From positions 1 through 50,657 of IMG/VR virus record IMGVR_UViG_3300028581_000059: a stretch of DNA of 50,657 nt; one strand, written 5' to 3'. This DNA comes from a virus. How positions within the stretch are numbered: the stretch's first letter is position 1; each line of letters begins with the position of its first letter. Of the stretch, positions 1 through 50,657 are shown piece by piece. Under the pieces are notes generated by a model. The model worked only from the letters and a program-made list of their open reading frames with translations. It was not told the origin of the DNA and ran no database searches. Both the position numbers and the translations under genes were made by a program.

Positions 1-343
1 CGTTCCCGATAACCTGTATGACACCGCGTGCGAAGCCGTGGGGACAAACTTTGCCGGCGCGACCAGCATGATGGACCCCGACAGCGCAAACGGCAAGATC
101 AATACCCAATACAAGAGATGGACCGTTATCGCGTATCCGCGTCTCGACGACTACGATACGAATAACTGGTTCATGGTGGATTCCAAGAAGATGAAGGAAT
201 ACCTGCTGTGGGTTGATCGTATTGCGCCGGACATCGAGACCACGAAAGACTTCGAGACCAAGATGTTCAAAGAATCGGTTTATAGTCGGTTTGGGTATGG
301 ATTTACTGAATGGAGATGGCTGTATGGAATGTCGGTTTCTTAA
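1..343 (+). CDS. Major capsid protein, C-terminal part (cut by window start)
   Basis: The open frame runs in from the window edge (first full codon at 2) and stops at 341-343, giving 113 residues. The text (VPDNLYDTACEAVGTN, then RWTVIAYPRLDDYDTNNWF) looks like the end of a Mu-like or HK97-fold capsid subunit. The gene beginning at 50195 gives the matching N-terminal half and is cut at the other end, so both are almost certainly one gene of a circular map. The role would be the icosahedral shell subunit. A structured terminator-like element follows at 421-530. The capsid assignment is inference from family resemblance and position after a scaffold-like gene. Confidence 0.75.
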   Translation, partial: VPDNLYDTACEAVGTNFAGATSMMDPDSANGKINTQYKRWTVIAYPRLDDYDTNNWFMVDSKKMKEYLLWVDRIAPDIETTKDFETKMFKESVYSRFGYGFTEWRWLYGMSVS

Positions 344-420
344 TAAATTCCGGCATATAGTTCTTTGACAATTTAATGATTTAGACCTTGACAAGAACAA
401 ACCCCTCACGGGGTTAAGGG

Positions 421-530
421 TTTAGGGTTTCCTGAAGGTCCGGCCGGGCTGACGGGAACGCAAGAACAGAAGAACGGAAAGCTGGTTAGAGCTAACCCTC
501 TACCACTTTCCGTTTTTTTGTTGCCCTGAA
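421..530 (+). ncRNA. Structured RNA element, copy 1 (enclosed terminator hairpin)
   Basis: This is one of two related elements in the window; the other is at 17926-18032. TTTAGGG (421-427) pairs with CCCTGAA (524-530) through one G-T wobble and closes the element. TTCC (429-432) can pair with GGAA (455-458). The joining strand ACGCAAGAA (458-466) is identical in both copies. A long hairpin with a T-run (473-519) follows. The shared enclosing helix with compensating or wobble changes suggests a conserved RNA fold rather than a simple terminator. Function is unknown; it lies between the capsid gene and a fibre/spike gene. Confidence 0.5.
473..519 (+). terminator. Rho-independent-type terminator after the capsid gene
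   Basis: AACGGAAAG (473-481) pairs with CTTTCCGTT (506-514), and the T-run covers 513-519. The stem extends inward as TGGT/ACCA and AGAG/CTCT. A competing inner hairpin, GGTTA/TAACC (484-497), would exclude that extension, so the apical part is bistable. Confidence 0.75.
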
Positions 531-612
531 ATGAATGTAGTTTAACCGGGTAAGCGGGTCTAAGTGGCCCGGGCAGCCCTTCGGGGGTGTTCCGTACATG
601 GAGGATTAACAA

Positions 613-1602
613 ATGGGATTAACAAAATTTCCGAATGGAATTCTTGCGACTCCGAATATAGGGGGTTGTGATCGGTCAGAGATGTTTGAAAGTGGGAATA
701 TCTGGTTTGTCGATGGAGATAATGGATCTGCCAGTAATGCTGGCACTTCTCCGGATGTTTCGTTTGCACTTCCGACAACTGCGGTGACTGCGGCTTCAAT
801 GAGGGGGATCGTTTATGTCAGGCCGAGGGATACTGTGGCTGCGGCGCAGACGTATTATGTGGACAACATCACAATTCCGTTGACCAAGTCTCATCTGCAA
901 ATCTTGGGGTGCGCCCCGGATAGTTCGATGCCGTACTTTGGACCTATGATTAAAGCGTCCACTGTCACATCCCCGGTTTTGATAATCAAAAGCGCAGGGT
1001 GCTTGATCGAAGGTCTGGAACTGACCGGAACCGGACAGACGGCTGATGTCACGAGCATCGTGGAAACGCAAAACAACGGGACCACGACCAGGGCCTACGG
1101 AGTAACTATTCGTGGCAATACGTTCAGGAACGCCAAGGGTCATACGATTGGTTTGGGTGCCGCTCTCCACATGGATACGGCCATCTACATGAAGATTCAG
1201 GGGAATCTGTTCCGGGATAATCCGGTCAGTATCGTCTTCCAAACGACCTATGCGGCAGTCAATAGCCTTATCATCCAGAAGAATGTCTTCAGCGGACCAG
1301 TTGCCACCAGGGATGTGGATATTTGGTGTGACGGGTCGGCTGGAACGGGGCTTTTGATTCACGACAATCAATTCCCCGATGCCTTGCCTGCCCTGACAGA
1401 CGGGGCGATCAAGAAGTACATTTCGCTGAATGCCGGTTTATACGGAATGGTCAGCGAGAATAAGTTCGGCTATGCGGCGGGGACGGCGGACGCCTTGTTT
1501 GCCGCAACCGGCACGATTGCCAACATTCCGACGACCGTGATGATGGTAAACAACCAAGTTCAGATGGACGGCGAAGGTGAGACAGGCGTACTCACCGTCT
1601 AA
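613..1602 (+). CDS. Beta-helix virion protein (fibre or spike-like)
   Basis: 329 residues. GGAGG at 601-605 precedes the ATG. The middle of the protein (about 60-290) has short repeating strands typical of a right-handed parallel beta-helix: runs such as LEGLELTGTG, GVTIRGNTFRNA, MKIQGNLFRDN and LIIQKNVFSG, each with Asn turns. Such helices occur in phage tail spikes, fibres and some head fibres, and may bind or cleave host surface glycans. No catalytic residues can be assigned. It opens the gene run after the capsid terminator and is followed closely by small accessory genes. An alternative is a head decoration protein. Structural role likely; exact location on the virion not shown. Confidence 0.6.
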   Translation: MGLTKFPNGILATPNIGGCDRSEMFESGNIWFVDGDNGSASNAGTSPDVSFALPTTAVTAASMRGIVYVRPRDTVAAAQTYYVDNITIPLTKSHLQILGCAPDSSMPYFGPMIKASTVTSPVLIIKSAGCLIEGLELTGTGQTADVTSIVETQNNGTTTRAYGVTIRGNTFRNAKGHTIGLGAALHMDTAIYMKIQGNLFRDNPVSIVFQTTYAAVNSLIIQKNVFSGPVATRDVDIWCDGSAGTGLLIHDNQFPDALPALTDGAIKKYISLNAGLYGMVSENKFGYAAGTADALFAATGTIANIPTTVMMVNNQVQMDGEGETGVLTV

Positions 1603-1656
1603 ACCCTTAAAAGCGATGCGGGGCGCTATATCCCCGCACTTTAATAGGATAATACG

Positions 1657-2046
1657 ATGTCCACTTATACATTTAGGAAAAGGTGCGGAACGTGTAAAGG
1701 AACCGGAAAAATTATTCGACCGCCATTTGAGTGGATAGACGAAGAAGGAAACTCCCACGCGTCCACTGAAATAGATTGCCCTAATTGCCAAGGGAACGGA
1801 AGTTACGAATGGGGAACATTTGATAGCACACTCAAGTGTCCAACTTCGCTTGTTCTGGAAAATACCGACTATGATGAGTACACAGCCCTGACCGCCGCCA
1901 AGAAGACGTTTTATGCGCTTTTCATCTCTGCCGGAACTTTAGATATGACCGAGGGATCGAAAGCAAACGCCATGTTTCTGACAACGATCTTTCCACCGGG
2001 TACGGCCAGCAATACGGCAATAACAAGTGCCTTGGCAGGATTATAG
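1657..2046 (+). CDS. DnaJ-type zinc-finger protein, function unknown
   Basis: 129 residues. The N-terminal half carries two CxxCxGxG-type knuckles: CGTCKGTGK (about 10-18) and CPNCQGNGSYEWG (about 45-57), spaced as in the zinc module of DnaJ. The second half has no recognisable domain and is rich in Ala and Thr. Zinc binding is likely. A chaperone link is possible but there is no J domain. It sits among virion genes, so it could help fold or assemble a structural protein. No close family recognised. Confidence 0.55.
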   Translation: MSTYTFRKRCGTCKGTGKIIRPPFEWIDEEGNSHASTEIDCPNCQGNGSYEWGTFDSTLKCPTSLVLENTDYDEYTALTAAKKTFYALFISAGTLDMTEGSKANAMFLTTIFPPGTASNTAITSALAGL

Positions 2047-2055
2047 GGAGGGGTA

Positions 2056-2238
2056 ATGCTCATTATCATCAAGGGGCGACAACGGCTTGGAAAGACCCGT
2101 TCCGAACTGGAAAAGAATCTTCGCAAGGAATGGGGATCGGCAGCCCTCTCCCCGGAGCAGGTTGATAAGTGCCGGTATCTTGAACGGAAAACGGAAAGAG
2201 CGTGGCAGGACTCGGAAGTGATTGACAGCGTAAAATGA
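2056..2238 (+). CDS. Small basic hypothetical protein
   Basis: 60 residues, rich in Lys, Arg and Glu and probably helical. A Shine-Dalgarno GGGAGGGG (2046-2053) lies just before the ATG. It overlaps the next gene by 4 bases (ATGA-type coupling), which supports a real, co-translated gene. No domain recognised. Confidence 0.6.
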   Translation: MLIIIKGRQRLGKTRSELEKNLRKEWGSAALSPEQVDKCRYLERKTERAWQDSEVIDSVK

Positions 2239-2558
2239 GAACCGACCAGATGAAGTTTTCTGCCTCCTGTGAACTTTTGGAAAAGACCGTGGAGATTGAC
2301 GGGGTGATGCGGGACGTTTACGGAATCGCCTGCATGAGAGCCGAACCAAAGTGGCAGGGGTTGGGCCGCATGATACTCAGGTGGTCTGAGGAAAAGGCAA
2401 GGCGGGATGGGAAATATTGTTGTGTCGGGTTTGCCCTTCCCCATACTTATGAACGGTTCGACAAGAAGGCGGGCTGGTCGCACTGCGGAATGTATCAGAA
2501 CTGGGTAATTACAGCATCCATCCCGGTCGGAAAGATCGTTGTAAATGAACACTGGTAA
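2235..2558 (+). CDS. GNAT-fold acetyltransferase-like protein (short)
   Basis: 107 residues. The segment WQGLGRMILRWSEEKARRDG (about 40-59) fits motif A of the GNAT family (Q/RxxGxG/A, the acetyl-CoA pyrophosphate loop), followed by a strand and the pattern YERFDKKAGWSHCG usual near the GNAT C-terminus. It is shorter than the typical 140-170 residues, so N-terminal strands are reduced. It overlaps the genes on both sides. Small GNAT proteins occur in podovirus structural modules. A likely job is acetylation of a protein or small molecule; the substrate is unknown. Confidence 0.55.
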   Translation: MRTDQMKFSASCELLEKTVEIDGVMRDVYGIACMRAEPKWQGLGRMILRWSEEKARRDGKYCCVGFALPHTYERFDKKAGWSHCGMYQNWVITASIPVGKIVVNEHW

Positions 2559-3075
2559 GGTATGTATTGTCGGCAAGGGCAAAGGATGGGACGAGGCTCC
2601 TCTGGATTCACTGACATGGGGGATCACACAAATTATCCTGAGACGCCCCGTGGATCGTGTAATCGACATGAACGACTACACCCTGTGGGGGCCGGAAGAG
2701 GCAGAAGAGGCAGTACGGGCGAAAGCCCTGGCGGAAGTGCAGGGGGTCGAATACATCGACCGAAGCAACTATCCCTTAGAGGACGTGATTGACTTCTTCG
2801 GGACGGATTACTTCAGCAATACGGTGGATTATGCAATAGCTCTGGCGCTGTTTGAAATGTTCGATGAGATCCACCTTTACGGCGTGACGATGATGATGGG
2901 ATCAGATTATTATTTTGAGAAGCCCGGCGTCGATTTCTGGTGCGGAATGGCTCTCGGGAGAAGGGCAAAGGTGATCGTGCATGGTCAGTATTCAACCATA
3001 ATGAGGACACAAAACGGTTGCTTATATGGCTATGGTTTGCCGCAAAACTTGGATGAACGATTAAAGAAAGGATGA
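2545..3075 (+). CDS. Rossmann-like protein in the virion module
   Basis: 176 residues. It starts with VCIVGKGKGWDEAP, a strand followed by a Gly-rich loop, then alternating strands and helices, with DEIHLYGVTMMMGSDYYFEKPG (about 111-132) as a second strand-loop. The pattern suggests a nucleotide- or sugar-nucleotide-binding Rossmann-type fold, comparable to MptE-like or glycosyltransferase-like phage proteins. No catalytic motif is certain. The start overlaps the GNAT-like gene by 14 bases, so the two probably act together. Function unknown. Confidence 0.5.
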   Translation: MNTGKVCIVGKGKGWDEAPLDSLTWGITQIILRRPVDRVIDMNDYTLWGPEEAEEAVRAKALAEVQGVEYIDRSNYPLEDVIDFFGTDYFSNTVDYAIALALFEMFDEIHLYGVTMMMGSDYYFEKPGVDFWCGMALGRRAKVIVHGQYSTIMRTQNGCLYGYGLPQNLDERLKKG

Positions 3076-3078
3076 TTT

Positions 3079-3621
3079 ATGAGTGAAGCACAATTTTTTT
3101 CGGAAGTGGACATGACCACAAAGGACGGTATCAAGCAGGTCGCCTCAGAGTATCCCGCTTGGTACTACACGACCATGATGGATGATTTGAAAGAGGATAT
3201 TCGGCGGGAAGATTTTGCCCTTGAAAGTGGCGTTGTCCCGGCAGAGCGCAGGCCGCAGATGGTGGACAAGATCAAGAGACTGAAAAAGAAACTTGAGGAC
3301 ATCGAAAAGAGTGTCCCGAAATTGTCCGAGGCGGATGAAAGCAAACTCCTGAAAGTACGGAAGGAACTCGGGAAAGAGATTTCTTCCCTGATGTTCACCC
3401 GTTCGCAGATGCAGAAAGGCCTTGCAGACAGTCATACAGAGGCGCGACGGATGGTTGACCCTTGCATTTCCATCGAAAATGAAGCCGCTGAGGTCGCCCG
3501 AAAGTGCAATATCACTCCCCGAAATGGCAAAATATCTCGTACAGAGGCCGAAAAGATATGGAAGATAACCGGTCGGTACTTTGGGGAAATTAGCAATTCG
3601 GAATCTCTCAGAAAAGACTGA
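3079..3621 (+). CDS. Coiled-coil hypothetical protein
   Basis: 180 residues. The central part (about 55-130) is strongly helical with heptad-like spacing and many Lys and Glu (KIKRLKKKLEDIEKS is an example). The C-terminal 40 residues form a smaller helical domain with an HTH-like flavour (GKISRTEAEKIWKITG). The gene is preceded by AAAGGATG and lies 3 bases after the preceding stop. No family recognised; a structural or assembly role is possible because of its place between virion genes. Confidence 0.6.
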   Translation: MSEAQFFSEVDMTTKDGIKQVASEYPAWYYTTMMDDLKEDIRREDFALESGVVPAERRPQMVDKIKRLKKKLEDIEKSVPKLSEADESKLLKVRKELGKEISSLMFTRSQMQKGLADSHTEARRMVDPCISIENEAAEVARKCNITPRNGKISRTEAEKIWKITGRYFGEISNSESLRKD

Positions 3622-3642
3622 GGGATGTAATGGGTTTAGGTA

Positions 3643-4173
3643 ATGTCAAAAAAAGGATTTAAGCATTCCGAGGAAACAAAAAGGAAGATTTCGGAATCAA
3701 AAAAAGGACAGCCTTCTTCTCTGAAAGGCAGTCATATGTCTGAAGAGATAAAACAGAAACATCGTATTGCTATTACGGGAAAGAAACACTCCGAAGAAGC
3801 AAAGAGAAGGATGTCGATATCAAAAAAGGGCATGCTGAGTGGTGATAAAAACCCAAATTGGAAAGGTGGTGTGTCTAAGGTAGAAGGATACGAAAGTCTT
3901 TGGAAACAAAGGTACAGTTTTCGGAAGAAGAACATTGTTGGGTCATATACACATGGGGAATGGGAACTCTTGAAGGAACAATATGACTATTCCTGTCCAA
4001 GTTGCGGCAGAATGGAACCGGAAATTATATTGGCGGCAGATCATGTTATTCCAATAACCAAAGGTGGTTGTAACAACATTAGCAACATCCAACCGTTGTG
4101 TGGATCATGTAACAGTAGGAAGCATACGAAAATTTTCAGGATTACACCAGAGGGAGAGTTGATGTTGTTTTAA
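3643..4173 (+). CDS. HNH homing endonuclease with NUMOD3 repeats
   Basis: 176 residues. The N-terminal 65 residues carry three SEE-K-type NUMOD3 repeats (KHSEETKRKISESKKG; MSEEIKQKH; KHSEEAKRRMSISKKG), which bind DNA in GIY-YIG and HNH homing enzymes. The C-terminal HNH nuclease has two zinc pairs (C118/C121 and C153/C156) around DHVIPITKGG (133-142), with catalytic His134. It is a free-standing intruder between virion genes, more A+T-rich than its neighbours, which supports recent arrival. It probably cuts a cognate site in phages lacking it. Confidence 0.85.
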   Translation: MSKKGFKHSEETKRKISESKKGQPSSLKGSHMSEEIKQKHRIAITGKKHSEEAKRRMSISKKGMLSGDKNPNWKGGVSKVEGYESLWKQRYSFRKKNIVGSYTHGEWELLKEQYDYSCPSCGRMEPEIILAADHVIPITKGGCNNISNIQPLCGSCNSRKHTKIFRITPEGELMLF

Positions 4174-4182
4174 GGAGGCACT

Positions 4183-5094
4183 ATGCTCGGCATTGATTTA
4201 TTGAATAAATTGGCACAGTTATGCAACGACGCTCACCCGTCCGGATTTTGGCTTGATCGTAAGACCTCCTTCGATTACCTTTACGAAGCTGCGAAGAACT
4301 TTGCTTCTGACACTCGATCCCTTCATTCCACGCAGACCATAACGACTGTGGCGACACAGGCGAAGTATGCCCTCAATCCTAACTTCCTACGGGTGCTTAC
4401 GGAGGACAGCGATGGGAAAGAGACAATCCCGTATTACAACGGAACATCTACTTCCTGGCTCAGTTTGGAACAGTACCCTACCGTTGTGTATGACGATCTG
4501 GCCGATTCCACTCCTTACAGGTTTTCAATCACAGACAGGCCAAAGGCAACACAGATAACCGGCACGGCGACATCGGCGGGAACAAACGCCGGGGGGGAAT
4601 CTACCCTTACGGATACCGCCGCCGCATTCACCAGCATTGCGGCAGGAGATTCAATCTATGACACCACGGCAAGCCATATCGGTTATGCGTTGTCAGTAAC
4701 TTCCGCCACGGCATTAAAGACGGCCATGTTCGATCTATCCGCCGTGCAGAGTGCTTACGGGGACTGGGCCGATGACGATGCTTATATCATCCAACCCTCC
4801 GCTCGATATGACCTCGTTCTCGACCCACCCCCTGATACATCAGGACATACAATCGCCCTTGAATATGTCTGTTCTCCTACTCCGGTTTATACGGACTATG
4901 GCTCCTACGGATTCGCGTCCGGGTATGAGGAGGCCCTGTTGAAGTACGCCGCATGGCTCTACAAATACAGAGACCTCCAACCCAAATTCGGGGATGCGCT
5001 CTATGGGGCCTATGACATGCAGATGCGGAAGGCAAGAAGCAATAACAGATCGGTCAAGGGAATGAAACGAGTAAGGGCAAACTTTACGAGGTAA
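4183..5094 (+). CDS. Head-tail adaptor-like protein
   Basis: 303 residues, start after TAAGGAGGC. Residues 1-100 and 225-303 resemble podovirus adaptor/connector proteins: helical N-terminus, mid-protein sheet, and helical end with YEEALLKYAAWLYKYRDLQPKFGDALY. Residues about 115-215 look like an inserted Ala/Thr/Gly-rich beta domain (TGTATSAGTNAGGES...). The adaptor would dock below the portal and carry the nozzle encoded next. Assignment rests on order (adaptor then nozzle) and overall look, not on a sure motif. Confidence 0.55.
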   Translation: MLGIDLLNKLAQLCNDAHPSGFWLDRKTSFDYLYEAAKNFASDTRSLHSTQTITTVATQAKYALNPNFLRVLTEDSDGKETIPYYNGTSTSWLSLEQYPTVVYDDLADSTPYRFSITDRPKATQITGTATSAGTNAGGESTLTDTAAAFTSIAAGDSIYDTTASHIGYALSVTSATALKTAMFDLSAVQSAYGDWADDDAYIIQPSARYDLVLDPPPDTSGHTIALEYVCSPTPVYTDYGSYGFASGYEEALLKYAAWLYKYRDLQPKFGDALYGAYDMQMRKARSNNRSVKGMKRVRANFTR

Positions 5095-5097
5095 AAA

Positions 5098-7371
5098 GTG
5101 GCGCGAAAGAAGTTCACGACGCAAAGAACCATTGCCGATATGGAGCCGATTCCTTTCCGGGGCGGTTGCAATACCTATCTCCCGGCGATCACGTTACCTT
5201 CCGGCAAGTTCTCCATGATCCAGAATATGAGGGCGACCCATCCGGGATTCAAGGCGCGGACGGGTATGCTGAAACTGCACTCCACGGCGCACACTGCCAC
5301 AAAGGTTCTTTCCGCTTTTCACTTCAGCAAAGGCAAGCGATCCGAGAAACACTTTCTCGCGCAGTTTTCGGATGGGGATTTATACGAAGCCACGACACAG
5401 CCGCCCGGCGTCACCGCCGGAGCATTCGGAACCCTGAAATACTCCGGGGATAGCTCGGCTATCCCTGCCGCGTATTCAGTTATGGATGACAGCCTGCTTT
5501 ATTCAGACGGGGTAGATCAGCACCAGCTCTTCCCCGGCGATGCGAACCCGGTGACCAGTTTCCATGTGTATTCAAGCGCCGTGGCCCTTCCGTTGATTCC
5601 GGCTTTAGGAAACGACTACACGATGGAGGTATTGGATACCGCAACCTCGACCTATGCGGTTATTTCGGCCCTGGGGACAAATGCGGCGGATACCATTCTG
5701 ATATGCTGCCCCACCGTGCCGTCAAAACTCAATATCGTGATGAGTACGAGTGTCAATGCGGTTGTCTCTGCCTTGACCATTAAGTACATGAAAAGCGGAT
5801 CGCCCGATGCCTTTACTACGGTAGGGGCATCCCTCTCGGATGGTACGGCGACGGGCGGCGCCACGTTTGCTAAAAGCGGCACGATTTCATGGGACGCCTT
5901 GACCGATATGGTTCCCTCGTTCATGTTCGGGATAAGCGGATTCTGGCTTGCCCTTACCGTGTCTGTGGCTCTCAGCGCAACGGTGAGGATCAATCAAGTG
6001 ACTTACGGGGGCGCGTTCCAACCCCTTCAGAATGTATGGGATGGGGATTCAATCCCGGCATTGGAGGCGCGGTTTTATATCCATGCTTCCGTGGCGTATT
6101 TCACCTATTACGGTGCGTCGATTGATGTATCATCTATGGTTGCCACCAACGATGCAATTTATTTCAACACCATTGATAACATTAGAGCCATTTACATTGA
6201 CGCGACATCCACCCCGTCAACAACGGCATCCGTGACCCCGCACCTTTATTACTGGAATGGATCGGTATTCACAACGGAAGTGTCCAATCTGGTGGATAAC
6301 ACCGTCGGAATGACAAAACCCGGATGGATGACCTTCGATAAGGTTTCAGCGGAAAAGACGATGTTCCAGACATCGTATTATTCCTACTGGTGGAAACTAA
6401 CGATTACGGGTGGGAATTTCCCGGCAGATACCCGAATCGGAATCTATGTCATGCCGTATTATGACATCAATGATATTGCGACTACGGGAAGATGTAATTG
6501 CGCGTGGAAGAACCGGGCCGTCTATGGGACCGATAGGGATCAGTATCTTTTGGTTTCCGCCCTGCATCAACCGATGGTCCTGAATGGAAGCGACTTCGGA
6601 ACCCTCGATCCCGGAGATGGTAGGGCAAACCTACCCGTCTGTATGCGACAGTTCAAGAACGAATTGATGGTATGGCAGGAGGAAAAGGGAACGGATGGCG
6701 GGTGCTTTACCCTGTTTGAAGGCTATAACCCCGACACATACGGCAAACTGGTTCTATCCACAAAACTCGGAGCACTAAACGCAAAGAGCGCGGTAGTTGT
6801 TGAGGGGGTAGAGGTTTCAACCGAGACGGGGATTGAGGTTAGAACCGTTGTCTATGTCCTCAGTCATTACGGGGTTTATATGTCGGACGGTAGATTCTGC
6901 ACCATGATTTCCGACGACATCCGGGACAGGTTCGACACCACGAATGCGAATTGTATCCGAAGAGGATACGAATCAGATATGTGGATTGCCTATGATTCCG
7001 TATTCAATGTTCTTAGGCTTGGCCTCGTGTGCGGGACCGGGGAAGTTCCGAACGTGTTTCCCGTGTATGACATAACGGACAGCGCGTGGATGTTCGACAC
7101 GGGACTTGGACTTTCATCCATGTGCGAGGTTGAATCCGGCAGCGGAACCGCCCCGGTAGTTTTGTGCGGCGGGGGATCGGCGGACGGACTTGTGCATCTT
7201 CTGAATAGCGGGACGACAGATAATGGCGTGGCGATTGATTCTTATGCAACGGTGGAACTCGACGGGGCCGGACTGGTTATCAATCTAAGAGAATTGATTC
7301 TTGCAAAGGATGGGGATGTCACTCTTACCCCGTATCAGGACGGGACTGTTCAGACGGCAAAGGTCATATAA
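5098..7371 (+). CDS. Tail nozzle / tail tubular protein B-like
   Basis: 757 residues from a GTG at 5098, with GAGG six bases upstream. The N-terminus PFRGGCNTYLPAITLPSG and the string MRATHPGFKARTGMLKLH are characteristic of podovirus nozzle (stabilisation) proteins related to T7 gp12. Long beta-rich stretches follow, including a propeller-like half with CMRQFKNELMVWQEEKGTDG and HYGVYMSDGRFCTMISDD. The length fits the family. The protein would form the hexameric tail tip that gates DNA. It follows the adaptor by three bases and overlaps the next gene start by one base. Confidence 0.75.
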   Translation: MARKKFTTQRTIADMEPIPFRGGCNTYLPAITLPSGKFSMIQNMRATHPGFKARTGMLKLHSTAHTATKVLSAFHFSKGKRSEKHFLAQFSDGDLYEATTQPPGVTAGAFGTLKYSGDSSAIPAAYSVMDDSLLYSDGVDQHQLFPGDANPVTSFHVYSSAVALPLIPALGNDYTMEVLDTATSTYAVISALGTNAADTILICCPTVPSKLNIVMSTSVNAVVSALTIKYMKSGSPDAFTTVGASLSDGTATGGATFAKSGTISWDALTDMVPSFMFGISGFWLALTVSVALSATVRINQVTYGGAFQPLQNVWDGDSIPALEARFYIHASVAYFTYYGASIDVSSMVATNDAIYFNTIDNIRAIYIDATSTPSTTASVTPHLYYWNGSVFTTEVSNLVDNTVGMTKPGWMTFDKVSAEKTMFQTSYYSYWWKLTITGGNFPADTRIGIYVMPYYDINDIATTGRCNCAWKNRAVYGTDRDQYLLVSALHQPMVLNGSDFGTLDPGDGRANLPVCMRQFKNELMVWQEEKGTDGGCFTLFEGYNPDTYGKLVLSTKLGALNAKSAVVVEGVEVSTETGIEVRTVVYVLSHYGVYMSDGRFCTMISDDIRDRFDTTNANCIRRGYESDMWIAYDSVFNVLRLGLVCGTGEVPNVFPVYDITDSAWMFDTGLGLSSMCEVESGSGTAPVVLCGGGSADGLVHLLNSGTTDNGVAIDSYATVELDGAGLVINLRELILAKDGDVTLTPYQDGTVQTAKVI

Positions 7372-7589
7372 TGGATCGAGTGCGACTCAGTTTGAACGTA
7401 ACGGGGAAACATGGATCTCTGAAGTTTGCCGGAACGGATATTAGGGAAATGAGAGTGCTCATAAACAACATCGTGGAGAAGAGTCCCTATGTTCCCATGA
7501 ATCAGATCGGCGAGCATATCAGCGTGAAACTGGCCGGGGCAAGATTGGATTATGTTTGTTTCAATATCGAAACAATGGAAGCGCGATAA
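7371..7589 (+). CDS. Small hypothetical virion-module protein
   Basis: 72 residues. The ATG overlaps the nozzle stop (TAATG), so translation is probably coupled. Mixed alpha/beta text with a basic middle and no Cys pairs. Its position after the nozzle suggests a structural or tail-assembly helper. No family recognised. Confidence 0.6.
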   Translation: MDRVRLSLNVTGKHGSLKFAGTDIREMRVLINNIVEKSPYVPMNQIGEHISVKLAGARLDYVCFNIETMEAR

Positions 7590-7595
7590 GAGACG

Positions 7596-8828
7596 ATGAA
7601 AGATTATTTCCGTAAACCGAATATAGCGAAAAGTTATTCAGACATGTTTGAAAGAACATCTGAAGCGCAGTTACAGTACGAACACGTCTATAAACATTCG
7701 GAATTCAAAAAACCATACGAGTCTGGTAGTTATGACGATATGGAACTTATGTCAACACCTTCTTTTAATTTTCCCCGCAATTCACCACAGGGATGGGATT
7801 ATCCCGGTGATATAGTTACCACGACTCCATGGACAGTACAAGGGACAGTACCGGGAACAGTAGGGAAACATACGTCTTTCGGACCGGAGATACCTTTTCC
7901 CGAAGAGCCGCATCCGCCGGTTCCGGTAGAAGATCCCTTTCCCGAAAATCCTCATCCGCCGAATCCGCCGAATCCGCCGAAGCCAAAGGTGCAGGTCTTT
8001 TATTGTTGGACAAACGACTGTTTCATGCCCGGCAAATGCACCAATGTTCCGTTTCATTGCACTTTCACGATTACGGATATTGAAAAAGGATTCTTTACAT
8101 TAAGCGCAGAGGCCCGTGGAACCAGAACATTTCCAGTCCAGGGGAACATTCGTATCTGTTCTACGAAAGATGAAACCGGACCTCTTGACTTCACTATTTG
8201 GGGAACAAAAGACCCCGATTTGTATAATCTCGGAGGGTTGAATCCGTACCATGAAGGCAAACAGGATACGGACCTACATATTCCCGGTTGTGATTACACT
8301 AATTGTTTAGGTGATGATGGCGATCCAGTCTTGATGCACTATACCACCAAACAAATGGCAGTAAACGATACACAGACACTTTATGTTGAAAATGCCAATA
8401 GTGCGGGAGATTACATGTGGGAGTGCAATATAGGCACTATTGGTCCTACCGGGTCAACAACAACATATACCGCCCCCGCGACCAATCCCGGTTGTACAAC
8501 CGCTGTAATTACACTAAAAGATAAGGGTGATGGCGGCGGGGGAAGTACCTGTTCCACGCTTAATATTGCTGTAAGTGCGAATGTTTCTGGAAGTGCTATA
8601 CAGCGTTGTTGTGATGTTGGCGGAGTTAATCATTGTAATATCTTTGGAACCTGTCTGGGTGTTTGGGGATCAACAAATGCTTACTGTTTAACAAATTGCG
8701 GTGCAGATTCCGGTACTGGTTCAGCAAACCCTTGCGGTGCTTTCGGCAACCCTCCAAACGGTGTAATAACAGACATACGAGATGCCGCAATGATAGCAGC
8801 GGGTTGTTGTCCTTATCAGTTATTGTAG
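7596..8828 (+). CDS. Proline-linked, cysteine-rich structural protein
   Basis: 410 residues in three parts. An N-terminal anchor-like segment (1-95) is rich in Tyr, Ser and Phe. A proline linker (about 96-130) carries repeats of PxPHPPxP and NPPNPPKP type. A C-terminal region has many cysteines (about 20, including CYCWTNDC-like clusters and CC pairs) and an immunoglobulin-like beta stretch (about 245-320). The layout suggests a virion appendage with an exposed disulphide-rich tip. Base composition is more A+T-rich than the nozzle gene. It could be a fibre, a collar whisker or an adhesin; none can be proved here. Confidence 0.5.
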   Translation: MKDYFRKPNIAKSYSDMFERTSEAQLQYEHVYKHSEFKKPYESGSYDDMELMSTPSFNFPRNSPQGWDYPGDIVTTTPWTVQGTVPGTVGKHTSFGPEIPFPEEPHPPVPVEDPFPENPHPPNPPNPPKPKVQVFYCWTNDCFMPGKCTNVPFHCTFTITDIEKGFFTLSAEARGTRTFPVQGNIRICSTKDETGPLDFTIWGTKDPDLYNLGGLNPYHEGKQDTDLHIPGCDYTNCLGDDGDPVLMHYTTKQMAVNDTQTLYVENANSAGDYMWECNIGTIGPTGSTTTYTAPATNPGCTTAVITLKDKGDGGGGSTCSTLNIAVSANVSGSAIQRCCDVGGVNHCNIFGTCLGVWGSTNAYCLTNCGADSGTGSANPCGAFGNPPNGVITDIRDAAMIAAGCCPYQLL

Positions 8829-8835
8829 GGTATTT

Positions 8836-9300
8836 ATGAAAGAACTGACTGAAGAAGAGTTTAGCGACCGGATGATGGCAATGCAGCGGTCCAGGGCAAT
8901 CTTTGTCGAAACCGGACTGACGAAGAATATTACCCATGCCTTTGCCGCATATCAGACGATCTTCGCAGAACGGGAACGAGAGATATTTCTGGCAAATGTA
9001 TCCGGGAGTAAGCCGAGAACAATCATGGATAAATACTACCGTCCCAAATGTGTTGAGTGCGGTGCAGATATGGCGTTTCGGCAGCTCCCCGAAAACGACG
9101 AGGGAACAAAAATTCAGCTCGTCTGCATGAATGATAATTGCGACACGGTACTCAACAGCACGAACGACCTTAAATGGTGGATGGATAACTTGCGGATAAA
9201 AGGAAACGAGGCGGCTAATGGATTTAGTGGAACATTTAAGGGGGTTGACGAAATCAAGCAAGAAAGACGAGATCCCCGGCGCAGTAGAGGCGTATCTTGA
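8836..9300 (+). CDS. Zinc-ribbon hypothetical protein
   Basis: 154 residues. Residues 1-60 are helical; residues about 66-100 hold a four-Cys cluster (CVECGAD and CMNDNCD), likely one zinc site. The tail is basic. The last 83 bases overlap the next gene in another frame, so either this C-terminus or the next start may be shorter than given. Its place between structural genes suggests virion assembly; function unknown. Confidence 0.6.
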   Translation: MKELTEEEFSDRMMAMQRSRAIFVETGLTKNITHAFAAYQTIFAEREREIFLANVSGSKPRTIMDKYYRPKCVECGADMAFRQLPENDEGTKIQLVCMNDNCDTVLNSTNDLKWWMDNLRIKGNEAANGFSGTFKGVDEIKQERRDPRRSRGVS

Positions 9301-9427
9301 TGAACTGTGTCCTGCGTGCGGAAAGAAGATGAAACTCTACCGCCCATGTTGCGGTTCATCGGAAGGGTATAAAGGATGCCCGTGTGGTTATAAGGTGGTA
9401 GTCGAGGGAGACAAAAGGAGAAAATAA
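9218..9427 (+). CDS. Small zinc-ribbon protein overlapping its neighbour
   Basis: 69 residues with CPACGKK, PCCG and CPCG, that is six Cys in a compact ribbon. It overlaps the preceding gene by 83 bases and runs to 9427, where the stop overlaps the next ATG (TAATG). The 83-base overlap is long. A later TTG start at 9245 would shorten it but lacks a well-spaced ribosome site. The Cys pattern makes coding likely. Confidence 0.55.
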   Translation: MDLVEHLRGLTKSSKKDEIPGAVEAYLDELCPACGKKMKLYRPCCGSSEGYKGCPCGYKVVVEGDKRRK

Positions 9428-10020
9428 TGCGTCTTTGCACGGTAGAGGGATGTGGAAGAAAACATTCTGCAAAAGGTCAATGCCGGATGCACTATAAACG
9501 AATAAAGAGACCACGGAAAACGTGGTATCACCCAAACCGGATTTTTGTGCGTGACGGATATGCAGAGATCGAATTGCTTCATAAAGATTCAACGATATCG
9601 TTTGCGCAAATAGATATAGAGGACGTTGAAAAGGTAAGTGCGTACCGATGGGTAATGGCACACGGGTACGTCAAAAAGAATCGCCCCAGTGAGTATCTAC
9701 ACCAATTCCTCATTGGGAAGCAGACCGGTTATGTAAATGACCATATTAACAGAGACCCGTTGGATAATAGAAAATCTAATCTGAGATTTCTGAAACACAG
9801 TGAAAACTTGTGCAATAGGGGGTTACCGCAAAACAATACTTCTGGTTATAAGGGAGTATCGTTTTCAAATAAACGGGGGAAGTGGTGTTCATTTATTCAT
9901 TTGAAAAATATTGCGGAACGGTACGTTGGAACATTCAATAATCCCGTAGATGCGGCAGTTGCATATAACAATGCGATGAAAAAATATGTGGGAGATGTGG
10001 CGTGGTTGAACCAAGCGTAA
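9427..10020 (+). CDS. HNH-AP2 homing endonuclease
   Basis: 197 residues. The N-terminal zinc-like motif CTVEGCGRKHSAKGQC (4-19) is followed by HY. The HNH core contains NDHINRDPLDNRKSNLR (about 103-119), with DH then N and N as in plant-AP2-linked phage HNH proteins. The C-terminal AP2 domain (about 135-190) has TSGYKGVSF, KWCSFIHL and GTFNNPVDAAVAYN. It resembles the gene at 21296-21958, so the phage carries two relatives. It lies within the virion gene run and overlaps the next gene by 19 bases. Confidence 0.88.
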   Translation: MRLCTVEGCGRKHSAKGQCRMHYKRIKRPRKTWYHPNRIFVRDGYAEIELLHKDSTISFAQIDIEDVEKVSAYRWVMAHGYVKKNRPSEYLHQFLIGKQTGYVNDHINRDPLDNRKSNLRFLKHSENLCNRGLPQNNTSGYKGVSFSNKRGKWCSFIHLKNIAERYVGTFNNPVDAAVAYNNAMKKYVGDVAWLNQA

Positions 10021-10349
10021 TCAACATTATTCTATTGGCGATAGCGGTTGAAGCCGTTGTCGAATTGATAAAAACTGCCGCGCCGATTCAGGGGTCAAAA
10101 GAATGGATAATCAGACACACTCCGTTTCTGTACTCGGAAAGACAACAGACCCACCTGCTGTCATGCCCCACGTGTACCAGTTTTTGGGTTTCGATTTTGG
10201 CGGTGATCGGATATTTGTTTATGGATACAACGGTGGCGGTCTGTATTCTGGTTGGACTTGTGGCGCATCGATCGTCGAACTATTTTCATATAATGTACAG
10301 CATTCTTGCGGATAAACAGAGAGATTTGCGGATTTCAAGGAGGAAGTGA
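10002..10349 (+). CDS. DUF1360-like membrane protein
   Basis: 115 residues from a GTG start inside the end of the endonuclease gene. Two hydrophobic segments (about 6-24 and 62-85) flank LLSCPTCTSFWVS, the CxxC-x-x-FW signature of the DUF1360 family, a small integral membrane family of unknown role found in phages and bacteria. It would sit in the inner membrane. A hint at lysis or superinfection control is only speculation. Its stop overlaps the next start (TGATG). Confidence 0.65.
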   Translation: MVEPSVINIILLAIAVEAVVELIKTAAPIQGSKEWIIRHTPFLYSERQQTHLLSCPTCTSFWVSILAVIGYLFMDTTVAVCILVGLVAHRSSNYFHIMYSILADKQRDLRISRRK

Positions 10350-11398
10350 TGGGCGGATATAACAGATATGGAGAATGGGATGAGTATTTGGGGAATGATC
10401 CCGGTTATGATCCCGAAGGTTCTTCCGGTCACGAACCGACAAATACCTCTTATGATCCCGGTGACTGGTGGAAGTATTCCCCCGCCGATCCGAATTCGGC
10501 ACCTGCTTCTTTTGGCTCTCCCGCACTTGATAGCGGACTTTATGGGGCTTGGGTTACTCCCGAACCCCCTCCTGCGGTAAAACCTCAAGGGCAGAGGCTG
10601 GCTGGCGGCACGGGAAGCAGGTCCAGCACTTCTGTTCCTTCCGTTCCTGCTGTTGCCCCTACGGGGAAATCCGCCGGAGCAGGACAGGCCCTGAATGAAC
10701 CTGTCTATACTTATAATTCTACCGAACCGACCACCACGACGACTACAAGAGATCCAACAACCACGACATCCGTGACCAGTCCCACCACTTCCACCACGAG
10801 TGGTTCGACGACAAATATTTCCCAACGGATACCCACAATGGCCCTTCCACAATACGAGGAGGCGGCAGCTCTGAGTCTTCCCGCGCGTGACGCTTTACGG
10901 GAACGATATCTCGCACAAGAGGAACAGGCACTTGGAGTAGGGGAATGGAGGCAGAGTCTTCGGAAGGGTCTCAATAAACTCATGTCTGAGGGTAACTTCG
11001 CGACTCGCGGGGCGCAGATGAGGGAACTGTTCGCCGGGGCCGGTCAGGGCCTCGGGAGAATACTTCAAGCCGCGAGTAGTGCTGCAAGGGCAATCTACAA
11101 CGCAGAATACGGGATACTTGTCACTCAGGCGGTTGAGAATTACAGGGGTCAGTTATCGGAACACTTGGCTAAATTCAACTCCGAAGTCGGCATGTATCTC
11201 GGGACAATGGATACTTCCACAACGGGAACGAGTACCCAAAATACATATACATCCGGGAGTAACACTACGCAGGTTACGAGCGGGGGAACAACCAAACAGG
11301 TTACGAGCGGCGGCTCTACCTCTGGATATCGGGGGAATCAACCATACGACCCCGCACTTAATAGACCGGGCGGTTACGGGAGTTATGGGGTTTTATAG
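10349..11398 (+). CDS. Low-complexity virion protein (probable ejection protein)
   Basis: 349 residues starting at the ATG in TGATG, with AAGGAGG upstream (10338-10344). An in-frame GTG lies one codon earlier. The N-terminal 130 residues are rich in Gly, Pro, Tyr and Ser, and a Thr-rich tract occupies about 125-155. A helical core (about 165-290) includes YEEAAALSLPARDALRERYL and an Ala-rich amphipathic stretch. The tail again is Thr/Gly/Ser-rich with short repeats of QVTSGG. The disordered-helical-disordered plan and place before the giant protein suit a DNA-ejection protein stored in the head. No enzyme motif. Confidence 0.5.
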   Translation: MGGYNRYGEWDEYLGNDPGYDPEGSSGHEPTNTSYDPGDWWKYSPADPNSAPASFGSPALDSGLYGAWVTPEPPPAVKPQGQRLAGGTGSRSSTSVPSVPAVAPTGKSAGAGQALNEPVYTYNSTEPTTTTTTRDPTTTTSVTSPTTSTTSGSTTNISQRIPTMALPQYEEAAALSLPARDALRERYLAQEEQALGVGEWRQSLRKGLNKLMSEGNFATRGAQMRELFAGAGQGLGRILQAASSAARAIYNAEYGILVTQAVENYRGQLSEHLAKFNSEVGMYLGTMDTSTTGTSTQNTYTSGSNTTQVTSGGTTKQVTSGGSTSGYRGNQPYDPALNRPGGYGSYGVL

Positions 11399-11404
11399 GA
11401 GGTT

Positions 11405-12643
11405 ATGATGGGCGTACTTCGCGCACAAGCAGATTACGAATCAATGTATCCGACGGACCAGGCGGTTGCAGAGGATAGTCAGAGCCTAATCCAACCCGAT
11501 AGACCTCCCGCCCTGATTACGAATATTCCCGGTCGCAGACAGGAGGCAATCGACACGGGCGGGGGATATATCGACCCCGATACTCAGGAGCCGATAAGTT
11601 ATATGGGTGGGGATACTGCGGGACACGAACCCCCCGCGCTCGGGAGACCCGAAGATCAACCGCAATCAGCCATTGATAAATTGACAGATACAAGGGGGAC
11701 TGCCGACACAGACGCCCTTAATCTTATCAACTTTGGGAAAAAGAGTCCAGCGGATTTGGATAGGGAACGACAGCAAAACATAGACAAGATGCTCAAAAAA
11801 GGCATGAAACTTACTCCCGAAGAACTTACTAAGGTTTCTGAGGGAATATACAGGGTTTCTCTTACGATTCCGGCAAAGGAACAAGCGCAAGCAATGATGG
11901 ACAAGGATGCCGTCGGGAACTTTCGGCAAATGTTTAACTACAATATCAAAGACGCCACGGATGCAGATTTGGCGAGATTCCGGGAAGCACAGAAAAAGAA
12001 CCTGAAAACATTTGAAGATAATTTCACACAGAGACAAAAACTGGCACTTGCTTATTACAAGGAGCATACGCCCGATGCACTGAAAGCCCTTCAAATGGAA
12101 AATGTACAACTTGGTATTTTGAAAAAGAAGGTGGATTTGGCGAAACCAGAGAAACCGGAAAAGGTCACTCCCCGAAACGCAAACTATATGACACCGGCGG
12201 GTAAAATAGTAATCGTGAATATGAACGATCCCAATGCACAATCCATTATTGATACCAATGGATTGAAGCCATATAAAGAACCGGCCAAACCGGAGAAGCC
12301 GGAATACAAACCCGGACAGGCCATGAAAAGGATGTCCGCTATCAGTTCTGCTATTTCAAGACTGAAAAGCGGTAGCCCTATTGATGCACTTCTTGTGGCG
12401 CAAATCCCCGAATATGCTGGCCTGATGGCGTCAAATGATCCTGCGGCAAAACAGCAGGCAATCGATCAGCTTACAACGGAACTTGAATATGTGAAGGGGT
12501 TTGCTCCTGCAACTACCAAGGAAACGCCTCCGGCCGCTCCGGTTGATACTGAAAGGCAAAACGCAGATGCAGCAATAAAGGCGGGTGTGAATCCGGCTAA
12601 GGTTAAAGAGATGTATAAAAAGAGGACGGGCAAGGATTATTAA
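11405..12643 (+). CDS. Helical virion-associated hypothetical protein
   Basis: 412 residues from the ATG at 11405 (an ATG doublet with TAGGAGG upstream). The N-terminus is disordered (Pro, Gly, Asp), the middle (about 120-240) strongly helical and charged, and two KPEKPE-type linkers occur near 245 and 300. The C-terminus is helical with DTERQNADAAIKAGVNPAKVKEMYKKRTGK. It overlaps the next start by one base (TAATG). Such proteins precede the giant ejection protein in podoviruses and may be part of the ejected complex. Function inferred from context only. Confidence 0.55.
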   Translation: MMGVLRAQADYESMYPTDQAVAEDSQSLIQPDRPPALITNIPGRRQEAIDTGGGYIDPDTQEPISYMGGDTAGHEPPALGRPEDQPQSAIDKLTDTRGTADTDALNLINFGKKSPADLDRERQQNIDKMLKKGMKLTPEELTKVSEGIYRVSLTIPAKEQAQAMMDKDAVGNFRQMFNYNIKDATDADLARFREAQKKNLKTFEDNFTQRQKLALAYYKEHTPDALKALQMENVQLGILKKKVDLAKPEKPEKVTPRNANYMTPAGKIVIVNMNDPNAQSIIDTNGLKPYKEPAKPEKPEYKPGQAMKRMSAISSAISRLKSGSPIDALLVAQIPEYAGLMASNDPAAKQQAIDQLTTELEYVKGFAPATTKETPPAAPVDTERQNADAAIKAGVNPAKVKEMYKKRTGKDY

Positions 12644-15600
12644 TGGAAGCAAATCCTTACATGGACATTGCCGATACGGAAACCACTAATCCGTATATGC
12701 AGACCGAGGAAGCAAATCCCTACATGGATGTTGGGATAACCCCGGAGTCCTATGCTGCGATGGCCGCGCCGGTTCATTCTATACGGAAAAAGGAAACTGT
12801 CACGCCAGAGGTTACGGCGAAACCCGGCGAAGCAACGACAGCGGAGAAAGTAGCGGATTTCTTCACAGGGCATTTCCCGGCGAATAAAGACATTCCCGAA
12901 GTGCAGAACAACATTATTCGGGATATGTTGACTGGCAAAGACATTCCCGCGTACATGAAACGGCCATCCGTGCAAATCAATGTTCCCGAATCCGGGGAGA
13001 TTTCGTTTCTTCAAGACCCGGTTACGGCAGCATCGTTTGGGGCCGTGGCAGGAGTGTTGAAAGCCGCACCTCTTGTTGGGAAACTGGCAACAGCGGCAAG
13101 AGAAGCGGCGGCATGGATGACCGGGGGAGCAACAGACATTCCTAAACTTGCAAAAGCAGGTGCGGAGGGTGTGTCAAAGATTATATCCATCCCCGCCGAA
13201 GCCGAAAGAATGGCGATCTTGAGGGCAAAGGGAATACCCTACACAAAACCAGTAGGCGCAGTCATCCCGACAACGGGACCAGTTTCCGCGTCAATTACGT
13301 CTCCTGCGCTCAGGGTGATTGAGAATAAACGGTTGGCAGAACTACCAGGGGGAGAAGAGATCGTTAAACCTGGGGCAACGTCGCAAGGAAAACTGACGGC
13401 CCCGGAGGAAACCAAACTTCTTAAAGGTCCGCCCGAAGTAAAGGAAACCCCAAACGTCGGCCCGTCAGAATCATCGGCGGCTTTTGTCGATAAGGGCCAA
13501 TTCCCCGTCCAGAGAATCAAGGTTGAGGATATAAAGGTTGATCCTGACAAGTTTCAGTTCAAGAAGAATGTCGATAAACGTGGGGTACAGAAAGACCTCG
13601 AAGGCGAATGGAATGAATTGGCCGCTGGTGTCACGGTTGGATGGCAAGACAAAAAAGGTGAAATCTTTATCGCTAACGGACATCATCGATTAGCGGCTGC
13701 GAAAAAGCAGGGAATCGAATCCCTGAATATGCAGATTCTAAAAGAGACGGATGGGTTTACCGTTAAAGACGCCCGCAAGATGGCTGCTGAATCCAATATT
13801 CTTGAAGGGAAAGGAACTATCTTCGACCATGCCGCTTTCTTCCGTGAAGGCGGGTACTCCCCGGAAATAGCTACTCAACGGGGGATAAAGGGTCGTGGTT
13901 TTAACATCGGCACCAAGGCTACCGATAACGCATACGCTCAATTTACAAGCGGAAATATCTCCCCGGAAAACGTCGAAGCCATTGTTAATATTGCGCCGAA
14001 GAACGAGAACCTTCAGATTGTCGGTATTAAATATGCCTTAGATAAACCCAATGCAAAACCCGATGAAGTGGCAAACTTTATGAAGGCCATGTCGGTAAAC
14101 CGTCCCGCAAGTACGGCAAGTCAGCAGGGGGATATGTTTTCCGATGGATTAGATGATGCTATCCGGGATGCAGAGGAAATGGGAAAACTTGCCAGTGGGC
14201 ATATCAAATCCCTTGATAATGATCTGTCGGCATTGCGATCCCTGAAATGGTCTGACGTTCTTGAAAAGAAATTCGGAATCAAACGTGGAGACGCAACCGG
14301 AGCCGAGAAGATCATCCAAGACCTGAAGGTGGAAAAAGAACTATGGGAAAGTTGGCATACTAACCCGGATCTGGTTAAACAATTACGCCAGGAACAGGCA
14401 CAGGGACAGCAAGGTTTCAAGTGGCAAGGACAAGCGGCGGACACCGGCGGGTATGCAGACCGGGGCGGATATTCGCCAGCGCACGCGAATGTCGTTGAAC
14501 TCCCGGAACTCGTTGACATAGCAAAAGAACTCGGCGGAGGGCAATATCCCCGTATCCTTGAAAAACTGAGAGCAGGAGGGATACAACGTGACGAGATATT
14601 AGGGATATTCAAACCCGTTGGCAAGGGTTCTATTGATCTAAAGGCCGACATCTTCAAAGACCCCATAGGTGCATCAAAGACCCTATCCCATGAAATAGGT
14701 CACTGGATTGACTATCTCCCGGATAAGACCATGAAACGGGGAAACATCCTCGGACGTATCGGATCACTCAAGAAGTATTTCGATAGTTTCCTTGAGGAAT
14801 ACCCCAATGCTCCCCTCAAAGTCCTAACGGACCCGGAAAAAGAACTGATCCGGCAAGAGGCGAAACGACAGGCGGCAATGGGGAAGGCGGGAACCGCACC
14901 TGCCGTAACCCCGGCTGATATTCTTGCCGTTTGGAATAATGTTGTGATCGTGAATCCTAAGTTATCTGAATTTGTCGCCAAGATGTCTGACAAGGAAAAG
15001 GTACAGTTGGCGCGGGATGCCATGAAGGGAAGTATCCCCGAATGGTTCAAATTTAATCCGTCTGCGGCTCCCGGCAATGTTCGGAAGATATTTGAAGAAC
15101 TACTGGCGGCAGAGGTCGAACGGCGTCACCTGTGGAAAAAAGAAGATATTATGGGTGAGTTGAAAACGCTTACCCAACAATGGAAACCTTTCGATGTAAA
15201 CGAGAGTGCAAAGTTCACGTCTTACCGTCATTCGTCTGAGGAACTTTACGCCGATGCTTTCAGCGTTCTGTTGAATGAACCGACCCTGTTGGAACAAACG
15301 GCTCCGAAGTTTAGGCAAGCGTTCTTCAATTTCCTTGAACGGAAACCGCAAGTCAAACAGTTATACGAGGATACCCAGTCTCTTATATCCAGCGGCGGTG
15401 TGTTTGAAAAGCGGATGGGTGCCATTGACGAGGCGTTCACAAAGGGCGAAGAAATCCGCAAGGGTATGTCGGAAACCAAGCAACCCCTTGATATATTCAA
15501 ATGGTTGAAACATGAATTGGTCGATGTCAATACCGGACTGATTCAGAAAAAGAAGTTGGCCGAAAAAGCCGGACGAAAGTTTCTCCCGGAAGAAAACCCC

Positions 15601-17922
15601 GTCTATTGGGTCGAGGAATTGCCCTATGTCTCAGGGGAAGTGTTTCAATATCTTCGGGATGTTGACAGTATTGTTAAGAACCCTGCCACGAAAGCCGGGT
15701 TAAGCGAATCCGACATCGGGAAATATATGTTCCTCAATAGGGCGTCCACGGAATTGAAAGAGAAAGCGGTTCCCTGGGGAGAGGTCGGAGACATAGCAAA
15801 AAAGGATATGGACAATCTGCGGAACCAGTGGGGAGTGGAAAAATATAACAGAGTGAAGCAGATTGTTGACGGTTATCAGGACTTGCGTTCTAAATCCATA
15901 ATTCCCCTACTGGAAAAGGCGGGGATGTATGACGAAAAACTGATGAGTAAAATTAGGGACAACCGGGAATACGCACGTTTCAATGTCCTGCACTACATGG
16001 AAGAACAATACGGAAGCCAGATGGCCGGAGAGGTTTACCGGCAGATTGATCCGGCATATATCCATAAACTCGTAGGCACCTTGGCCCCTATTGAAAATCC
16101 TCTCACAGCCACCATTATGAAGGATGCGGCCTTGATTCGTGCGGCAAACATCAAAATGGCAAAGGCTTCGGCTGTTGACATGATGCTACGCGACTTTCCC
16201 TCTGATATTAAAACGGTCAATATGATCCCGCAAAAATCAAAACAGGGTGGGAGGGTGTACGTTCCCGACACAAGGCAACCGGCAAACTTCGGGGCGATAA
16301 CGTATCTGGAAGGCGGGAAGGTAAAGACCTTTTATGTGCCAAGAGAAATAGCCGAGAGTTTCAACAAAGACCCTTACGAGGCGAGTGTCCTTGCTAAAAT
16401 AGCCCGATATGTCTCCGCGCCAATCAAGGCGATTCTTGTCAGTCACAATCCGGCATGGGCTTTATGGAATGTTCAAAGGGATGTCCGGTCATTTGCCATG
16501 AATATCCCCGGAGCGAATCTATCCAAGGCGGCAGTGGCGATGGTGAAGGCGGTCCCGGAAACAGTAAAAGAAATGCGGGGGATCGCAACACCTGCCACGA
16601 AGGCCATGTATCAAGGGAAGATGCTCCCTATCGACAGACTCTACGATGCAAGTGGATTCACCCCCGAAACACAACTTGATAGATTGCTGATGGCCTATGG
16701 TCAAAGTGGAGCAAAGTATGAAAGCAATGTTCTAAAACCTTTCCGTAAGGCGTGGGATGCCTTGGGGATGGTGGGAAAGTTCTCTGAAAAGTGGACCAAG
16801 ATCGCGGGTTATAAATATCTAAAGGAGCAAGGTAAGTACAGCGATAAAGAGATAGCTCATATCGTCAGATCGCGGGTAGGAACCCCCGACATTATGAGGG
16901 CTGGATCAGCGAAACAACTTTATAACAATATCTTCCTGTTCTCCAACGTAGGGAAAGAAGGTATCCGATCCGCCATTGAATCGGCTAAAGAGTCGCCAAG
17001 TGCCTATCTCTGGAAATTGGCAAAGTACGATATTGCGCCCAAGATTGCTATGTTTTCGGCAGGAGCGGGACTACTTGGGGCAAAATACAAACAGATGATG
17101 GACAATATTCCAGAACGAGAAAAGGCAAACTACATGACCGTCCCCATCGGTACAACCAAAAATGGCAGTACGGTTTACTTTGTTCTTCCCCATGACTTCC
17201 AGGGTCAAGTGATCTCTGGCGCACTATGGAAACTATGGAATCTCAACAAGACCAAAACGGCAACGGACCTTGCAGACTACATGGCCGGGGGACTTCCCTA
17301 TTCGGGACTGAACCCGGTTCTTGGTATTAGCTCGGACTGGATGAGTTATGCGAGAGGAAAGAACCCCTACGATGAATTCACCGGACGCCCGGTTATCCCC
17401 GAACAAGCATTTACGGCTGGCGGGAAGTATGCCTTTAGCTCTATGGCAAAATCCACCGCCAACAAGACCTTCGGAACATCTGTTTATACGTTCAAAGGCG
17501 ATGACGTGGGTAGCGTTAAAAGTGAATTGGAAACGGCATTAGGTATCCCGGTAGTCGGGAAGATACTCGGACGTTTTCTGAGGGTGTCGAATCGAGGACA
17601 GGCCGAAGAACTGAGGGGCGTTGTGGATAAGGTTAAACAGGCAAGGGCGGCTGAATCCATTGAACAGTCGAAGGCTATCGCGGAAGATTTGCGATCAAAA
17701 ACGCCCAAGGGACCGGATAAACTTTTCGTGGATCTTGTCAAAACAGGAGTTATTCAACACAAATTGATAGGAGACCCATACGGTTCATTCAAAAACAGAT
17801 ATAAAGACTTACTGATTTTGAAGGCAAATCAACCACTATTCACGGCATATATGAATGCTGCATCGACTGAGGAAAAGGCGGCAATCATAGGGAAGGCATT
17901 ACAACAGAAACAGGTTCGCTAA
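12643..17922 (+). CDS. Giant polyvalent (ejection-type) protein with ParB-like and metallopeptidase parts
   Basis: 1759 residues. NPYM repeats open the protein three times (residues 4-35). A ParB-like nuclease/NTPase module spans about 290-490, with VEDIKVDPDKFQF and IANGHHRLAAAKKQG. A zincin-type segment has LSHEIGHWIDYLPD (HExxH near 682). Long helical stretches follow. From about 1250 the text VSHNPAWALWNVQRDVRSF matches the LPD38-type domain of polyvalent proteins, which phages and conjugative elements send into cells with their DNA. The protein probably enters the host at infection and acts on cell wall, DNA or defence. Start by TAATG overlap. Confidence 0.8.
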   Translation: MEANPYMDIADTETTNPYMQTEEANPYMDVGITPESYAAMAAPVHSIRKKETVTPEVTAKPGEATTAEKVADFFTGHFPANKDIPEVQNNIIRDMLTGKDIPAYMKRPSVQINVPESGEISFLQDPVTAASFGAVAGVLKAAPLVGKLATAAREAAAWMTGGATDIPKLAKAGAEGVSKIISIPAEAERMAILRAKGIPYTKPVGAVIPTTGPVSASITSPALRVIENKRLAELPGGEEIVKPGATSQGKLTAPEETKLLKGPPEVKETPNVGPSESSAAFVDKGQFPVQRIKVEDIKVDPDKFQFKKNVDKRGVQKDLEGEWNELAAGVTVGWQDKKGEIFIANGHHRLAAAKKQGIESLNMQILKETDGFTVKDARKMAAESNILEGKGTIFDHAAFFREGGYSPEIATQRGIKGRGFNIGTKATDNAYAQFTSGNISPENVEAIVNIAPKNENLQIVGIKYALDKPNAKPDEVANFMKAMSVNRPASTASQQGDMFSDGLDDAIRDAEEMGKLASGHIKSLDNDLSALRSLKWSDVLEKKFGIKRGDATGAEKIIQDLKVEKELWESWHTNPDLVKQLRQEQAQGQQGFKWQGQAADTGGYADRGGYSPAHANVVELPELVDIAKELGGGQYPRILEKLRAGGIQRDEILGIFKPVGKGSIDLKADIFKDPIGASKTLSHEIGHWIDYLPDKTMKRGNILGRIGSLKKYFDSFLEEYPNAPLKVLTDPEKELIRQEAKRQAAMGKAGTAPAVTPADILAVWNNVVIVNPKLSEFVAKMSDKEKVQLARDAMKGSIPEWFKFNPSAAPGNVRKIFEELLAAEVERRHLWKKEDIMGELKTLTQQWKPFDVNESAKFTSYRHSSEELYADAFSVLLNEPTLLEQTAPKFRQAFFNFLERKPQVKQLYEDTQSLISSGGVFEKRMGAIDEAFTKGEEIRKGMSETKQPLDIFKWLKHELVDVNTGLIQKKKLAEKAGRKFLPEENPVYWVEELPYVSGEVFQYLRDVDSIVKNPATKAGLSESDIGKYMFLNRASTELKEKAVPWGEVGDIAKKDMDNLRNQWGVEKYNRVKQIVDGYQDLRSKSIIPLLEKAGMYDEKLMSKIRDNREYARFNVLHYMEEQYGSQMAGEVYRQIDPAYIHKLVGTLAPIENPLTATIMKDAALIRAANIKMAKASAVDMMLRDFPSDIKTVNMIPQKSKQGGRVYVPDTRQPANFGAITYLEGGKVKTFYVPREIAESFNKDPYEASVLAKIARYVSAPIKAILVSHNPAWALWNVQRDVRSFAMNIPGANLSKAAVAMVKAVPETVKEMRGIATPATKAMYQGKMLPIDRLYDASGFTPETQLDRLLMAYGQSGAKYESNVLKPFRKAWDALGMVGKFSEKWTKIAGYKYLKEQGKYSDKEIAHIVRSRVGTPDIMRAGSAKQLYNNIFLFSNVGKEGIRSAIESAKESPSAYLWKLAKYDIAPKIAMFSAGAGLLGAKYKQMMDNIPEREKANYMTVPIGTTKNGSTVYFVLPHDFQGQVISGALWKLWNLNKTKTATDLADYMAGGLPYSGLNPVLGISSDWMSYARGKNPYDEFTGRPVIPEQAFTAGGKYAFSSMAKSTANKTFGTSVYTFKGDDVGSVKSELETALGIPVVGKILGRFLRVSNRGQAEELRGVVDKVKQARAAESIEQSKAIAEDLRSKTPKGPDKLFVDLVKTGVIQHKLIGDPYGSFKNRYKDLLILKANQPLFTAYMNAASTEEKAAIIGKALQQKQVR

Positions 17923-17925
17923 CAA

Positions 17926-18032
17926 TCAGGGCTTCCCGGCGGACTGATCATCCAAGGGGGACGCAAGAAAGATTAAGGGCGGTCGTGTGGGACCACACTC
18001 TCACAGGATGACGCCCTTTTTCTTTGCCCTGA
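17926..18032 (+). ncRNA. Structured RNA element, copy 2
   Basis: Second copy of the element at 421-530. TCAGGGC (17926-17932) pairs perfectly with GCCCTGA (18026-18032). TTCCC (17933-17937) can pair with GGGGA (17957-17961). ACGCAAGAA is at 17961-17969, then the terminator hairpin. Relative to copy 1 the enclosing helix keeps pairing while its bases change (C-G here, T-G there). It lies between the giant protein and a fibre-like gene. Confidence 0.5.
17975..18021 (+). terminator. Rho-independent-type terminator after the polyvalent protein
   Basis: AAGGGCG (17975-17981) pairs with CGCCCTT (18012-18018), with T-run 18017-18021. The apex can form either GTGTG/CACAC or TGTGGGA/TCTCACA, mutually exclusive as in copy 1. 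Confidence 0.7.
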
Positions 18033-18068
18033 CAGACAGAGGGGCCATACCCCCACAGGAGGCACAAA

Positions 18069-18779
18069 ATGGGATCAGCGAAAAGTTACGAGAAATTAAC
18101 GACGATCACAACGGCAACTGCACTGAGCGCGACGGTTTATGACCCGCCTGCGGTTTACCCGGAATCATTAACCAACGGCACCTTGGATTCCGGCACTTCA
18201 TGGACTGAGACGGGCGACTTTGCTCTCGCTGCCAACACAGCCGTTTACACTGATTCGACCAATGCTGGAACTCTCGATCAGGCAGTTACGGCTCTTGCGA
18301 GAACGGGTAGAAGCGGGGCAACGTATGAATTCACCTATACTACATCAACCGCATCGTTGGTAGGGACCGCAACGATAACCACAGCTTTTGCTGCTTCCGC
18401 AGTTTCGCTTAGTGGTCTTGGCACTGCCGGGACGTATAAGGTCCGGTTCGTGGCAGCCAACATCCCCGGAGCCTTCTCCATCTCGGTAGCCAGTTCTTCG
18501 GGTGCCGTAACCTTTGATGCACTTTCGTTGGTCGAACTGGTTGAACCCCAGGATGTCATGCAGGTCAAAAGGGCAGTCATTACCGTTGAAACGGCGGCAA
18601 TCAACTTCTGCGTTGACGGCACGACCCCCACGATCACGTCCGGGACGTATGGGGGCCACATGCTTAACGTGGGTGACGTTCTAACCCTGAATGACATTTC
18701 GGAGATCAGGAAATTCCGGTGCATCAATGCCGTCGCTTCGAGTGGTGCTGTTGTTAAAGTCACCTACTCGTTCGCATAG
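18069..18779 (+). CDS. Beta-sandwich virion protein (carbohydrate-binding-like)
   Basis: 236 residues, GGAGG seven bases before ATG. Residues 35-155 read like a jelly-roll carbohydrate-binding module: NGTLDSGTSWTETGDF near the start, then alternating Thr/Ala/Ser strands ending VTFDALSLVEL. The C-terminal 80 residues form a second beta domain. It begins the gene group that ends with the DGR variable protein, so it is probably part of the tail fibre or a head-attached adhesin. No catalytic site seen. Confidence 0.5.
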   Translation: MGSAKSYEKLTTITTATALSATVYDPPAVYPESLTNGTLDSGTSWTETGDFALAANTAVYTDSTNAGTLDQAVTALARTGRSGATYEFTYTTSTASLVGTATITTAFAASAVSLSGLGTAGTYKVRFVAANIPGAFSISVASSSGAVTFDALSLVELVEPQDVMQVKRAVITVETAAINFCVDGTTPTITSGTYGGHMLNVGDVLTLNDISEIRKFRCINAVASSGAVVKVTYSFA

Positions 18780-18788
18780 GAGGAAGCC

Positions 18789-19097
18789 ATGAATATCAAA
18801 AGAGCAGGTGCTTCATATCTTACGGCAATCGCCAAGTCCTCAGCCTACACCATCCTCGACACTGACGGCTTTCAGAGCCTATACGTTTCAGGCAACACTG
18901 TAATCAAACTCCCTGTAGCCTCCAAGAAACGACTTATCAGGTTCAAGAAAACTGACTCCAATGCCACTACGGTTCAGATCAAAATATCCGACACCGGAGC
19001 GGATACGATAGAAGGAAACGAGACATTTATTCTTAGAGAGATTTACGACAGCGCGGTTTTGGAGTCTGACGGTACGGCTACATGGTACTCATTCTAA
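18789..19097 (+). CDS. Small fibre-associated hypothetical protein
   Basis: 102 residues, TAGGAGG upstream. Predicted mostly beta strands, with NTVIKLPVASKKRLIRFKKTDSNAT and TFILREIYDSAVLESDG typical of small structural phage proteins that follow fibre genes. It sits 13 bases before the DGR variable-protein gene, so it may form part of the same appendage. No family identified. Confidence 0.55.
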   Translation: MNIKRAGASYLTAIAKSSAYTILDTDGFQSLYVSGNTVIKLPVASKKRLIRFKKTDSNATTVQIKISDTGADTIEGNETFILREIYDSAVLESDGTATWYSF

Positions 19098-19110
19098 AAG
19101 GAGGAGAAAG

Positions 19111-20319
19111 ATGGACGCAAATTTAAGAAGAAGAATAGATGCTGATCTTGCCGGGAGTGTCGAGGCTATCGCTTATGGCGGCGTGGAGTATCCATCCTAC
19201 CATGTCAACATCCCAGCTTTCACGATTCTGGATGTGGATGGAGTGACCTTCGGGGGATTCTATGCTGACAAATATGTATGCTCTCAGCCAACCGCATCCT
19301 TTACGGAAGGCTCGCCCAATGTTGCCCATAACGGCGCGGCGGCGGCGGTTCCGGCCATTTCAAAGCCGGGCGTTCCTGCCTGGGATTTTATCACCTTTCC
19401 GCAGGCGATGATTGCGGCGGCCAACAGGGGCAAAGGATGGCATTTAATCACGTCCTTTGAGTGGGCGGCCCTGGCCTTCCTGTCCAAGAAGTTCAACACG
19501 CTGCCGCACGGCGGAAACGCCAACGCCAATCCTCCGTCGGATGTAGGCTTCACGGCCGAGATTGCAGCCTTAGACAGGCACCTACACGTCGAAAATGTCG
19601 ACTGGCACCGCGCCCTTCCCGGCACCGGCCCGAATGCCTGGGCGCACAATCACCTGGCGTCGGGTGTGTTCGATCTGCAGGGCCTGGTCTCGCAGTGGGT
19701 CATGGGACTCTTTATCGGCGTGGCCGGAACGGATGGTCATCCGGAGGTGCTCGGATCGCTGGATGTCACCTATACCGGATCTCCCTATGGCCGGGGGACG
19801 ATCAGCGGGTCCGGCGGGGCAACGCCGTCATTGACTTTGGATGGTGCAGGCGTCAACTGGCTTAAAGCCTGGGGTGCAGACGCCTTTAATGGCATGTCTG
19901 TGTATATTGCCGAGGCGGCAGGCGGTGCAGGCGCATTCTATGCTATCACCGATACGACCCCCACCACGCTGGTGCTTACCGCGTCCGATGCACCGGGCGA
20001 TGGGACGGCAACATTCGTGATCTGCAAACACATCGCGACGGATATCGGCGGAGGATGTACCAGCGCGCAGAAGATTTTGACCTTGCGGGATGCAGACGCG
20101 GATCTGAAGCCTTTTGCTATCCCAGCGACAACGGACGGATCCGGTGCGGCGGCATACGGCAACGACGGTTATTGGTTTGATAAGTCGGCCTTACGCGCGG
20201 CCTTACGTGGCGGCGGCTTCAACGACGAGGCGGACGCCGGGGTGTTCGCGCTCTACTTGGCCCACGCGCCGTCGTACGCGAGCTGCTACGTCGGGTTTCG
20301 CGCCGCAAAGAGTTTGTAA
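19111..20319 (+). CDS. DGR variable protein (C-type lectin/FGE-fold receptor binder)
   Basis: 402 residues, AAAGGAGG upstream. The N-terminal part leads into GKGWHLITSFEWAALAF (about 110-126), a hallmark of phage DGR target proteins with a formylglycine-enzyme-like C-type lectin fold. An Ala/Gly/Thr-rich insert follows at about 210-300. Residues 361-401 are the variable end, LRAALRGGGFNDEADAGVFA onward to GFRAAK, and match a template copy downstream that is mutated almost only at adenines. The protein is probably the tip adhesin. The region is visibly richer in G+C than flanking genes, in line with import as a cassette. Confidence 0.9.
   Translation: MDANLRRRIDADLAGSVEAIAYGGVEYPSYHVNIPAFTILDVDGVTFGGFYADKYVCSQPTASFTEGSPNVAHNGAAAAVPAISKPGVPAWDFITFPQAMIAAANRGKGWHLITSFEWAALAFLSKKFNTLPHGGNANANPPSDVGFTAEIAALDRHLHVENVDWHRALPGTGPNAWAHNHLASGVFDLQGLVSQWVMGLFIGVAGTDGHPEVLGSLDVTYTGSPYGRGTISGSGGATPSLTLDGAGVNWLKAWGADAFNGMSVYIAEAAGGAGAFYAITDTTPTTLVLTASDAPGDGTATFVICKHIATDIGGGCTSAQKILTLRDADADLKPFAIPATTDGSGAAAYGNDGYWFDKSALRAALRGGGFNDEADAGVFALYLAHAPSYASCYVGFRAAKSL
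20193..20311 (+). repeat. DGR variable repeat (VR)
   Basis: 119 bases at the 3' end of the variable-protein gene, aligned without gaps to 20737-20855 (offset 544). I count 15 mismatches, 14 of them where the template has A (replaced by G, T or C) and one T-to-G (20278). The last 21 bases, 20291-20311, are identical to the template and fit the initiation-of-mutagenic-homing side. Confidence 0.95.
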
Positions 20320-20371
20320 ATCTGGTATCTGGAATCTGTTTATCTGTTTTTTTGATTTTCAAAGGGAGTTG

Positions 20372-20737
20372 ATGATGGGATCAGGCATGGGAGAATTGAC
20401 ACTATACCAAAAGATATATGATTTGATTCTCTATGCACTTCCCATCATCAACAGGTTTCCACGATCCCAGCGGTTTGTTTTAGGGCAACAGCTCCAGAAC
20501 GGCATGATAGAGATCTCCGCGATGATCGTGCAGGCCCAAAAGATAAAAAATAAACTGCCGACGCTCTATGAAACCGACATCAAGTTAGAAGAATTGAGAT
20601 TGTTGGTCCGCCTGGCCAAAGATCTGAAATTCATGCCGATCAATAAATATGAGAACCATTGCAAGAAGATCGATGAAATCGGACGGCTGTTGGGAGGGTG
20701 GATAAAACAGTCTCAAATCCAGGGTCGCAATTGCTAA
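20372..20737 (+). CDS. avd: Avd, DGR accessory protein
   Basis: 121 residues from the first ATG of a doublet, with AAAGGGAG upstream. Four long helices: LYQKIYDLILYALPIINRFP, RSQRFVLGQQLQNGMIEIS, a Lys-rich helix, then KYENHCKKIDEIGRLLGGW. This matches the S23-like four-helix bundle of Avd, the pentameric basic partner of DGR reverse transcriptases, which binds the template RNA. It lies between variable repeat and template repeat, the same order as in Bordetella phage BPP-1. Its stop codon overlaps the template repeat by one base. The usual partner reverse transcriptase is absent. Confidence 0.85.
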   Translation: MMGSGMGELTLYQKIYDLILYALPIINRFPRSQRFVLGQQLQNGMIEISAMIVQAQKIKNKLPTLYETDIKLEELRLLVRLAKDLKFMPINKYENHCKKIDEIGRLLGGWIKQSQIQGRNC

Positions 20738-20855
20738 CGCGCAGCCTTACGTGGCGGCAACTTCAACAACGAGGCGAACGCCGGGGTGTTCGCGCTCAAC
20801 TTGAACAACGCGCCGTCGAACTCGAACTACAACATCGGGTTTCGCGCCGCAAAGA
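20737..20855 (+). repeat. DGR template repeat (TR)
   Basis: 119 bases homologous to the variable repeat. Read in the variable-protein frame it has ten AAC codons (GGNFNNEANAG, ALNLNNAPSN, SNYNIGF), the usual codon design that lets adenine mutagenesis reach many residues without making stop codons. It begins at the avd stop. No open reverse-transcriptase frame follows. Confidence 0.95.
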
Positions 20856-21001
20856 TAAGGACACCATCAGCCCGATCGGCCGGGAATTTGTCCCGGACGC
20901 AGTGCGTAAATCTTTGGAATTGCGATCCTTACCGAAAGGTAAAACATCAAAAAAGAGACTGCGCCCCTGGAAGAGGTACTTCGAAACTTTCTGTTGACGA
21001 G
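20856..21001 (+). ncRNA. Probable DGR RNA spacer after the template repeat
   Basis: 146 bases that in BPP-1-type systems form the spacer part of the DGR RNA needed for cDNA priming. CCGGGA (20880-20885) and TCCCGG (20891-20896) make a hairpin, and the rest is A-rich near 20940-20960. Open frames through it are best explained as chance. Assignment by position only. Confidence 0.45.
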
Positions 21002-21178
21002 GTGAATCCCATTGATTTCTCTGCTGTAAATTCCGTTAAACAAGTCCTCACCCCCTCCACCTCCGGCTGCACCATCGTCACCGCAAAGGGCGGGACGGTG
21101 TATAATTTTGCTTATAAGAATGCTTCGTTTTCCTACAACGAGGCCAGTTATTACGTGATTGTCCGCTTGCTCCGGTAG
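21002..21178 (+). CDS. Possible small protein after the DGR
   Basis: 58 residues from a GTG with ACGAG just upstream (NPIDFSAVNSVKQVLTPSTS, then a beta-like stretch ending YYVIVRLLR). It occupies the start of the space where a DGR reverse transcriptase is usually found but shows none of its motifs. The frame stays open upstream into the template repeat, so the start is uncertain and the frame may not be used. Confidence 0.3.
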   Translation: MNPIDFSAVNSVKQVLTPSTSGCTIVTAKGGTVYNFAYKNASFSYNEASYYVIVRLLR

Positions 21179-21189
21179 TGAGATATAGG

Positions 21190-21218
21190 TTGACATTAAA
21201 TGCACAACATGATACATA
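21190..21218 (+). promoter_or_regulatory. Sigma70-like promoter for the third HNH gene
   Basis: TTGACA at 21190-21195, a 17-base spacer, and TACATA at 21213-21218. Its place just before a hairpin and an endonuclease gene suggests independent expression of the mobile gene. Confidence 0.45.
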
Positions 21219-21228
21219 ATTTAGCAGA

Positions 21229-21257
21229 ACGACAAGGAGATTTCGGCTCCTTGTCGT
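21229..21257 (+). other. Perfect 11-bp hairpin in the endonuclease leader
   Basis: ACGACAAGGAG (21229-21239) pairs with CTCCTTGTCGT (21247-21257) around a 7-base loop. There is no T-run, so it is not a standard terminator. The 5' arm holds AAGGAG and the true ribosome site GGGAGG lies at 21282-21287. It may control translation or mRNA stability. Confidence 0.55.
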
Positions 21258-21295
21258 CCCTAACCACAACACAACCTTTATGGGAGGTATGTATC

Positions 21296-21958
21296 ATGGC
21301 TAATCCGACAGTATCAAAACCCACAAGTGTTTGCAAGAAAAGAACCCGTAGAAAATATGTTCCCGCAACCTGTGAAATTGAGGGGTGTGACGGGAAATAT
21401 TTAGCAAAAGGGATGTGCGCTAAACATTACTGGCGACTATATGCTGGAAAAGACCCCCTCAAGAGGACACGGTTTGATCCAAACGAGATTGTTATCAAAG
21501 GAAATATTGCGGAGATCGTCCTATATGACAAAGATGGAAACGAACGCAACCGGGCGATTGTTGATGTGGCGGATGTTCCAAAAGTAACCGGGGTGAAATG
21601 GTGTCTTTTGGGTGATTTAAACTATGTCGTAAGTTCCGGTGGATCTTTGCTCTTACACCGTTTGCTTTTAGATGCTCCCGATAGCATGGAAGTGGACCAC
21701 AAGAATCGTAATACATTGGATAATAGACGAGCGAATCTTCGTTTGGCGACCCATGCTGACAATAGACATAATTTATGTTCCCGAAGGGGTGGAAGTCAAT
21801 TCAAGGGTGTGTGTTATTTCAAGCCAGCAAAAAAATGGAGAGCGCAAATAGCATCTAAACACTTGGGTTATTTTCGGTCTGAAGAAACCGCTGCCCTTGC
21901 CTATGATAAAGCGGCAAGGGAGCAATTCGGTGAATTTGCAAGGACGAATTTTGCATAA
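21296..21958 (+). CDS. HNH-AP2 homing endonuclease (second copy)
   Basis: 220 residues from the ATG at 21296, GGGAGG nine bases upstream. The N-terminal CEIEGCDGKYLAKGMC then KHYWR mirrors the zinc-like start of the gene at 9427. The HNH core is MEVDHKNRNTLDNRRANLR (about 128-146). The AP2 domain (about 160-215) has QFKGVCYF, KWRAQI and YFRSEETAALAYDKAA. It has its own promoter-like sequence and sits exactly where a DGR reverse transcriptase would be expected, so it may have replaced or displaced it. Confidence 0.88.
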   Translation: MANPTVSKPTSVCKKRTRRKYVPATCEIEGCDGKYLAKGMCAKHYWRLYAGKDPLKRTRFDPNEIVIKGNIAEIVLYDKDGNERNRAIVDVADVPKVTGVKWCLLGDLNYVVSSGGSLLLHRLLLDAPDSMEVDHKNRNTLDNRRANLRLATHADNRHNLCSRRGGSQFKGVCYFKPAKKWRAQIASKHLGYFRSEETAALAYDKAAREQFGEFARTNFA

Positions 21959-22009
21959 TTACTGAGATAGGAGAATGTTCCGCCAATTCGATTGTGAAGG
22001 AGAAAGGCA

Positions 22010-22270
22010 ATGACAAGTGATAGTGGAAACAGCAGTCGGTTTGTATCGGTGAAGATGCTCCTCACAATCTTGCTCGCCATTGTTTTTGCCGCAACCGGGT
22101 TGATCCTTACTGACACGCGATCCAGCGTTTCAAGCGCACAACTGAAGATTGAACAAATCCAATTGTTAAAATTAGACAAGGATCAGTACTACCGGGACAT
22201 GATTGACATTAAGGACACGTTGAAACGGATGGATGCGAAACTGGACAGACTGGCAATAGGGAGAAAGTAA
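22010..22270 (+). CDS. Single-pass membrane protein of the lysis region
   Basis: 86 residues. One hydrophobic segment (about 16-33, LLTILLAIVFAATGLIL), then a coiled-coil, charged tail (KIEQIQLLKLDKDQYYRDM). The plan, N-terminal anchor and periplasmic or cytoplasmic coiled coil, fits an i-spanin or haemolysin XhlA-like protein. GAAGGAG lies eight bases before the start. It heads a run of small membrane or secreted genes with an endolysin, so a role in lysis is likely. Confidence 0.5.
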   Translation: MTSDSGNSSRFVSVKMLLTILLAIVFAATGLILTDTRSSVSSAQLKIEQIQLLKLDKDQYYRDMIDIKDTLKRMDAKLDRLAIGRK

Positions 22271-22273
22271 CCG

Positions 22274-22453
22274 ATGAAAAAATACCTCCTGCTTCTCGCG
22301 TTGCTTGTCGGAATGTCGGACGGGTCGATTCTCGTTTTCCCTGGTTCGCCCCTTGTCCTGATAGCACCCACGGAAATTACTATTGACGGGGTTGTGTTTC
22401 CCGTCGTGGACGTGAAGGCCATGCGTTACGTGCCTGATAATATGGTGATATGA
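22274..22453 (+). CDS. Small secreted protein of the lysis region
   Basis: 59 residues with a clear signal sequence (MKKYLLLLALLVGMSDG) and a short beta-rich mature part. There is no lipobox Cys, so it is not an obvious o-spanin lipoprotein. It starts three bases after the preceding stop and overlaps the endolysin start by four bases. It could be a spanin partner or endolysin accessory factor. Confidence 0.55.
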   Translation: MKKYLLLLALLVGMSDGSILVFPGSPLVLIAPTEITIDGVVFPVVDVKAMRYVPDNMVI

Positions 22454-22758
22454 TGGGTGAATTACGCGAAAAACGCGCATTATTCACGAGTCTTGTTCCA
22501 AAGCTCATCAATAAGATGATCGAGGACGGATACACGCCCCTGCTCGGCAAGGACGGCCTGAAACACATGGAGAAGTCCCTACACTATGAGGGATTGGCCG
22601 TGGACATAGACTTATTTAAGGGCGACGCCTATCTGACCGGGACGGGAGATCATAAACCGTTTGGCATGTTCTGGGAATCGCTGGACGTGTCATGTCGGTG
22701 GGGCGGACGATTCAGCGATGGAAATCATTATGCGGTAACTTACGCAGGGAGGTCATAA
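22450..22758 (+). CDS. Endolysin, M15-type peptidase (VanY/L-alanyl-D-glutamate peptidase-like)
   Basis: 102 residues (an ATG doublet at 22450/22453). The zinc-site motif SLHYEGLAVD (43-52) provides His45 and Asp52; His93 in GNHYAV is the third ligand. Family members cut peptide cross-links of peptidoglycan. The protein is at the short end of the family (about 120-140 residues) and the usual acidic residue next to the last His is not where expected (HYA rather than HFE or HWE), which may weaken or shift activity. Flanked by membrane-protein genes that may be holins. Confidence 0.75.
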   Translation: MMGELREKRALFTSLVPKLINKMIEDGYTPLLGKDGLKHMEKSLHYEGLAVDIDLFKGDAYLTGTGDHKPFGMFWESLDVSCRWGGRFSDGNHYAVTYAGRS

Positions 22759-22762
22759 ATGG

Positions 22763-22993
22763 ATGACGAGCCTCCTGGTCTTTGCTTTCAACGTCATTTC
22801 AGACGTTTTATGGGTGTTATTCATCCGGCATGTCAACGCCGGACATCGGGTTCGTGCGTCTCTTTTGTCGGTCGGGATTGTGGGTTTGGGGTATTGCTCA
22901 GTCCTATTTATCGTTTCCGAAACCTATCTTATCCTTCCGGCTTTAATCGGGTGTTTTGTGGGAACATTTTTCACAGTGGGGCGTAAACAATAA
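22763..22993 (+). CDS. Small membrane protein (holin candidate)
   Basis: 76 residues, mostly hydrophobic, with three likely membrane spans (about 3-20, 30-48 and 52-70) separated by HVNAGHR. AGGGAGG lies nine bases before the ATG at 22763. A competing ATG at 22759 opens a soluble, Arg/Cys-rich frame that looks like a shadow. It directly follows the endolysin, so a holin or antiholin is the natural guess; no holin family is recognised with certainty. Confidence 0.6.
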   Translation: MTSLLVFAFNVISDVLWVLFIRHVNAGHRVRASLLSVGIVGLGYCSVLFIVSETYLILPALIGCFVGTFFTVGRKQ

Positions 22994-23002
22994 GGAGGTT
23001 TT

Positions 23003-23191
23003 ATGTGGCAAAGTATCATTAAGAATTGGATTACATCTGTGTTTGGGACGGTAGCGGGTGTTCCTCAGGTCATTGAAGGGTTGACGAGTGTACCCCGGAA
23101 CTGGATGCTGGTTATCTCGGGCGTAGCCACTCTCGCTCTTGGTCTTGCGGCTAAACAGGCTAACATAACAGGTGGAACGGTGAAGCAGTAA
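23003..23191 (+). CDS. Small membrane protein (second holin candidate)
   Basis: 62 residues, AAGGAGG before the ATG. One amphipathic N-terminal helix, then a hydrophobic stretch NWMLVISGVATLALGLAA (about 33-50). This resembles class II or III holins. Its stop overlaps the next start by one base. With the gene at 22763 it probably forms a holin/antiholin pair. Confidence 0.55.
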   Translation: MWQSIIKNWITSVFGTVAGVPQVIEGLTSVPRNWMLVISGVATLALGLAAKQANITGGTVKQ

Positions 23192-23358
23192 TGGACCCTC
23201 TGACCATGCGAATCCTGCTGACGGTGGCGATTCAGGCAATGAAGCTGCTCCGGCGACACTATGCCAACATGACCCCGGAGCAGAAGGAGACCTTTCGGGA
23301 CGCCCAGCTGGATTGGATGAAAGAGGAGGCGGCAAAGCCGGTGCAGTTTAATGGATGA
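23191..23358 (+). CDS. Small charged protein in the lysis region
   Basis: 55 residues (MDPLTMRILLTVAIQAMKLL, then an acidic-basic helical tail). A short hydrophobic N-terminal helix suggests membrane association. It starts at TAATG overlap with the preceding gene and overlaps the next by eight bases, typical of compact co-translated genes. No family recognised. Confidence 0.55.
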   Translation: MDPLTMRILLTVAIQAMKLLRRHYANMTPEQKETFRDAQLDWMKEEAAKPVQFNG

Positions 23359-23872
23359 ACACTATCACGACCTTGAATACTGGAAAGCCTTCGACGGCCC
23401 ATTTCCGCAGATGGTTTTTGCCGACAACGCCCAGGGGATTTTCTCGCTTCTCGTAAAAAAGCGAACCAGCGGCTATTACGGACATTTTATGTACTTGGTC
23501 GCTAAGAATCAACTGGCCTCTCAATGGTTCTATTTCCAGCGGCAGACGCTGGATCATTATGCCGGGGCGCATCTGACCTTTGTAGCTGACCCGAAGTGGA
23601 CGGAACTGGATCGCCTTGTGATGCTTACCGCGATTACTGTGGATCTGGAGAAACCACCGTGGCAGACCCGGTACGATGTCATAGGTGTTATCGGGGAACT
23701 ATTCGGCCTCGGATGGATGAACCGGGATAAACTTAACTTCTGCTCCGAACGGGGGGATTATCTCAAACTGGTTGACCCGGCATATAAACTGAAACATCCC
23801 GACCCACAGGAATTACGTAATTGGTGTAAAAAGGCTGGATACGTGGTGACGGGACGGTATAGCCCGGATTGA
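23351..23872 (+). CDS. Permuted papain-like (NlpC/P60/YiiX-type) hydrolase candidate
   Basis: 173 residues. YYGHFMYLVA (about 42-51) offers a His at the end of a strand, and NFCSERGDYLKLVDPAYKLK (about 137-156) offers a Cys-Ser-Glu motif followed by the pattern usual in permuted NlpC/P60 proteins, where the Cys comes after the His. Such phage enzymes cut peptidoglycan peptides or amide bonds. It closes the lysis region just before attP. The enzyme call is inference from motif order; activity is not shown. Confidence 0.5.
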   Translation: MDEHYHDLEYWKAFDGPFPQMVFADNAQGIFSLLVKKRTSGYYGHFMYLVAKNQLASQWFYFQRQTLDHYAGAHLTFVADPKWTELDRLVMLTAITVDLEKPPWQTRYDVIGVIGELFGLGWMNRDKLNFCSERGDYLKLVDPAYKLKHPDPQELRNWCKKAGYVVTGRYSPD

Positions 23873-23952
23873 TACTTGCTCATATTCATCCTCTCGCCCT
23901 TCCCTCTTTCATCCTTGACAATGCCGGGTGGATAAAATATAAGGAGTTTTCG

Positions 23953-23971
23953 TTTTCGTTGTGCAAACTTT
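23953..23971. repeat. Direct repeat flanking attP, left copy
   Basis: TTTTCGTTGTGCAAACTTT, repeated at 24084-24102 with one mismatch (C to G). The pair brackets the tRNA-like core and lies about 130 bases apart, as expected for integrase arm-type binding sites. The right copy lies inside the integrase 3' end. Confidence 0.5.
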
Positions 23972-24020
23972 CCGTGGCGGAATAAAGCACAATGAAATAA
24001 GATATTTAACTATCCTTATG

Positions 24021-24045
24021 GTAGGTTCGAATCCTACCGGGCGCA
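24021..24045 (+). other. Phage attachment site (attP) with tRNA 3' end
   Basis: GTAGG (24021-24025), loop TTCGAAT and CCTAC (24033-24037) form a perfect T-arm, followed by CGGGCGC, the 3' acceptor strand, and A. The 5' half of a tRNA is missing, so this is a tRNA fragment and not a tRNA gene. Its partner 5' end would be GCGCCCG, which fits many tRNA-Arg genes. The adjacent integrase supports attP; the exact core limits need the bacterial site. Confidence 0.8.
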
Positions 24046-24048
24046 CTA

Positions 24049-24081
24049 CTAACCCCTTGAAAAATCAAGGGGTTAGTTTTT
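24049..24081 (+). terminator. Terminator hairpin between lysis genes and integrase
   Basis: CTAACCCCTTGA (24049-24060), AAAA loop, and TCAAGGGGTTAG (24065-24076) form a perfect 12-bp stem, followed by five T (24077-24081). It overlaps the stop codon of the minus-strand integrase and probably ends the late transcript. Confidence 0.85.
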
Positions 24082-25200
24082 GGTTTTCGTTGTGGAAACT
24101 TTGGGGAAATCGACTACTCTCCCCCTCTGTTCCAACGCCTCTCCGATCATCGTTCTTTGCCGCTTGGCGTATCGGCGGGTGGTCTTGATGGAGGTATGCT
24201 TATAGACGTCTTGAATGAAGTCAATGCTATATCCAGTATCAGCGAGTTGGCAGCCAAGAGAATGCCGGACAGCTTCATATAAGCCGATTGTAATTCCGCA
24301 TTGTTGGCAAGCGTTTTTCCAGATGCTATTGAGTGCCTTTGAATCGTAATGAGATCCTCTTTCATTTTTATTAAAGACATACACACTGTTTCGTCTAAGT
24401 CCATCAATCGCCTCCTTTGCCCTGGTGGTGAGTCTTTCCTCCCTGATTGCCCCGGTCTTAGTCGTTTCTCTTAAACGGTACTCAGAATGGCTCCTTTTGA
24501 AAATAATCTTGTCAGCGGTCACGCAATCCCATTTCAGGGCTGTCGCTTCCTGTGGGCGTATCCCGTACTCCATCATCACTATAAATATGGGCCTGTGCCT
24601 CTCAGGAATGGCCCGTAGGACGTTTTGTTGCTCTTCGAAGGTAAGGTAGGCCGTCTGTTCGGGCGGTTCTTTAGAAAGCGGCGGGAAGATCGGCATAACG
24701 AACGTAGGCACATCCTGTTTGTAAAATCGTAGCATGGTCTTTAGGGCCGTCAGGACATTGTATTTCCCTGCGGGGGACAGGGTAAGCGACTTTTCGAAAA
24801 GGAGAAGCTTCGAATGGGTGAAATGCCGGATGTCCATATCCGCCCCGAAGTAGGCCATGACGTGATTGATGGCGTTCCGATAGACCTTCCGGGTATTATG
24901 GCAAGCTCCTGTTGCTGAAAGCCATATCTTCGAATACTCTGAAATGGAAAGCGGGGATTCCGGGCGGTAGGTCCGGGGATCGAAGATTCCATTGCCGATA
25001 TCGCCCTGGATCTGACCAAGCAGTTTGTTAGCCTGTCGCTTATCAAAAAGAGGATCTCCGCTCGTTGACCTCCAAAACCACTCCGTTTTCCCGTGCCAAT
25101 ACACCGCAACGGCGAAGCGATCCTTTTTCCAGTGGACAGACCCCTTCACGTAATCACCCCCCGGTGAGGTCTCTATGCGGTATTTAAGCGCCAGTGTCAA
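24073..25200 (-). CDS. int: Tyrosine-recombinase integrase
   Basis: 375 residues. An N-terminal arm-binding region, a SAM-like core-binding helical domain (about 85-170: SISEYSKIWLSATG onward), and a catalytic domain with Arg215 (GIRPQE), Lys near 248, Arg312-His313, His335 (YKHTS) and nucleophile Tyr344 (TTRRYAK). The first His of the usual HxxR box is Glu309 here. It integrates and excises phage DNA at the tRNA-linked attP next to its 3' end, with the likely arm repeats beside it. The gene is the last of the minus-strand run. Confidence 0.92.
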   Translation of the reverse strand: MTLALKYRIETSPGGDYVKGSVHWKKDRFAVAVYWHGKTEWFWRSTSGDPLFDKRQANKLLGQIQGDIGNGIFDPRTYRPESPLSISEYSKIWLSATGACHNTRKVYRNAINHVMAYFGADMDIRHFTHSKLLLFEKSLTLSPAGKYNVLTALKTMLRFYKQDVPTFVMPIFPPLSKEPPEQTAYLTFEEQQNVLRAIPERHRPIFIVMMEYGIRPQEATALKWDCVTADKIIFKRSHSEYRLRETTKTGAIREERLTTRAKEAIDGLRRNSVYVFNKNERGSHYDSKALNSIWKNACQQCGITIGLYEAVRHSLGCQLADTGYSIDFIQDVYKHTSIKTTRRYAKRQRTMIGEALEQRGRVVDFPKVSTTKTKN

Positions 25201-25203
25201 GAT

Positions 25204-25581
25204 TTATCCTTTCATAGCCTCTCTCTCCGCCTTCAGCGCGGCGATCTGCTCCTCGCCTTTCAACTGCGCGGCATTTATGAGGCGATATTCACGTTTCCAA
25301 TCGGCGATTTCCCTTTCCTTCTCGGAAAGTTGGTGATTAAGAGAAAATACAATCCTTTTTGTAATTTCAGATAGTGAGGGAGCCTTAAAGTCATAATTTC
25401 CAAAGCCGCACTCACTACATTGCATCTCTCCATCATCGAAATATTGTCCCTTGTGGCCGTGATTAAGAATCAAGACGAACCTTACCTTCTCTGCCTCTTC
25501 CTCTACCTCTTTTAATATCGTGTCCTTCTCGGCAAGCTCGGCCTCCAGCTCCTTAATTCTCTCTGTCCATTCGTTCTGCAT
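25204..25581 (-). CDS. Coiled-coil protein with a CxxC knuckle
   Basis: 125 residues. Two coiled-coil stretches (residues 1-40 and 80-125) surround QCSECGFGNYDF, a CxxC zinc-like knuckle with a nearby His pair (NHGHKG). TTGGAGG lies upstream on the minus strand. It directly precedes the integrase with a 3-base gap, so the two are likely co-transcribed. It may be an excisionase-like or unrelated accessory factor; nothing proves this. Confidence 0.55.
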   Translation of the reverse strand: MQNEWTERIKELEAELAEKDTILKEVEEEAEKVRFVLILNHGHKGQYFDDGEMQCSECGFGNYDFKAPSLSEITKRIVFSLNHQLSEKEREIADWKREYRLINAAQLKGEEQIAALKAEREAMKG

Positions 25582-25631
25582 CTCACACCTCCAATGTCAC
25601 TCGTTATCCCGTCCGCTCGGTGATCCCCGGA

Positions 25632-25676
25632 CTAAAACTCTTTACGTTCTGGATTCTCACCAGCAAACACGGACAT
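25632..25676 (-). pseudogene. Possible remnant of an IscB-type nuclease start
   Basis: A strong AAAGGAGGTG precedes ATG-TCC-GTG-TTT, a start (M-S-V-F) usual for IscB/IsrB proteins, but the frame ends after 14 codons (MSVFAGENPERKEF). It follows the omega-RNA-like element directly. The reading is that the nuclease gene has been deleted. Confidence 0.3.
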
Positions 25677-25928
25677 CACCTCCTTTCAAAGTGCTGGCGG
25701 CAGTTGGTCTGCGGTATTCCTGCTTTCCCAATTTCTACACCTCATGGCCTCACCCTGGAAGGATGGGACCACGCCAGCTTTATGAAGGTCACGGCTTTCA
25801 GTAATCTTCAAACGTCGAACTTAGGCCGCTTTCGCCTTTCGGCTGCTATGCACACACGAGACCGACTATCCCACTGAAGCTATCTCGTTTGCTTGCCGTG
25901 ACCAATTCAAGATCGGTTGTCATGGCCG
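25677..25928 (-). ncRNA. Omega-RNA/HEARO-like structured RNA without its nuclease
   Basis: No protein gene explains this 252-base minus-strand stretch, part of a 362-base gap (25582-25943). It has GTCACGG, then GTGTGTGCATAGCAGCC, then CCGAAAGGCGAAAGCGG and CCTAAGTTCGACG, with GAAA-capped short stems. As I recall them, these resemble scaffold RNAs of IscB/IsrB systems (HEARO family), which sit directly upstream of the nuclease gene and carry their guide at the 5' end. No IscB, IsrB or Cas9 relative is encoded in the window. The call rests on recalled motifs, not on a search. Confidence 0.4.
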
Positions 25929-25943
25929 GGTCCCTTTAGTCCT

Positions 25944-26336
25944 TTAAATAGAACGATCTAAGATATCCTCGATAACTGCTTTTGGTCCAGCCGCGACAGT
26001 TAAATATATTTCTTTGATAAGTTTGCAAAGTTGCTTAGAAGTTTTCCCCTTCAATGGAGTATATAGATCGTACCCATATTCATCTCCGGCTGCATGTACC
26101 AAACCATCATCAGATCTATTGTGGGAAGAACGGGTGTCGCTATCACTTTTTCCCTTATTCGTGCTGAATCCCCCCTTGGCGATCTCTATGAGTTCCTCGT
26201 GGGTGTAGGCAACACCTTTCCCCATTTTACTGGAGTTAAAGGAGAGTCCCGTTCTGGCACAAATCCCCCTACTGGCGAGCGCATTTACATATTCATGGTC
26301 CATACTGCCCGGCCTTCCCCCATGTTGATGTGTCAT
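25944..26336 (-). CDS. Hypothetical early protein
   Basis: 130 residues from the second ATG of a doublet preceded by TTGGAGGG; a longer start at 26357 lacks a ribosome site. The N-terminus is rich in His and Gly, the middle disordered (Ser/Asp/Lys), and the C-terminal 50 residues helical (TSKQLCKLIKEIYLTVAAGP). No family recognised. It is followed on its strand by the structured RNA region rather than by a tightly linked gene. Confidence 0.5.
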   Translation of the reverse strand: MTHQHGGRPGSMDHEYVNALASRGICARTGLSFNSSKMGKGVAYTHEELIEIAKGGFSTNKGKSDSDTRSSHNRSDDGLVHAAGDEYGYDLYTPLKGKTSKQLCKLIKEIYLTVAAGPKAVIEDILDRSI

Positions 26337-26375
26337 CATTCCCTCCAAAGTGTCCATCCACGCCGCATGACAACC

Positions 26376-26492
26376 TTATTTCCTTTCGCACTTCTCCCTG
26401 TCGGGACATTTTTTGCATGTCTTTTTATACGGCACATCCCCCGGCTTCGGGAAGCGCTCGCAGAACGGCTTAGGCGGCGTCTTATGTGGCAT
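26376..26492 (-). CDS. Tiny cysteine-rich protein
   Basis: 38 residues (MPHKTPPKPFCERFPKPGDV, then KKTCKKCPDREKCERK). Four Cys in a CX(n)CxxCX(5)C pattern suggest zinc binding. Its ATG overlaps the stop of the upstream Sak4-like gene by 11 bases, arguing for coupled translation. No function known. Confidence 0.6.
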   Translation of the reverse strand: MPHKTPPKPFCERFPKPGDVPYKKTCKKCPDREKCERK

Positions 26493-27648
26493 TAGTCGGC
26501 TCACTAATATTTAACGGCACATCATCGTCCGGCGGTTCAATTATGTTCCCGGCTGCCACATTGTCAATCGTGTTCTCGGGAACCCCAAGCAGCGTCTTCA
26601 CCCGGCGTAATCCTTGTTCGAGTACTCCAAAAGATATTCCCTCGATCTTTGTTGTGGAAGCCGTTCCAAAGACCTTCTCCATAACCTTTATTCGGGCCTG
26701 TTTCTCCTTTGCGGAGGAGGATGGATATACCTTATCCAGTTCCGCCTTAAGCTCCTCCAAGGCAATCGTGGCGCGTTTTTTGGCTATGACCCAATCGGGC
26801 CGTCCTTCCTTATCGAAAAGCTCGGTGCTGTCTCCGGCGTCCAGAGGTTTATGCTCTCCGCCGATGTTGATGGATTCCCAATGAGGAGCGAAATCCTCAT
26901 AGGACGGATTATAGAAAACCTTCCCGTCCATAATGTCGGAGCGATCTTTCAGGACGGTTGCCATGCGGACAAATTCACGGTCCGCCATCATCTTCTTTGC
27001 AGCTTTCATCTTTGCGTCTTTGGTCTTTGCCTCCCGGTAGCTTTCATTCGCTTCGGGGTTTTTTATTCGCTCCATCTCGATCAGAAGGGATGGTTCAAAT
27101 CCAAACTCTCCCTCCGCCTTCATTTTGGTCCCGGTCTTGTAAAGTTCCATCTTCCCGTCGTCGCCCTCGAAATAGTCATATTCAAAACCAGCGCGGCCAG
27201 CGACGATGATGTGCAGGGCAGACGTGACAAAAGGCGTGGCAAAGTCCCCACTCCACATGGGTTTGAGTATCCCCCAGTCCTGAAAGGAAAGCCGGTTGAC
27301 ATTTTTTTTCTTTCGGTAAGACTCCACGATGTCAACCCAGAAGTGGGAAACGCTGTCGATAATGAGGATGTCGAAGATTCCCGGTCCCTCCCGCAGCCCT
27401 TCGGCCAGATCTTTGAAGGCTCTGGTTTTGGACACAAGCATTTCGATTCCGTGCTTTTGGAAGATTGGCAGGACAAAATCAGAACCAGTTTCCGTGTCGA
27501 TGAAACCTATTGGCTTGGTGGATTTGATCGCCTTATGCAATCCGACCGCGATTTCCGTCGCCGTCCGGGTTTTTCCCGAGCCAGCAAAACCGAGAATGCC
27601 GACCTTTGCGAAGGCCATCGTATTGGTGGCCTTTTTGAAGATGCTCAT
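26482..27648 (-). CDS. Sak4-like RecA-fold recombination ATPase
   Basis: 388 residues. Walker A GFAGSGKT (20-27) and Walker B DILIIDS (93-99) in a RecA-like core. SALHIIVAGRAGFEYDYFE and a following C-terminal extension resemble phage Sak4/AAA_24 proteins, which anneal or pair single-stranded DNA in phage recombination. The C-terminal 120 residues are charged and variable. It heads a compact recombination/early group on the minus strand. A nine-G tract sits between its ribosome site and ATG. The related RusA resolvase lies in the plus-strand early region. Confidence 0.8.
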   Translation of the reverse strand: MSIFKKATNTMAFAKVGILGFAGSGKTRTATEIAVGLHKAIKSTKPIGFIDTETGSDFVLPIFQKHGIEMLVSKTRAFKDLAEGLREGPGIFDILIIDSVSHFWVDIVESYRKKKNVNRLSFQDWGILKPMWSGDFATPFVTSALHIIVAGRAGFEYDYFEGDDGKMELYKTGTKMKAEGEFGFEPSLLIEMERIKNPEANESYREAKTKDAKMKAAKKMMADREFVRMATVLKDRSDIMDGKVFYNPSYEDFAPHWESINIGGEHKPLDAGDSTELFDKEGRPDWVIAKKRATIALEELKAELDKVYPSSSAKEKQARIKVMEKVFGTASTTKIEGISFGVLEQGLRRVKTLLGVPENTIDNVAAGNIIEPPDDDVPLNISEPTNAT

Positions 27649-27658
27649 AACCCCCCCC

Positions 27659-27883
27659 CTATTCTCCCGCTGCTGGATAAAGTCCCGCGTCCTTTAATGC
27701 CTGCACATTCTCCGCACTTGCTGTCCACACCTTCCGCTTTCCGGGATTCCGGTGGATGTGCTTTTTCCCCGCCAGTATCTCCTCGATGTCGTTATAACTG
27801 AGACACCGGGCGAGCTTTTCAGCTTTCAGAAATGCCGGATGGTCTGCCGCTTTCATAATGATAATTGGTCCGATTCTTGTCAT
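27659..27883 (-). CDS. Small basic hypothetical protein
   Basis: 74 residues starting MTRIGPIIIMKAADHPAFLK, chosen because GAGGAGGA lies just upstream; a start nine codons earlier would place this ribosome site inside the gene. ARCLSYNDIEEILAG followed by basic residues could be an HTH, but this is weak. It ends 10 bases before the Sak4-like gene. Confidence 0.55.
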   Translation of the reverse strand: MTRIGPIIIMKAADHPAFLKAEKLARCLSYNDIEEILAGKKHIHRNPGKRKVWTASAENVQALKDAGLYPAAGE

Positions 27884-28065
27884 GTTTTCCTCCTCTTCCA
27901 AAGCCAGCACTCGTCATGCGGCTTCGCGTGTCTCCCGTTTTCCTTCCATTCCGGGCAACGTGCCGTCCGGTACATCCGGCAGGTGGAACATTCCCGAACC
28001 ACCAACGCCATCACCATATCCACGACCTTCTGCTGGTATTTGATTGCCTCGATTTCGGTGTTCAT
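27880..28065 (-). CDS. Small cysteine-rich protein
   Basis: 61 residues; CSTCRMYRTARCPEW and DECW give four or five Cys, likely a zinc knuckle. A G-rich ribosome site (GGGAGGGGG) is upstream. It overlaps the genes on both sides by four bases, which favours a real gene. Confidence 0.6.
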   Translation of the reverse strand: MNTEIEAIKYQQKVVDMVMALVVRECSTCRMYRTARCPEWKENGRHAKPHDECWLWKRRKT

Positions 28066-28223
28066 CCCCTCCCCCTCCCTACTTCCCTATCGTACCGTTG
28101 ATGCAATCTGAAATCGTCCTCAGCTTCCCTCTCGGCCTCCCGCTCCCGGATCTCATCCGCATCAAACTCCGGCGGCGGATCATAGCGATGGGGATCTTCA
28201 AGATGGCGGTATCTTTCGGTCAT
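28062..28223 (-). CDS. Small acidic-basic hypothetical protein
   Basis: 53 residues starting MTERYRHLEDPHRYDPP, chosen for the ATG with GAGGG upstream. Charged, helical, Arg/Glu-rich with EREAEREAEDD. It overlaps neighbours by four bases on each side. Confidence 0.55.
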   Translation of the reverse strand: MTERYRHLEDPHRYDPPPEFDADEIREREAEREAEDDFRLHQRYDREVGRGRG

Positions 28224-28378
28224 AACACCCTCGTCAAAACGCAAAGCCGCCGCTTCCCTGTGCGGAGATCCCGCAGCCGCATGACGATGAGGCCGATGCC
28301 GTGGAAAATCAGAACACCAAGGCCGAATAGCGAAAATATGCAGGCACAGACAAAAAGCATCTCTCGATATTCATCCAT
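28220..28378 (-). CDS. Small single-pass membrane protein
   Basis: 52 residues with a hydrophobic span (about 8-32: FVCACIFSLFGLGVLIFHG and following) and a basic C-terminus (MRLRDLRTGKRR), so N-out/C-in is likely. The start is preceded by TAGGAGGGGGT, shared with two nearby genes. It overlaps the next gene by four bases. Confidence 0.6.
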   Translation of the reverse strand: MDEYREMLFVCACIFSLFGLGVLIFHGIGLIVMRLRDLRTGKRRLCVLTRVL

Positions 28379-28425
28379 ACCCCCTCCTATTCATGCGGGT
28401 CGGCAAACTGGCCCTGCATGTGCAA

Positions 28426-28719
28426 CTAAGTGAACGCTGCGAGACATGCCCTTGCCGCTTCCATCATTTCCCGGATTTGGGACAATCTCTTCATAATGTT
28501 TTCTGATACGTCGATGGGGTCGGTTTGCTTTTCCGCACCCGCTACCGTCTGCGAGGGAACTGATTTGATCTTCGTTGCCAGTTCAAACACGGAATAGGCG
28601 ATTGCGTTAAGCTGCGTTAGCTGGCAAATAATAATATCCATATCTGTCTGTGTCGTTGGTGGCGCTGGTATCGGCCCGAGTCTTTTTGCTTCCTGTGAAC
28701 ACGCTCCTTGTAACTGCAT
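28426..28719 (-). CDS. Helical hypothetical protein
   Basis: 97 residues from the ATG just after AGGAGGGGGT. A longer frame opens upstream at 28779 but has no ribosome site and would overlap the preceding gene. Mostly helical: DMDIIICQLTQLNAIAYSVF and ENIMKRLSQIREMMEAARAC. No domain known. The 47 bases that follow carry only a ten-codon frame. Confidence 0.55.
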   Translation of the reverse strand: MQLQGACSQEAKRLGPIPAPPTTQTDMDIIICQLTQLNAIAYSVFELATKIKSVPSQTVAGAEKQTDPIDVSENIMKRLSQIREMMEAARACLAAFT

Positions 28720-28727
28720 ACCCCCTC

Positions 28728-28904
28728 CTATAAGATCCCCTTGAAAGTTTTGTATGCGATTCCCTTTTTCATCAGCCACTTTGATGCCTGGCGGCGGGTT
28801 GGTTCTTTACCACGCATGGAAGGGATATCGTCACATGCCTTGCGAAAATTTGCGTCGCCGTCCTTCAAAAACTTCACCACCTTATTTTCATTGATTGGCC
28901 GCAT
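28728..28904 (-). CDS. Small basic hypothetical protein
   Basis: 58 residues (MRPINENKVVKFLKDGDANF, then basic, possibly HTH-like RRQASKWLMKKGIAYKTF). Start after AGGAGGGGGT. The C-terminal helix pair could bind DNA; this is only suggestive. It ends nine bases before the next gene. Confidence 0.6.
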   Translation of the reverse strand: MRPINENKVVKFLKDGDANFRKACDDIPSMRGKEPTRRQASKWLMKKGIAYKTFKGIL

Positions 28905-28913
28905 ACCCCCTCC

Positions 28914-29306
28914 TCATTCGTGCGGATTTGCAAAATTTTTGTCCGTCATCCGCAAGACCTCCAAGACCTCATGCCCGAGCGTTTCAATGTTATCTACCCG
29001 GACCCCCTTTTCATCCCGATATCCCGTCAGCCATATCTCAGGGGGATTGCCGTATCTGGCATAGCCCCCGATGTTCCGGGCTGCGGGGCCTGAATTGAAA
29101 TTACGGGCTTCGGGTAAATCGTACATGGACCGATCCCCGACGATGTGGATCTGAAACGTGACCGTGGCGACATGATGACCCGTCCGGTCGATGGTGGCGC
29201 AACCGTACATGCAATAAAGAAACACGCAGAATAGTACAAATAGGCACCATCCCATTGCCCTTCTGCACATCATGTCTCTCTGCTCGTATGTAAGTTTGCG
29301 ATCCAT
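28914..29306 (-). CDS. Putative lipoprotein/membrane-anchored protein
   Basis: 130 residues. A basic N-terminus, then a hydrophobic stretch (about 17-36: MGWCLFVLFCVFLYCMYGC) with Cys at a lipobox-like place (MYGC), suggesting a membrane-anchored or lipoprotein export. The exported part has GHEVLEVLRMTDKNF; HEVLE echoes a metal-binding HExxE but is not proof. Exported proteins in a phage early/lysogeny group often alter the cell surface against other phages; this is inference. Confidence 0.5.
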   Translation of the reverse strand: MDRKLTYEQRDMMCRRAMGWCLFVLFCVFLYCMYGCATIDRTGHHVATVTFQIHIVGDRSMYDLPEARNFNSGPAARNIGGYARYGNPPEIWLTGYRDEKGVRVDNIETLGHEVLEVLRMTDKNFANPHE

Positions 29307-29332
29307 AACTTTCCTTTGGTTGTGGCCCCGAC

Positions 29333-29602
29333 TCAGCAGGGCTGATTCAAGGGCGGCAAAAGCCCTCTTTCTGCCCCGGTATCCGTCAACCCCGCCATCG
29401 GCGCTATCGTCCCTGTCGGCGGTATCGTCACTCTTGGCTTATTCTTTGCGTTAGCCCGATATTCCATCTCCACAAATTCGGGGTCGGCGATGTACCGCCC
29501 GATCTCGCTGAGCATCGTCGTCTTGTCTTCACAAACGAGCCTTGTGCATCCCACCGTAACAATCCAACCGTTGTTCACTCCCTCGATATTAATGTTGTGC
29601 AT
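29333..29602 (-). CDS. Small hypothetical protein
   Basis: 89 residues, AAAGGAGGGAG upstream. Beta-like start (INIEGVNNGWIVTVGCTRLV), then helix, then a Pro/Thr/Gly tail. This reads like small phage accessory proteins of unknown role. The leader carries a G/C hairpin (29623-29644). Confidence 0.55.
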   Translation of the reverse strand: MHNINIEGVNNGWIVTVGCTRLVCEDKTTMLSEIGRYIADPEFVEMEYRANAKNKPRVTIPPTGTIAPMAGLTDTGAERGLLPPLNQPC

Positions 29603-29622
29603 GTCTCCCTCCTTTAATTGGA

Positions 29623-29644
29623 GCCGGGGCTACTATTCCCCGGC
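29623..29644 (-). other. G/C hairpin in the leader of a small gene
   Basis: GCCGGGG (29623-29629) pairs with CCCCGGC (29638-29644) around an 8-base loop. There is no T-run on either side. The 161-base gap 29603-29763 contains no other clear feature; the hairpin may influence translation of the next gene. Confidence 0.4.
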
Positions 29645-29763
29645 CCCGTTCACAGATACCTTCCGCGTGGACCTATGATGTCGGGTTCCTCCTTTCGCAA
29701 GATTCCTTTCTAATTTATCTGTTTATTCCCGGTTGCCTGATACGCTTCCGCTCCCCACCCTTT

Positions 29764-30360
29764 TCAGGGTCCGCACGATTCGCCGGTGATCAGAGGGGAA
29801 GGCGGTTGCTTTAAGTTTGGCCGCCTGTGTTCCCTGCTGTCTGCCGCACGATCAAGCGCGGGGTACTGCGTCCCTCGACCGTCGGTGTCATCGCCCTTAA
29901 GGCTCGCCGGGGCGGAGGGGGTATTAATGAGCATTTTTACTGCAATCATCGAGATCAACATTTGCTTTTTTTGCCTATTTATCCTTGCGTGTTCCGCACC
30001 GTGGCATTTGCGACAAAGTAAGACCACGCGATTTGGATCAGAGTAATCAGGATGGTGTTTTATCTTGTATGGATCATTGCAGGGGCATTCGGATATAATC
30101 TCTACCAAATAAGGATTACTACGCACATATTCTTTAATGTTTCGGTGTTCGATGAGTTTATCATAACTGCCATTTGGAAGAATAAAGGAAGTCCCGGTTT
30201 CAATATCCTGCTCATTTAAGCCGTACATATCATCGCATTGTTCCGGTGATAGGGAAGGAATGAAAGAACGCGCAGCTTTCGCCGAATGCCTTTCGTTGAA
30301 ATCGTGCATGTTGAGATAAAAACGATTATTTATTTTCATAAAATTATCCACGGTCAACAT
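29764..30360 (-). CDS. HNH-like nuclease
   Basis: 198 residues. ECPCNDPYKIKHHPDYSDP (about 91-109), then VVLLCRKCHGAEHARI (about 113-128), gives the CxC...HH...LCxxCH layout of HNH nucleases with a zinc site. The C-terminal 60 residues are disordered. Two possible starts (30360 and 30339) lack a strong ribosome site. It is the first gene of the minus-strand group, divergent from the regulator at 30512. It may be a homing enzyme or a DNA-processing nuclease. Confidence 0.65.
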   Translation of the reverse strand: MLTVDNFMKINNRFYLNMHDFNERHSAKAARSFIPSLSPEQCDDMYGLNEQDIETGTSFILPNGSYDKLIEHRNIKEYVRSNPYLVEIISECPCNDPYKIKHHPDYSDPNRVVLLCRKCHGAEHARINRQKKQMLISMIAVKMLINTPSAPASLKGDDTDGRGTQYPALDRAADSREHRRPNLKQPPSPLITGESCGP

Positions 30361-30414
30361 TTCTTTTATCCAGCCTCACTTTCCGCAACGTGTAACTTAT
30401 TTACGGCTGCATTT

Positions 30415-30431
30415 TACATCTGGTGTAACTA
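30415..30431. promoter_or_regulatory. Operator-like inverted repeat 1
   Basis: TTTACA-TCTGG-TGTAAC. TTACA and TGTAA are inverted around five bases. The same spacing recurs at 30966-30982. It lies in the divergent gap before the regulator gene. Confidence 0.5.
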
Positions 30432-30449
30432 AAAAGCAATGTAAATATT

Positions 30450-30466
30450 GTTATACAATGTATAAC
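30450..30466. promoter_or_regulatory. Operator-like palindrome
   Basis: GTTATAC-AAT-GTATAAC is a perfect 7-bp inverted repeat within the divergent control region, A+T-rich and placed 46 bases before the regulator start. Probably a binding site for the regulator or a host repressor. Confidence 0.5.
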
Positions 30467-30476
30467 ATAAAGTCAT

Positions 30477-30504
30477 TTGACATTTCCGTGGATTCTGTTA
30501 CACT
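30477..30504 (+). promoter_or_regulatory. Promoter for the small regulator
   Basis: TTGACA at 30477-30482, 16 bases, then TACACT at 30499-30504 with a TG just upstream (TGTTACACT). The ATG follows seven bases after, so the mRNA would be leaderless or nearly so. Confidence 0.45.
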
Positions 30505-30511
30505 GCTGACC

Positions 30512-30904
30512 ATGCAAACGGAAAAGAATTTTTACAGACAGGTCCAGAAAGAAGTTCTTGTTCCCATCCTCGATAAACTATACTCTAAACGCGGCGCGCT
30601 TGCCGATCTCGCAAGGCATTTTGAATCAAACCATTTAATGAAACACGCGAAGAATAGACTTGCGGAACTTCGTTCTGGTAACCGATTATTGTCTTTTTTC
30701 TTTCTAAACATACTAATCAAGGGAGGGGTTATGAGTATAGATCAAATCTTGCGGGGGCGAAATCTTGATGAATTAAATCCCACCGAAAAAGAAATCATTC
30801 TCCGACTGCTTCCAGATCCCGAAATTCTCCAACTCTTATATGATGCAAAAAAAGAAGGAATTGACGCCAAACAGCTTTTGAAGATCAGCTTGAAAAGGTC
30901 GTAA
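30512..30904 (+). CDS. Small phage regulator (HTH-like)
   Basis: 130 residues from ATG 30512; an earlier in-frame start (30458) would place the promoter inside the gene. Residues 25-65 (RGALADLARHFESNHLMKHA, then KNRLAELRSGNRLLSFFF) read like a degenerate HTH with a long turn, and a second helical domain follows (LNPTEKEIILRLLPDPEIL). It is divergent from the minus-strand lysogeny genes and bordered by TTACA-N5-TGTAA repeats on both sides, as expected of a repressor with two operators. Its identity as the lysogeny repressor is inferred. Confidence 0.5.
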   Translation: MQTEKNFYRQVQKEVLVPILDKLYSKRGALADLARHFESNHLMKHAKNRLAELRSGNRLLSFFFLNILIKGGVMSIDQILRGRNLDELNPTEKEIILRLLPDPEILQLLYDAKKEGIDAKQLLKISLKRS

Positions 30905-30965
30905 CTTTTTTGTTTCTCTAAATGTGACACAATATGTAATAAGCTGTTTTTTTTTGAACATATTA

Positions 30966-30982
30966 GTTACATATCGTGTAAT
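30966..30982. promoter_or_regulatory. Operator-like inverted repeat 2
   Basis: GTTACA-TATCG-TGTAAT, same architecture and spacing as the site at 30415. It precedes the first plus-strand early gene (ATG 30996) and could block its promoter. Confidence 0.5.
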
Positions 30983-30995
30983 CAAGAGGCCGCCC

Positions 30996-31277
30996 ATGAA
31001 CCACCACGCCACACCGACCATCGCCCGAATCAGGATTAGGATCGCAATCGTAACCATCCTGCTCCTTATCGGGTACATATTCTGTTTGTGGCTGCTTACC
31101 TGCACCGTGCCGCCGGTTATTACTGTTAGCAGATTTACGGGTACAGAGTACACGCCTGCTTACCACGGCGCTGACCTGCTGGAGATCAGCCCGGACGGCA
31201 GCATGACGGCGTTTAAGTGGGACAAAAAGAAGTGGACCTATAAAGTCATGTGGAAGCGGAAAGGTGGAAGGGTATGA
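30996..31277 (+). CDS. Membrane-anchored hypothetical protein
   Basis: 93 residues starting MNHHATPTIARIRIRIAIVT; an earlier start (30924) would swallow the operator-like repeat. One membrane span (about 16-37) with a basic N-terminus, then a short beta-rich part with FTGTEYTPAYHG and WDKKKWTYKVMWKRK. First gene of the rightward early run. Function unknown. Confidence 0.55.
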   Translation: MNHHATPTIARIRIRIAIVTILLLIGYIFCLWLLTCTVPPVITVSRFTGTEYTPAYHGADLLEISPDGSMTAFKWDKKKWTYKVMWKRKGGRV

Positions 31278-31339
31278 TTCTGACCGGCGACTGCCTTGAA
31301 ATCATGCCGACGCTGGACGGTGAATCGAGGTTAGTGTGA
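31274..31339 (+). pseudogene. N-terminal remnant of an adenine/N4 methyltransferase
   Basis: 21 codons, MILTGDCLEIMPTLDGESRL, match the start usual in phage adenine- or N4-cytosine-methyltransferases (ILxGDCLExMPTLPD..., leading to the DPPY motif), but the frame stops before any DPPY. The next gene begins inside its last codons. See also 32475-32543. Confidence 0.5.
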
Positions 31340-32496
31340 ATGAACTATCCCTCTTTTCAGGTGCGGGTGGCGGCCTCCTCGGAACAATGCTCCTTGGCTT
31401 CACCCCCATCGGATATGTTGAATGGGATGACTACTGCCAACGAGTCATTGCCGCAAGAATCCGTGACGGAATCCTGCCCGACGCCCCAATTTTCGGTGAT
31501 ATCAAAACATTCATCTGTGAAGGGTACGCCGCAAGCTATCAGGGAATGGTTGATGTCATCACGGCGGGCTTCCCCTGCCAACCCTTTTCTGTCGCCGGAA
31601 AGCAGAAACAGGCCGGCGACGAAAGAAACCAATGGCCGGCGACAAGCGACGTTATTTCCATTGTCCGGCCAGGATTCGTTCTGCTTGAAAATGTGCCGGG
31701 AATCCGCCGCTACCTGCCCGTGGTCATCCGAGACTTGCGCCGACTTGGGTATGACGTTCGACGACCCCTCCAGCTTGGGGCTGACGATTGCGGAGCCCCG
31801 CACAGACGGAAACGGGTATGGATTATGGCCGACCTGTGTGTCGAACGAAGGCAGGAACAGACGTCTTCCAGATGGGAAGCGCGGGTGGGGCTTGGAATCG
31901 GCCGTCAGAATTTGGCCGACGCCACAAGCGGAGAATTTCAGAAGCCGAGGCGGAAGACGGAAGGGAGAAATGGGCCTGGACAGAGCCGTGAAGTTATGGC
32001 CCACGCCGAAAGCCCAACGCCCCGATCAGGACACGACCTACGCAAGAGGAAATCCAACGCTTGCGAGAGCGGTGAATCGATCAATATGGCCCACGCCGAA
32101 AGGAACACCGTCCGGCCCGGACTTTGCCCGGATGAATCGGAAAGGATCAGGCGGGGACGATTTGGCGACGGCGGTTGCGAAATGGCCGACACCCGCTGCA
32201 ACGGACGGGCAGAGAGGCGGCAGGATGACTTTGAATATGACGGGGCAAAGCCTGACGCAGATGGTGAACAGTTTCCCGACACCAAAGAGTCGGGATTGGA
32301 AAGGCAAGTCACAAAGGGGGACACATGCACCGATGGATGCCTTGTGCAACAAGCTGGATGTGACTGGTGGACAACTGAACCCGACGTGGGTCGAGTGGCT
32401 AATGGGGTGGCCTCTCGGGTGGACCGACTTAAAGCCCTTGGCAATGGACAAGTTCCAAGAGTGGTTGCGACAGCATGGAAAATTTTGACGGGATGA
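31336..32496 (+). CDS. C5-cytosine DNA methyltransferase
   Basis: 386 residues from GTG 31336 with GAGG upstream. Conserved motifs: I, LFSGAGGG (6-13), SAM binding; IV, GFPCQPFSVAGK (78-89) with catalytic Cys81; VI, ENV (118-120); VIII, QLGADDCGAPHRRKR (146-160). Residues 165-350 are low in order and include MAHAE and MAD repeats, standing where a target-recognition region is expected. The end LKALGNGQVPRVVATAW matches motifs IX/X. It methylates cytosine, probably shielding phage DNA from host restriction. A second long frame (31340-32488) covers almost the same bases. Confidence 0.8.
   Translation: MNELSLFSGAGGGLLGTMLLGFTPIGYVEWDDYCQRVIAARIRDGILPDAPIFGDIKTFICEGYAASYQGMVDVITAGFPCQPFSVAGKQKQAGDERNQWPATSDVISIVRPGFVLLENVPGIRRYLPVVIRDLRRLGYDVRRPLQLGADDCGAPHRRKRVWIMADLCVERRQEQTSSRWEARVGLGIGRQNLADATSGEFQKPRRKTEGRNGPGQSREVMAHAESPTPRSGHDLRKRKSNACESGESINMAHAERNTVRPGLCPDESERIRRGRFGDGGCEMADTRCNGRAERRQDDFEYDGAKPDADGEQFPDTKESGLERQVTKGDTCTDGCLVQQAGCDWWTTEPDVGRVANGVASRVDRLKALGNGQVPRVVATAWKILTG
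31340..32488 (+). CDS. WPTP-repeat protein overprinted on the methyltransferase
   Basis: 382 codons in the next frame of the C5 methyltransferase gene. From about residue 140 on it reads like a protein: LWPTCVSNEGRNRRLPDG, IWPTPQAENFRSRGG, LWPTPKAQRPDQDTTY, WPTPKGTPSGPDFAR, WPTPAATDGQRGGRM, ending LNPTWVEWLMGWPLGWTDLK. Proteins with WPTP repeats and an LNPxxVEWLMGxPxGWT end are annotated in other phages, so both frames may be expressed. The first 140 residues look like a shadow of the methyltransferase motifs. Start and expression uncertain. Confidence 0.45.
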   Translation: MNYPSFQVRVAASSEQCSLASPPSDMLNGMTTANESLPQESVTESCPTPQFSVISKHSSVKGTPQAIREWLMSSRRASPANPFLSPESRNRPATKETNGRRQATLFPLSGQDSFCLKMCRESAATCPWSSETCADLGMTFDDPSSLGLTIAEPRTDGNGYGLWPTCVSNEGRNRRLPDGKRGWGLESAVRIWPTPQAENFRSRGGRRKGEMGLDRAVKLWPTPKAQRPDQDTTYARGNPTLARAVNRSIWPTPKGTPSGPDFARMNRKGSGGDDLATAVAKWPTPAATDGQRGGRMTLNMTGQSLTQMVNSFPTPKSRDWKGKSQRGTHAPMDALCNKLDVTGGQLNPTWVEWLMGWPLGWTDLKPLAMDKFQEWLRQHGKF

Positions 32497-32543
32497 AGCG
32501 CATTGACGCGGCCCGGTTGCCGCTGCTGGAGACGGTGGAATAA
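32475..32543 (+). pseudogene. C-terminal remnant of an adenine/N4 methyltransferase
   Basis: 22 codons, MENFDGMKRIDAARLPLLET, in a frame of its own after the C5 enzyme. RRIxAARxPLLE-type ends are typical of phage adenine methyltransferases. With 31274-31339 it brackets the C5 gene, as if the middle of an adenine enzyme were replaced. Confidence 0.4.
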
Positions 32544-32552
32544 GGAAAAACC

Positions 32553-32858
32553 ATGAAATGCTCCTGCGGAAATGAAGTCACCCGACCTCATGGGCGCCTG
32601 TGCGAGACGTGCCGAAAAGAGCACCAGGGTCACGGCAAGGGCAGGACCGGCGGTCGGCCCCTTGGCGTGAGGGACAAAAGGCAAAGAAAGCCCCTGGCGG
32701 TTGTGACTGGGGTTTCGATCCCATGCCTGTGTTGCGGAAGGGTTTTTTTAAGCACCCACAAGGGAAACCGGATGTGTTCCCGCTGCGCGAACGCCCAAGA
32801 GAACATAATCGATCAGGGCAGGGAATCCCGGCAGGGAGCGCATGGAGGGGGAGAATGA
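32553..32858 (+). CDS. Zinc-finger protein
   Basis: 101 residues; CSCGNEVTRPHGRLCETC (3-20) and CLCCGRVFLSTHKGNRMCSR form two four-Cys sites. The linker is Gly/Arg/Lys-rich. It overlaps the RusA gene by four bases (ATGA). A DNA- or RNA-binding early protein is likely; no family known. Confidence 0.65.
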   Translation: MKCSCGNEVTRPHGRLCETCRKEHQGHGKGRTGGRPLGVRDKRQRKPLAVVTGVSIPCLCCGRVFLSTHKGNRMCSRCANAQENIIDQGRESRQGAHGGGE

Positions 32859-33313
32859 AACATGAAATGACGGTCAGGATTCCCGGAAATCCTATTGCTA
32901 AAAAGCGGCCACGATTTGTCAGGCGGGGAAAGTTTGTCGGCACATATAACTGTCAAGACACAGAGGAGGGGAAATTCAAGTGGGAACTGCTGGCGCAAAA
33001 AAAGGACATGCCTATTATAGAATCGGCTATCCATTTGACGTGCCGTTTTTTCATGCCTATTCCCGCCAGTATATCAAAAAAGAAACGTGCGCTATACGTT
33101 GGCTGTGCTGTTCCTCATATAAAAAAGCCCGACCTCGATAACCTTATCAAATTCGTTAAAGATTGCGCGAATGGGGTCTTGTGGCGGGACGATTCGCAAG
33201 TTAACTCATTGACCGCATCAAAGGCATATCACCCTCAACCAGGAACGGAAATTAGATTGGAGTGGGATCAGCGCGAAACGGACGACATCATCATCGAGGA
33301 GTGTGGCCTATGA
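32855..33313 (+). CDS. rusA: RusA-type Holliday junction resolvase
   Basis: 152 residues from ATG 32855. RIPGNPIAKKRPRF (8-21) is the RusA entry motif. KKPDLDNLIKFVKDCANGVL (about 89-108) holds the acidic pair of the active site, and WRDDSQV follows. It cuts four-way junctions produced by recombination or replication, and pairs functionally with the Sak4-like ATPase on the other strand. Family length is about 120-150 residues. Translationally coupled to the zinc-finger gene before it. Confidence 0.88.
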   Translation: MKHEMTVRIPGNPIAKKRPRFVRRGKFVGTYNCQDTEEGKFKWELLAQKKDMPIIESAIHLTCRFFMPIPASISKKKRALYVGCAVPHIKKPDLDNLIKFVKDCANGVLWRDDSQVNSLTASKAYHPQPGTEIRLEWDQRETDDIIIEECGL

Positions 33314-33334
33314 CCAGACAGGAGGAAAAGGGTA

Positions 33335-33676
33335 ATGGCTAAAACACCGGCAAAAAAAGCGGCAAAAAAGTATCGGCCTGATGAGGTATTTCGGCGGACG
33401 CCAAGCGGAAAATACCATCCCATCAAATACCAAGGGAGCGGCTTTTTGATGGATGGAATATGGCTGGTGCAAAACGGGAAATGCAATATGTCCTGTTTAA
33501 TCAGCCTTAAAGAGAAGGTGCCGATATTTGCGTTGAATTATCGGCAGCACGAGCTTGCACTTTGCCAACACATTCAGGCGAAATTCAAGGAGGGCCGACT
33601 GTCGCTCATGGATGAGGCGCGGTTGGCCTGTGACTTTTTTGCAGAAATCGCGGCGAAACAAGCGGAGGAAATATGA
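33335..33676 (+). CDS. Basic hypothetical early protein
   Basis: 113 residues. The N-terminus is Lys/Ala-rich (MAKTPAKKAAKKYRPDEVF), the middle contains VQNGKCNMSCLISLKEKVPI, and the end is helical. It overlaps the next gene by four bases. No family recognised; DNA binding possible from charge. Confidence 0.6.
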   Translation: MAKTPAKKAAKKYRPDEVFRRTPSGKYHPIKYQGSGFLMDGIWLVQNGKCNMSCLISLKEKVPIFALNYRQHELALCQHIQAKFKEGRLSLMDEARLACDFFAEIAAKQAEEI

Positions 33677-33960
33677 AAGAAATTTACGATAATCCATACG
33701 AGTATGCAGGAATCCTGGCGCAGGTCGCCGCCGATGCAGTGTCAGAAAAACTAAACAAGATTGCTGACAAAACGGGAGAGGATGCGGCATTTTATGGATT
33801 CAGGATCATTTTTGATTTCAGTCTGTTAAGCAACGGATTCGATAAAATTGAGCAGACGATCAGGGTGACGGAAACCCATAATTGGAACTATCCCGAAGGA
33901 ATCATTGTAAAAAAACTTATGGAGGCGGAGGGGGGTGAAGATGAAAACCTACGAGCTTAA
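33673..33960 (+). CDS. Hypothetical early protein
   Basis: 95 residues with a helical first half (NPYEYAGILAQVAADAVSEK) and a beta-rich second half (FYGFRIIFDFSLLSNGFDKI). It overlaps neighbours at both ends, so co-translation is likely. No domain known. Confidence 0.6.
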   Translation: MKEIYDNPYEYAGILAQVAADAVSEKLNKIADKTGEDAAFYGFRIIFDFSLLSNGFDKIEQTIRVTETHNWNYPEGIIVKKLMEAEGGEDENLRA

Positions 33961-34222
33961 TGGTGCATCGGCACAATCGGCAATGCTCTGGTTTCTGCGG
34001 CACGAAAGATTGCGCCATTATCAGGACATTGAAACAATTGAACGGGACATTGAAGGACTGCTGGCGTTAAAAATCAAAATGCCGGACCATCCGCCGCTTG
34101 ATACCTTCATCGCGGTGCCGGACCTTATTGCTGACGCCAAGGAAATGGTCAGTGACCATATCGAGGATACCGACGAAATGGTCTATCCGCCGATTGTGAA
34201 TTATCCGAAAGCGGGTGAATGA
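33941..34222 (+). CDS. Acidic hypothetical early protein
   Basis: 93 residues starting MKTYELNGASAQSAMLWFLR, chosen because GGAGGGG lies before this ATG; a GTG two codons earlier is possible. Helical and acidic (DIETIERDIEGLL, MVSDHIEDTDEMV). Followed by a stop/start overlap with the next gene. Confidence 0.6.
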   Translation: MKTYELNGASAQSAMLWFLRHERLRHYQDIETIERDIEGLLALKIKMPDHPPLDTFIAVPDLIADAKEMVSDHIEDTDEMVYPPIVNYPKAGE

Positions 34223-34539
34223 TGAGGATACCGGAGAATGTACGAATAATGGGCCGTACGGTGCGGGTAATATATCCACATGTCTTTCAGGAACGGGATG
34301 ATTGTAACGGGTTAGCCAGTCCCGACACGGATCAAATCCTCTTGGCCGCGCAATGTAACGGTGCGCCTCTTTCGGAGGGGGCTATTGCTGAAAACTTTTT
34401 GCATGAGATAGGCCACCATGTTTCCCATATTGTAACAGGGAATGTCCGACTGGACGATGACGAGACTAAACACTCGATGATATTCCGGTTATTGTTCGCA
34501 ATTATCCGGGATAATGACCTCGATTTCAGAAAGGAATGA
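34222..34539 (+). CDS. HExxH metalloprotease-like protein
   Basis: 105 residues (an ATG doublet at 34219/34222). ENFLHEIGHHVSHI (about 57-70) contains HEIGH, the zinc-peptidase signature, and a following acidic residue could be the third ligand. Small zincins of this kind (ImmA/IrrE-like or WSS1-like relatives) occur in phages; ImmA proteins cut repressors. Nothing next to it is an obvious repressor, so the target is unknown. Confidence 0.6.
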   Translation: MRIPENVRIMGRTVRVIYPHVFQERDDCNGLASPDTDQILLAAQCNGAPLSEGAIAENFLHEIGHHVSHIVTGNVRLDDDETKHSMIFRLLFAIIRDNDLDFRKE

Positions 34540-34541
34540 TA

Positions 34542-34715
34542 ATGGATAAGAAACCGAAATGCCCCATTTGCGGAGGGACGGGATTTGTAAACGGTGAAAT
34601 CTGTTTCTGTATTACCGGCAAAAAGCCCGATAATTTGCCGGATTTACCGGACGTATTGAAGGACATTTTTGGGGATCTTTTCCACCACAAGGGGGACGAA
34701 ACGGGGGTGAAGTAG
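34542..34715 (+). CDS. Small zinc-knuckle protein
   Basis: 57 residues: CPICGGTGFVNGEICFC (7-23) is a DnaJ-like zinc knuckle, followed by an acidic helix. AAGGAATG precedes the start. It overlaps the following GTG start by one base. Confidence 0.6.
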   Translation: MDKKPKCPICGGTGFVNGEICFCITGKKPDNLPDLPDVLKDIFGDLFHHKGDETGVK

Positions 34716-35044
34716 TGGAAAAAAAAATCAAGGATGGTCAAGAAGTGTCGGCAAATTCTACCAAACGCCGACATTATGTGCCGGTGGGCCTGATCGAACA
34801 ATTCATTTTGAACTATGGCGCTGTCCCGCCGGAGTTTGGGGTAGCGGGTAATGAATGGAGAAACTACCGGATTGAATACGGCGGTCACGCTCAATCGTGT
34901 TTTATGGAGAAGGTGATTTATCTCCCACGTTATAGTGATCCCTATGTAATCGAATTGCTTTTTGATCTTTGGCAGGCGAAAACAAAACACGCACGGCGCA
35001 AAATCCTGCATAAAATCATACAGGAGGTGGAGAGGAGCCTATAA
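34715..35044 (+). CDS. Hypothetical early protein
   Basis: 109 residues from a GTG overlapping the preceding TAG. Basic start (MEKKIKDGQEVSANSTKRRH), then mixed alpha/beta, ending in a helix AKTKHARRKILHKIIQEVER. Overlaps the next ATG by one base. No family recognised. Confidence 0.6.
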   Translation: MEKKIKDGQEVSANSTKRRHYVPVGLIEQFILNYGAVPPEFGVAGNEWRNYRIEYGGHAQSCFMEKVIYLPRYSDPYVIELLFDLWQAKTKHARRKILHKIIQEVERSL

Positions 35045-35268
35045 TGAAAATACCCTGGACAGACGAGGAACGGGACATTTTAAGGCAAATGGCCGGTGCC
35101 GGGAAGCGGGCGAGAGAGATCGGTTTGGTTTTGAAAAGCCGGACAGAGGCGGCGGTTGTGACACAGGCGCAATCACTCGGGTTAAGTTTAGGCGGGGAAA
35201 AGCCGGAAGTAGATTTTGAGGCTTTCAAACGAATTATGCAAAATGTGAGGAAAACAGAATGCCTATAA
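35044..35268 (+). CDS. Small HTH (Myb/SANT-like) protein
   Basis: 74 residues. WTDEERDILRQMAGAGKRAR, then EIGLVLKSRTEAAVVTQAQS, gives three helices with a spaced Trp and a turn, typical of GcrA/Myb-like DNA-binding domains. It overlaps the next gene by ten bases. Possibly an early regulator. Confidence 0.65.
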   Translation: MKIPWTDEERDILRQMAGAGKRAREIGLVLKSRTEAAVVTQAQSLGLSLGGEKPEVDFEAFKRIMQNVRKTECL

Positions 35269-36038
35269 TTGCTGTTATATCAGACATTCACGTTGGACAC
35301 CCGGCGGCGGTATGGCCAAAGTCGTTCAAGACAGCCCATGATAATATTATACTGCCGAGCAAGGCGCAACTGGTGATGCTTGAATATTGGAATGATTTTT
35401 TCTCCCTTCCTGACGCCAAAGCAGCAGACTACATCTTGAACTTGGACGAATCAATCGAGGGTTATAACAAAAAAGAGCATGGCCGCGACATTATGACTAC
35501 AAATCTTAATGAACAAATTAACGCCTTCAATCAACTACTTTTGCCCCATATCTCCGGCAAAAAATACGTCTGTGTTGATGGTAGCGGCTATCACGGCTCA
35601 GAGGATACATCGGTTGCGGAGGCAATCTGCAAAGGATTTAAGGGGGAATATTTTGGTCAGATGGTGAATTGGGAAGTCAAGGGGACAAATAGGATTATCC
35701 ATGCCACCCATAAGGCATCCGGCGCTATGCTTTATAAGGCAACGGCCCTTGATCGTAGATCGCTCTATATGAGCGCGGCAAAGTCAAAGATCGGCATAGA
35801 CCCCGATATTATGATTTCAGGCCATATCCATCAATATTTTAGAGTGGATACTATGACCAGGATCAATATCTCCTGTCCCTGTTGGAAGTTTTGGGCACCA
35901 ATAAAAACAGCAGAATCCTATCCATTTAGCCAGCCGTCGGTTGGCGGCGTCATCCTGAAAGTATCTAAAAAGTTTGTTGAAGCTGATAGGTGCCTGTATC
36001 CATTAGAACACATCTATGATGCACTGGTGAAAATGTGA
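35259..36038 (+). CDS. Calcineurin-like metallophosphoesterase
   Basis: 259 residues. SDIHVG (8-13) supplies Asp9 and His11. NLDE (about 67-70) stands where GDxxD is usual, CVDGSGYHG stands near the GNHD position, then HATHK, and SGHIHQ (187-192) gives the GHxH pair. The variants at GDxxD and GNHD are notable. Phage relatives act as phosphatases or nucleases in DNA metabolism or against host defences. Substrate unknown. Confidence 0.75.
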   Translation: MPIIAVISDIHVGHPAAVWPKSFKTAHDNIILPSKAQLVMLEYWNDFFSLPDAKAADYILNLDESIEGYNKKEHGRDIMTTNLNEQINAFNQLLLPHISGKKYVCVDGSGYHGSEDTSVAEAICKGFKGEYFGQMVNWEVKGTNRIIHATHKASGAMLYKATALDRRSLYMSAAKSKIGIDPDIMISGHIHQYFRVDTMTRINISCPCWKFWAPIKTAESYPFSQPSVGGVILKVSKKFVEADRCLYPLEHIYDALVKM

Positions 36039-36634
36039 TGACAAACGCTGAATATCAAAGAGAATATTACCTAAAAAACAGGGAAAGAAAATTAGCAGAG
36101 GCCAAAGAACGCCATCGCAGAAAGCGGGAAGAAATTTTAATCTATTCAAAGAAATGGAGGGCGAAACACCCGGAATATGCAATAGAAAAAAAGAATCAAT
36201 GGAGGAAAGAGAATCCTGAAAAACAGAAGGCTCTTGCTAAAAAAACAAGGGATAAAAAAAGATCAGACCCTAAAAACAGAATATGTGAATCAGTTTCACA
36301 GGGACTTAGGTATTATTTGAAGCACAAAAAGGAAGGCAAGGGTTGGTCTTTGCTATTAAATTTTACCAGTAATGAATTAGTGAGACACCTTGAAAAACAT
36401 TTCAGACCCGGCATGTCATGGGAAAATTACGGCAAATGGCATATTGATCATAAAGTTCCCGTGTCGGTATTTAATTTCAAAAGTGCAGAAGATATTGATT
36501 TCAAACGATGTTGGGACTTAAAGAATTTGCAACCAATGTGGGCTGCCGAAAATATAAGCAAGGGCAATAGACTGTCAAAACCCTTTCAGCCGTCGTTGCC
36601 CATTAACCTTTACAGCGCATTGTGCGAGGTATAA
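36038..36634 (+). CDS. HNH endonuclease
   Basis: 198 residues from the ATG of TGATG; an in-frame GTG lies one codon earlier. Lys/Arg/Glu-rich DNA-binding N-terminus (1-85), then KWHIDHKVPVSVFNF (about 126-140) with the catalytic DH, and WDLKNLQPMWAAENISKGNR (about 152-171) as the HNH end. No zinc pairs. A+T-rich compared with neighbours, so recently acquired. The end KPFQPSLP is echoed by a remnant at 42935. Confidence 0.85.
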   Translation: MTNAEYQREYYLKNRERKLAEAKERHRRKREEILIYSKKWRAKHPEYAIEKKNQWRKENPEKQKALAKKTRDKKRSDPKNRICESVSQGLRYYLKHKKEGKGWSLLLNFTSNELVRHLEKHFRPGMSWENYGKWHIDHKVPVSVFNFKSAEDIDFKRCWDLKNLQPMWAAENISKGNRLSKPFQPSLPINLYSALCEV

Positions 36635-36664
36635 TCGCGCCATTTCTCGCGCCTGAGGATTAAA

Positions 36665-36718
36665 ATGAAATGGATTAAGGTTCTTAATAAACACATCCCC
36701 TGGGTGGTGGTGCAATAA
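36665..36718 (+). CDS. Possible 17-codon leader peptide
   Basis: MKWIKVLNKHIPWVVVQ, preceded by GAGG. Its stop overlaps the start of the replication gene (TAATG), so it could set translation of that gene. Too short to be sure. Confidence 0.35.
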   Translation: MKWIKVLNKHIPWVVVQ

Positions 36719-37545
36719 TGGGAAAGAATCCCGCTTTTCAGTTTTATCCTTCTGATTGGACCCGTGACCTGGATGATCAAGACATTGAGGTTGAGGGCGC
36801 ATGGATCAGGATTATTTGCCGCCTTTGGTGGTCGGAAAAGAGGGGAGAATCGACAAAACCGCTTAGGGAATGGGCGCGGATTCTGAGAAAAACTGAACAA
36901 AAAACGAGCAAAATTTTTCAGATTTTGTTTGAAAAAGGCATCGCGTCCGGTGATGTTTTGGATAACCAAAATGTAACCATAATTTCAAGGCGTATGGTTC
37001 GAGATTATGAAATATCTCAAATAAGAAAAGCTGTTGGAAAGTTGGGCGGTAATCCAGGATTAAAGAAAATACAAGAAAATTTGGATAACCAAAATCTTAG
37101 CAAAACTGCCAGTCTTCTTCTTCAGTCTTCTACTTCAAAGAAAAACAATCATATATTAAAGATAATTTTTGAGGATGGAAAATTCAAAACCATTCCCGAT
37201 GCGCTCATGGAAAAATGGCGTGAGGTAGCTCCAGGGATAAACATACCCGCCGAATTGAAAAAAGCAGAACTTTGGTTGCTCGCTAATCCGGAAAAGCGAA
37301 GGTCAAGGTGGGGTTCATTCCTGTCAACGTGGATGGTTAGGGCGCAAGATAACTTTATAAAATATGGAGGAAATCATGGCGGAATTCGCACCACTCGCTC
37401 AGATCCACGGGATAAAAACCTACAATCGCGGGAGGACGCCGAGGTCGCCGCAATTACAGCCAGATGGGAGGCTGCTAAAAAGGCCGCCGGTGATAAAACC
37501 GGAGGAGTTTCCGGGAACGACGACACGCCGAATTTTTCGGGATGA
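36718..37545 (+). CDS. DUF1376-type replication initiator-like protein
   Basis: 275 residues. NPAFQFYPSDWTRDLDDQDI (4-23) is the DUF1376 entry motif, followed by a winged-helix-like part (WARILRKTEQKTSKIFQILF). A Ser/Leu linker follows, and a second helical domain (about 145-215) has IPAELKKAELWLLANPEKRR. Such proteins load helicases or organise replication in phages (YdaU/DnaD-like). Its last 170 bases overlap the next gene in another frame. Confidence 0.65.
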   Translation: MGKNPAFQFYPSDWTRDLDDQDIEVEGAWIRIICRLWWSEKRGESTKPLREWARILRKTEQKTSKIFQILFEKGIASGDVLDNQNVTIISRRMVRDYEISQIRKAVGKLGGNPGLKKIQENLDNQNLSKTASLLLQSSTSKKNNHILKIIFEDGKFKTIPDALMEKWREVAPGINIPAELKKAELWLLANPEKRRSRWGSFLSTWMVRAQDNFIKYGGNHGGIRTTRSDPRDKNLQSREDAEVAAITARWEAAKKAAGDKTGGVSGNDDTPNFSG

Positions 37546-37888
37546 TTCTGATATGCAAAGCATCATTGGCTATTTAACCACCTATCAGCGCCAGGGAGAT
37601 AACCGCCGATGGGATGAATTTAGAAACAAAATCCCTTCACCGCTGTTGAAACTCTGGGGAGATCTCTTGATTGAATGTAGACGGAATGGGTTTGTTGGTC
37701 CAAAAATAATTGATGGGAAAATTGTATGGTACCAGGTGATTGGCGACCACCGAGAGCAAAACGGCGACCTCTGCACCATGTGCGAACGGGATTGTATGCG
37801 CCGGGAGAGGATCGATTCCGGAGAAATGAAATATATCCGGTTGATAAATAAGGACATTCATGAACAAAAACCATGCTGGGCGGCTTAA
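37376..37888 (+). CDS. Replication-region hypothetical protein overlapping its neighbour
   Basis: 170 residues starting MAEFAPLAQIHGIKTYNRG, chosen for GGAGGAAATC-ATG. The first 57 codons overlap the replication gene. CTMCERDC (about 135-142) may bind metal. It overlaps the next start by one base. A shorter start at 37554 lacks a ribosome site. Function unknown; perhaps a replication partner. Confidence 0.55.
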   Translation: MAEFAPLAQIHGIKTYNRGRTPRSPQLQPDGRLLKRPPVIKPEEFPGTTTRRIFRDDSDMQSIIGYLTTYQRQGDNRRWDEFRNKIPSPLLKLWGDLLIECRRNGFVGPKIIDGKIVWYQVIGDHREQNGDLCTMCERDCMRRERIDSGEMKYIRLINKDIHEQKPCWAA

Positions 37889-38235
37889 TGGATTGCTCTA
37901 ACTGCGCAAACTGGAACAACGGACGGGGAAAGCGAGAATGTCTGAAATGCAAGAAATATTTAGACATTCAGCGGAAAAGTATCCGGCGCGAGTCAATAAA
38001 GGCTGACCACATCCCGGACGCGATTTTAGAAAACATAGCAGATCCCCGGACGCGGACCCTACTGGATATCATACAACAATTACCGATAATATACGCCGTA
38101 CCTCTGATGATGCGCGTCGTTTTACGGATGAGCTACCAGGAGATTGCGGATTATCATCACGAGCAATTTTCGCCCATGTATCGGCGCATGTCACACGCGA
38201 TTGAGATAATTAAAAAATCTCTGGCCGATGGGTAA
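37888..38235 (+). CDS. Sigma-like HTH protein with zinc knuckle
   Basis: 115 residues, start in TAATG overlap. N-terminal CSNCANWNNGRGKRECLKC (4-22) is a likely zinc knuckle. The C-terminal half (LDIIQQLPIIYAVPLMMRVV, then LRMSYQEIADYHH) resembles region 4 of ECF sigma factors or a related HTH. It ends the rightward early run before a terminator. It may redirect host RNA polymerase or regulate late genes. Confidence 0.55.
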   Translation: MDCSNCANWNNGRGKRECLKCKKYLDIQRKSIRRESIKADHIPDAILENIADPRTRTLLDIIQQLPIIYAVPLMMRVVLRMSYQEIADYHHEQFSPMYRRMSHAIEIIKKSLADG

Positions 38236-38240
38236 TAAAA

Positions 38241-38266
38241 AACCCGCCCTTGACAAGCGGCGGGTT
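38241..38266 (-). terminator. Terminator at the convergence of early runs
   Basis: AACCCGCC (38241-38248) pairs with GGCGGGTT (38259-38266). On the minus strand the stem is followed by a T-run (complement of A at 38236-38242), so it ends the leftward genes. The same hairpin may also slow rightward transcription. Confidence 0.8.
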
Positions 38267-38291
38267 ATTTGCTATTTGCGATTTGCGGCGG

Positions 38292-38375
38292 TTAGACGGC
38301 CAAGATAACGTAGTACGCCAGTATTACAATGCACAAGGCCCAGACCGCCGCGCTTTTTACGATCTCATGTGTCAT
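38292..38375 (-). CDS. Tiny membrane protein
   Basis: 27 residues, MTHEIVKSAAVWALCIVILA, then YYVILAV, one membrane span. Start after AAAGGGGG. Overlaps the stop of the preceding gene by 11 bases. Plausible but very short. Confidence 0.5.
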   Translation of the reverse strand: MTHEIVKSAAVWALCIVILAYYVILAV

Positions 38376-38568
38376 TGGATTCACCCCCTTTCGCTGGATT
38401 TAATAGTTTAACCTCAGTTTTGACGCGGGTAATCTCCCGGTAACGCGGGCCGTGATAACCTAATAAATAATTATTCCCCCGATCCTCCAATATAACCCCG
38501 CCCCGCAGTTTCCCGTCGGCGTGAAATTCACACAAGCATCCGGTATCATAGTTTTTATGCTCTTTCAT
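38365..38568 (-). CDS. Small hypothetical protein
   Basis: 67 residues starting MKEHKNYDTGCLCEFHADGK. This ATG is better spaced from AGGGGG than one two codons earlier. Beta-rich, possibly an SH3-like barrel (GGVILEDRGNNYLLGYHGPR). No function known. Confidence 0.55.
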   Translation of the reverse strand: MKEHKNYDTGCLCEFHADGKLRGGVILEDRGNNYLLGYHGPRYREITRVKTEVKLLNPAKGGESNDT

Positions 38569-38704
38569 CTTCATTCCCCCTTTTCTCCGGCTTCACCGGG
38601 TTCGGTTTCTCATAACGATAGCTCTTACATTTTGGGCAACACAGCGGTTTGGTTTCAATCCGTGGCGTCCACTCGTGATTGCATTTCAGGCATTTGTATT
38701 TCAT
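38555..38704 (-). CDS. Small zinc ribbon
   Basis: 49 residues, MKYKCLKCNHEWTPRIETKP, then LCCPKCKS. CxxC and CxxC with HEW make a rubredoxin-like ribbon. A run of G precedes its start. It overlaps its neighbours. Confidence 0.65.
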   Translation of the reverse strand: MKYKCLKCNHEWTPRIETKPLCCPKCKSYRYEKPNPVKPEKRGNEDERA

Positions 38705-38943
38705 GTCATCCCCCCCCCTTCTGCCTTAGCGATGGCGGCGCGTAGTTTTTCATTCAACGGAAAAACAGCGGGATCGCTCTGGCAATAGATAAGCGCCGCC
38801 TTGCATGCCTCCAGCAGCTCCGGCGCGGCGGCGATCAGCATTCCGAGCGATTTATTTTCACTGTCCATTGTGGCAAGCGTTTGCCCCTCCTCATTATAAA
38901 TCATTCCCTCTTTCCAATATAACGGTGTGTGCTGTGTGTTCAT
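38701..38943 (-). CDS. Small helical phage protein
   Basis: 80 residues starting MNTQHTPLYWKEGMIYNEEG, chosen for AGGATG upstream. LIAAAPELLEACKAALIYC (about 49-67) is common in small phage proteins of unknown role. The adjacent G8 tract is a possible slippery site. Confidence 0.65.
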   Translation of the reverse strand: MNTQHTPLYWKEGMIYNEEGQTLATMDSENKSLGMLIAAAPELLEACKAALIYCQSDPAVFPLNEKLRAAIAKAEGGGMT

Positions 38944-38975
38944 AACATCCTCTTTCTCCGCGTGTCCATGCGCGG

Positions 38976-39443
38976 TCACAATACATATTGTTTTATTTGA
39001 TGTAATTCTTCTCTTGCCGCTCCCAACATATCCTGTCTTTCGGTTGAACTTATTGTTTTATCTAAATATTGTTTCACTGCCTCAGACCAAATAGCATAAT
39101 CCCTCGATTTCTTTCCTTGTAATGGGTGGGTATCTAAAACTTTGATAATATGCGGAAGATGTTCATGGGTCCTCCATATACACTCAATGGTTGGTTTAGA
39201 CCAACTTCCATATTTTGACGGTTTTCGTGGTGTGCGTCTATAACAATAACCAGTTGATTCAAAAGCTTTCTGTAATGTTTTTATACTCGCTTCATCGTCG
39301 TCCCTGAGATGTACCGACAATTTTGGAGCATAATAAAAATCGGGTCCGTTTATGCTTTTGTGGTTGTTTTTGCGTTTCTCGATTGTAAACGATCCCTCTC
39401 CATCAATAAAACCGGCCGCCCATGATTTTAAATGATTAACCAT
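38976..39443 (-). CDS. LAGLIDADG homing endonuclease
   Basis: 155 residues. WAAGFIDGEGSFTI (8-21) is the single LAGLIDADG helix; Glu16 occupies the catalytic acid position. Further beta strands with SVHLRDDDEASIKTLQKAF fit the family. One motif implies a homodimer recognising a near-palindromic site. GGAGGATATTG precedes the start. A free-standing mobile gene among small accessory genes. Confidence 0.88.
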   Translation of the reverse strand: MVNHLKSWAAGFIDGEGSFTIEKRKNNHKSINGPDFYYAPKLSVHLRDDDEASIKTLQKAFESTGYCYRRTPRKPSKYGSWSKPTIECIWRTHEHLPHIIKVLDTHPLQGKKSRDYAIWSEAVKQYLDKTISSTERQDMLGAAREELHQIKQYVL

Positions 39444-39473
39444 TTCAATATCCTCCTTTCTTTTATTGTAACC

Positions 39474-39488
39474 ATTACGGGCCGTAAT
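39474..39488. repeat. Inverted repeat upstream of the LAGLIDADG gene
   Basis: ATTACGG-G-CCGTAAT, a perfect 7-bp palindrome; a further CCCGTAAT half-site follows at about 39494-39501. It lies in the 78-base gap 39444-39521. It could be an operator or a transcript hairpin. Confidence 0.5.
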
Positions 39489-39521
39489 GTCAAGCCCGTA
39501 ATATGCGCGGCCCGGTAAAGG

Positions 39522-40106
39522 TTAGGCGACTTTCTCTTCTGTCTTTTCGGTGTTGTAAATCTCAAGCCGCGCCTTCAAGATTTTATCCTGAACGAAGGGG
39601 AGTATCTCCGCCCAGCCATACCGCCACATTTGCCCGCAATGGCGGCACCTGACAACCGGGAGAACGTCCCCGTTTTCAAGATTCTTGATATGGGCCAGCT
39701 CGTAAAACCACGACCGACCATTAAAGAAAGCCTTGAAATCTTCGGTGCTTTCCGGCAGCTTTTCCCCATGATAGCATTTAACATTGACAAGCAATCCGCC
39801 GGGGTGTGTCATTTGCATGGTTCCCGGATCGTCAATCGTTTCCTTGTCGCTGAAATCATCGGCCCCATATTTTCCATCTTTGTAAAGCCTCAATCCCCGG
39901 CTGTGGTCGTTATATTCTCCGATTTGCACAGCGTCTTCATCCGGGAAAGGAATCCGCCAAAACAGATTCTTTTCCCGCGATGCGTCAAGGCTGTTCGGGA
40001 TTTTCTTGACCTTGTTTCGATCTTCATACCTCAAATAATACATGGACTCACACGTTCCGATTTTAACCTCTACTCCGTCGCTTTTTCTCTTTGCATATTC
40101 TCCCAT
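39522..40106 (-). CDS. Conserved-looking phage protein with CxxC site
   Basis: 194 residues. Begins MGEYAKRKSDGVEVKIGTCE, then SMYYLRYEDRNKV, and later RCRHCGQMWRYGW (about 153-165) with a zinc-like pair. The beginning resembles proteins common in phage accessory regions, but their function is not known. The first gene after the small genes on this strand. A small frame (40063-40212) overlaps its 5' end and that of the next gene, but lacks a convincing start. Confidence 0.6.
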   Translation of the reverse strand: MGEYAKRKSDGVEVKIGTCESMYYLRYEDRNKVKKIPNSLDASREKNLFWRIPFPDEDAVQIGEYNDHSRGLRLYKDGKYGADDFSDKETIDDPGTMQMTHPGGLLVNVKCYHGEKLPESTEDFKAFFNGRSWFYELAHIKNLENGDVLPVVRCRHCGQMWRYGWAEILPFVQDKILKARLEIYNTEKTEEKVA

Positions 40107-40154
40107 GATTCCCCTCTACTTTCTCCCCGTCGTGCCGATAGGCCAGCGTGTTTT

Positions 40155-40379
40155 TTAGAATTTCCCCAAGTTTATTGCTTCCTGTCTCCCTTCCTCTGAT
40201 AATGGCCTCCATTCTGCTGCCACGTCTTTCAGTGCCGCATAAGTCAGCACCTTTACACTGTAATCACTCTCGGCGTTAAGTGCCCCCGAATTTGCGAGGT
40301 GCAAAATAGCATGTTTCAACATGGTGTTAATGAGTTTACGATTTACCAGCGCCTTTTTTATCATCTGATTTTTAGTCAT
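40155..40379 (-). CDS. Small helical hypothetical protein
   Basis: 74 residues, basic start (MTKNQMIKKALVNRKLINTM), then LANSGALNAESDYSVKVLTY. Helical. GGAGGAAGGG upstream. Family unknown. Confidence 0.6.
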   Translation of the reverse strand: MTKNQMIKKALVNRKLINTMLKHAILHLANSGALNAESDYSVKVLTYAALKDVAAEWRPLSEEGRQEAINLGKF

Positions 40380-40466
40380 CGCCCTTCCTCCTTGCCTTGC
40401 GGCGGTTTGTGGTTTATGTTTCTAATCCGTTCACCCCGCGCCCCAGGAGGACGCAGAGTCAAGGGA

Positions 40467-40982
40467 CTAAGCTACTGTTTTATTCTGAAGGTCGAATAAC
40501 ATAACCTTTAATTTCGTTACTTCGGCTGTGAGTTTGTTTTTTTCTGAGTCAACTTGCATCCAATCGCGCCGGGATTGTGACAAAGCCTCCCGAACCTCTG
40601 CCATATATGCTTTGTTTTCTCCAATGGTGCGGTCGCGTGTTTCCAGTTCATTCTGATATGCAACGGCCAGCTCTTCCATTCGTTTTGTCTGGAATTCAAG
40701 AGAGGATTGAGATTTGGATATTTCCACTGATAAATTACGGTTTGTCTCTATTTCCGCTTGATACTCCATGAAGAGATCCGTGCTGAAATCATCATGCACC
40801 TTATTATTGAACCATTCCACCACGTTTTCCGTGAACAACATGGACAGATACGTTTGCGTCCCCTTAAACCTATTAGTGATTCGGTTCAAGATTTCAATCT
40901 CTTCGCTTTTCCCGGTCTGTGAATTGATCCCGCTCGGCGCTTCAATCGTTACTTCGATTATGTCTGTTTGGTGCTTTGTCAT
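40467..40982 (-). CDS. Coiled-coil early protein
   Basis: 171 residues starting MTKHQTDIIEVTIEAPSGIN, chosen for AGGAGG upstream; a longer frame from 41042 has no ribosome site. The second half (about 80-170) is a continuous coiled coil (QTKRMEELAVAYQNELETRD). The first gene leftward from the 41-kb control region. A scaffold or DNA-associated role is possible; not identified. Confidence 0.6.
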   Translation of the reverse strand: MTKHQTDIIEVTIEAPSGINSQTGKSEEIEILNRITNRFKGTQTYLSMLFTENVVEWFNNKVHDDFSTDLFMEYQAEIETNRNLSVEISKSQSSLEFQTKRMEELAVAYQNELETRDRTIGENKAYMAEVREALSQSRRDWMQVDSEKNKLTAEVTKLKVMLFDLQNKTVA

Positions 40983-41042
40983 GGTCTGTGCCTCCTGTTT
41001 ATTTTGTTTCGTTGCCTTTATATAGAGCATACATCGTGCCAT

Positions 41043-41376
41043 ATTATGATAATCCTCAGAATATCTTACAACTGCATAAAATCATAAAGGATATATTTTT
41101 ACAATCAAAACTCATAGGCCCAGGAACATAATATCAATCGGACCCCGAAAGTCCGATAAACGATACATAATGAATATGAATATGATGAATATGATAATAA
41201 ATCATATGGTTACACGATACCGGACCTCGGGAGTCCGATAGGAATCAAGAGTTCTTATTATTATCATAATCACAACCAAACTGAATGAAAAAAAATAAAT
41301 ATTTGCCGGGATATCAAACCATTAGAGCAAAAACATGTAAACGCGAAGCTACAATATAAGTAAGGGGGATAATTTT
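41043..41376. promoter_or_regulatory. A+T-rich divergent control region with twin hairpins
   Basis: 334 bases without a gene between leftward and rightward runs. Two hairpins share loop and stem: ATCGGAC...GTCCGAT at 41137-41157 and CGGAC...GTCCG at 41221-41237, each with a seven-base loop (CCCGAAA and CTCGGGA), about 84 bases apart. Between them lie repeats of GAATATGA. Divergent promoters are expected here. The twin hairpins may bind the same protein. Confidence 0.5.
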
Positions 41377-41793
41377 ATGGGGAATTGGAAACGGTCATTT
41401 CGGGCGGTTCCGGTCAAATCGGATGAAGCTGATTTGTGCGTCCTGTATCCGCGCTTTCCAAGCGAGTTTGACATTCAAACAGAGCTTTACGGGGAGCTGT
41501 CTTATTTATGTTATTGCCTGGACAATGGGAGCGAGATCAAAAGCGAAGTAACTGCCTATTACGACAAGATAAAATCAAGATTTGATTTGATGATTTTTAA
41601 GGATCGCATCCCCGTTTGTGCGGTCGAGGTTAAGCGATATCTGGATAGGTCGGAGAATAAAGAACATCATCAATATAAACAAAAGATAAAATACGAAATG
41701 TTTGCAAGGGCTTCTGGCATTCCCGTGTTGTATTGCACGGGAACGAAAGACGTTAAGGATATCGTCAAAAAGGTTACGGATATCATCACTTGA
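41377..41793 (+). CDS. PD-(D/E)XK nuclease-like protein
   Basis: 138 residues, GGGGG upstream. SRFDLMIFKDRIPVCAVEVK (67-86) supplies Asp70, Glu84 and Lys86, the core of the PD-(D/E)XK fold; Glu36 may join. Similar to small restriction-like or VRR-type nucleases. It ends overlapping the next start. Likely acts on phage or host DNA during early infection. Confidence 0.7.
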   Translation: MGNWKRSFRAVPVKSDEADLCVLYPRFPSEFDIQTELYGELSYLCYCLDNGSEIKSEVTAYYDKIKSRFDLMIFKDRIPVCAVEVKRYLDRSENKEHHQYKQKIKYEMFARASGIPVLYCTGTKDVKDIVKKVTDIIT

Positions 41794-42224
41794 TCAATAG
41801 GCTATGGAAACCATCACCACGAGAGCCCGAGCGTAAGCGTCGCTCTGGCGTGGTATGCCCAAAGGACGGTCACGACCTGGCTGTCTGTGCAAGTTGCGCT
41901 AACAAAGGGCATTGTGAAAACCCATGTAGTCCCTTAAAGTGGATCAATGGCGACAAACCACTAAAAGAAAAAATCCTCGATGAACCAATAGACGATTTTG
42001 AACGCCCTGATTACAACGTCGCCCTGTATGAGCTATCCCAAACCTCCACTTCGTCGGATAGGATCGAGGAAATAATCAAAGTCAAGGATTTTCGCCGCCG
42101 CGCTATCTGTTCGATGATTGCCGTCCAGATCCCCCGCGCAAACATCGCCGCACTTCTCGGCATTACCCGACAGCATCTTCACAGATTGATCGAGCCGATG
42201 TTACGTGGTAAAAACGGCGATTAA
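41790..42224 (+). CDS. HTH protein with N-terminal zinc site
   Basis: 144 residues from TTG 41790, overlapping the preceding stop; no ATG is available until near the end. VCPKDGHDLAVCASCANKGH, then CENPC, gives a Cys-rich start. The C-terminal helices MIAVQIPRANIAALLGITRQ, then HLHRLI, form a clear HTH. It sits just before the packaging genes, so a late-gene activator is a fair guess. The TTG start is uncertain. Confidence 0.55.
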   Translation: MINRLWKPSPREPERKRRSGVVCPKDGHDLAVCASCANKGHCENPCSPLKWINGDKPLKEKILDEPIDDFERPDYNVALYELSQTSTSSDRIEEIIKVKDFRRRAICSMIAVQIPRANIAALLGITRQHLHRLIEPMLRGKNGD

Positions 42225-42396
42225 CCCATAATAACGCACTACTTACAAAGATTTTAGAAGAAAAAATGTTACATTCTTACCATATATAAAGAGTAGAAGA
42301 TAAGTACCGCCCTGCCGGAGGCCGACCTCCAGCTCGTACGCCGTGAGGCGATAGAGCGGCATACCAGGGCCAAACAATACGGGGGCAGTAGCTAAA

Positions 42397-42558
42397 ATGA
42401 TAACAGCGCCGACCGGCATCACGCCCGACGACAAACCAACAACAAGCCACGCCCCCAAAAAACAAGGCAACAAGGCAATACTCTACCAAAACGATAGCCA
42501 AACAAGGGTTGACCAAGTGGATACATTCTATCCAGGTGGATACAAAGTATCCAGGTAA
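42397..42558 (+). CDS. Possible small protein in the gene-poor stretch
   Basis: 53 residues, MITAPTGITPDDKPTTSHAP, then a basic tail. The frame runs through the tandem repeat at 42517, which is not a multiple of three, so coding is doubtful. A 31-codon frame just before it (LQLVRREAIERHTRAK) also looks protein-like but lacks a normal start. Confidence 0.25.
   Translation: MITAPTGITPDDKPTTSHAPKKQGNKAILYQNDSQTRVDQVDTFYPGGYKVSR
42517..42554. repeat. Tandem 19-bp palindromic repeats
   Basis: Two adjoining units, 42517-42535 and 42536-42554, share GTGGATACA and TATCCAG. Each contains GGATA...TATCC around five bases; in the second, GGATAC-AAA-GTATCC is a perfect 6-bp palindrome. They resemble iterons or paired operators. 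Confidence 0.6.
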
Positions 42559-42701
42559 GGAAGTGACCGGACATTAGAGCAGAGATGGCGACAACCGACA
42601 GACCAAAGGGCATGAGAGGACTGGTTACAGCACACACCGCCACCGGGTACGCCCCCGCCTCCAGGGTGCAGGGATCGGGAGGCAGGACCGACCCCTCAGC
42701 C

Positions 42702-42830
42702 TGTGGATAACTCGATAAATAGTATGATATGTGTATGTCATAATGCGTACAAATAGAGCAATACATAATGATATTGATAGCATAGATGATAAGCGATGGT
42801 TTACATATCGCATGTTATCAGACATTGGAT
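42702..42830. other. Candidate replication origin
   Basis: TGTGGATAA (42702-42710) is a perfect DnaA box on the complementary strand, followed by about 110 bases of A+T-rich DNA. An inverted repeat GATAAGCGAT (42788-42797) with ATCGC (42807-42811) and TTATC (42815-42819) closes it. With the repeats at 42517 it makes the best origin candidate. The rest of 42559-42934 shows no gene. Confidence 0.45.
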
Positions 42831-42934
42831 CATTTACAGCCAGAGGGGGGAGGGGGAGCCGGTCGAGGGTGGGGCTGGTCCAGTAACAGATTCCTTTGAC
42901 GCTTCACACGGAAAATGGTGGAAAAAAAAGAACC

Positions 42935-43009
42935 ATGAAGAAATGTTCTAAGTGTGGAATTGAAAGGGTAGATAAACCGTTTCAACCGTCATTATTGATA
43001 GGGTGTTGA
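42935..43009 (+). pseudogene. Collapsed HNH endonuclease remnant
   Basis: 24 codons: MKKCSKCGIERVDKPFQPSL. The start MKKCSKCGIE is the usual zinc start of phage HNH endonucleases. KPFQPSL equals the end of the HNH protein at 36038-36634 and the DNA is similar there. It reads as the two ends of a deleted homing gene joined together. Confidence 0.45.
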
Positions 43010-43072
43010 TTGGGTCCCATCTTCGTAGGGACTGTATTTCCCGGAAAAAATAGAAAGGCGTGGGAGTTTAGG

Positions 43073-43585
43073 ATGGGTGTTGCAAAAGAGGAGACGTTGC
43101 GGGCAAAGACATTGCACCAGACCTGCACGAGACGGGACACGGCCATCATGGAAAAGCGACTTGAAGGCAAGCCTCTCCGGAAAATAGCCCAAGAAATCAC
43201 ACAGGAGACTGGGGAGCCGATTACATATCAGGGTGTGTCTAAGGTATTGCACAGGGACGATATAAAACCCATTATGGAGGCGCAGTATCTAAAGATTATC
43301 GGGGTTCTCCCGGAAGTTACAGATCGCATAATTGCCAAATCACGCGCCCTCGACAAGAGGATGGACGACAAAGTAAATCAAACTATCTGTTGGGAGGCTA
43401 ATAAGCTCCTTGCTCAGACCGGGGGGACCATGATCGCCCCGAATCAGACCAATATTCACGCAACATTCATAACTCAGACCAACAATGTCATTCCCCCGAT
43501 GATTGCAGACCTTATGGCGAAGTATTTTGGGGACATAATTGATGTAAAGCCGATTGAAATAACAGAAAGAGAGGCGGGTGCATGA
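43073..43585 (+). CDS. Small terminase subunit-like protein
   Basis: 170 residues from ATG 43073 with GGGAG upstream. The N-terminal HTH (about 30-60: LRKIAQEITQETGEPITYQG) would read the packaging site, a helical middle follows, and the end has TQTNNVIPPMIADLMAKYFG. Its place before the large terminase supports the call. It recognises phage DNA and recruits the ATPase. Confidence 0.65.
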   Translation: MGVAKEETLRAKTLHQTCTRRDTAIMEKRLEGKPLRKIAQEITQETGEPITYQGVSKVLHRDDIKPIMEAQYLKIIGVLPEVTDRIIAKSRALDKRMDDKVNQTICWEANKLLAQTGGTMIAPNQTNIHATFITQTNNVIPPMIADLMAKYFGDIIDVKPIEITEREAGA

Positions 43586-43731
43586 GTCCACTAACCAAGA
43601 AGGGGACCAAAATCCTGAATAGTATGCGGAAGTCCTACGGCACTAAGGCCGAAGAGGTATTTTATGCCTCTGTGAACTCCGGGAAGATCAAGGGAGTGCA
43701 TAAAAAGAAAAAAATAAAGAAGTCGAAATAG
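43582..43731 (+). CDS. Small conserved-type phage protein
   Basis: 49 residues, MSPLTKKGTKILNSMRKSYG, then EEVFYASVNSGKIKG and a Lys-rich end. Short proteins with this text (KKGEKI...SMKKQYG...VFYAS) are frequent beside phage terminase/portal genes; the role is unknown. Overlaps the preceding gene by four bases. Confidence 0.7.
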   Translation: MSPLTKKGTKILNSMRKSYGTKAEEVFYASVNSGKIKGVHKKKKIKKSK

Positions 43732-43740
43732 GAGATTTCT

Positions 43741-44205
43741 ATGGCTCGGTACTGTAAGACTGGAATCGCCCGTGACGGACACGGAAACATCATTTCAAGC
43801 GCTACGGTATCTGTATATCTTGCCGGGACGACGACTGCCGCAAGTGTTTATGCGGCTTCGGCGGGAGGCACGGCCGTCAATTCCGTTACTTCGGGAACAG
43901 ACGGGTCATTTACGATGTTCTTTGATGATACAGACTATTACCAGTCTCAATTATTCAAACTGGTCATGTCCAAGTCCGGATTTACGAGCACCACTTACGA
44001 CAATGTGATCGCGTTTCCCTTGGGGTCACTTACGATCGTAGCAACAGTGCCTTCTAATGCCGTTGGCAGTAACGGAGACTTTGTAATTATTGAAGCCTCT
44101 GGCGTTCATCATCTGGCGTGGAAGGCCGGGGGGATCTGGTACACAACCGTTGGGGGAACGACTGAAGGATCCGCCGGGGCGTACACCTGGGAATCGAGTA
44201 TATGA
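43741..44205 (+). CDS. Small beta-rich structural protein
   Basis: 154 residues, GGAG upstream. Residues 1-95 resemble a carboxypeptidase-regulatory-like beta sandwich (GIARDGHGNIISSATVSVYL, then GTDGSFTMFFDD), often used in fibres and head decorations. The rest (IWYTTVGGTTEGSAG) is a small beta domain. It overlaps the large terminase gene by four bases. Confidence 0.55.
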   Translation: MARYCKTGIARDGHGNIISSATVSVYLAGTTTAASVYAASAGGTAVNSVTSGTDGSFTMFFDDTDYYQSQLFKLVMSKSGFTSTTYDNVIAFPLGSLTIVATVPSNAVGSNGDFVIIEASGVHHLAWKAGGIWYTTVGGTTEGSAGAYTWESSI

Positions 44206-45836
44206 GTACTGCAAGGGATGACATCAAAGATATTGGTGATTGGGTCGGCTTATTTAGTTACATACCTACCCAGTTTTTCAAGTGGTTACTGACGAGTCCC
44301 TGTAAGATAACGTGCCTCTTTTTTGGAAATCAGACCGGTAAGACGGAATGTGTGGCGATGGATCAGATATTTTCTATACTGGGTATGCACCCAAATGTAA
44401 ATAAACGGATCAAACCAGAAGATACAATTCGGACTATTCGTTTTGCATCCCAAACACTTCCCGGAGAAAAAGAGGAAGTCGAGGTAAAAAATACTCAGTA
44501 TCCTGCTTTTAAGAGACGATTCCCCCAACACATGATTGAAAAGGAGATTACAAGTCGGAAACCTACCCTTACCGTAAAGACTCCCGAAGGCGGCAACGTG
44601 CAGGTAGAATTCGTAAGTTTTTCTCAGGAAACCCAGTCTGGGGCCGGAGTGCAACGGAAAAGGATCTGGATTGATGAGGAGTCTTCGCGTGATTTCTATG
44701 AAGAACAGATTCCAAGACTACTGGCAGCGGACGGGGATATAATTTTTACCTTCACCCCGGTTCCGGGAGCGATTGGATGGGAATTTGACGAACTGTACGA
44801 AAGGGCGAGGATCATCTATCGCACCCCTGCGGTACGGGCGAGAATCAAAGAACGCCACGGAGAGGACTACCCCGAATGTCAGATAACCGACAGCAAGGAC
44901 GACATCTGCGTTATCATGGCCGCGACGGATGATAACCCGATCTATGAGGAGATTGCCAAAAAGAGGAGTGAGCAGACCGGAAAGGTAATAACCGCCAAGG
45001 AATACATCGACTCCATGTTCGATATGTTTGACGATGAGGACGTGGTTGATGCAAGGCGTTATGGCTTATTTCGGCAATTATCAGGCAAGATATACAAATC
45101 ATTCAGTTCTACACAGGTAATCAAACCCGAGACGTATTTCCCGGACGGTATCCCGCACGATTGGAAACACTATCGGGGCATCGACTACCATCAGTCTAAT
45201 CCTTGGGCCTGTGTATGGCTCTCCCTTTCGCCACAGGACGAGATTTTCGTTTGGGAGGACTATGCCCCGTCTCCGCAGAGAATGATCACCTACGACATCG
45301 CAGAGAACATTGCGTCAAGAAGCCGGGACTTCCGATACGTCTTTAATATGATCGACCCGAACGCGAGCAACCGGCAACCAAATACGAACCTTACGACCAT
45401 TGACGATCTAAACCGATACTTCAAGGAATTTCGGGATAGGGAGATTTGTTCAGGGGGGAGTTGGCAGGGATGGGACACGCACGGGGGCCGGGGCCGGGAG
45501 GAACTTACGAAACGCCTCATTAACTCCGTCAAGGTAGGGAAGCCGTTCAATAACAAAGTGGTGATGGAAGGCCGTGCAGTATTCCTGCCGACAATCTGGA
45601 TATTCCAGAACTGCAAAAACGTGATCGAGAGTATGAAAAACTGGCGGCTTGAACAGTGGGCCTCCAGGGAATCCCTTGCAAAGAACGATCCAAGAGAGAA
45701 ATCGCAAATGCGATGGTCTCATTTTCCGATTTGTATTGAATGTCTATTAAAATCCCCTCTACTCTCTTTGGCTAAGTGGGGGAACCTTTGCGGGACACCG
45801 CTTCGCCCGAAAATGTACGCAACCGGGAGATTATAA
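44202..45836 (+). CDS. Terminase large subunit
   Basis: 544 residues. Walker A GNQTGKT (42-48), Walker B RIWIDEE (about 153-159), and a C-terminal RNase-H-like nuclease with RGIDYHQS (first Asp, about 326), NMIDPNA (about 381-387) and a later acidic residue. It pumps DNA into the procapsid and cuts it. The last 30 residues (after SHFPICIECLL) are unusual in composition, suggesting the end may differ from relatives. Confidence 0.9.
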   Translation: MSTARDDIKDIGDWVGLFSYIPTQFFKWLLTSPCKITCLFFGNQTGKTECVAMDQIFSILGMHPNVNKRIKPEDTIRTIRFASQTLPGEKEEVEVKNTQYPAFKRRFPQHMIEKEITSRKPTLTVKTPEGGNVQVEFVSFSQETQSGAGVQRKRIWIDEESSRDFYEEQIPRLLAADGDIIFTFTPVPGAIGWEFDELYERARIIYRTPAVRARIKERHGEDYPECQITDSKDDICVIMAATDDNPIYEEIAKKRSEQTGKVITAKEYIDSMFDMFDDEDVVDARRYGLFRQLSGKIYKSFSSTQVIKPETYFPDGIPHDWKHYRGIDYHQSNPWACVWLSLSPQDEIFVWEDYAPSPQRMITYDIAENIASRSRDFRYVFNMIDPNASNRQPNTNLTTIDDLNRYFKEFRDREICSGGSWQGWDTHGGRGREELTKRLINSVKVGKPFNNKVVMEGRAVFLPTIWIFQNCKNVIESMKNWRLEQWASRESLAKNDPREKSQMRWSHFPICIECLLKSPLLSLAKWGNLCGTPLRPKMYATGRL

Positions 45837-45837
45837 C

Positions 45838-45987
45838 ATGCCCCTTTATGCACGATATTGCAAGACTTGTAAAAAGATGTACGAGGTCATACTTCCGGTG
45901 GCTAACTACGGCAAGAGGGTAAAATGTCCGCACTGCAAGCAGTTACTTGAAAAGGTTTTGACCCCATTGAAGTTTAAGGTGAATTGA
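45838..45987 (+). CDS. FmdB-like small zinc ribbon
   Basis: 49 residues, MPLYARYCKTCKKMYEVILP, then CPHCKQLLEKVL. CxxC and CxxC as in FmdB-type ribbons. It lies between terminase and portal and its stop abuts the portal start. Often present in phages; role unknown. Confidence 0.65.
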   Translation: MPLYARYCKTCKKMYEVILPVANYGKRVKCPHCKQLLEKVLTPLKFKVN

Positions 45988-47889
45988 ATGGCATCGAAGA
46001 AACGGATTAAGGAATCAGACAACATCCTCGCCAATAACGTGTGGGACCAGTACGACATTGCCCGTCGGGAACAGCAGGCCGACGATGCTGAATTTGACGG
46101 CATCATGGACATGATCGAGTGCCGAAGGTCCGAAAAGGACTATGACTGGATGAGTGATGTCTTTATCCCCGAATACCCATCGATTCATCTTACCGAAGCG
46201 TCCCAGTGGGCGAACCAGTATTTCCAGACCAGAGACTTCGTTGAGGTCTATTTGAGTAATTCTACGCCCAAAGCCGAAGCATCATCCAAAGCGGCAAAGG
46301 ATTACATCAATACGATGCTCAACGTGAAGGAACTCTACCATTACGGAAAATACATGAGGGCCAGGGGGATAAACTCCATCCGGGGCCAGGTTGTCGCTGT
46401 ATGCAGTTGGAAGCAACGTCTATTGAGTGACACGGTCAGGACACAGGAAATGGGTCAGGTCGGACTGGACATGAACGGCCAACCCCTTTACGGCCCCATC
46501 CCCAAAGAGAAGATAGTCACGCATCCCATCGAGGACAGGTTTGAATACGAGGTTATTGATCCCCGGAATTTATTCACAGACAACAAATACGCCTATTCGA
46601 TACAGGAAAAGGAATGGATCATTGTTCGTTCCGAAATGACTTATGACGAACTCTATTCCAAACGGGAAGAGAACGGGTACATCAATCTGGACAAGGTAAA
46701 AGAATGGGAGCGGATATACGCAACCGAAACCGCCAAAGTCACAGGTACCGAGGAACAGGAAAGCAAACTTACCCAACCCCATTATGACATTCTTGAACGA
46801 TTTGCAAAGACCTGGGCCATAGTCAATTCCCGCGACGAGTTTGGGAACCCCGTTCTTATCCAGAGTGGATACAAGGATGACGGTTCAATCAAGGACGCAG
46901 CGGAGTTTGTCGAGGCCATTGTCACGGTTGCCTGTTACAACGGGCAGAAACTTCTGATCCGATTGCAGGCCACCCCATTCATCACATCCAAAGGCGTCCC
47001 CTATCGACCCCTGATTCGCGGCCTCTGTTACATCCACCCGACAAAAGACGTGGGCATGAGCGACGGGAAGTACGGGCGCGAGTTACAGGTGCTTATCAAC
47101 GACATGGTGAACATGGGTATTGACCGCAGCAAACTCTCAATGCTGCCGACCCTCAAAGTCCGGCGACTGGCATGGGAAGATAACGACTCCATCTATTTTG
47201 AACCGGAACACGCGATGATCGTTGAAAACAAGGACGACATCGAGGAATTCCGAATTGACGGGAATATCGAACCGGCAATGTCGGTTGTCAGTCTCGGGAT
47301 CAACAAGATGCAACAGGTTCAGGCGGTTTACCCGACCACGATGGGGAATACTCCCGGCCACGTCGAAACCGCCACAGCCATATCCGGCGCAGAGAACCGG
47401 GGGAATTTGCGAGCGAATTATAAATCCCTAACCTTTGAGCATACCTTCCTTGCCGAGTTCTACTGGATGATGTTGCAGATGGGATACCAGTTCATGCACC
47501 CGGAAACGGCTATTGCGATCATGGGTCAGAATGCACAGAATTTCGACCCGGATCAGAATTACAGTTACACGCCGGTCACGAGCAACATTGAGGTTGAATA
47601 CTCAAAGGCCAAGAAACTTCAGGCTTTTGACTCCATGCTCAGCAGGATCGTGGGTCTTCAGAACCCCGCTGTTATTCCGATTATCGCAGCGATCATCGGA
47701 AGGCAGTTTGAACTGCTTGGGGATGAGTATCAGAAATATGCAAAAATGGTTGAAGTGTTGTCCAAGACCCCGAATACGCCGGAGGCGGGGCAGGCGCCTC
47801 AATCACCACAGGCGAGAAATGCAGCACCGCCGTCTAACCAGCAAGGAATCCCAATGTCAACAATGGAGGAAGGGGCGAGAGGGATATGA
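45988..47889 (+). CDS. Portal protein
   Basis: 633 residues, large and helical as in P22-like podovirus portals. ASQWANQYFQTRDFVEVYLS near residue 75, then a long middle and PTTMGNTPGHVETATAISGA (about 451-470) typical of podovirus portals. The last 50 residues are Pro/Gln-rich. It forms the dodecameric ring through which DNA passes, and lies directly after the terminase and before scaffold-like and capsid genes. Confidence 0.85.
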   Translation: MASKKRIKESDNILANNVWDQYDIARREQQADDAEFDGIMDMIECRRSEKDYDWMSDVFIPEYPSIHLTEASQWANQYFQTRDFVEVYLSNSTPKAEASSKAAKDYINTMLNVKELYHYGKYMRARGINSIRGQVVAVCSWKQRLLSDTVRTQEMGQVGLDMNGQPLYGPIPKEKIVTHPIEDRFEYEVIDPRNLFTDNKYAYSIQEKEWIIVRSEMTYDELYSKREENGYINLDKVKEWERIYATETAKVTGTEEQESKLTQPHYDILERFAKTWAIVNSRDEFGNPVLIQSGYKDDGSIKDAAEFVEAIVTVACYNGQKLLIRLQATPFITSKGVPYRPLIRGLCYIHPTKDVGMSDGKYGRELQVLINDMVNMGIDRSKLSMLPTLKVRRLAWEDNDSIYFEPEHAMIVENKDDIEEFRIDGNIEPAMSVVSLGINKMQQVQAVYPTTMGNTPGHVETATAISGAENRGNLRANYKSLTFEHTFLAEFYWMMLQMGYQFMHPETAIAIMGQNAQNFDPDQNYSYTPVTSNIEVEYSKAKKLQAFDSMLSRIVGLQNPAVIPIIAAIIGRQFELLGDEYQKYAKMVEVLSKTPNTPEAGQAPQSPQARNAAPPSNQQGIPMSTMEEGARGI

Positions 47890-48197
47890 AGGAAATCGAA
47901 TCTTATCTTGAAAGAATAAAGAAACGCGGGGCGCACACCTTACAGGTCTTTGAGAACAATGTCGATTTTGTGCTCGCCGTAAACTCTCCCATTGGACAGA
48001 TACTACTCCGGGATCTGATCGAAAGACATGAAAACCAGTTCAACCGTATCGCCTCCCTTGAGGCTACGGATGCAGACAAACAGACCTATGGCTATCTAAA
48101 AGGGATGATCGAGATATGGGTGAAGCGGTTAGCCGCTTACGAAAACAATGTAAACGAATTTAAGAGTGCCGCCCCTAAAGCCGCACAGAAAGGATGA
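47886..48197 (+). CDS. Small helical head-module protein
   Basis: 103 residues; helical throughout (SYLERIKKRGAHTLQVFENN, then RDLIERHENQFNRIASLEAT). It overlaps the portal stop by four bases. Such genes between portal and scaffold often encode head-completion or assembly helpers. Confidence 0.6.
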   Translation: MKEIESYLERIKKRGAHTLQVFENNVDFVLAVNSPIGQILLRDLIERHENQFNRIASLEATDADKQTYGYLKGMIEIWVKRLAAYENNVNEFKSAAPKAAQKG

Positions 48198-48200
48198 TTT

Positions 48201-48935
48201 ATGCCAGTACCAGAGAATGAAATCACGACCCCGGATGCCCCGGCTCCCGATAAGGAAAGCGAGACACCCCCGTCAAGTGAAGTTCCCAATGTTGCAGGAC
48301 CGGGTAATGAGCCTGATGCCGACGAACCCGTTGACAACAAGGAAAGATCAAGACTCGGAAGACGATTCACGCAGTTGGAATCAGAGTTCGGTGGAATACG
48401 AGAGACATTATCACGGATGGAACAGTTGCTGGCTACGCCCCATGCGCTACCGTCCGCCCCTCTTGAAGACGACTATGATGCCGACAAGATCCTGACGGTA
48501 GGAGAGTTCGAGAAGTACGAACGGACGAAACGCGAGAAGGCGGAAAGGCAACAGGCTTCATACAAGAGTCAGTATATTCAGACGATTAAAACACTGGGTA
48601 CTGATCCTGAATTGCACAGTGAGATTGAGAAGGAAATGCTTACCAACGTGGCGGATTATCCGACTCATACCGGGCACATGAACCCGGCTCACGATGCAAG
48701 AGTGAACTATCGCCTTGCCCGAGCAGCGGTTATCGAAAAGAAGTATGCCGTTCCGAAACCGAATGTGCGTGGAGGAACCAATGCCGCAACAGGTGTGACT
48801 GCCACCACCAGAACACAGAGTCCGCCAAAACAGGTCGTCAAACTGGATGAAGCTACATCCAAGTTCGCAAAGGCAATGGGACTTGCGGAGGATTCTGATT
48901 TTGTTCAGCAGTCTGTGACAAGGACAGACCTTTGA
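48201..48935 (+). CDS. Scaffolding-like protein
   Basis: 244 residues. A disordered acidic/Pro N-terminus (1-45), a coiled-coil middle (about 48-75 and 95-130) and a basic, helical C-terminus: the layout of phage scaffolds, which bind capsid subunits at the C-terminus and leave the procapsid. The place before the capsid fits. No protease domain. Confidence 0.65.
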   Translation: MPVPENEITTPDAPAPDKESETPPSSEVPNVAGPGNEPDADEPVDNKERSRLGRRFTQLESEFGGIRETLSRMEQLLATPHALPSAPLEDDYDADKILTVGEFEKYERTKREKAERQQASYKSQYIQTIKTLGTDPELHSEIEKEMLTNVADYPTHTGHMNPAHDARVNYRLARAAVIEKKYAVPKPNVRGGTNAATGVTATTRTQSPPKQVVKLDEATSKFAKAMGLAEDSDFVQQSVTRTDL

Positions 48936-49306
48936 ATAAAAGCAGGTATATCAGGACTCAACGCACCACGATGCCGAAACACCGGCAATCTCAACGCCTT
49001 CCGGGTTCCTTTGAGGACTCGAACCGTTGGATCAAATGCTGGAATTGCGGCTTCGTGATCGACAAGGACAGGCTTACAAAGTCGGATCAAATGGCATTCT
49101 CCATAACGGACTATCCATTTGAGAACACGGAAGTCAGGGCGTCCGGCGATGAGTTAAACATAATTTTAACACAGGAAGGAATTGACACGGTAGGCGCGAT
49201 GATACAGAACGGCCCCGACGGTGAACCGATCACGGATTACTACACTCCGCGCATCTGCAAGCCATTGAACGGATGTCCATTTTGTAATGTCGTCAACCTG
49301 CCTTGA
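48932..49306 (+). CDS. Zinc-site protein before the capsid genes
   Basis: 124 residues if translation begins at TTG 48932, which overlaps the preceding stop; ATG 48971 (MPKHRQSQR) is an alternative. CWNCGFVID (about 36-44) and CPFCNVV (near the end) make a split four-Cys site. A role in head assembly is suggested only by position. Confidence 0.5.
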   Translation: MNKSRYIRTQRTTMPKHRQSQRLPGSFEDSNRWIKCWNCGFVIDKDRLTKSDQMAFSITDYPFENTEVRASGDELNIILTQEGIDTVGAMIQNGPDGEPITDYYTPRICKPLNGCPFCNVVNLP

Positions 49307-49322
49307 TTTGGAGGAACATAAA

Positions 49323-50180
49323 ATGGGTATGGGATTTGAAGTAATTCATTCCCCTGCGAAACCAATCTGGGTGCCTGTTGACACCACGACTGAGCGTTAT
49401 CTCGGCCAGATCGTTTATTACGGCAAGGCTACTCCGGCAAATACGGGAGGCGTGAATGTTATGCCTGCCGCTTCCGGGGCGTGTGACGTAACGAATATGC
49501 TGGTCCCGTGGGGTGTTGTGATTGGCGACAACAATGCAACGCCAGTTTATAAGGCACTGACGACCGCTTTGGTGACAAGTCAGTATATTACTGGCGTGGA
49601 TACTGCTGCGGCTCAGATTGCGCGTGATTTTCGCGGGGCGGAAGGTATGTATTCAAAGGGAGACCCCCAACCGTTAGTGCAGGTGGCAAGGATTACGCCT
49701 GAGACGGTTCTGCGGGGTTATTTCAGAAACAGCGCAACGGTAGGGACGACAGTTATCACTACACTGTCCCCGACGGCTGTTGCGACTACGGCAATGACGT
49801 TTGCGACGTTCGGAATGACCGGGGTGGCGGACAACACGACTACGTATTGCGTGAAAGGCGCAAACGCGGGTCTTTATCGTGTAGGTACGGATGCGTCGGC
49901 TACCGCTGCTACCTATACGCGGGAATGGCCGTACACTCCGGCGACCACGGACACCTTCAAGCGTGTCAATGTTCGCCAGGGAATATGCCGGATGAATTTC
50001 GACACGACATACGGATTATGGATCGACAACGTAGCGGCTCTGACTTCAAACTACTACGTCGTCAATGTTCTTAACCTTAACCTGTCTGGCTCTGCCGGGG
50101 AAGAGTATTGTGATTTCCAGTTCACGATTCCTACCTTCCTGCTTTACTCAGGTGGTCGCCAGACTGATGCCGTGACTTAA
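49323..50180 (+). CDS. Head decoration or minor capsid-like protein
   Basis: 285 residues from ATG 49323 with TTGGAGG upstream; an earlier frame start has no ribosome site. Beta-rich, with an opening PIWVPVDTTTERYLGQIVYY usual in capsid-module proteins, and long Thr/Ala strands. Immediately before the major capsid gene, so a decoration or cement protein is likely. Confidence 0.6.
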   Translation: MGMGFEVIHSPAKPIWVPVDTTTERYLGQIVYYGKATPANTGGVNVMPAASGACDVTNMLVPWGVVIGDNNATPVYKALTTALVTSQYITGVDTAAAQIARDFRGAEGMYSKGDPQPLVQVARITPETVLRGYFRNSATVGTTVITTLSPTAVATTAMTFATFGMTGVADNTTTYCVKGANAGLYRVGTDASATAATYTREWPYTPATTDTFKRVNVRQGICRMNFDTTYGLWIDNVAALTSNYYVVNVLNLNLSGSAGEEYCDFQFTIPTFLLYSGGRQTDAVT

Positions 50181-50194
50181 GAAGGAGGCTAATC

Positions 50195-50657
50195 ATGGGA
50201 AATCCATTGGTTTCAAGTCAATTCATCCGTCTTTTGGATGATAGACTTCGCAAGGTTTATGTGGATTCCTTCAAGGAGCTTCCTTCGATGATTGACCGCC
50301 TGTTCGGGGTTATCAAGTCGGATAAAGCCTGGGAGGAGTTCTACGGAATAGGCGCAGTGCCTGATATTCCCGCGTTCAGCGGGACGTTGGAATATCTGAG
50401 CGTTGCTCCTCAGTATTACACCCGGATCGAACCCAAAGAGTATGCGGGTGCGATCACTATTGAACGGAAACTGATCGACGACGAACGCTACGGTGTTATT
50501 AAAAGCCGTCAGCAGGGACTTGTTGATTCTCTTATCCGTGTGCGTGAGAAGTTAGGCGCTCAGGCTTTCGGTTATGCCTTCTCGTCTGCTTTCACGTTCC
50601 AGACCAGCGAGGAAGGGGTTGCCCTTTGCTCTTCGTCCCATACGACCAAGAGCGGTG
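50195..50657 (+). CDS. Major capsid protein, N-terminal part (cut by window end)
   Basis: 154 residues visible, AGGAGG upstream. RLLDDRLRKVYVDSFKELPS (about 12-31) and VAPQYYTRIEPKEYAGAITI (about 70-89) fit Mu-gpT-like and related capsid subunits. The remainder starts at base 1. The edges are out of phase by one base, so the missing piece should be 1 mod 3 in length, roughly 0.15-0.2 kb. Confidence 0.8.
   Translation, partial: MGNPLVSSQFIRLLDDRLRKVYVDSFKELPSMIDRLFGVIKSDKAWEEFYGIGAVPDIPAFSGTLEYLSVAPQYYTRIEPKEYAGAITIERKLIDDERYGVIKSRQQGLVDSLIRVREKLGAQAFGYAFSSAFTFQTSEEGVALCSSSHTTKSG

Follow-up and report, generated by a model that had tools for sequence, protein, structure and literature searches.

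Why would a phage keep the target gene, accessory gene and template of a diversity-generating retroelement (DGR), all apparently in working order, and carry no reverse transcriptase (RT)? The locus described here raises this question. The window, as we call it below, is an entire IMG/VR record (50,657 bp). Large DGR surveys begin from the RT gene, so cassettes that lack RT escape them. We conclude that the window is probably the nearly complete genome of a temperate phage with a BPP-1-type DGR, in which the RT gene was recently deleted and the cassette is now non-autonomous.

Organization of the cassette and evidence for past mutagenic homing

The elements follow one another as variable (target) gene, variable repeat (VR), avd, template repeat (TR) and structured RNA spacer (Sp), which is the order of BPP-1-type DGRs. 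The original prediction had placed the first four in this standard order, and their coordinates (19111-20855) and the avd profile matches agree with it. The target gene (19111-20319, plus strand) codes for a 402-aa protein, probably a tail-tip or receptor-binding protein, which matched PHROG 2889 (2.4e-34) and, over its C-terminus, tail protein PHROG 5302. Its residues 4-202 also matched the Thermus aquaticus DGR variable protein 5vf4 (1.6e-10), with the VR lying outside the matched part. The VR forms the 3' end of the gene (20190-20311, plus strand) and aligned without gaps to the TR (20734-20855, plus strand) over 122 bp, at an offset of 544. There were 16 mismatches between the two repeats, 15 of which fell at a template A (chance p ~1.4e-8), and 15 of the 31 template adenines were changed in the VR. 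The adenine-directed pattern seen in the original prediction therefore stands, although its count of 14 of 15 has to be corrected, and mutagenic homing has happened in this cassette, as had been claimed. A 21-bp stretch at the 3' end of the VR (20291-20311, plus strand) is identical to the TR and occupies the place of the IMH (initiation-of-mutagenic-homing) site; by analogy with BPP-1, it is a putative IMH site.

The avd gene (accessory variability determinant; 20372-20737, plus strand) is intact and codes for 121 aa, with matches to Pfam bAvd (3.3e-30), to PHROG 3206 Avd (3.2e-35) and to the Bbp7 structure (PDB 4dwl, 9.4e-4). This last match, like the gene order, is shared with the DGR of Bordetella phage BPP-1 (mtd-VR-avd-TR-brt), whose TR is 80% identical to that of the window over 87 bp, and which also has a spacer between TR and the place of RT (144 bp, from the annotation). 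The window differs from BPP-1 in that brt is absent and a spacer of ~111 nt is joined to a fragment of a tail gene. A further difference is that no inverted repeat of at least 6 bp, which could form a hairpin or cruciform just after the VR, was present at 20290-20380 of the window; none was present in an RT-bearing relative (G010, below) either. Such a hairpin was reported to be important, but not strictly required (PMC12875486). Similarity of the window TR extended to TR regions in the Vibrio phages VHML and VP585.

The missing reverse transcriptase

An RVT_1 search of all six frames of the whole record did not detect RT, whereas the identical search detected RT in 8 of 13 related records. 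No credible RT remnant was found in the window by tblastn with the RTs of relatives or with an RT profile built from them. Matches near 20752-20958 were rejected as a remnant, as they corresponded to translated TR and spacer, which are read through in stop-to-stop frames of two related cassettes (G004 and G005). The lack of RT claimed in the original prediction was thus upheld by these searches, and because the record has no match to RVT_1 or to a DGR RT profile, the cassette is an RT-less derivative of a DGR and not a complete DGR.

It was necessary to consider whether RT could lie in a part of the genome that the record does not cover. The major head protein is cut by both ends of the record: its N-terminal 154 aa are found at 50195-50656 (plus strand; PHROG 371, Pfam Mu-like_gpT) and its C-terminal 113 aa at 2-343 (plus strand; C-terminus of PHROG 4523/133), and the two parts are 96% and 88% identical, respectively, to the protein of a syntenic relative, G021 (IMGVR_UViG_3300009085_000039, 50,183 bp). 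This relative shares most head, packaging and structural genes with the window, many with 54-96% protein identity. Its head protein is a single ORF starting at G021:32936, with 138 bp between the parts that match the window ends, and its record is opened elsewhere in the same gene order, which fits complete, circularly permuted genomes. Judged by this comparison, the window genome is nearly complete, with ~138 bp missing. As the RT gene measures ~1.05 kb, it cannot hide in this gap, and a location of RT in the missing segment was rejected. The missing piece is free of RT and, although small as first proposed, is smaller than the 0.2 kb given at that time.

G021, though the nearest relative over the whole genome, was rejected as a keeper of the DGR. 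Target gene, avd and RT are all absent from it, and other tail genes are found at the corresponding place. A search of viral sequences with the 1759-aa protein of the window yielded no relatives. Beside the integrase gene (24073-25200, minus strand), a sequence resembling a tRNA 3' end (24013-24045; similar to tRNA-Arg by eye) is probably the attachment site, and ARAGORN reported no complete tRNA there. Since this att-like sequence is inside the record, the sequenced form is not an integrated prophage cut at att.

The spacer (20856-20966, plus strand) was recognized by blastn homology to those of three RT-bearing phages (G001, G002 and G010), and ~111 of its ~150 nt are kept. Examination of related phages for an RT gene after the TR, suggested with the original prediction, gave a clear answer: in these three phages RT starts 149-152 bp after the TR, that is, 40-47 nt past the end of the spacer homology with the window. 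At this place the window instead passes, within a junction at 20967-21013, from DGR homology to homology with tail genes of G021 and of another relative, G013. A 58-aa ORF beyond it (21002-21178, plus strand) is a fragment of a tail protein. It shares 60% identity (40 aa) with an internal segment of a 481-aa G021 gene (G021:2995-4440) and 51% identity (47 aa) with G013. As spacer homology runs for ~111 nt and a tail-gene fragment follows where the relatives have RT, we infer that RT was deleted. The deletion would have taken the RT gene along with ~40 nt at the 3' end of the spacer.

It had also been proposed that an HNH gene displaced RT. The gene in question (21200-21958, plus strand; Pfam HNH_3, 1.8e-9, and AP2) resembles homing endonucleases and is not part of the DGR. 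It begins ~190 bp beyond the junction, which adjoins the tail-gene fragment, and a paralog is present elsewhere; thus, the proposal found no support. This HNH/AP2 paralog is located at 9427-10020 of the same phage and is 35% identical to the gene at 21200-21958.

Related cassettes with and without reverse transcriptase

The three RT-bearing phages mentioned above (IMGVR 3300025154_000318, G001; 3300020171_000288, G002; 3300002220_000377, G010) have cassettes close to that of the window: their TRs are 91-92% identical to its TR over 117 bp, their Avd proteins are 57-61% identical, and in G001 and G010 the target gene is 65-71% identical. Unlike the window, all three have a full YMDD RT of ~355 aa, and G001 and G010 have a second, remote target gene. 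The VRs of these remote genes are ~6.5-9 kb from the TR (L001 19124-19246 and L035 17578-17697), with 14 of 14 and 18 of 18 mismatches at A, respectively. The RTs of G001 and G010 appear to act on these remote VRs in their own genomes.

In a broader set of 92 related avd loci (12 viral and 80 from GTDB genomes), 89 had a DGR RT inside the fetched flanks. The exceptions were one phage (G003) and two short GTDB contigs (L088 and L138), for which contig ends may be the explanation, and no VR/TR pair was detected in any of the three. With RT near 89 of the 92 loci, the idea that such cassettes normally lack RT was rejected. The same frequency, and the metagenomic origin of the record, would be compatible with an assembly artefact, with RT present in the phage and dropped at the junction during assembly. 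However, 20930-21020 contains no 12- or 14-mer that is repeated in the window, the record covers nearly the entire genome and is for the most part syntenic with G021, and both sides of the junction are biologically sensible. A misjoin mediated by repeats was rejected, as there are no repeated 12-mers at the junction, and we consider an artefact improbable. Another thought is that a polymerase of the phage or host that is not an RT copies the template. Beyond the absence of RT itself, nothing speaks for it; when BPP-1 mutagenesis was reconstituted, mutation of the RT active site led to loss of activity (PMC12875486), and a YMDD RT is present in the very similar cassettes of related phages. We give this idea almost no credence.

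Four related phages with the same target-gene family are truncated more deeply from the 3' side. G003 has an intact avd, no RT and only a stub of the TR; G009 retains 13 codons of avd and neither TR nor RT; G012 retains 9 codons of avd; and in G013 the target-gene end is left, with ~57 aa of Avd. RT loss therefore recurs in these phages. If the cassette in the window is dead, it forms with these four a stepwise view of the loss of hypermutation, in which the last successful tail tip is kept.

G009 is informative in another respect. In the stretches compared, it shares with G010 (both with IMG prefix 3300002220) only a 1,294-bp target-gene segment, with 95% identity (16955-18248 of L034, which is G009:54000-72922; 9445-10738 of L035, which is G010:20000-37952). 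Compared with the G010 TR, the G009 VR is changed at 14 adenines and at one further site, whereas the G010 VR is changed at 10 adenines; two of the changes are identical in both VRs. Because this 1.3-kb segment stands alone and the two VRs are changed at mostly different adenines, the comparison suggests that target modules move between otherwise dissimilar phages and were diversified separately.

Recent deletion or a helper enzyme

The remaining parts were examined for wear. Non-A differences between VR and TR were taken to reflect how long ago homing last occurred; one of 91 non-A sites was changed in the window, against a range of 0-7 among 13 RT-bearing pairs. This single event has a Poisson 95% upper limit of ~0.06 per site, which is small next to the synonymous distance of 1.26 between the target genes of the window and G001. 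Because the VR and TR of the window match as well as those of RT-bearing relatives, the deletion seems recent when set against how far these cassettes have diverged, as far as one repeat pair can tell. The window and G001 TRs, read in the VR frame, differ by 8 synonymous and no nonsynonymous changes. Although the TR itself is not translated, such synonymous-only change marks a template that was once in use.

Relative-rate tests of Avd (against three relatives, with four outgroups) revealed no acceleration and no excess of unique changes, and relaxed selection on Avd was rejected as leaving no sign in these tests, although at four positions the protein departs from a residue that at least 8 of 9 homologs share. 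The TR 3' end and spacer were also described by a covariance model from which the window and G001 had been left out. Window 20826-20969 matched the model along its whole length and scored 95.3 bits. G001 scored 115.5 bits, the RT-bearing G006 79.8 bits and seven more distant cassettes ~26-43 bits; the model had no match in G003, which has the TR stub. Rfam had no match at the spacer. In the window, one hairpin in the 3' part of the spacer is weaker and ~40 nt are gone, so that the RNA might not work even if RT were supplied.

Without help, the VR would be frozen in its current state. If a compatible RT were available in trans, from a co-infecting phage, a resident prophage or a host element, Avd and the TR-Sp RNA could direct adenine mutagenesis of the VR. 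It is possible, as suggested in the original prediction, that the window phage uses such a helper RT, and the cassette might even be maintained as a non-autonomous DGR, with a prophage, a host DGR or a frequently co-infecting phage supplying RT and selection keeping avd, TR and spacer. Several observations are in line with this: every part but RT looks constrained, the RTs of G001 and G010 appear to reach VRs at a distance, and the segment shared by G009 and G010 indicates that cassettes move between unrelated phages. Moreover, a BPP-1 phage deleted for avd, TR and brt was complemented by a plasmid that gave all three in trans (PMC3240598), and RT and TR RNA can be expressed apart, with no need for a shared transcript (PMC12875486; PMC3521204). 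However, no helper RT was found for the window phage, the other RT-less relatives lose avd and TR stepwise, which looks like decay, and no helper is needed to explain the intact parts if the deletion is recent. No TR similar to that of the window turned up when one genome per GTDB species was scanned with an exact pattern, and in the 80 GTDB genome loci even the best TRs were at most ~80% identical to it; on both grounds, a host DGR with a matching TR was rejected. We regard maintenance by a helper as rather unlikely. Slightly more doubtful still is the specific form in which selection preserves target, Avd and template RNA in the phage while RT comes from a different phage or prophage; a single enzyme would then diversify the receptor-binding proteins of several phages of the community.

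Since no helper was found and a recent deletion suffices to account for the intact parts, we consider a newly disabled element more likely than one that is actively helped. Most likely, the cassette is silent most of the time, lacking a helper, and is at an early stage of decay. If RT-less cassettes were served in trans, tail diversification would be a resource common to phages, and the evolution of host range would depend on co-infecting phages. In either case, Avd and TR-Sp RNA in a phage without RT offer a natural way of testing if the template RNA of one element can serve a related RT from another.

RT loss with RT available in trans has precedents. The literature searched contained no case of a phage genome close to complete that had lost RT but kept avd, TR and spacer intact. 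In Pseudogulbenkiania sp. NH8B, a second RT is strongly mutated and the other RT was proposed to serve all VRs (PMC3521204), which also favors the helper model. As in the window, RT was lost at one set of target genes, but the helper RT is in the same genome, and this is a bacterial chromosome rather than a phage. A nanoarchaeal DGR (OTU1 contig 26) was listed as incomplete without an RT ORF (PMC4372165); it resembles the window in this, but is on a metagenomic contig of a cell, and RT-bearing DGRs occur in the same archaeon. Finally, Treponema denticola has leftover target genes without RT and TR (PMC4891356). As in the window, their VRs record past A-directed mutagenesis after RT loss; the TR, however, is lost too, which brings them closer to G009 and G012.
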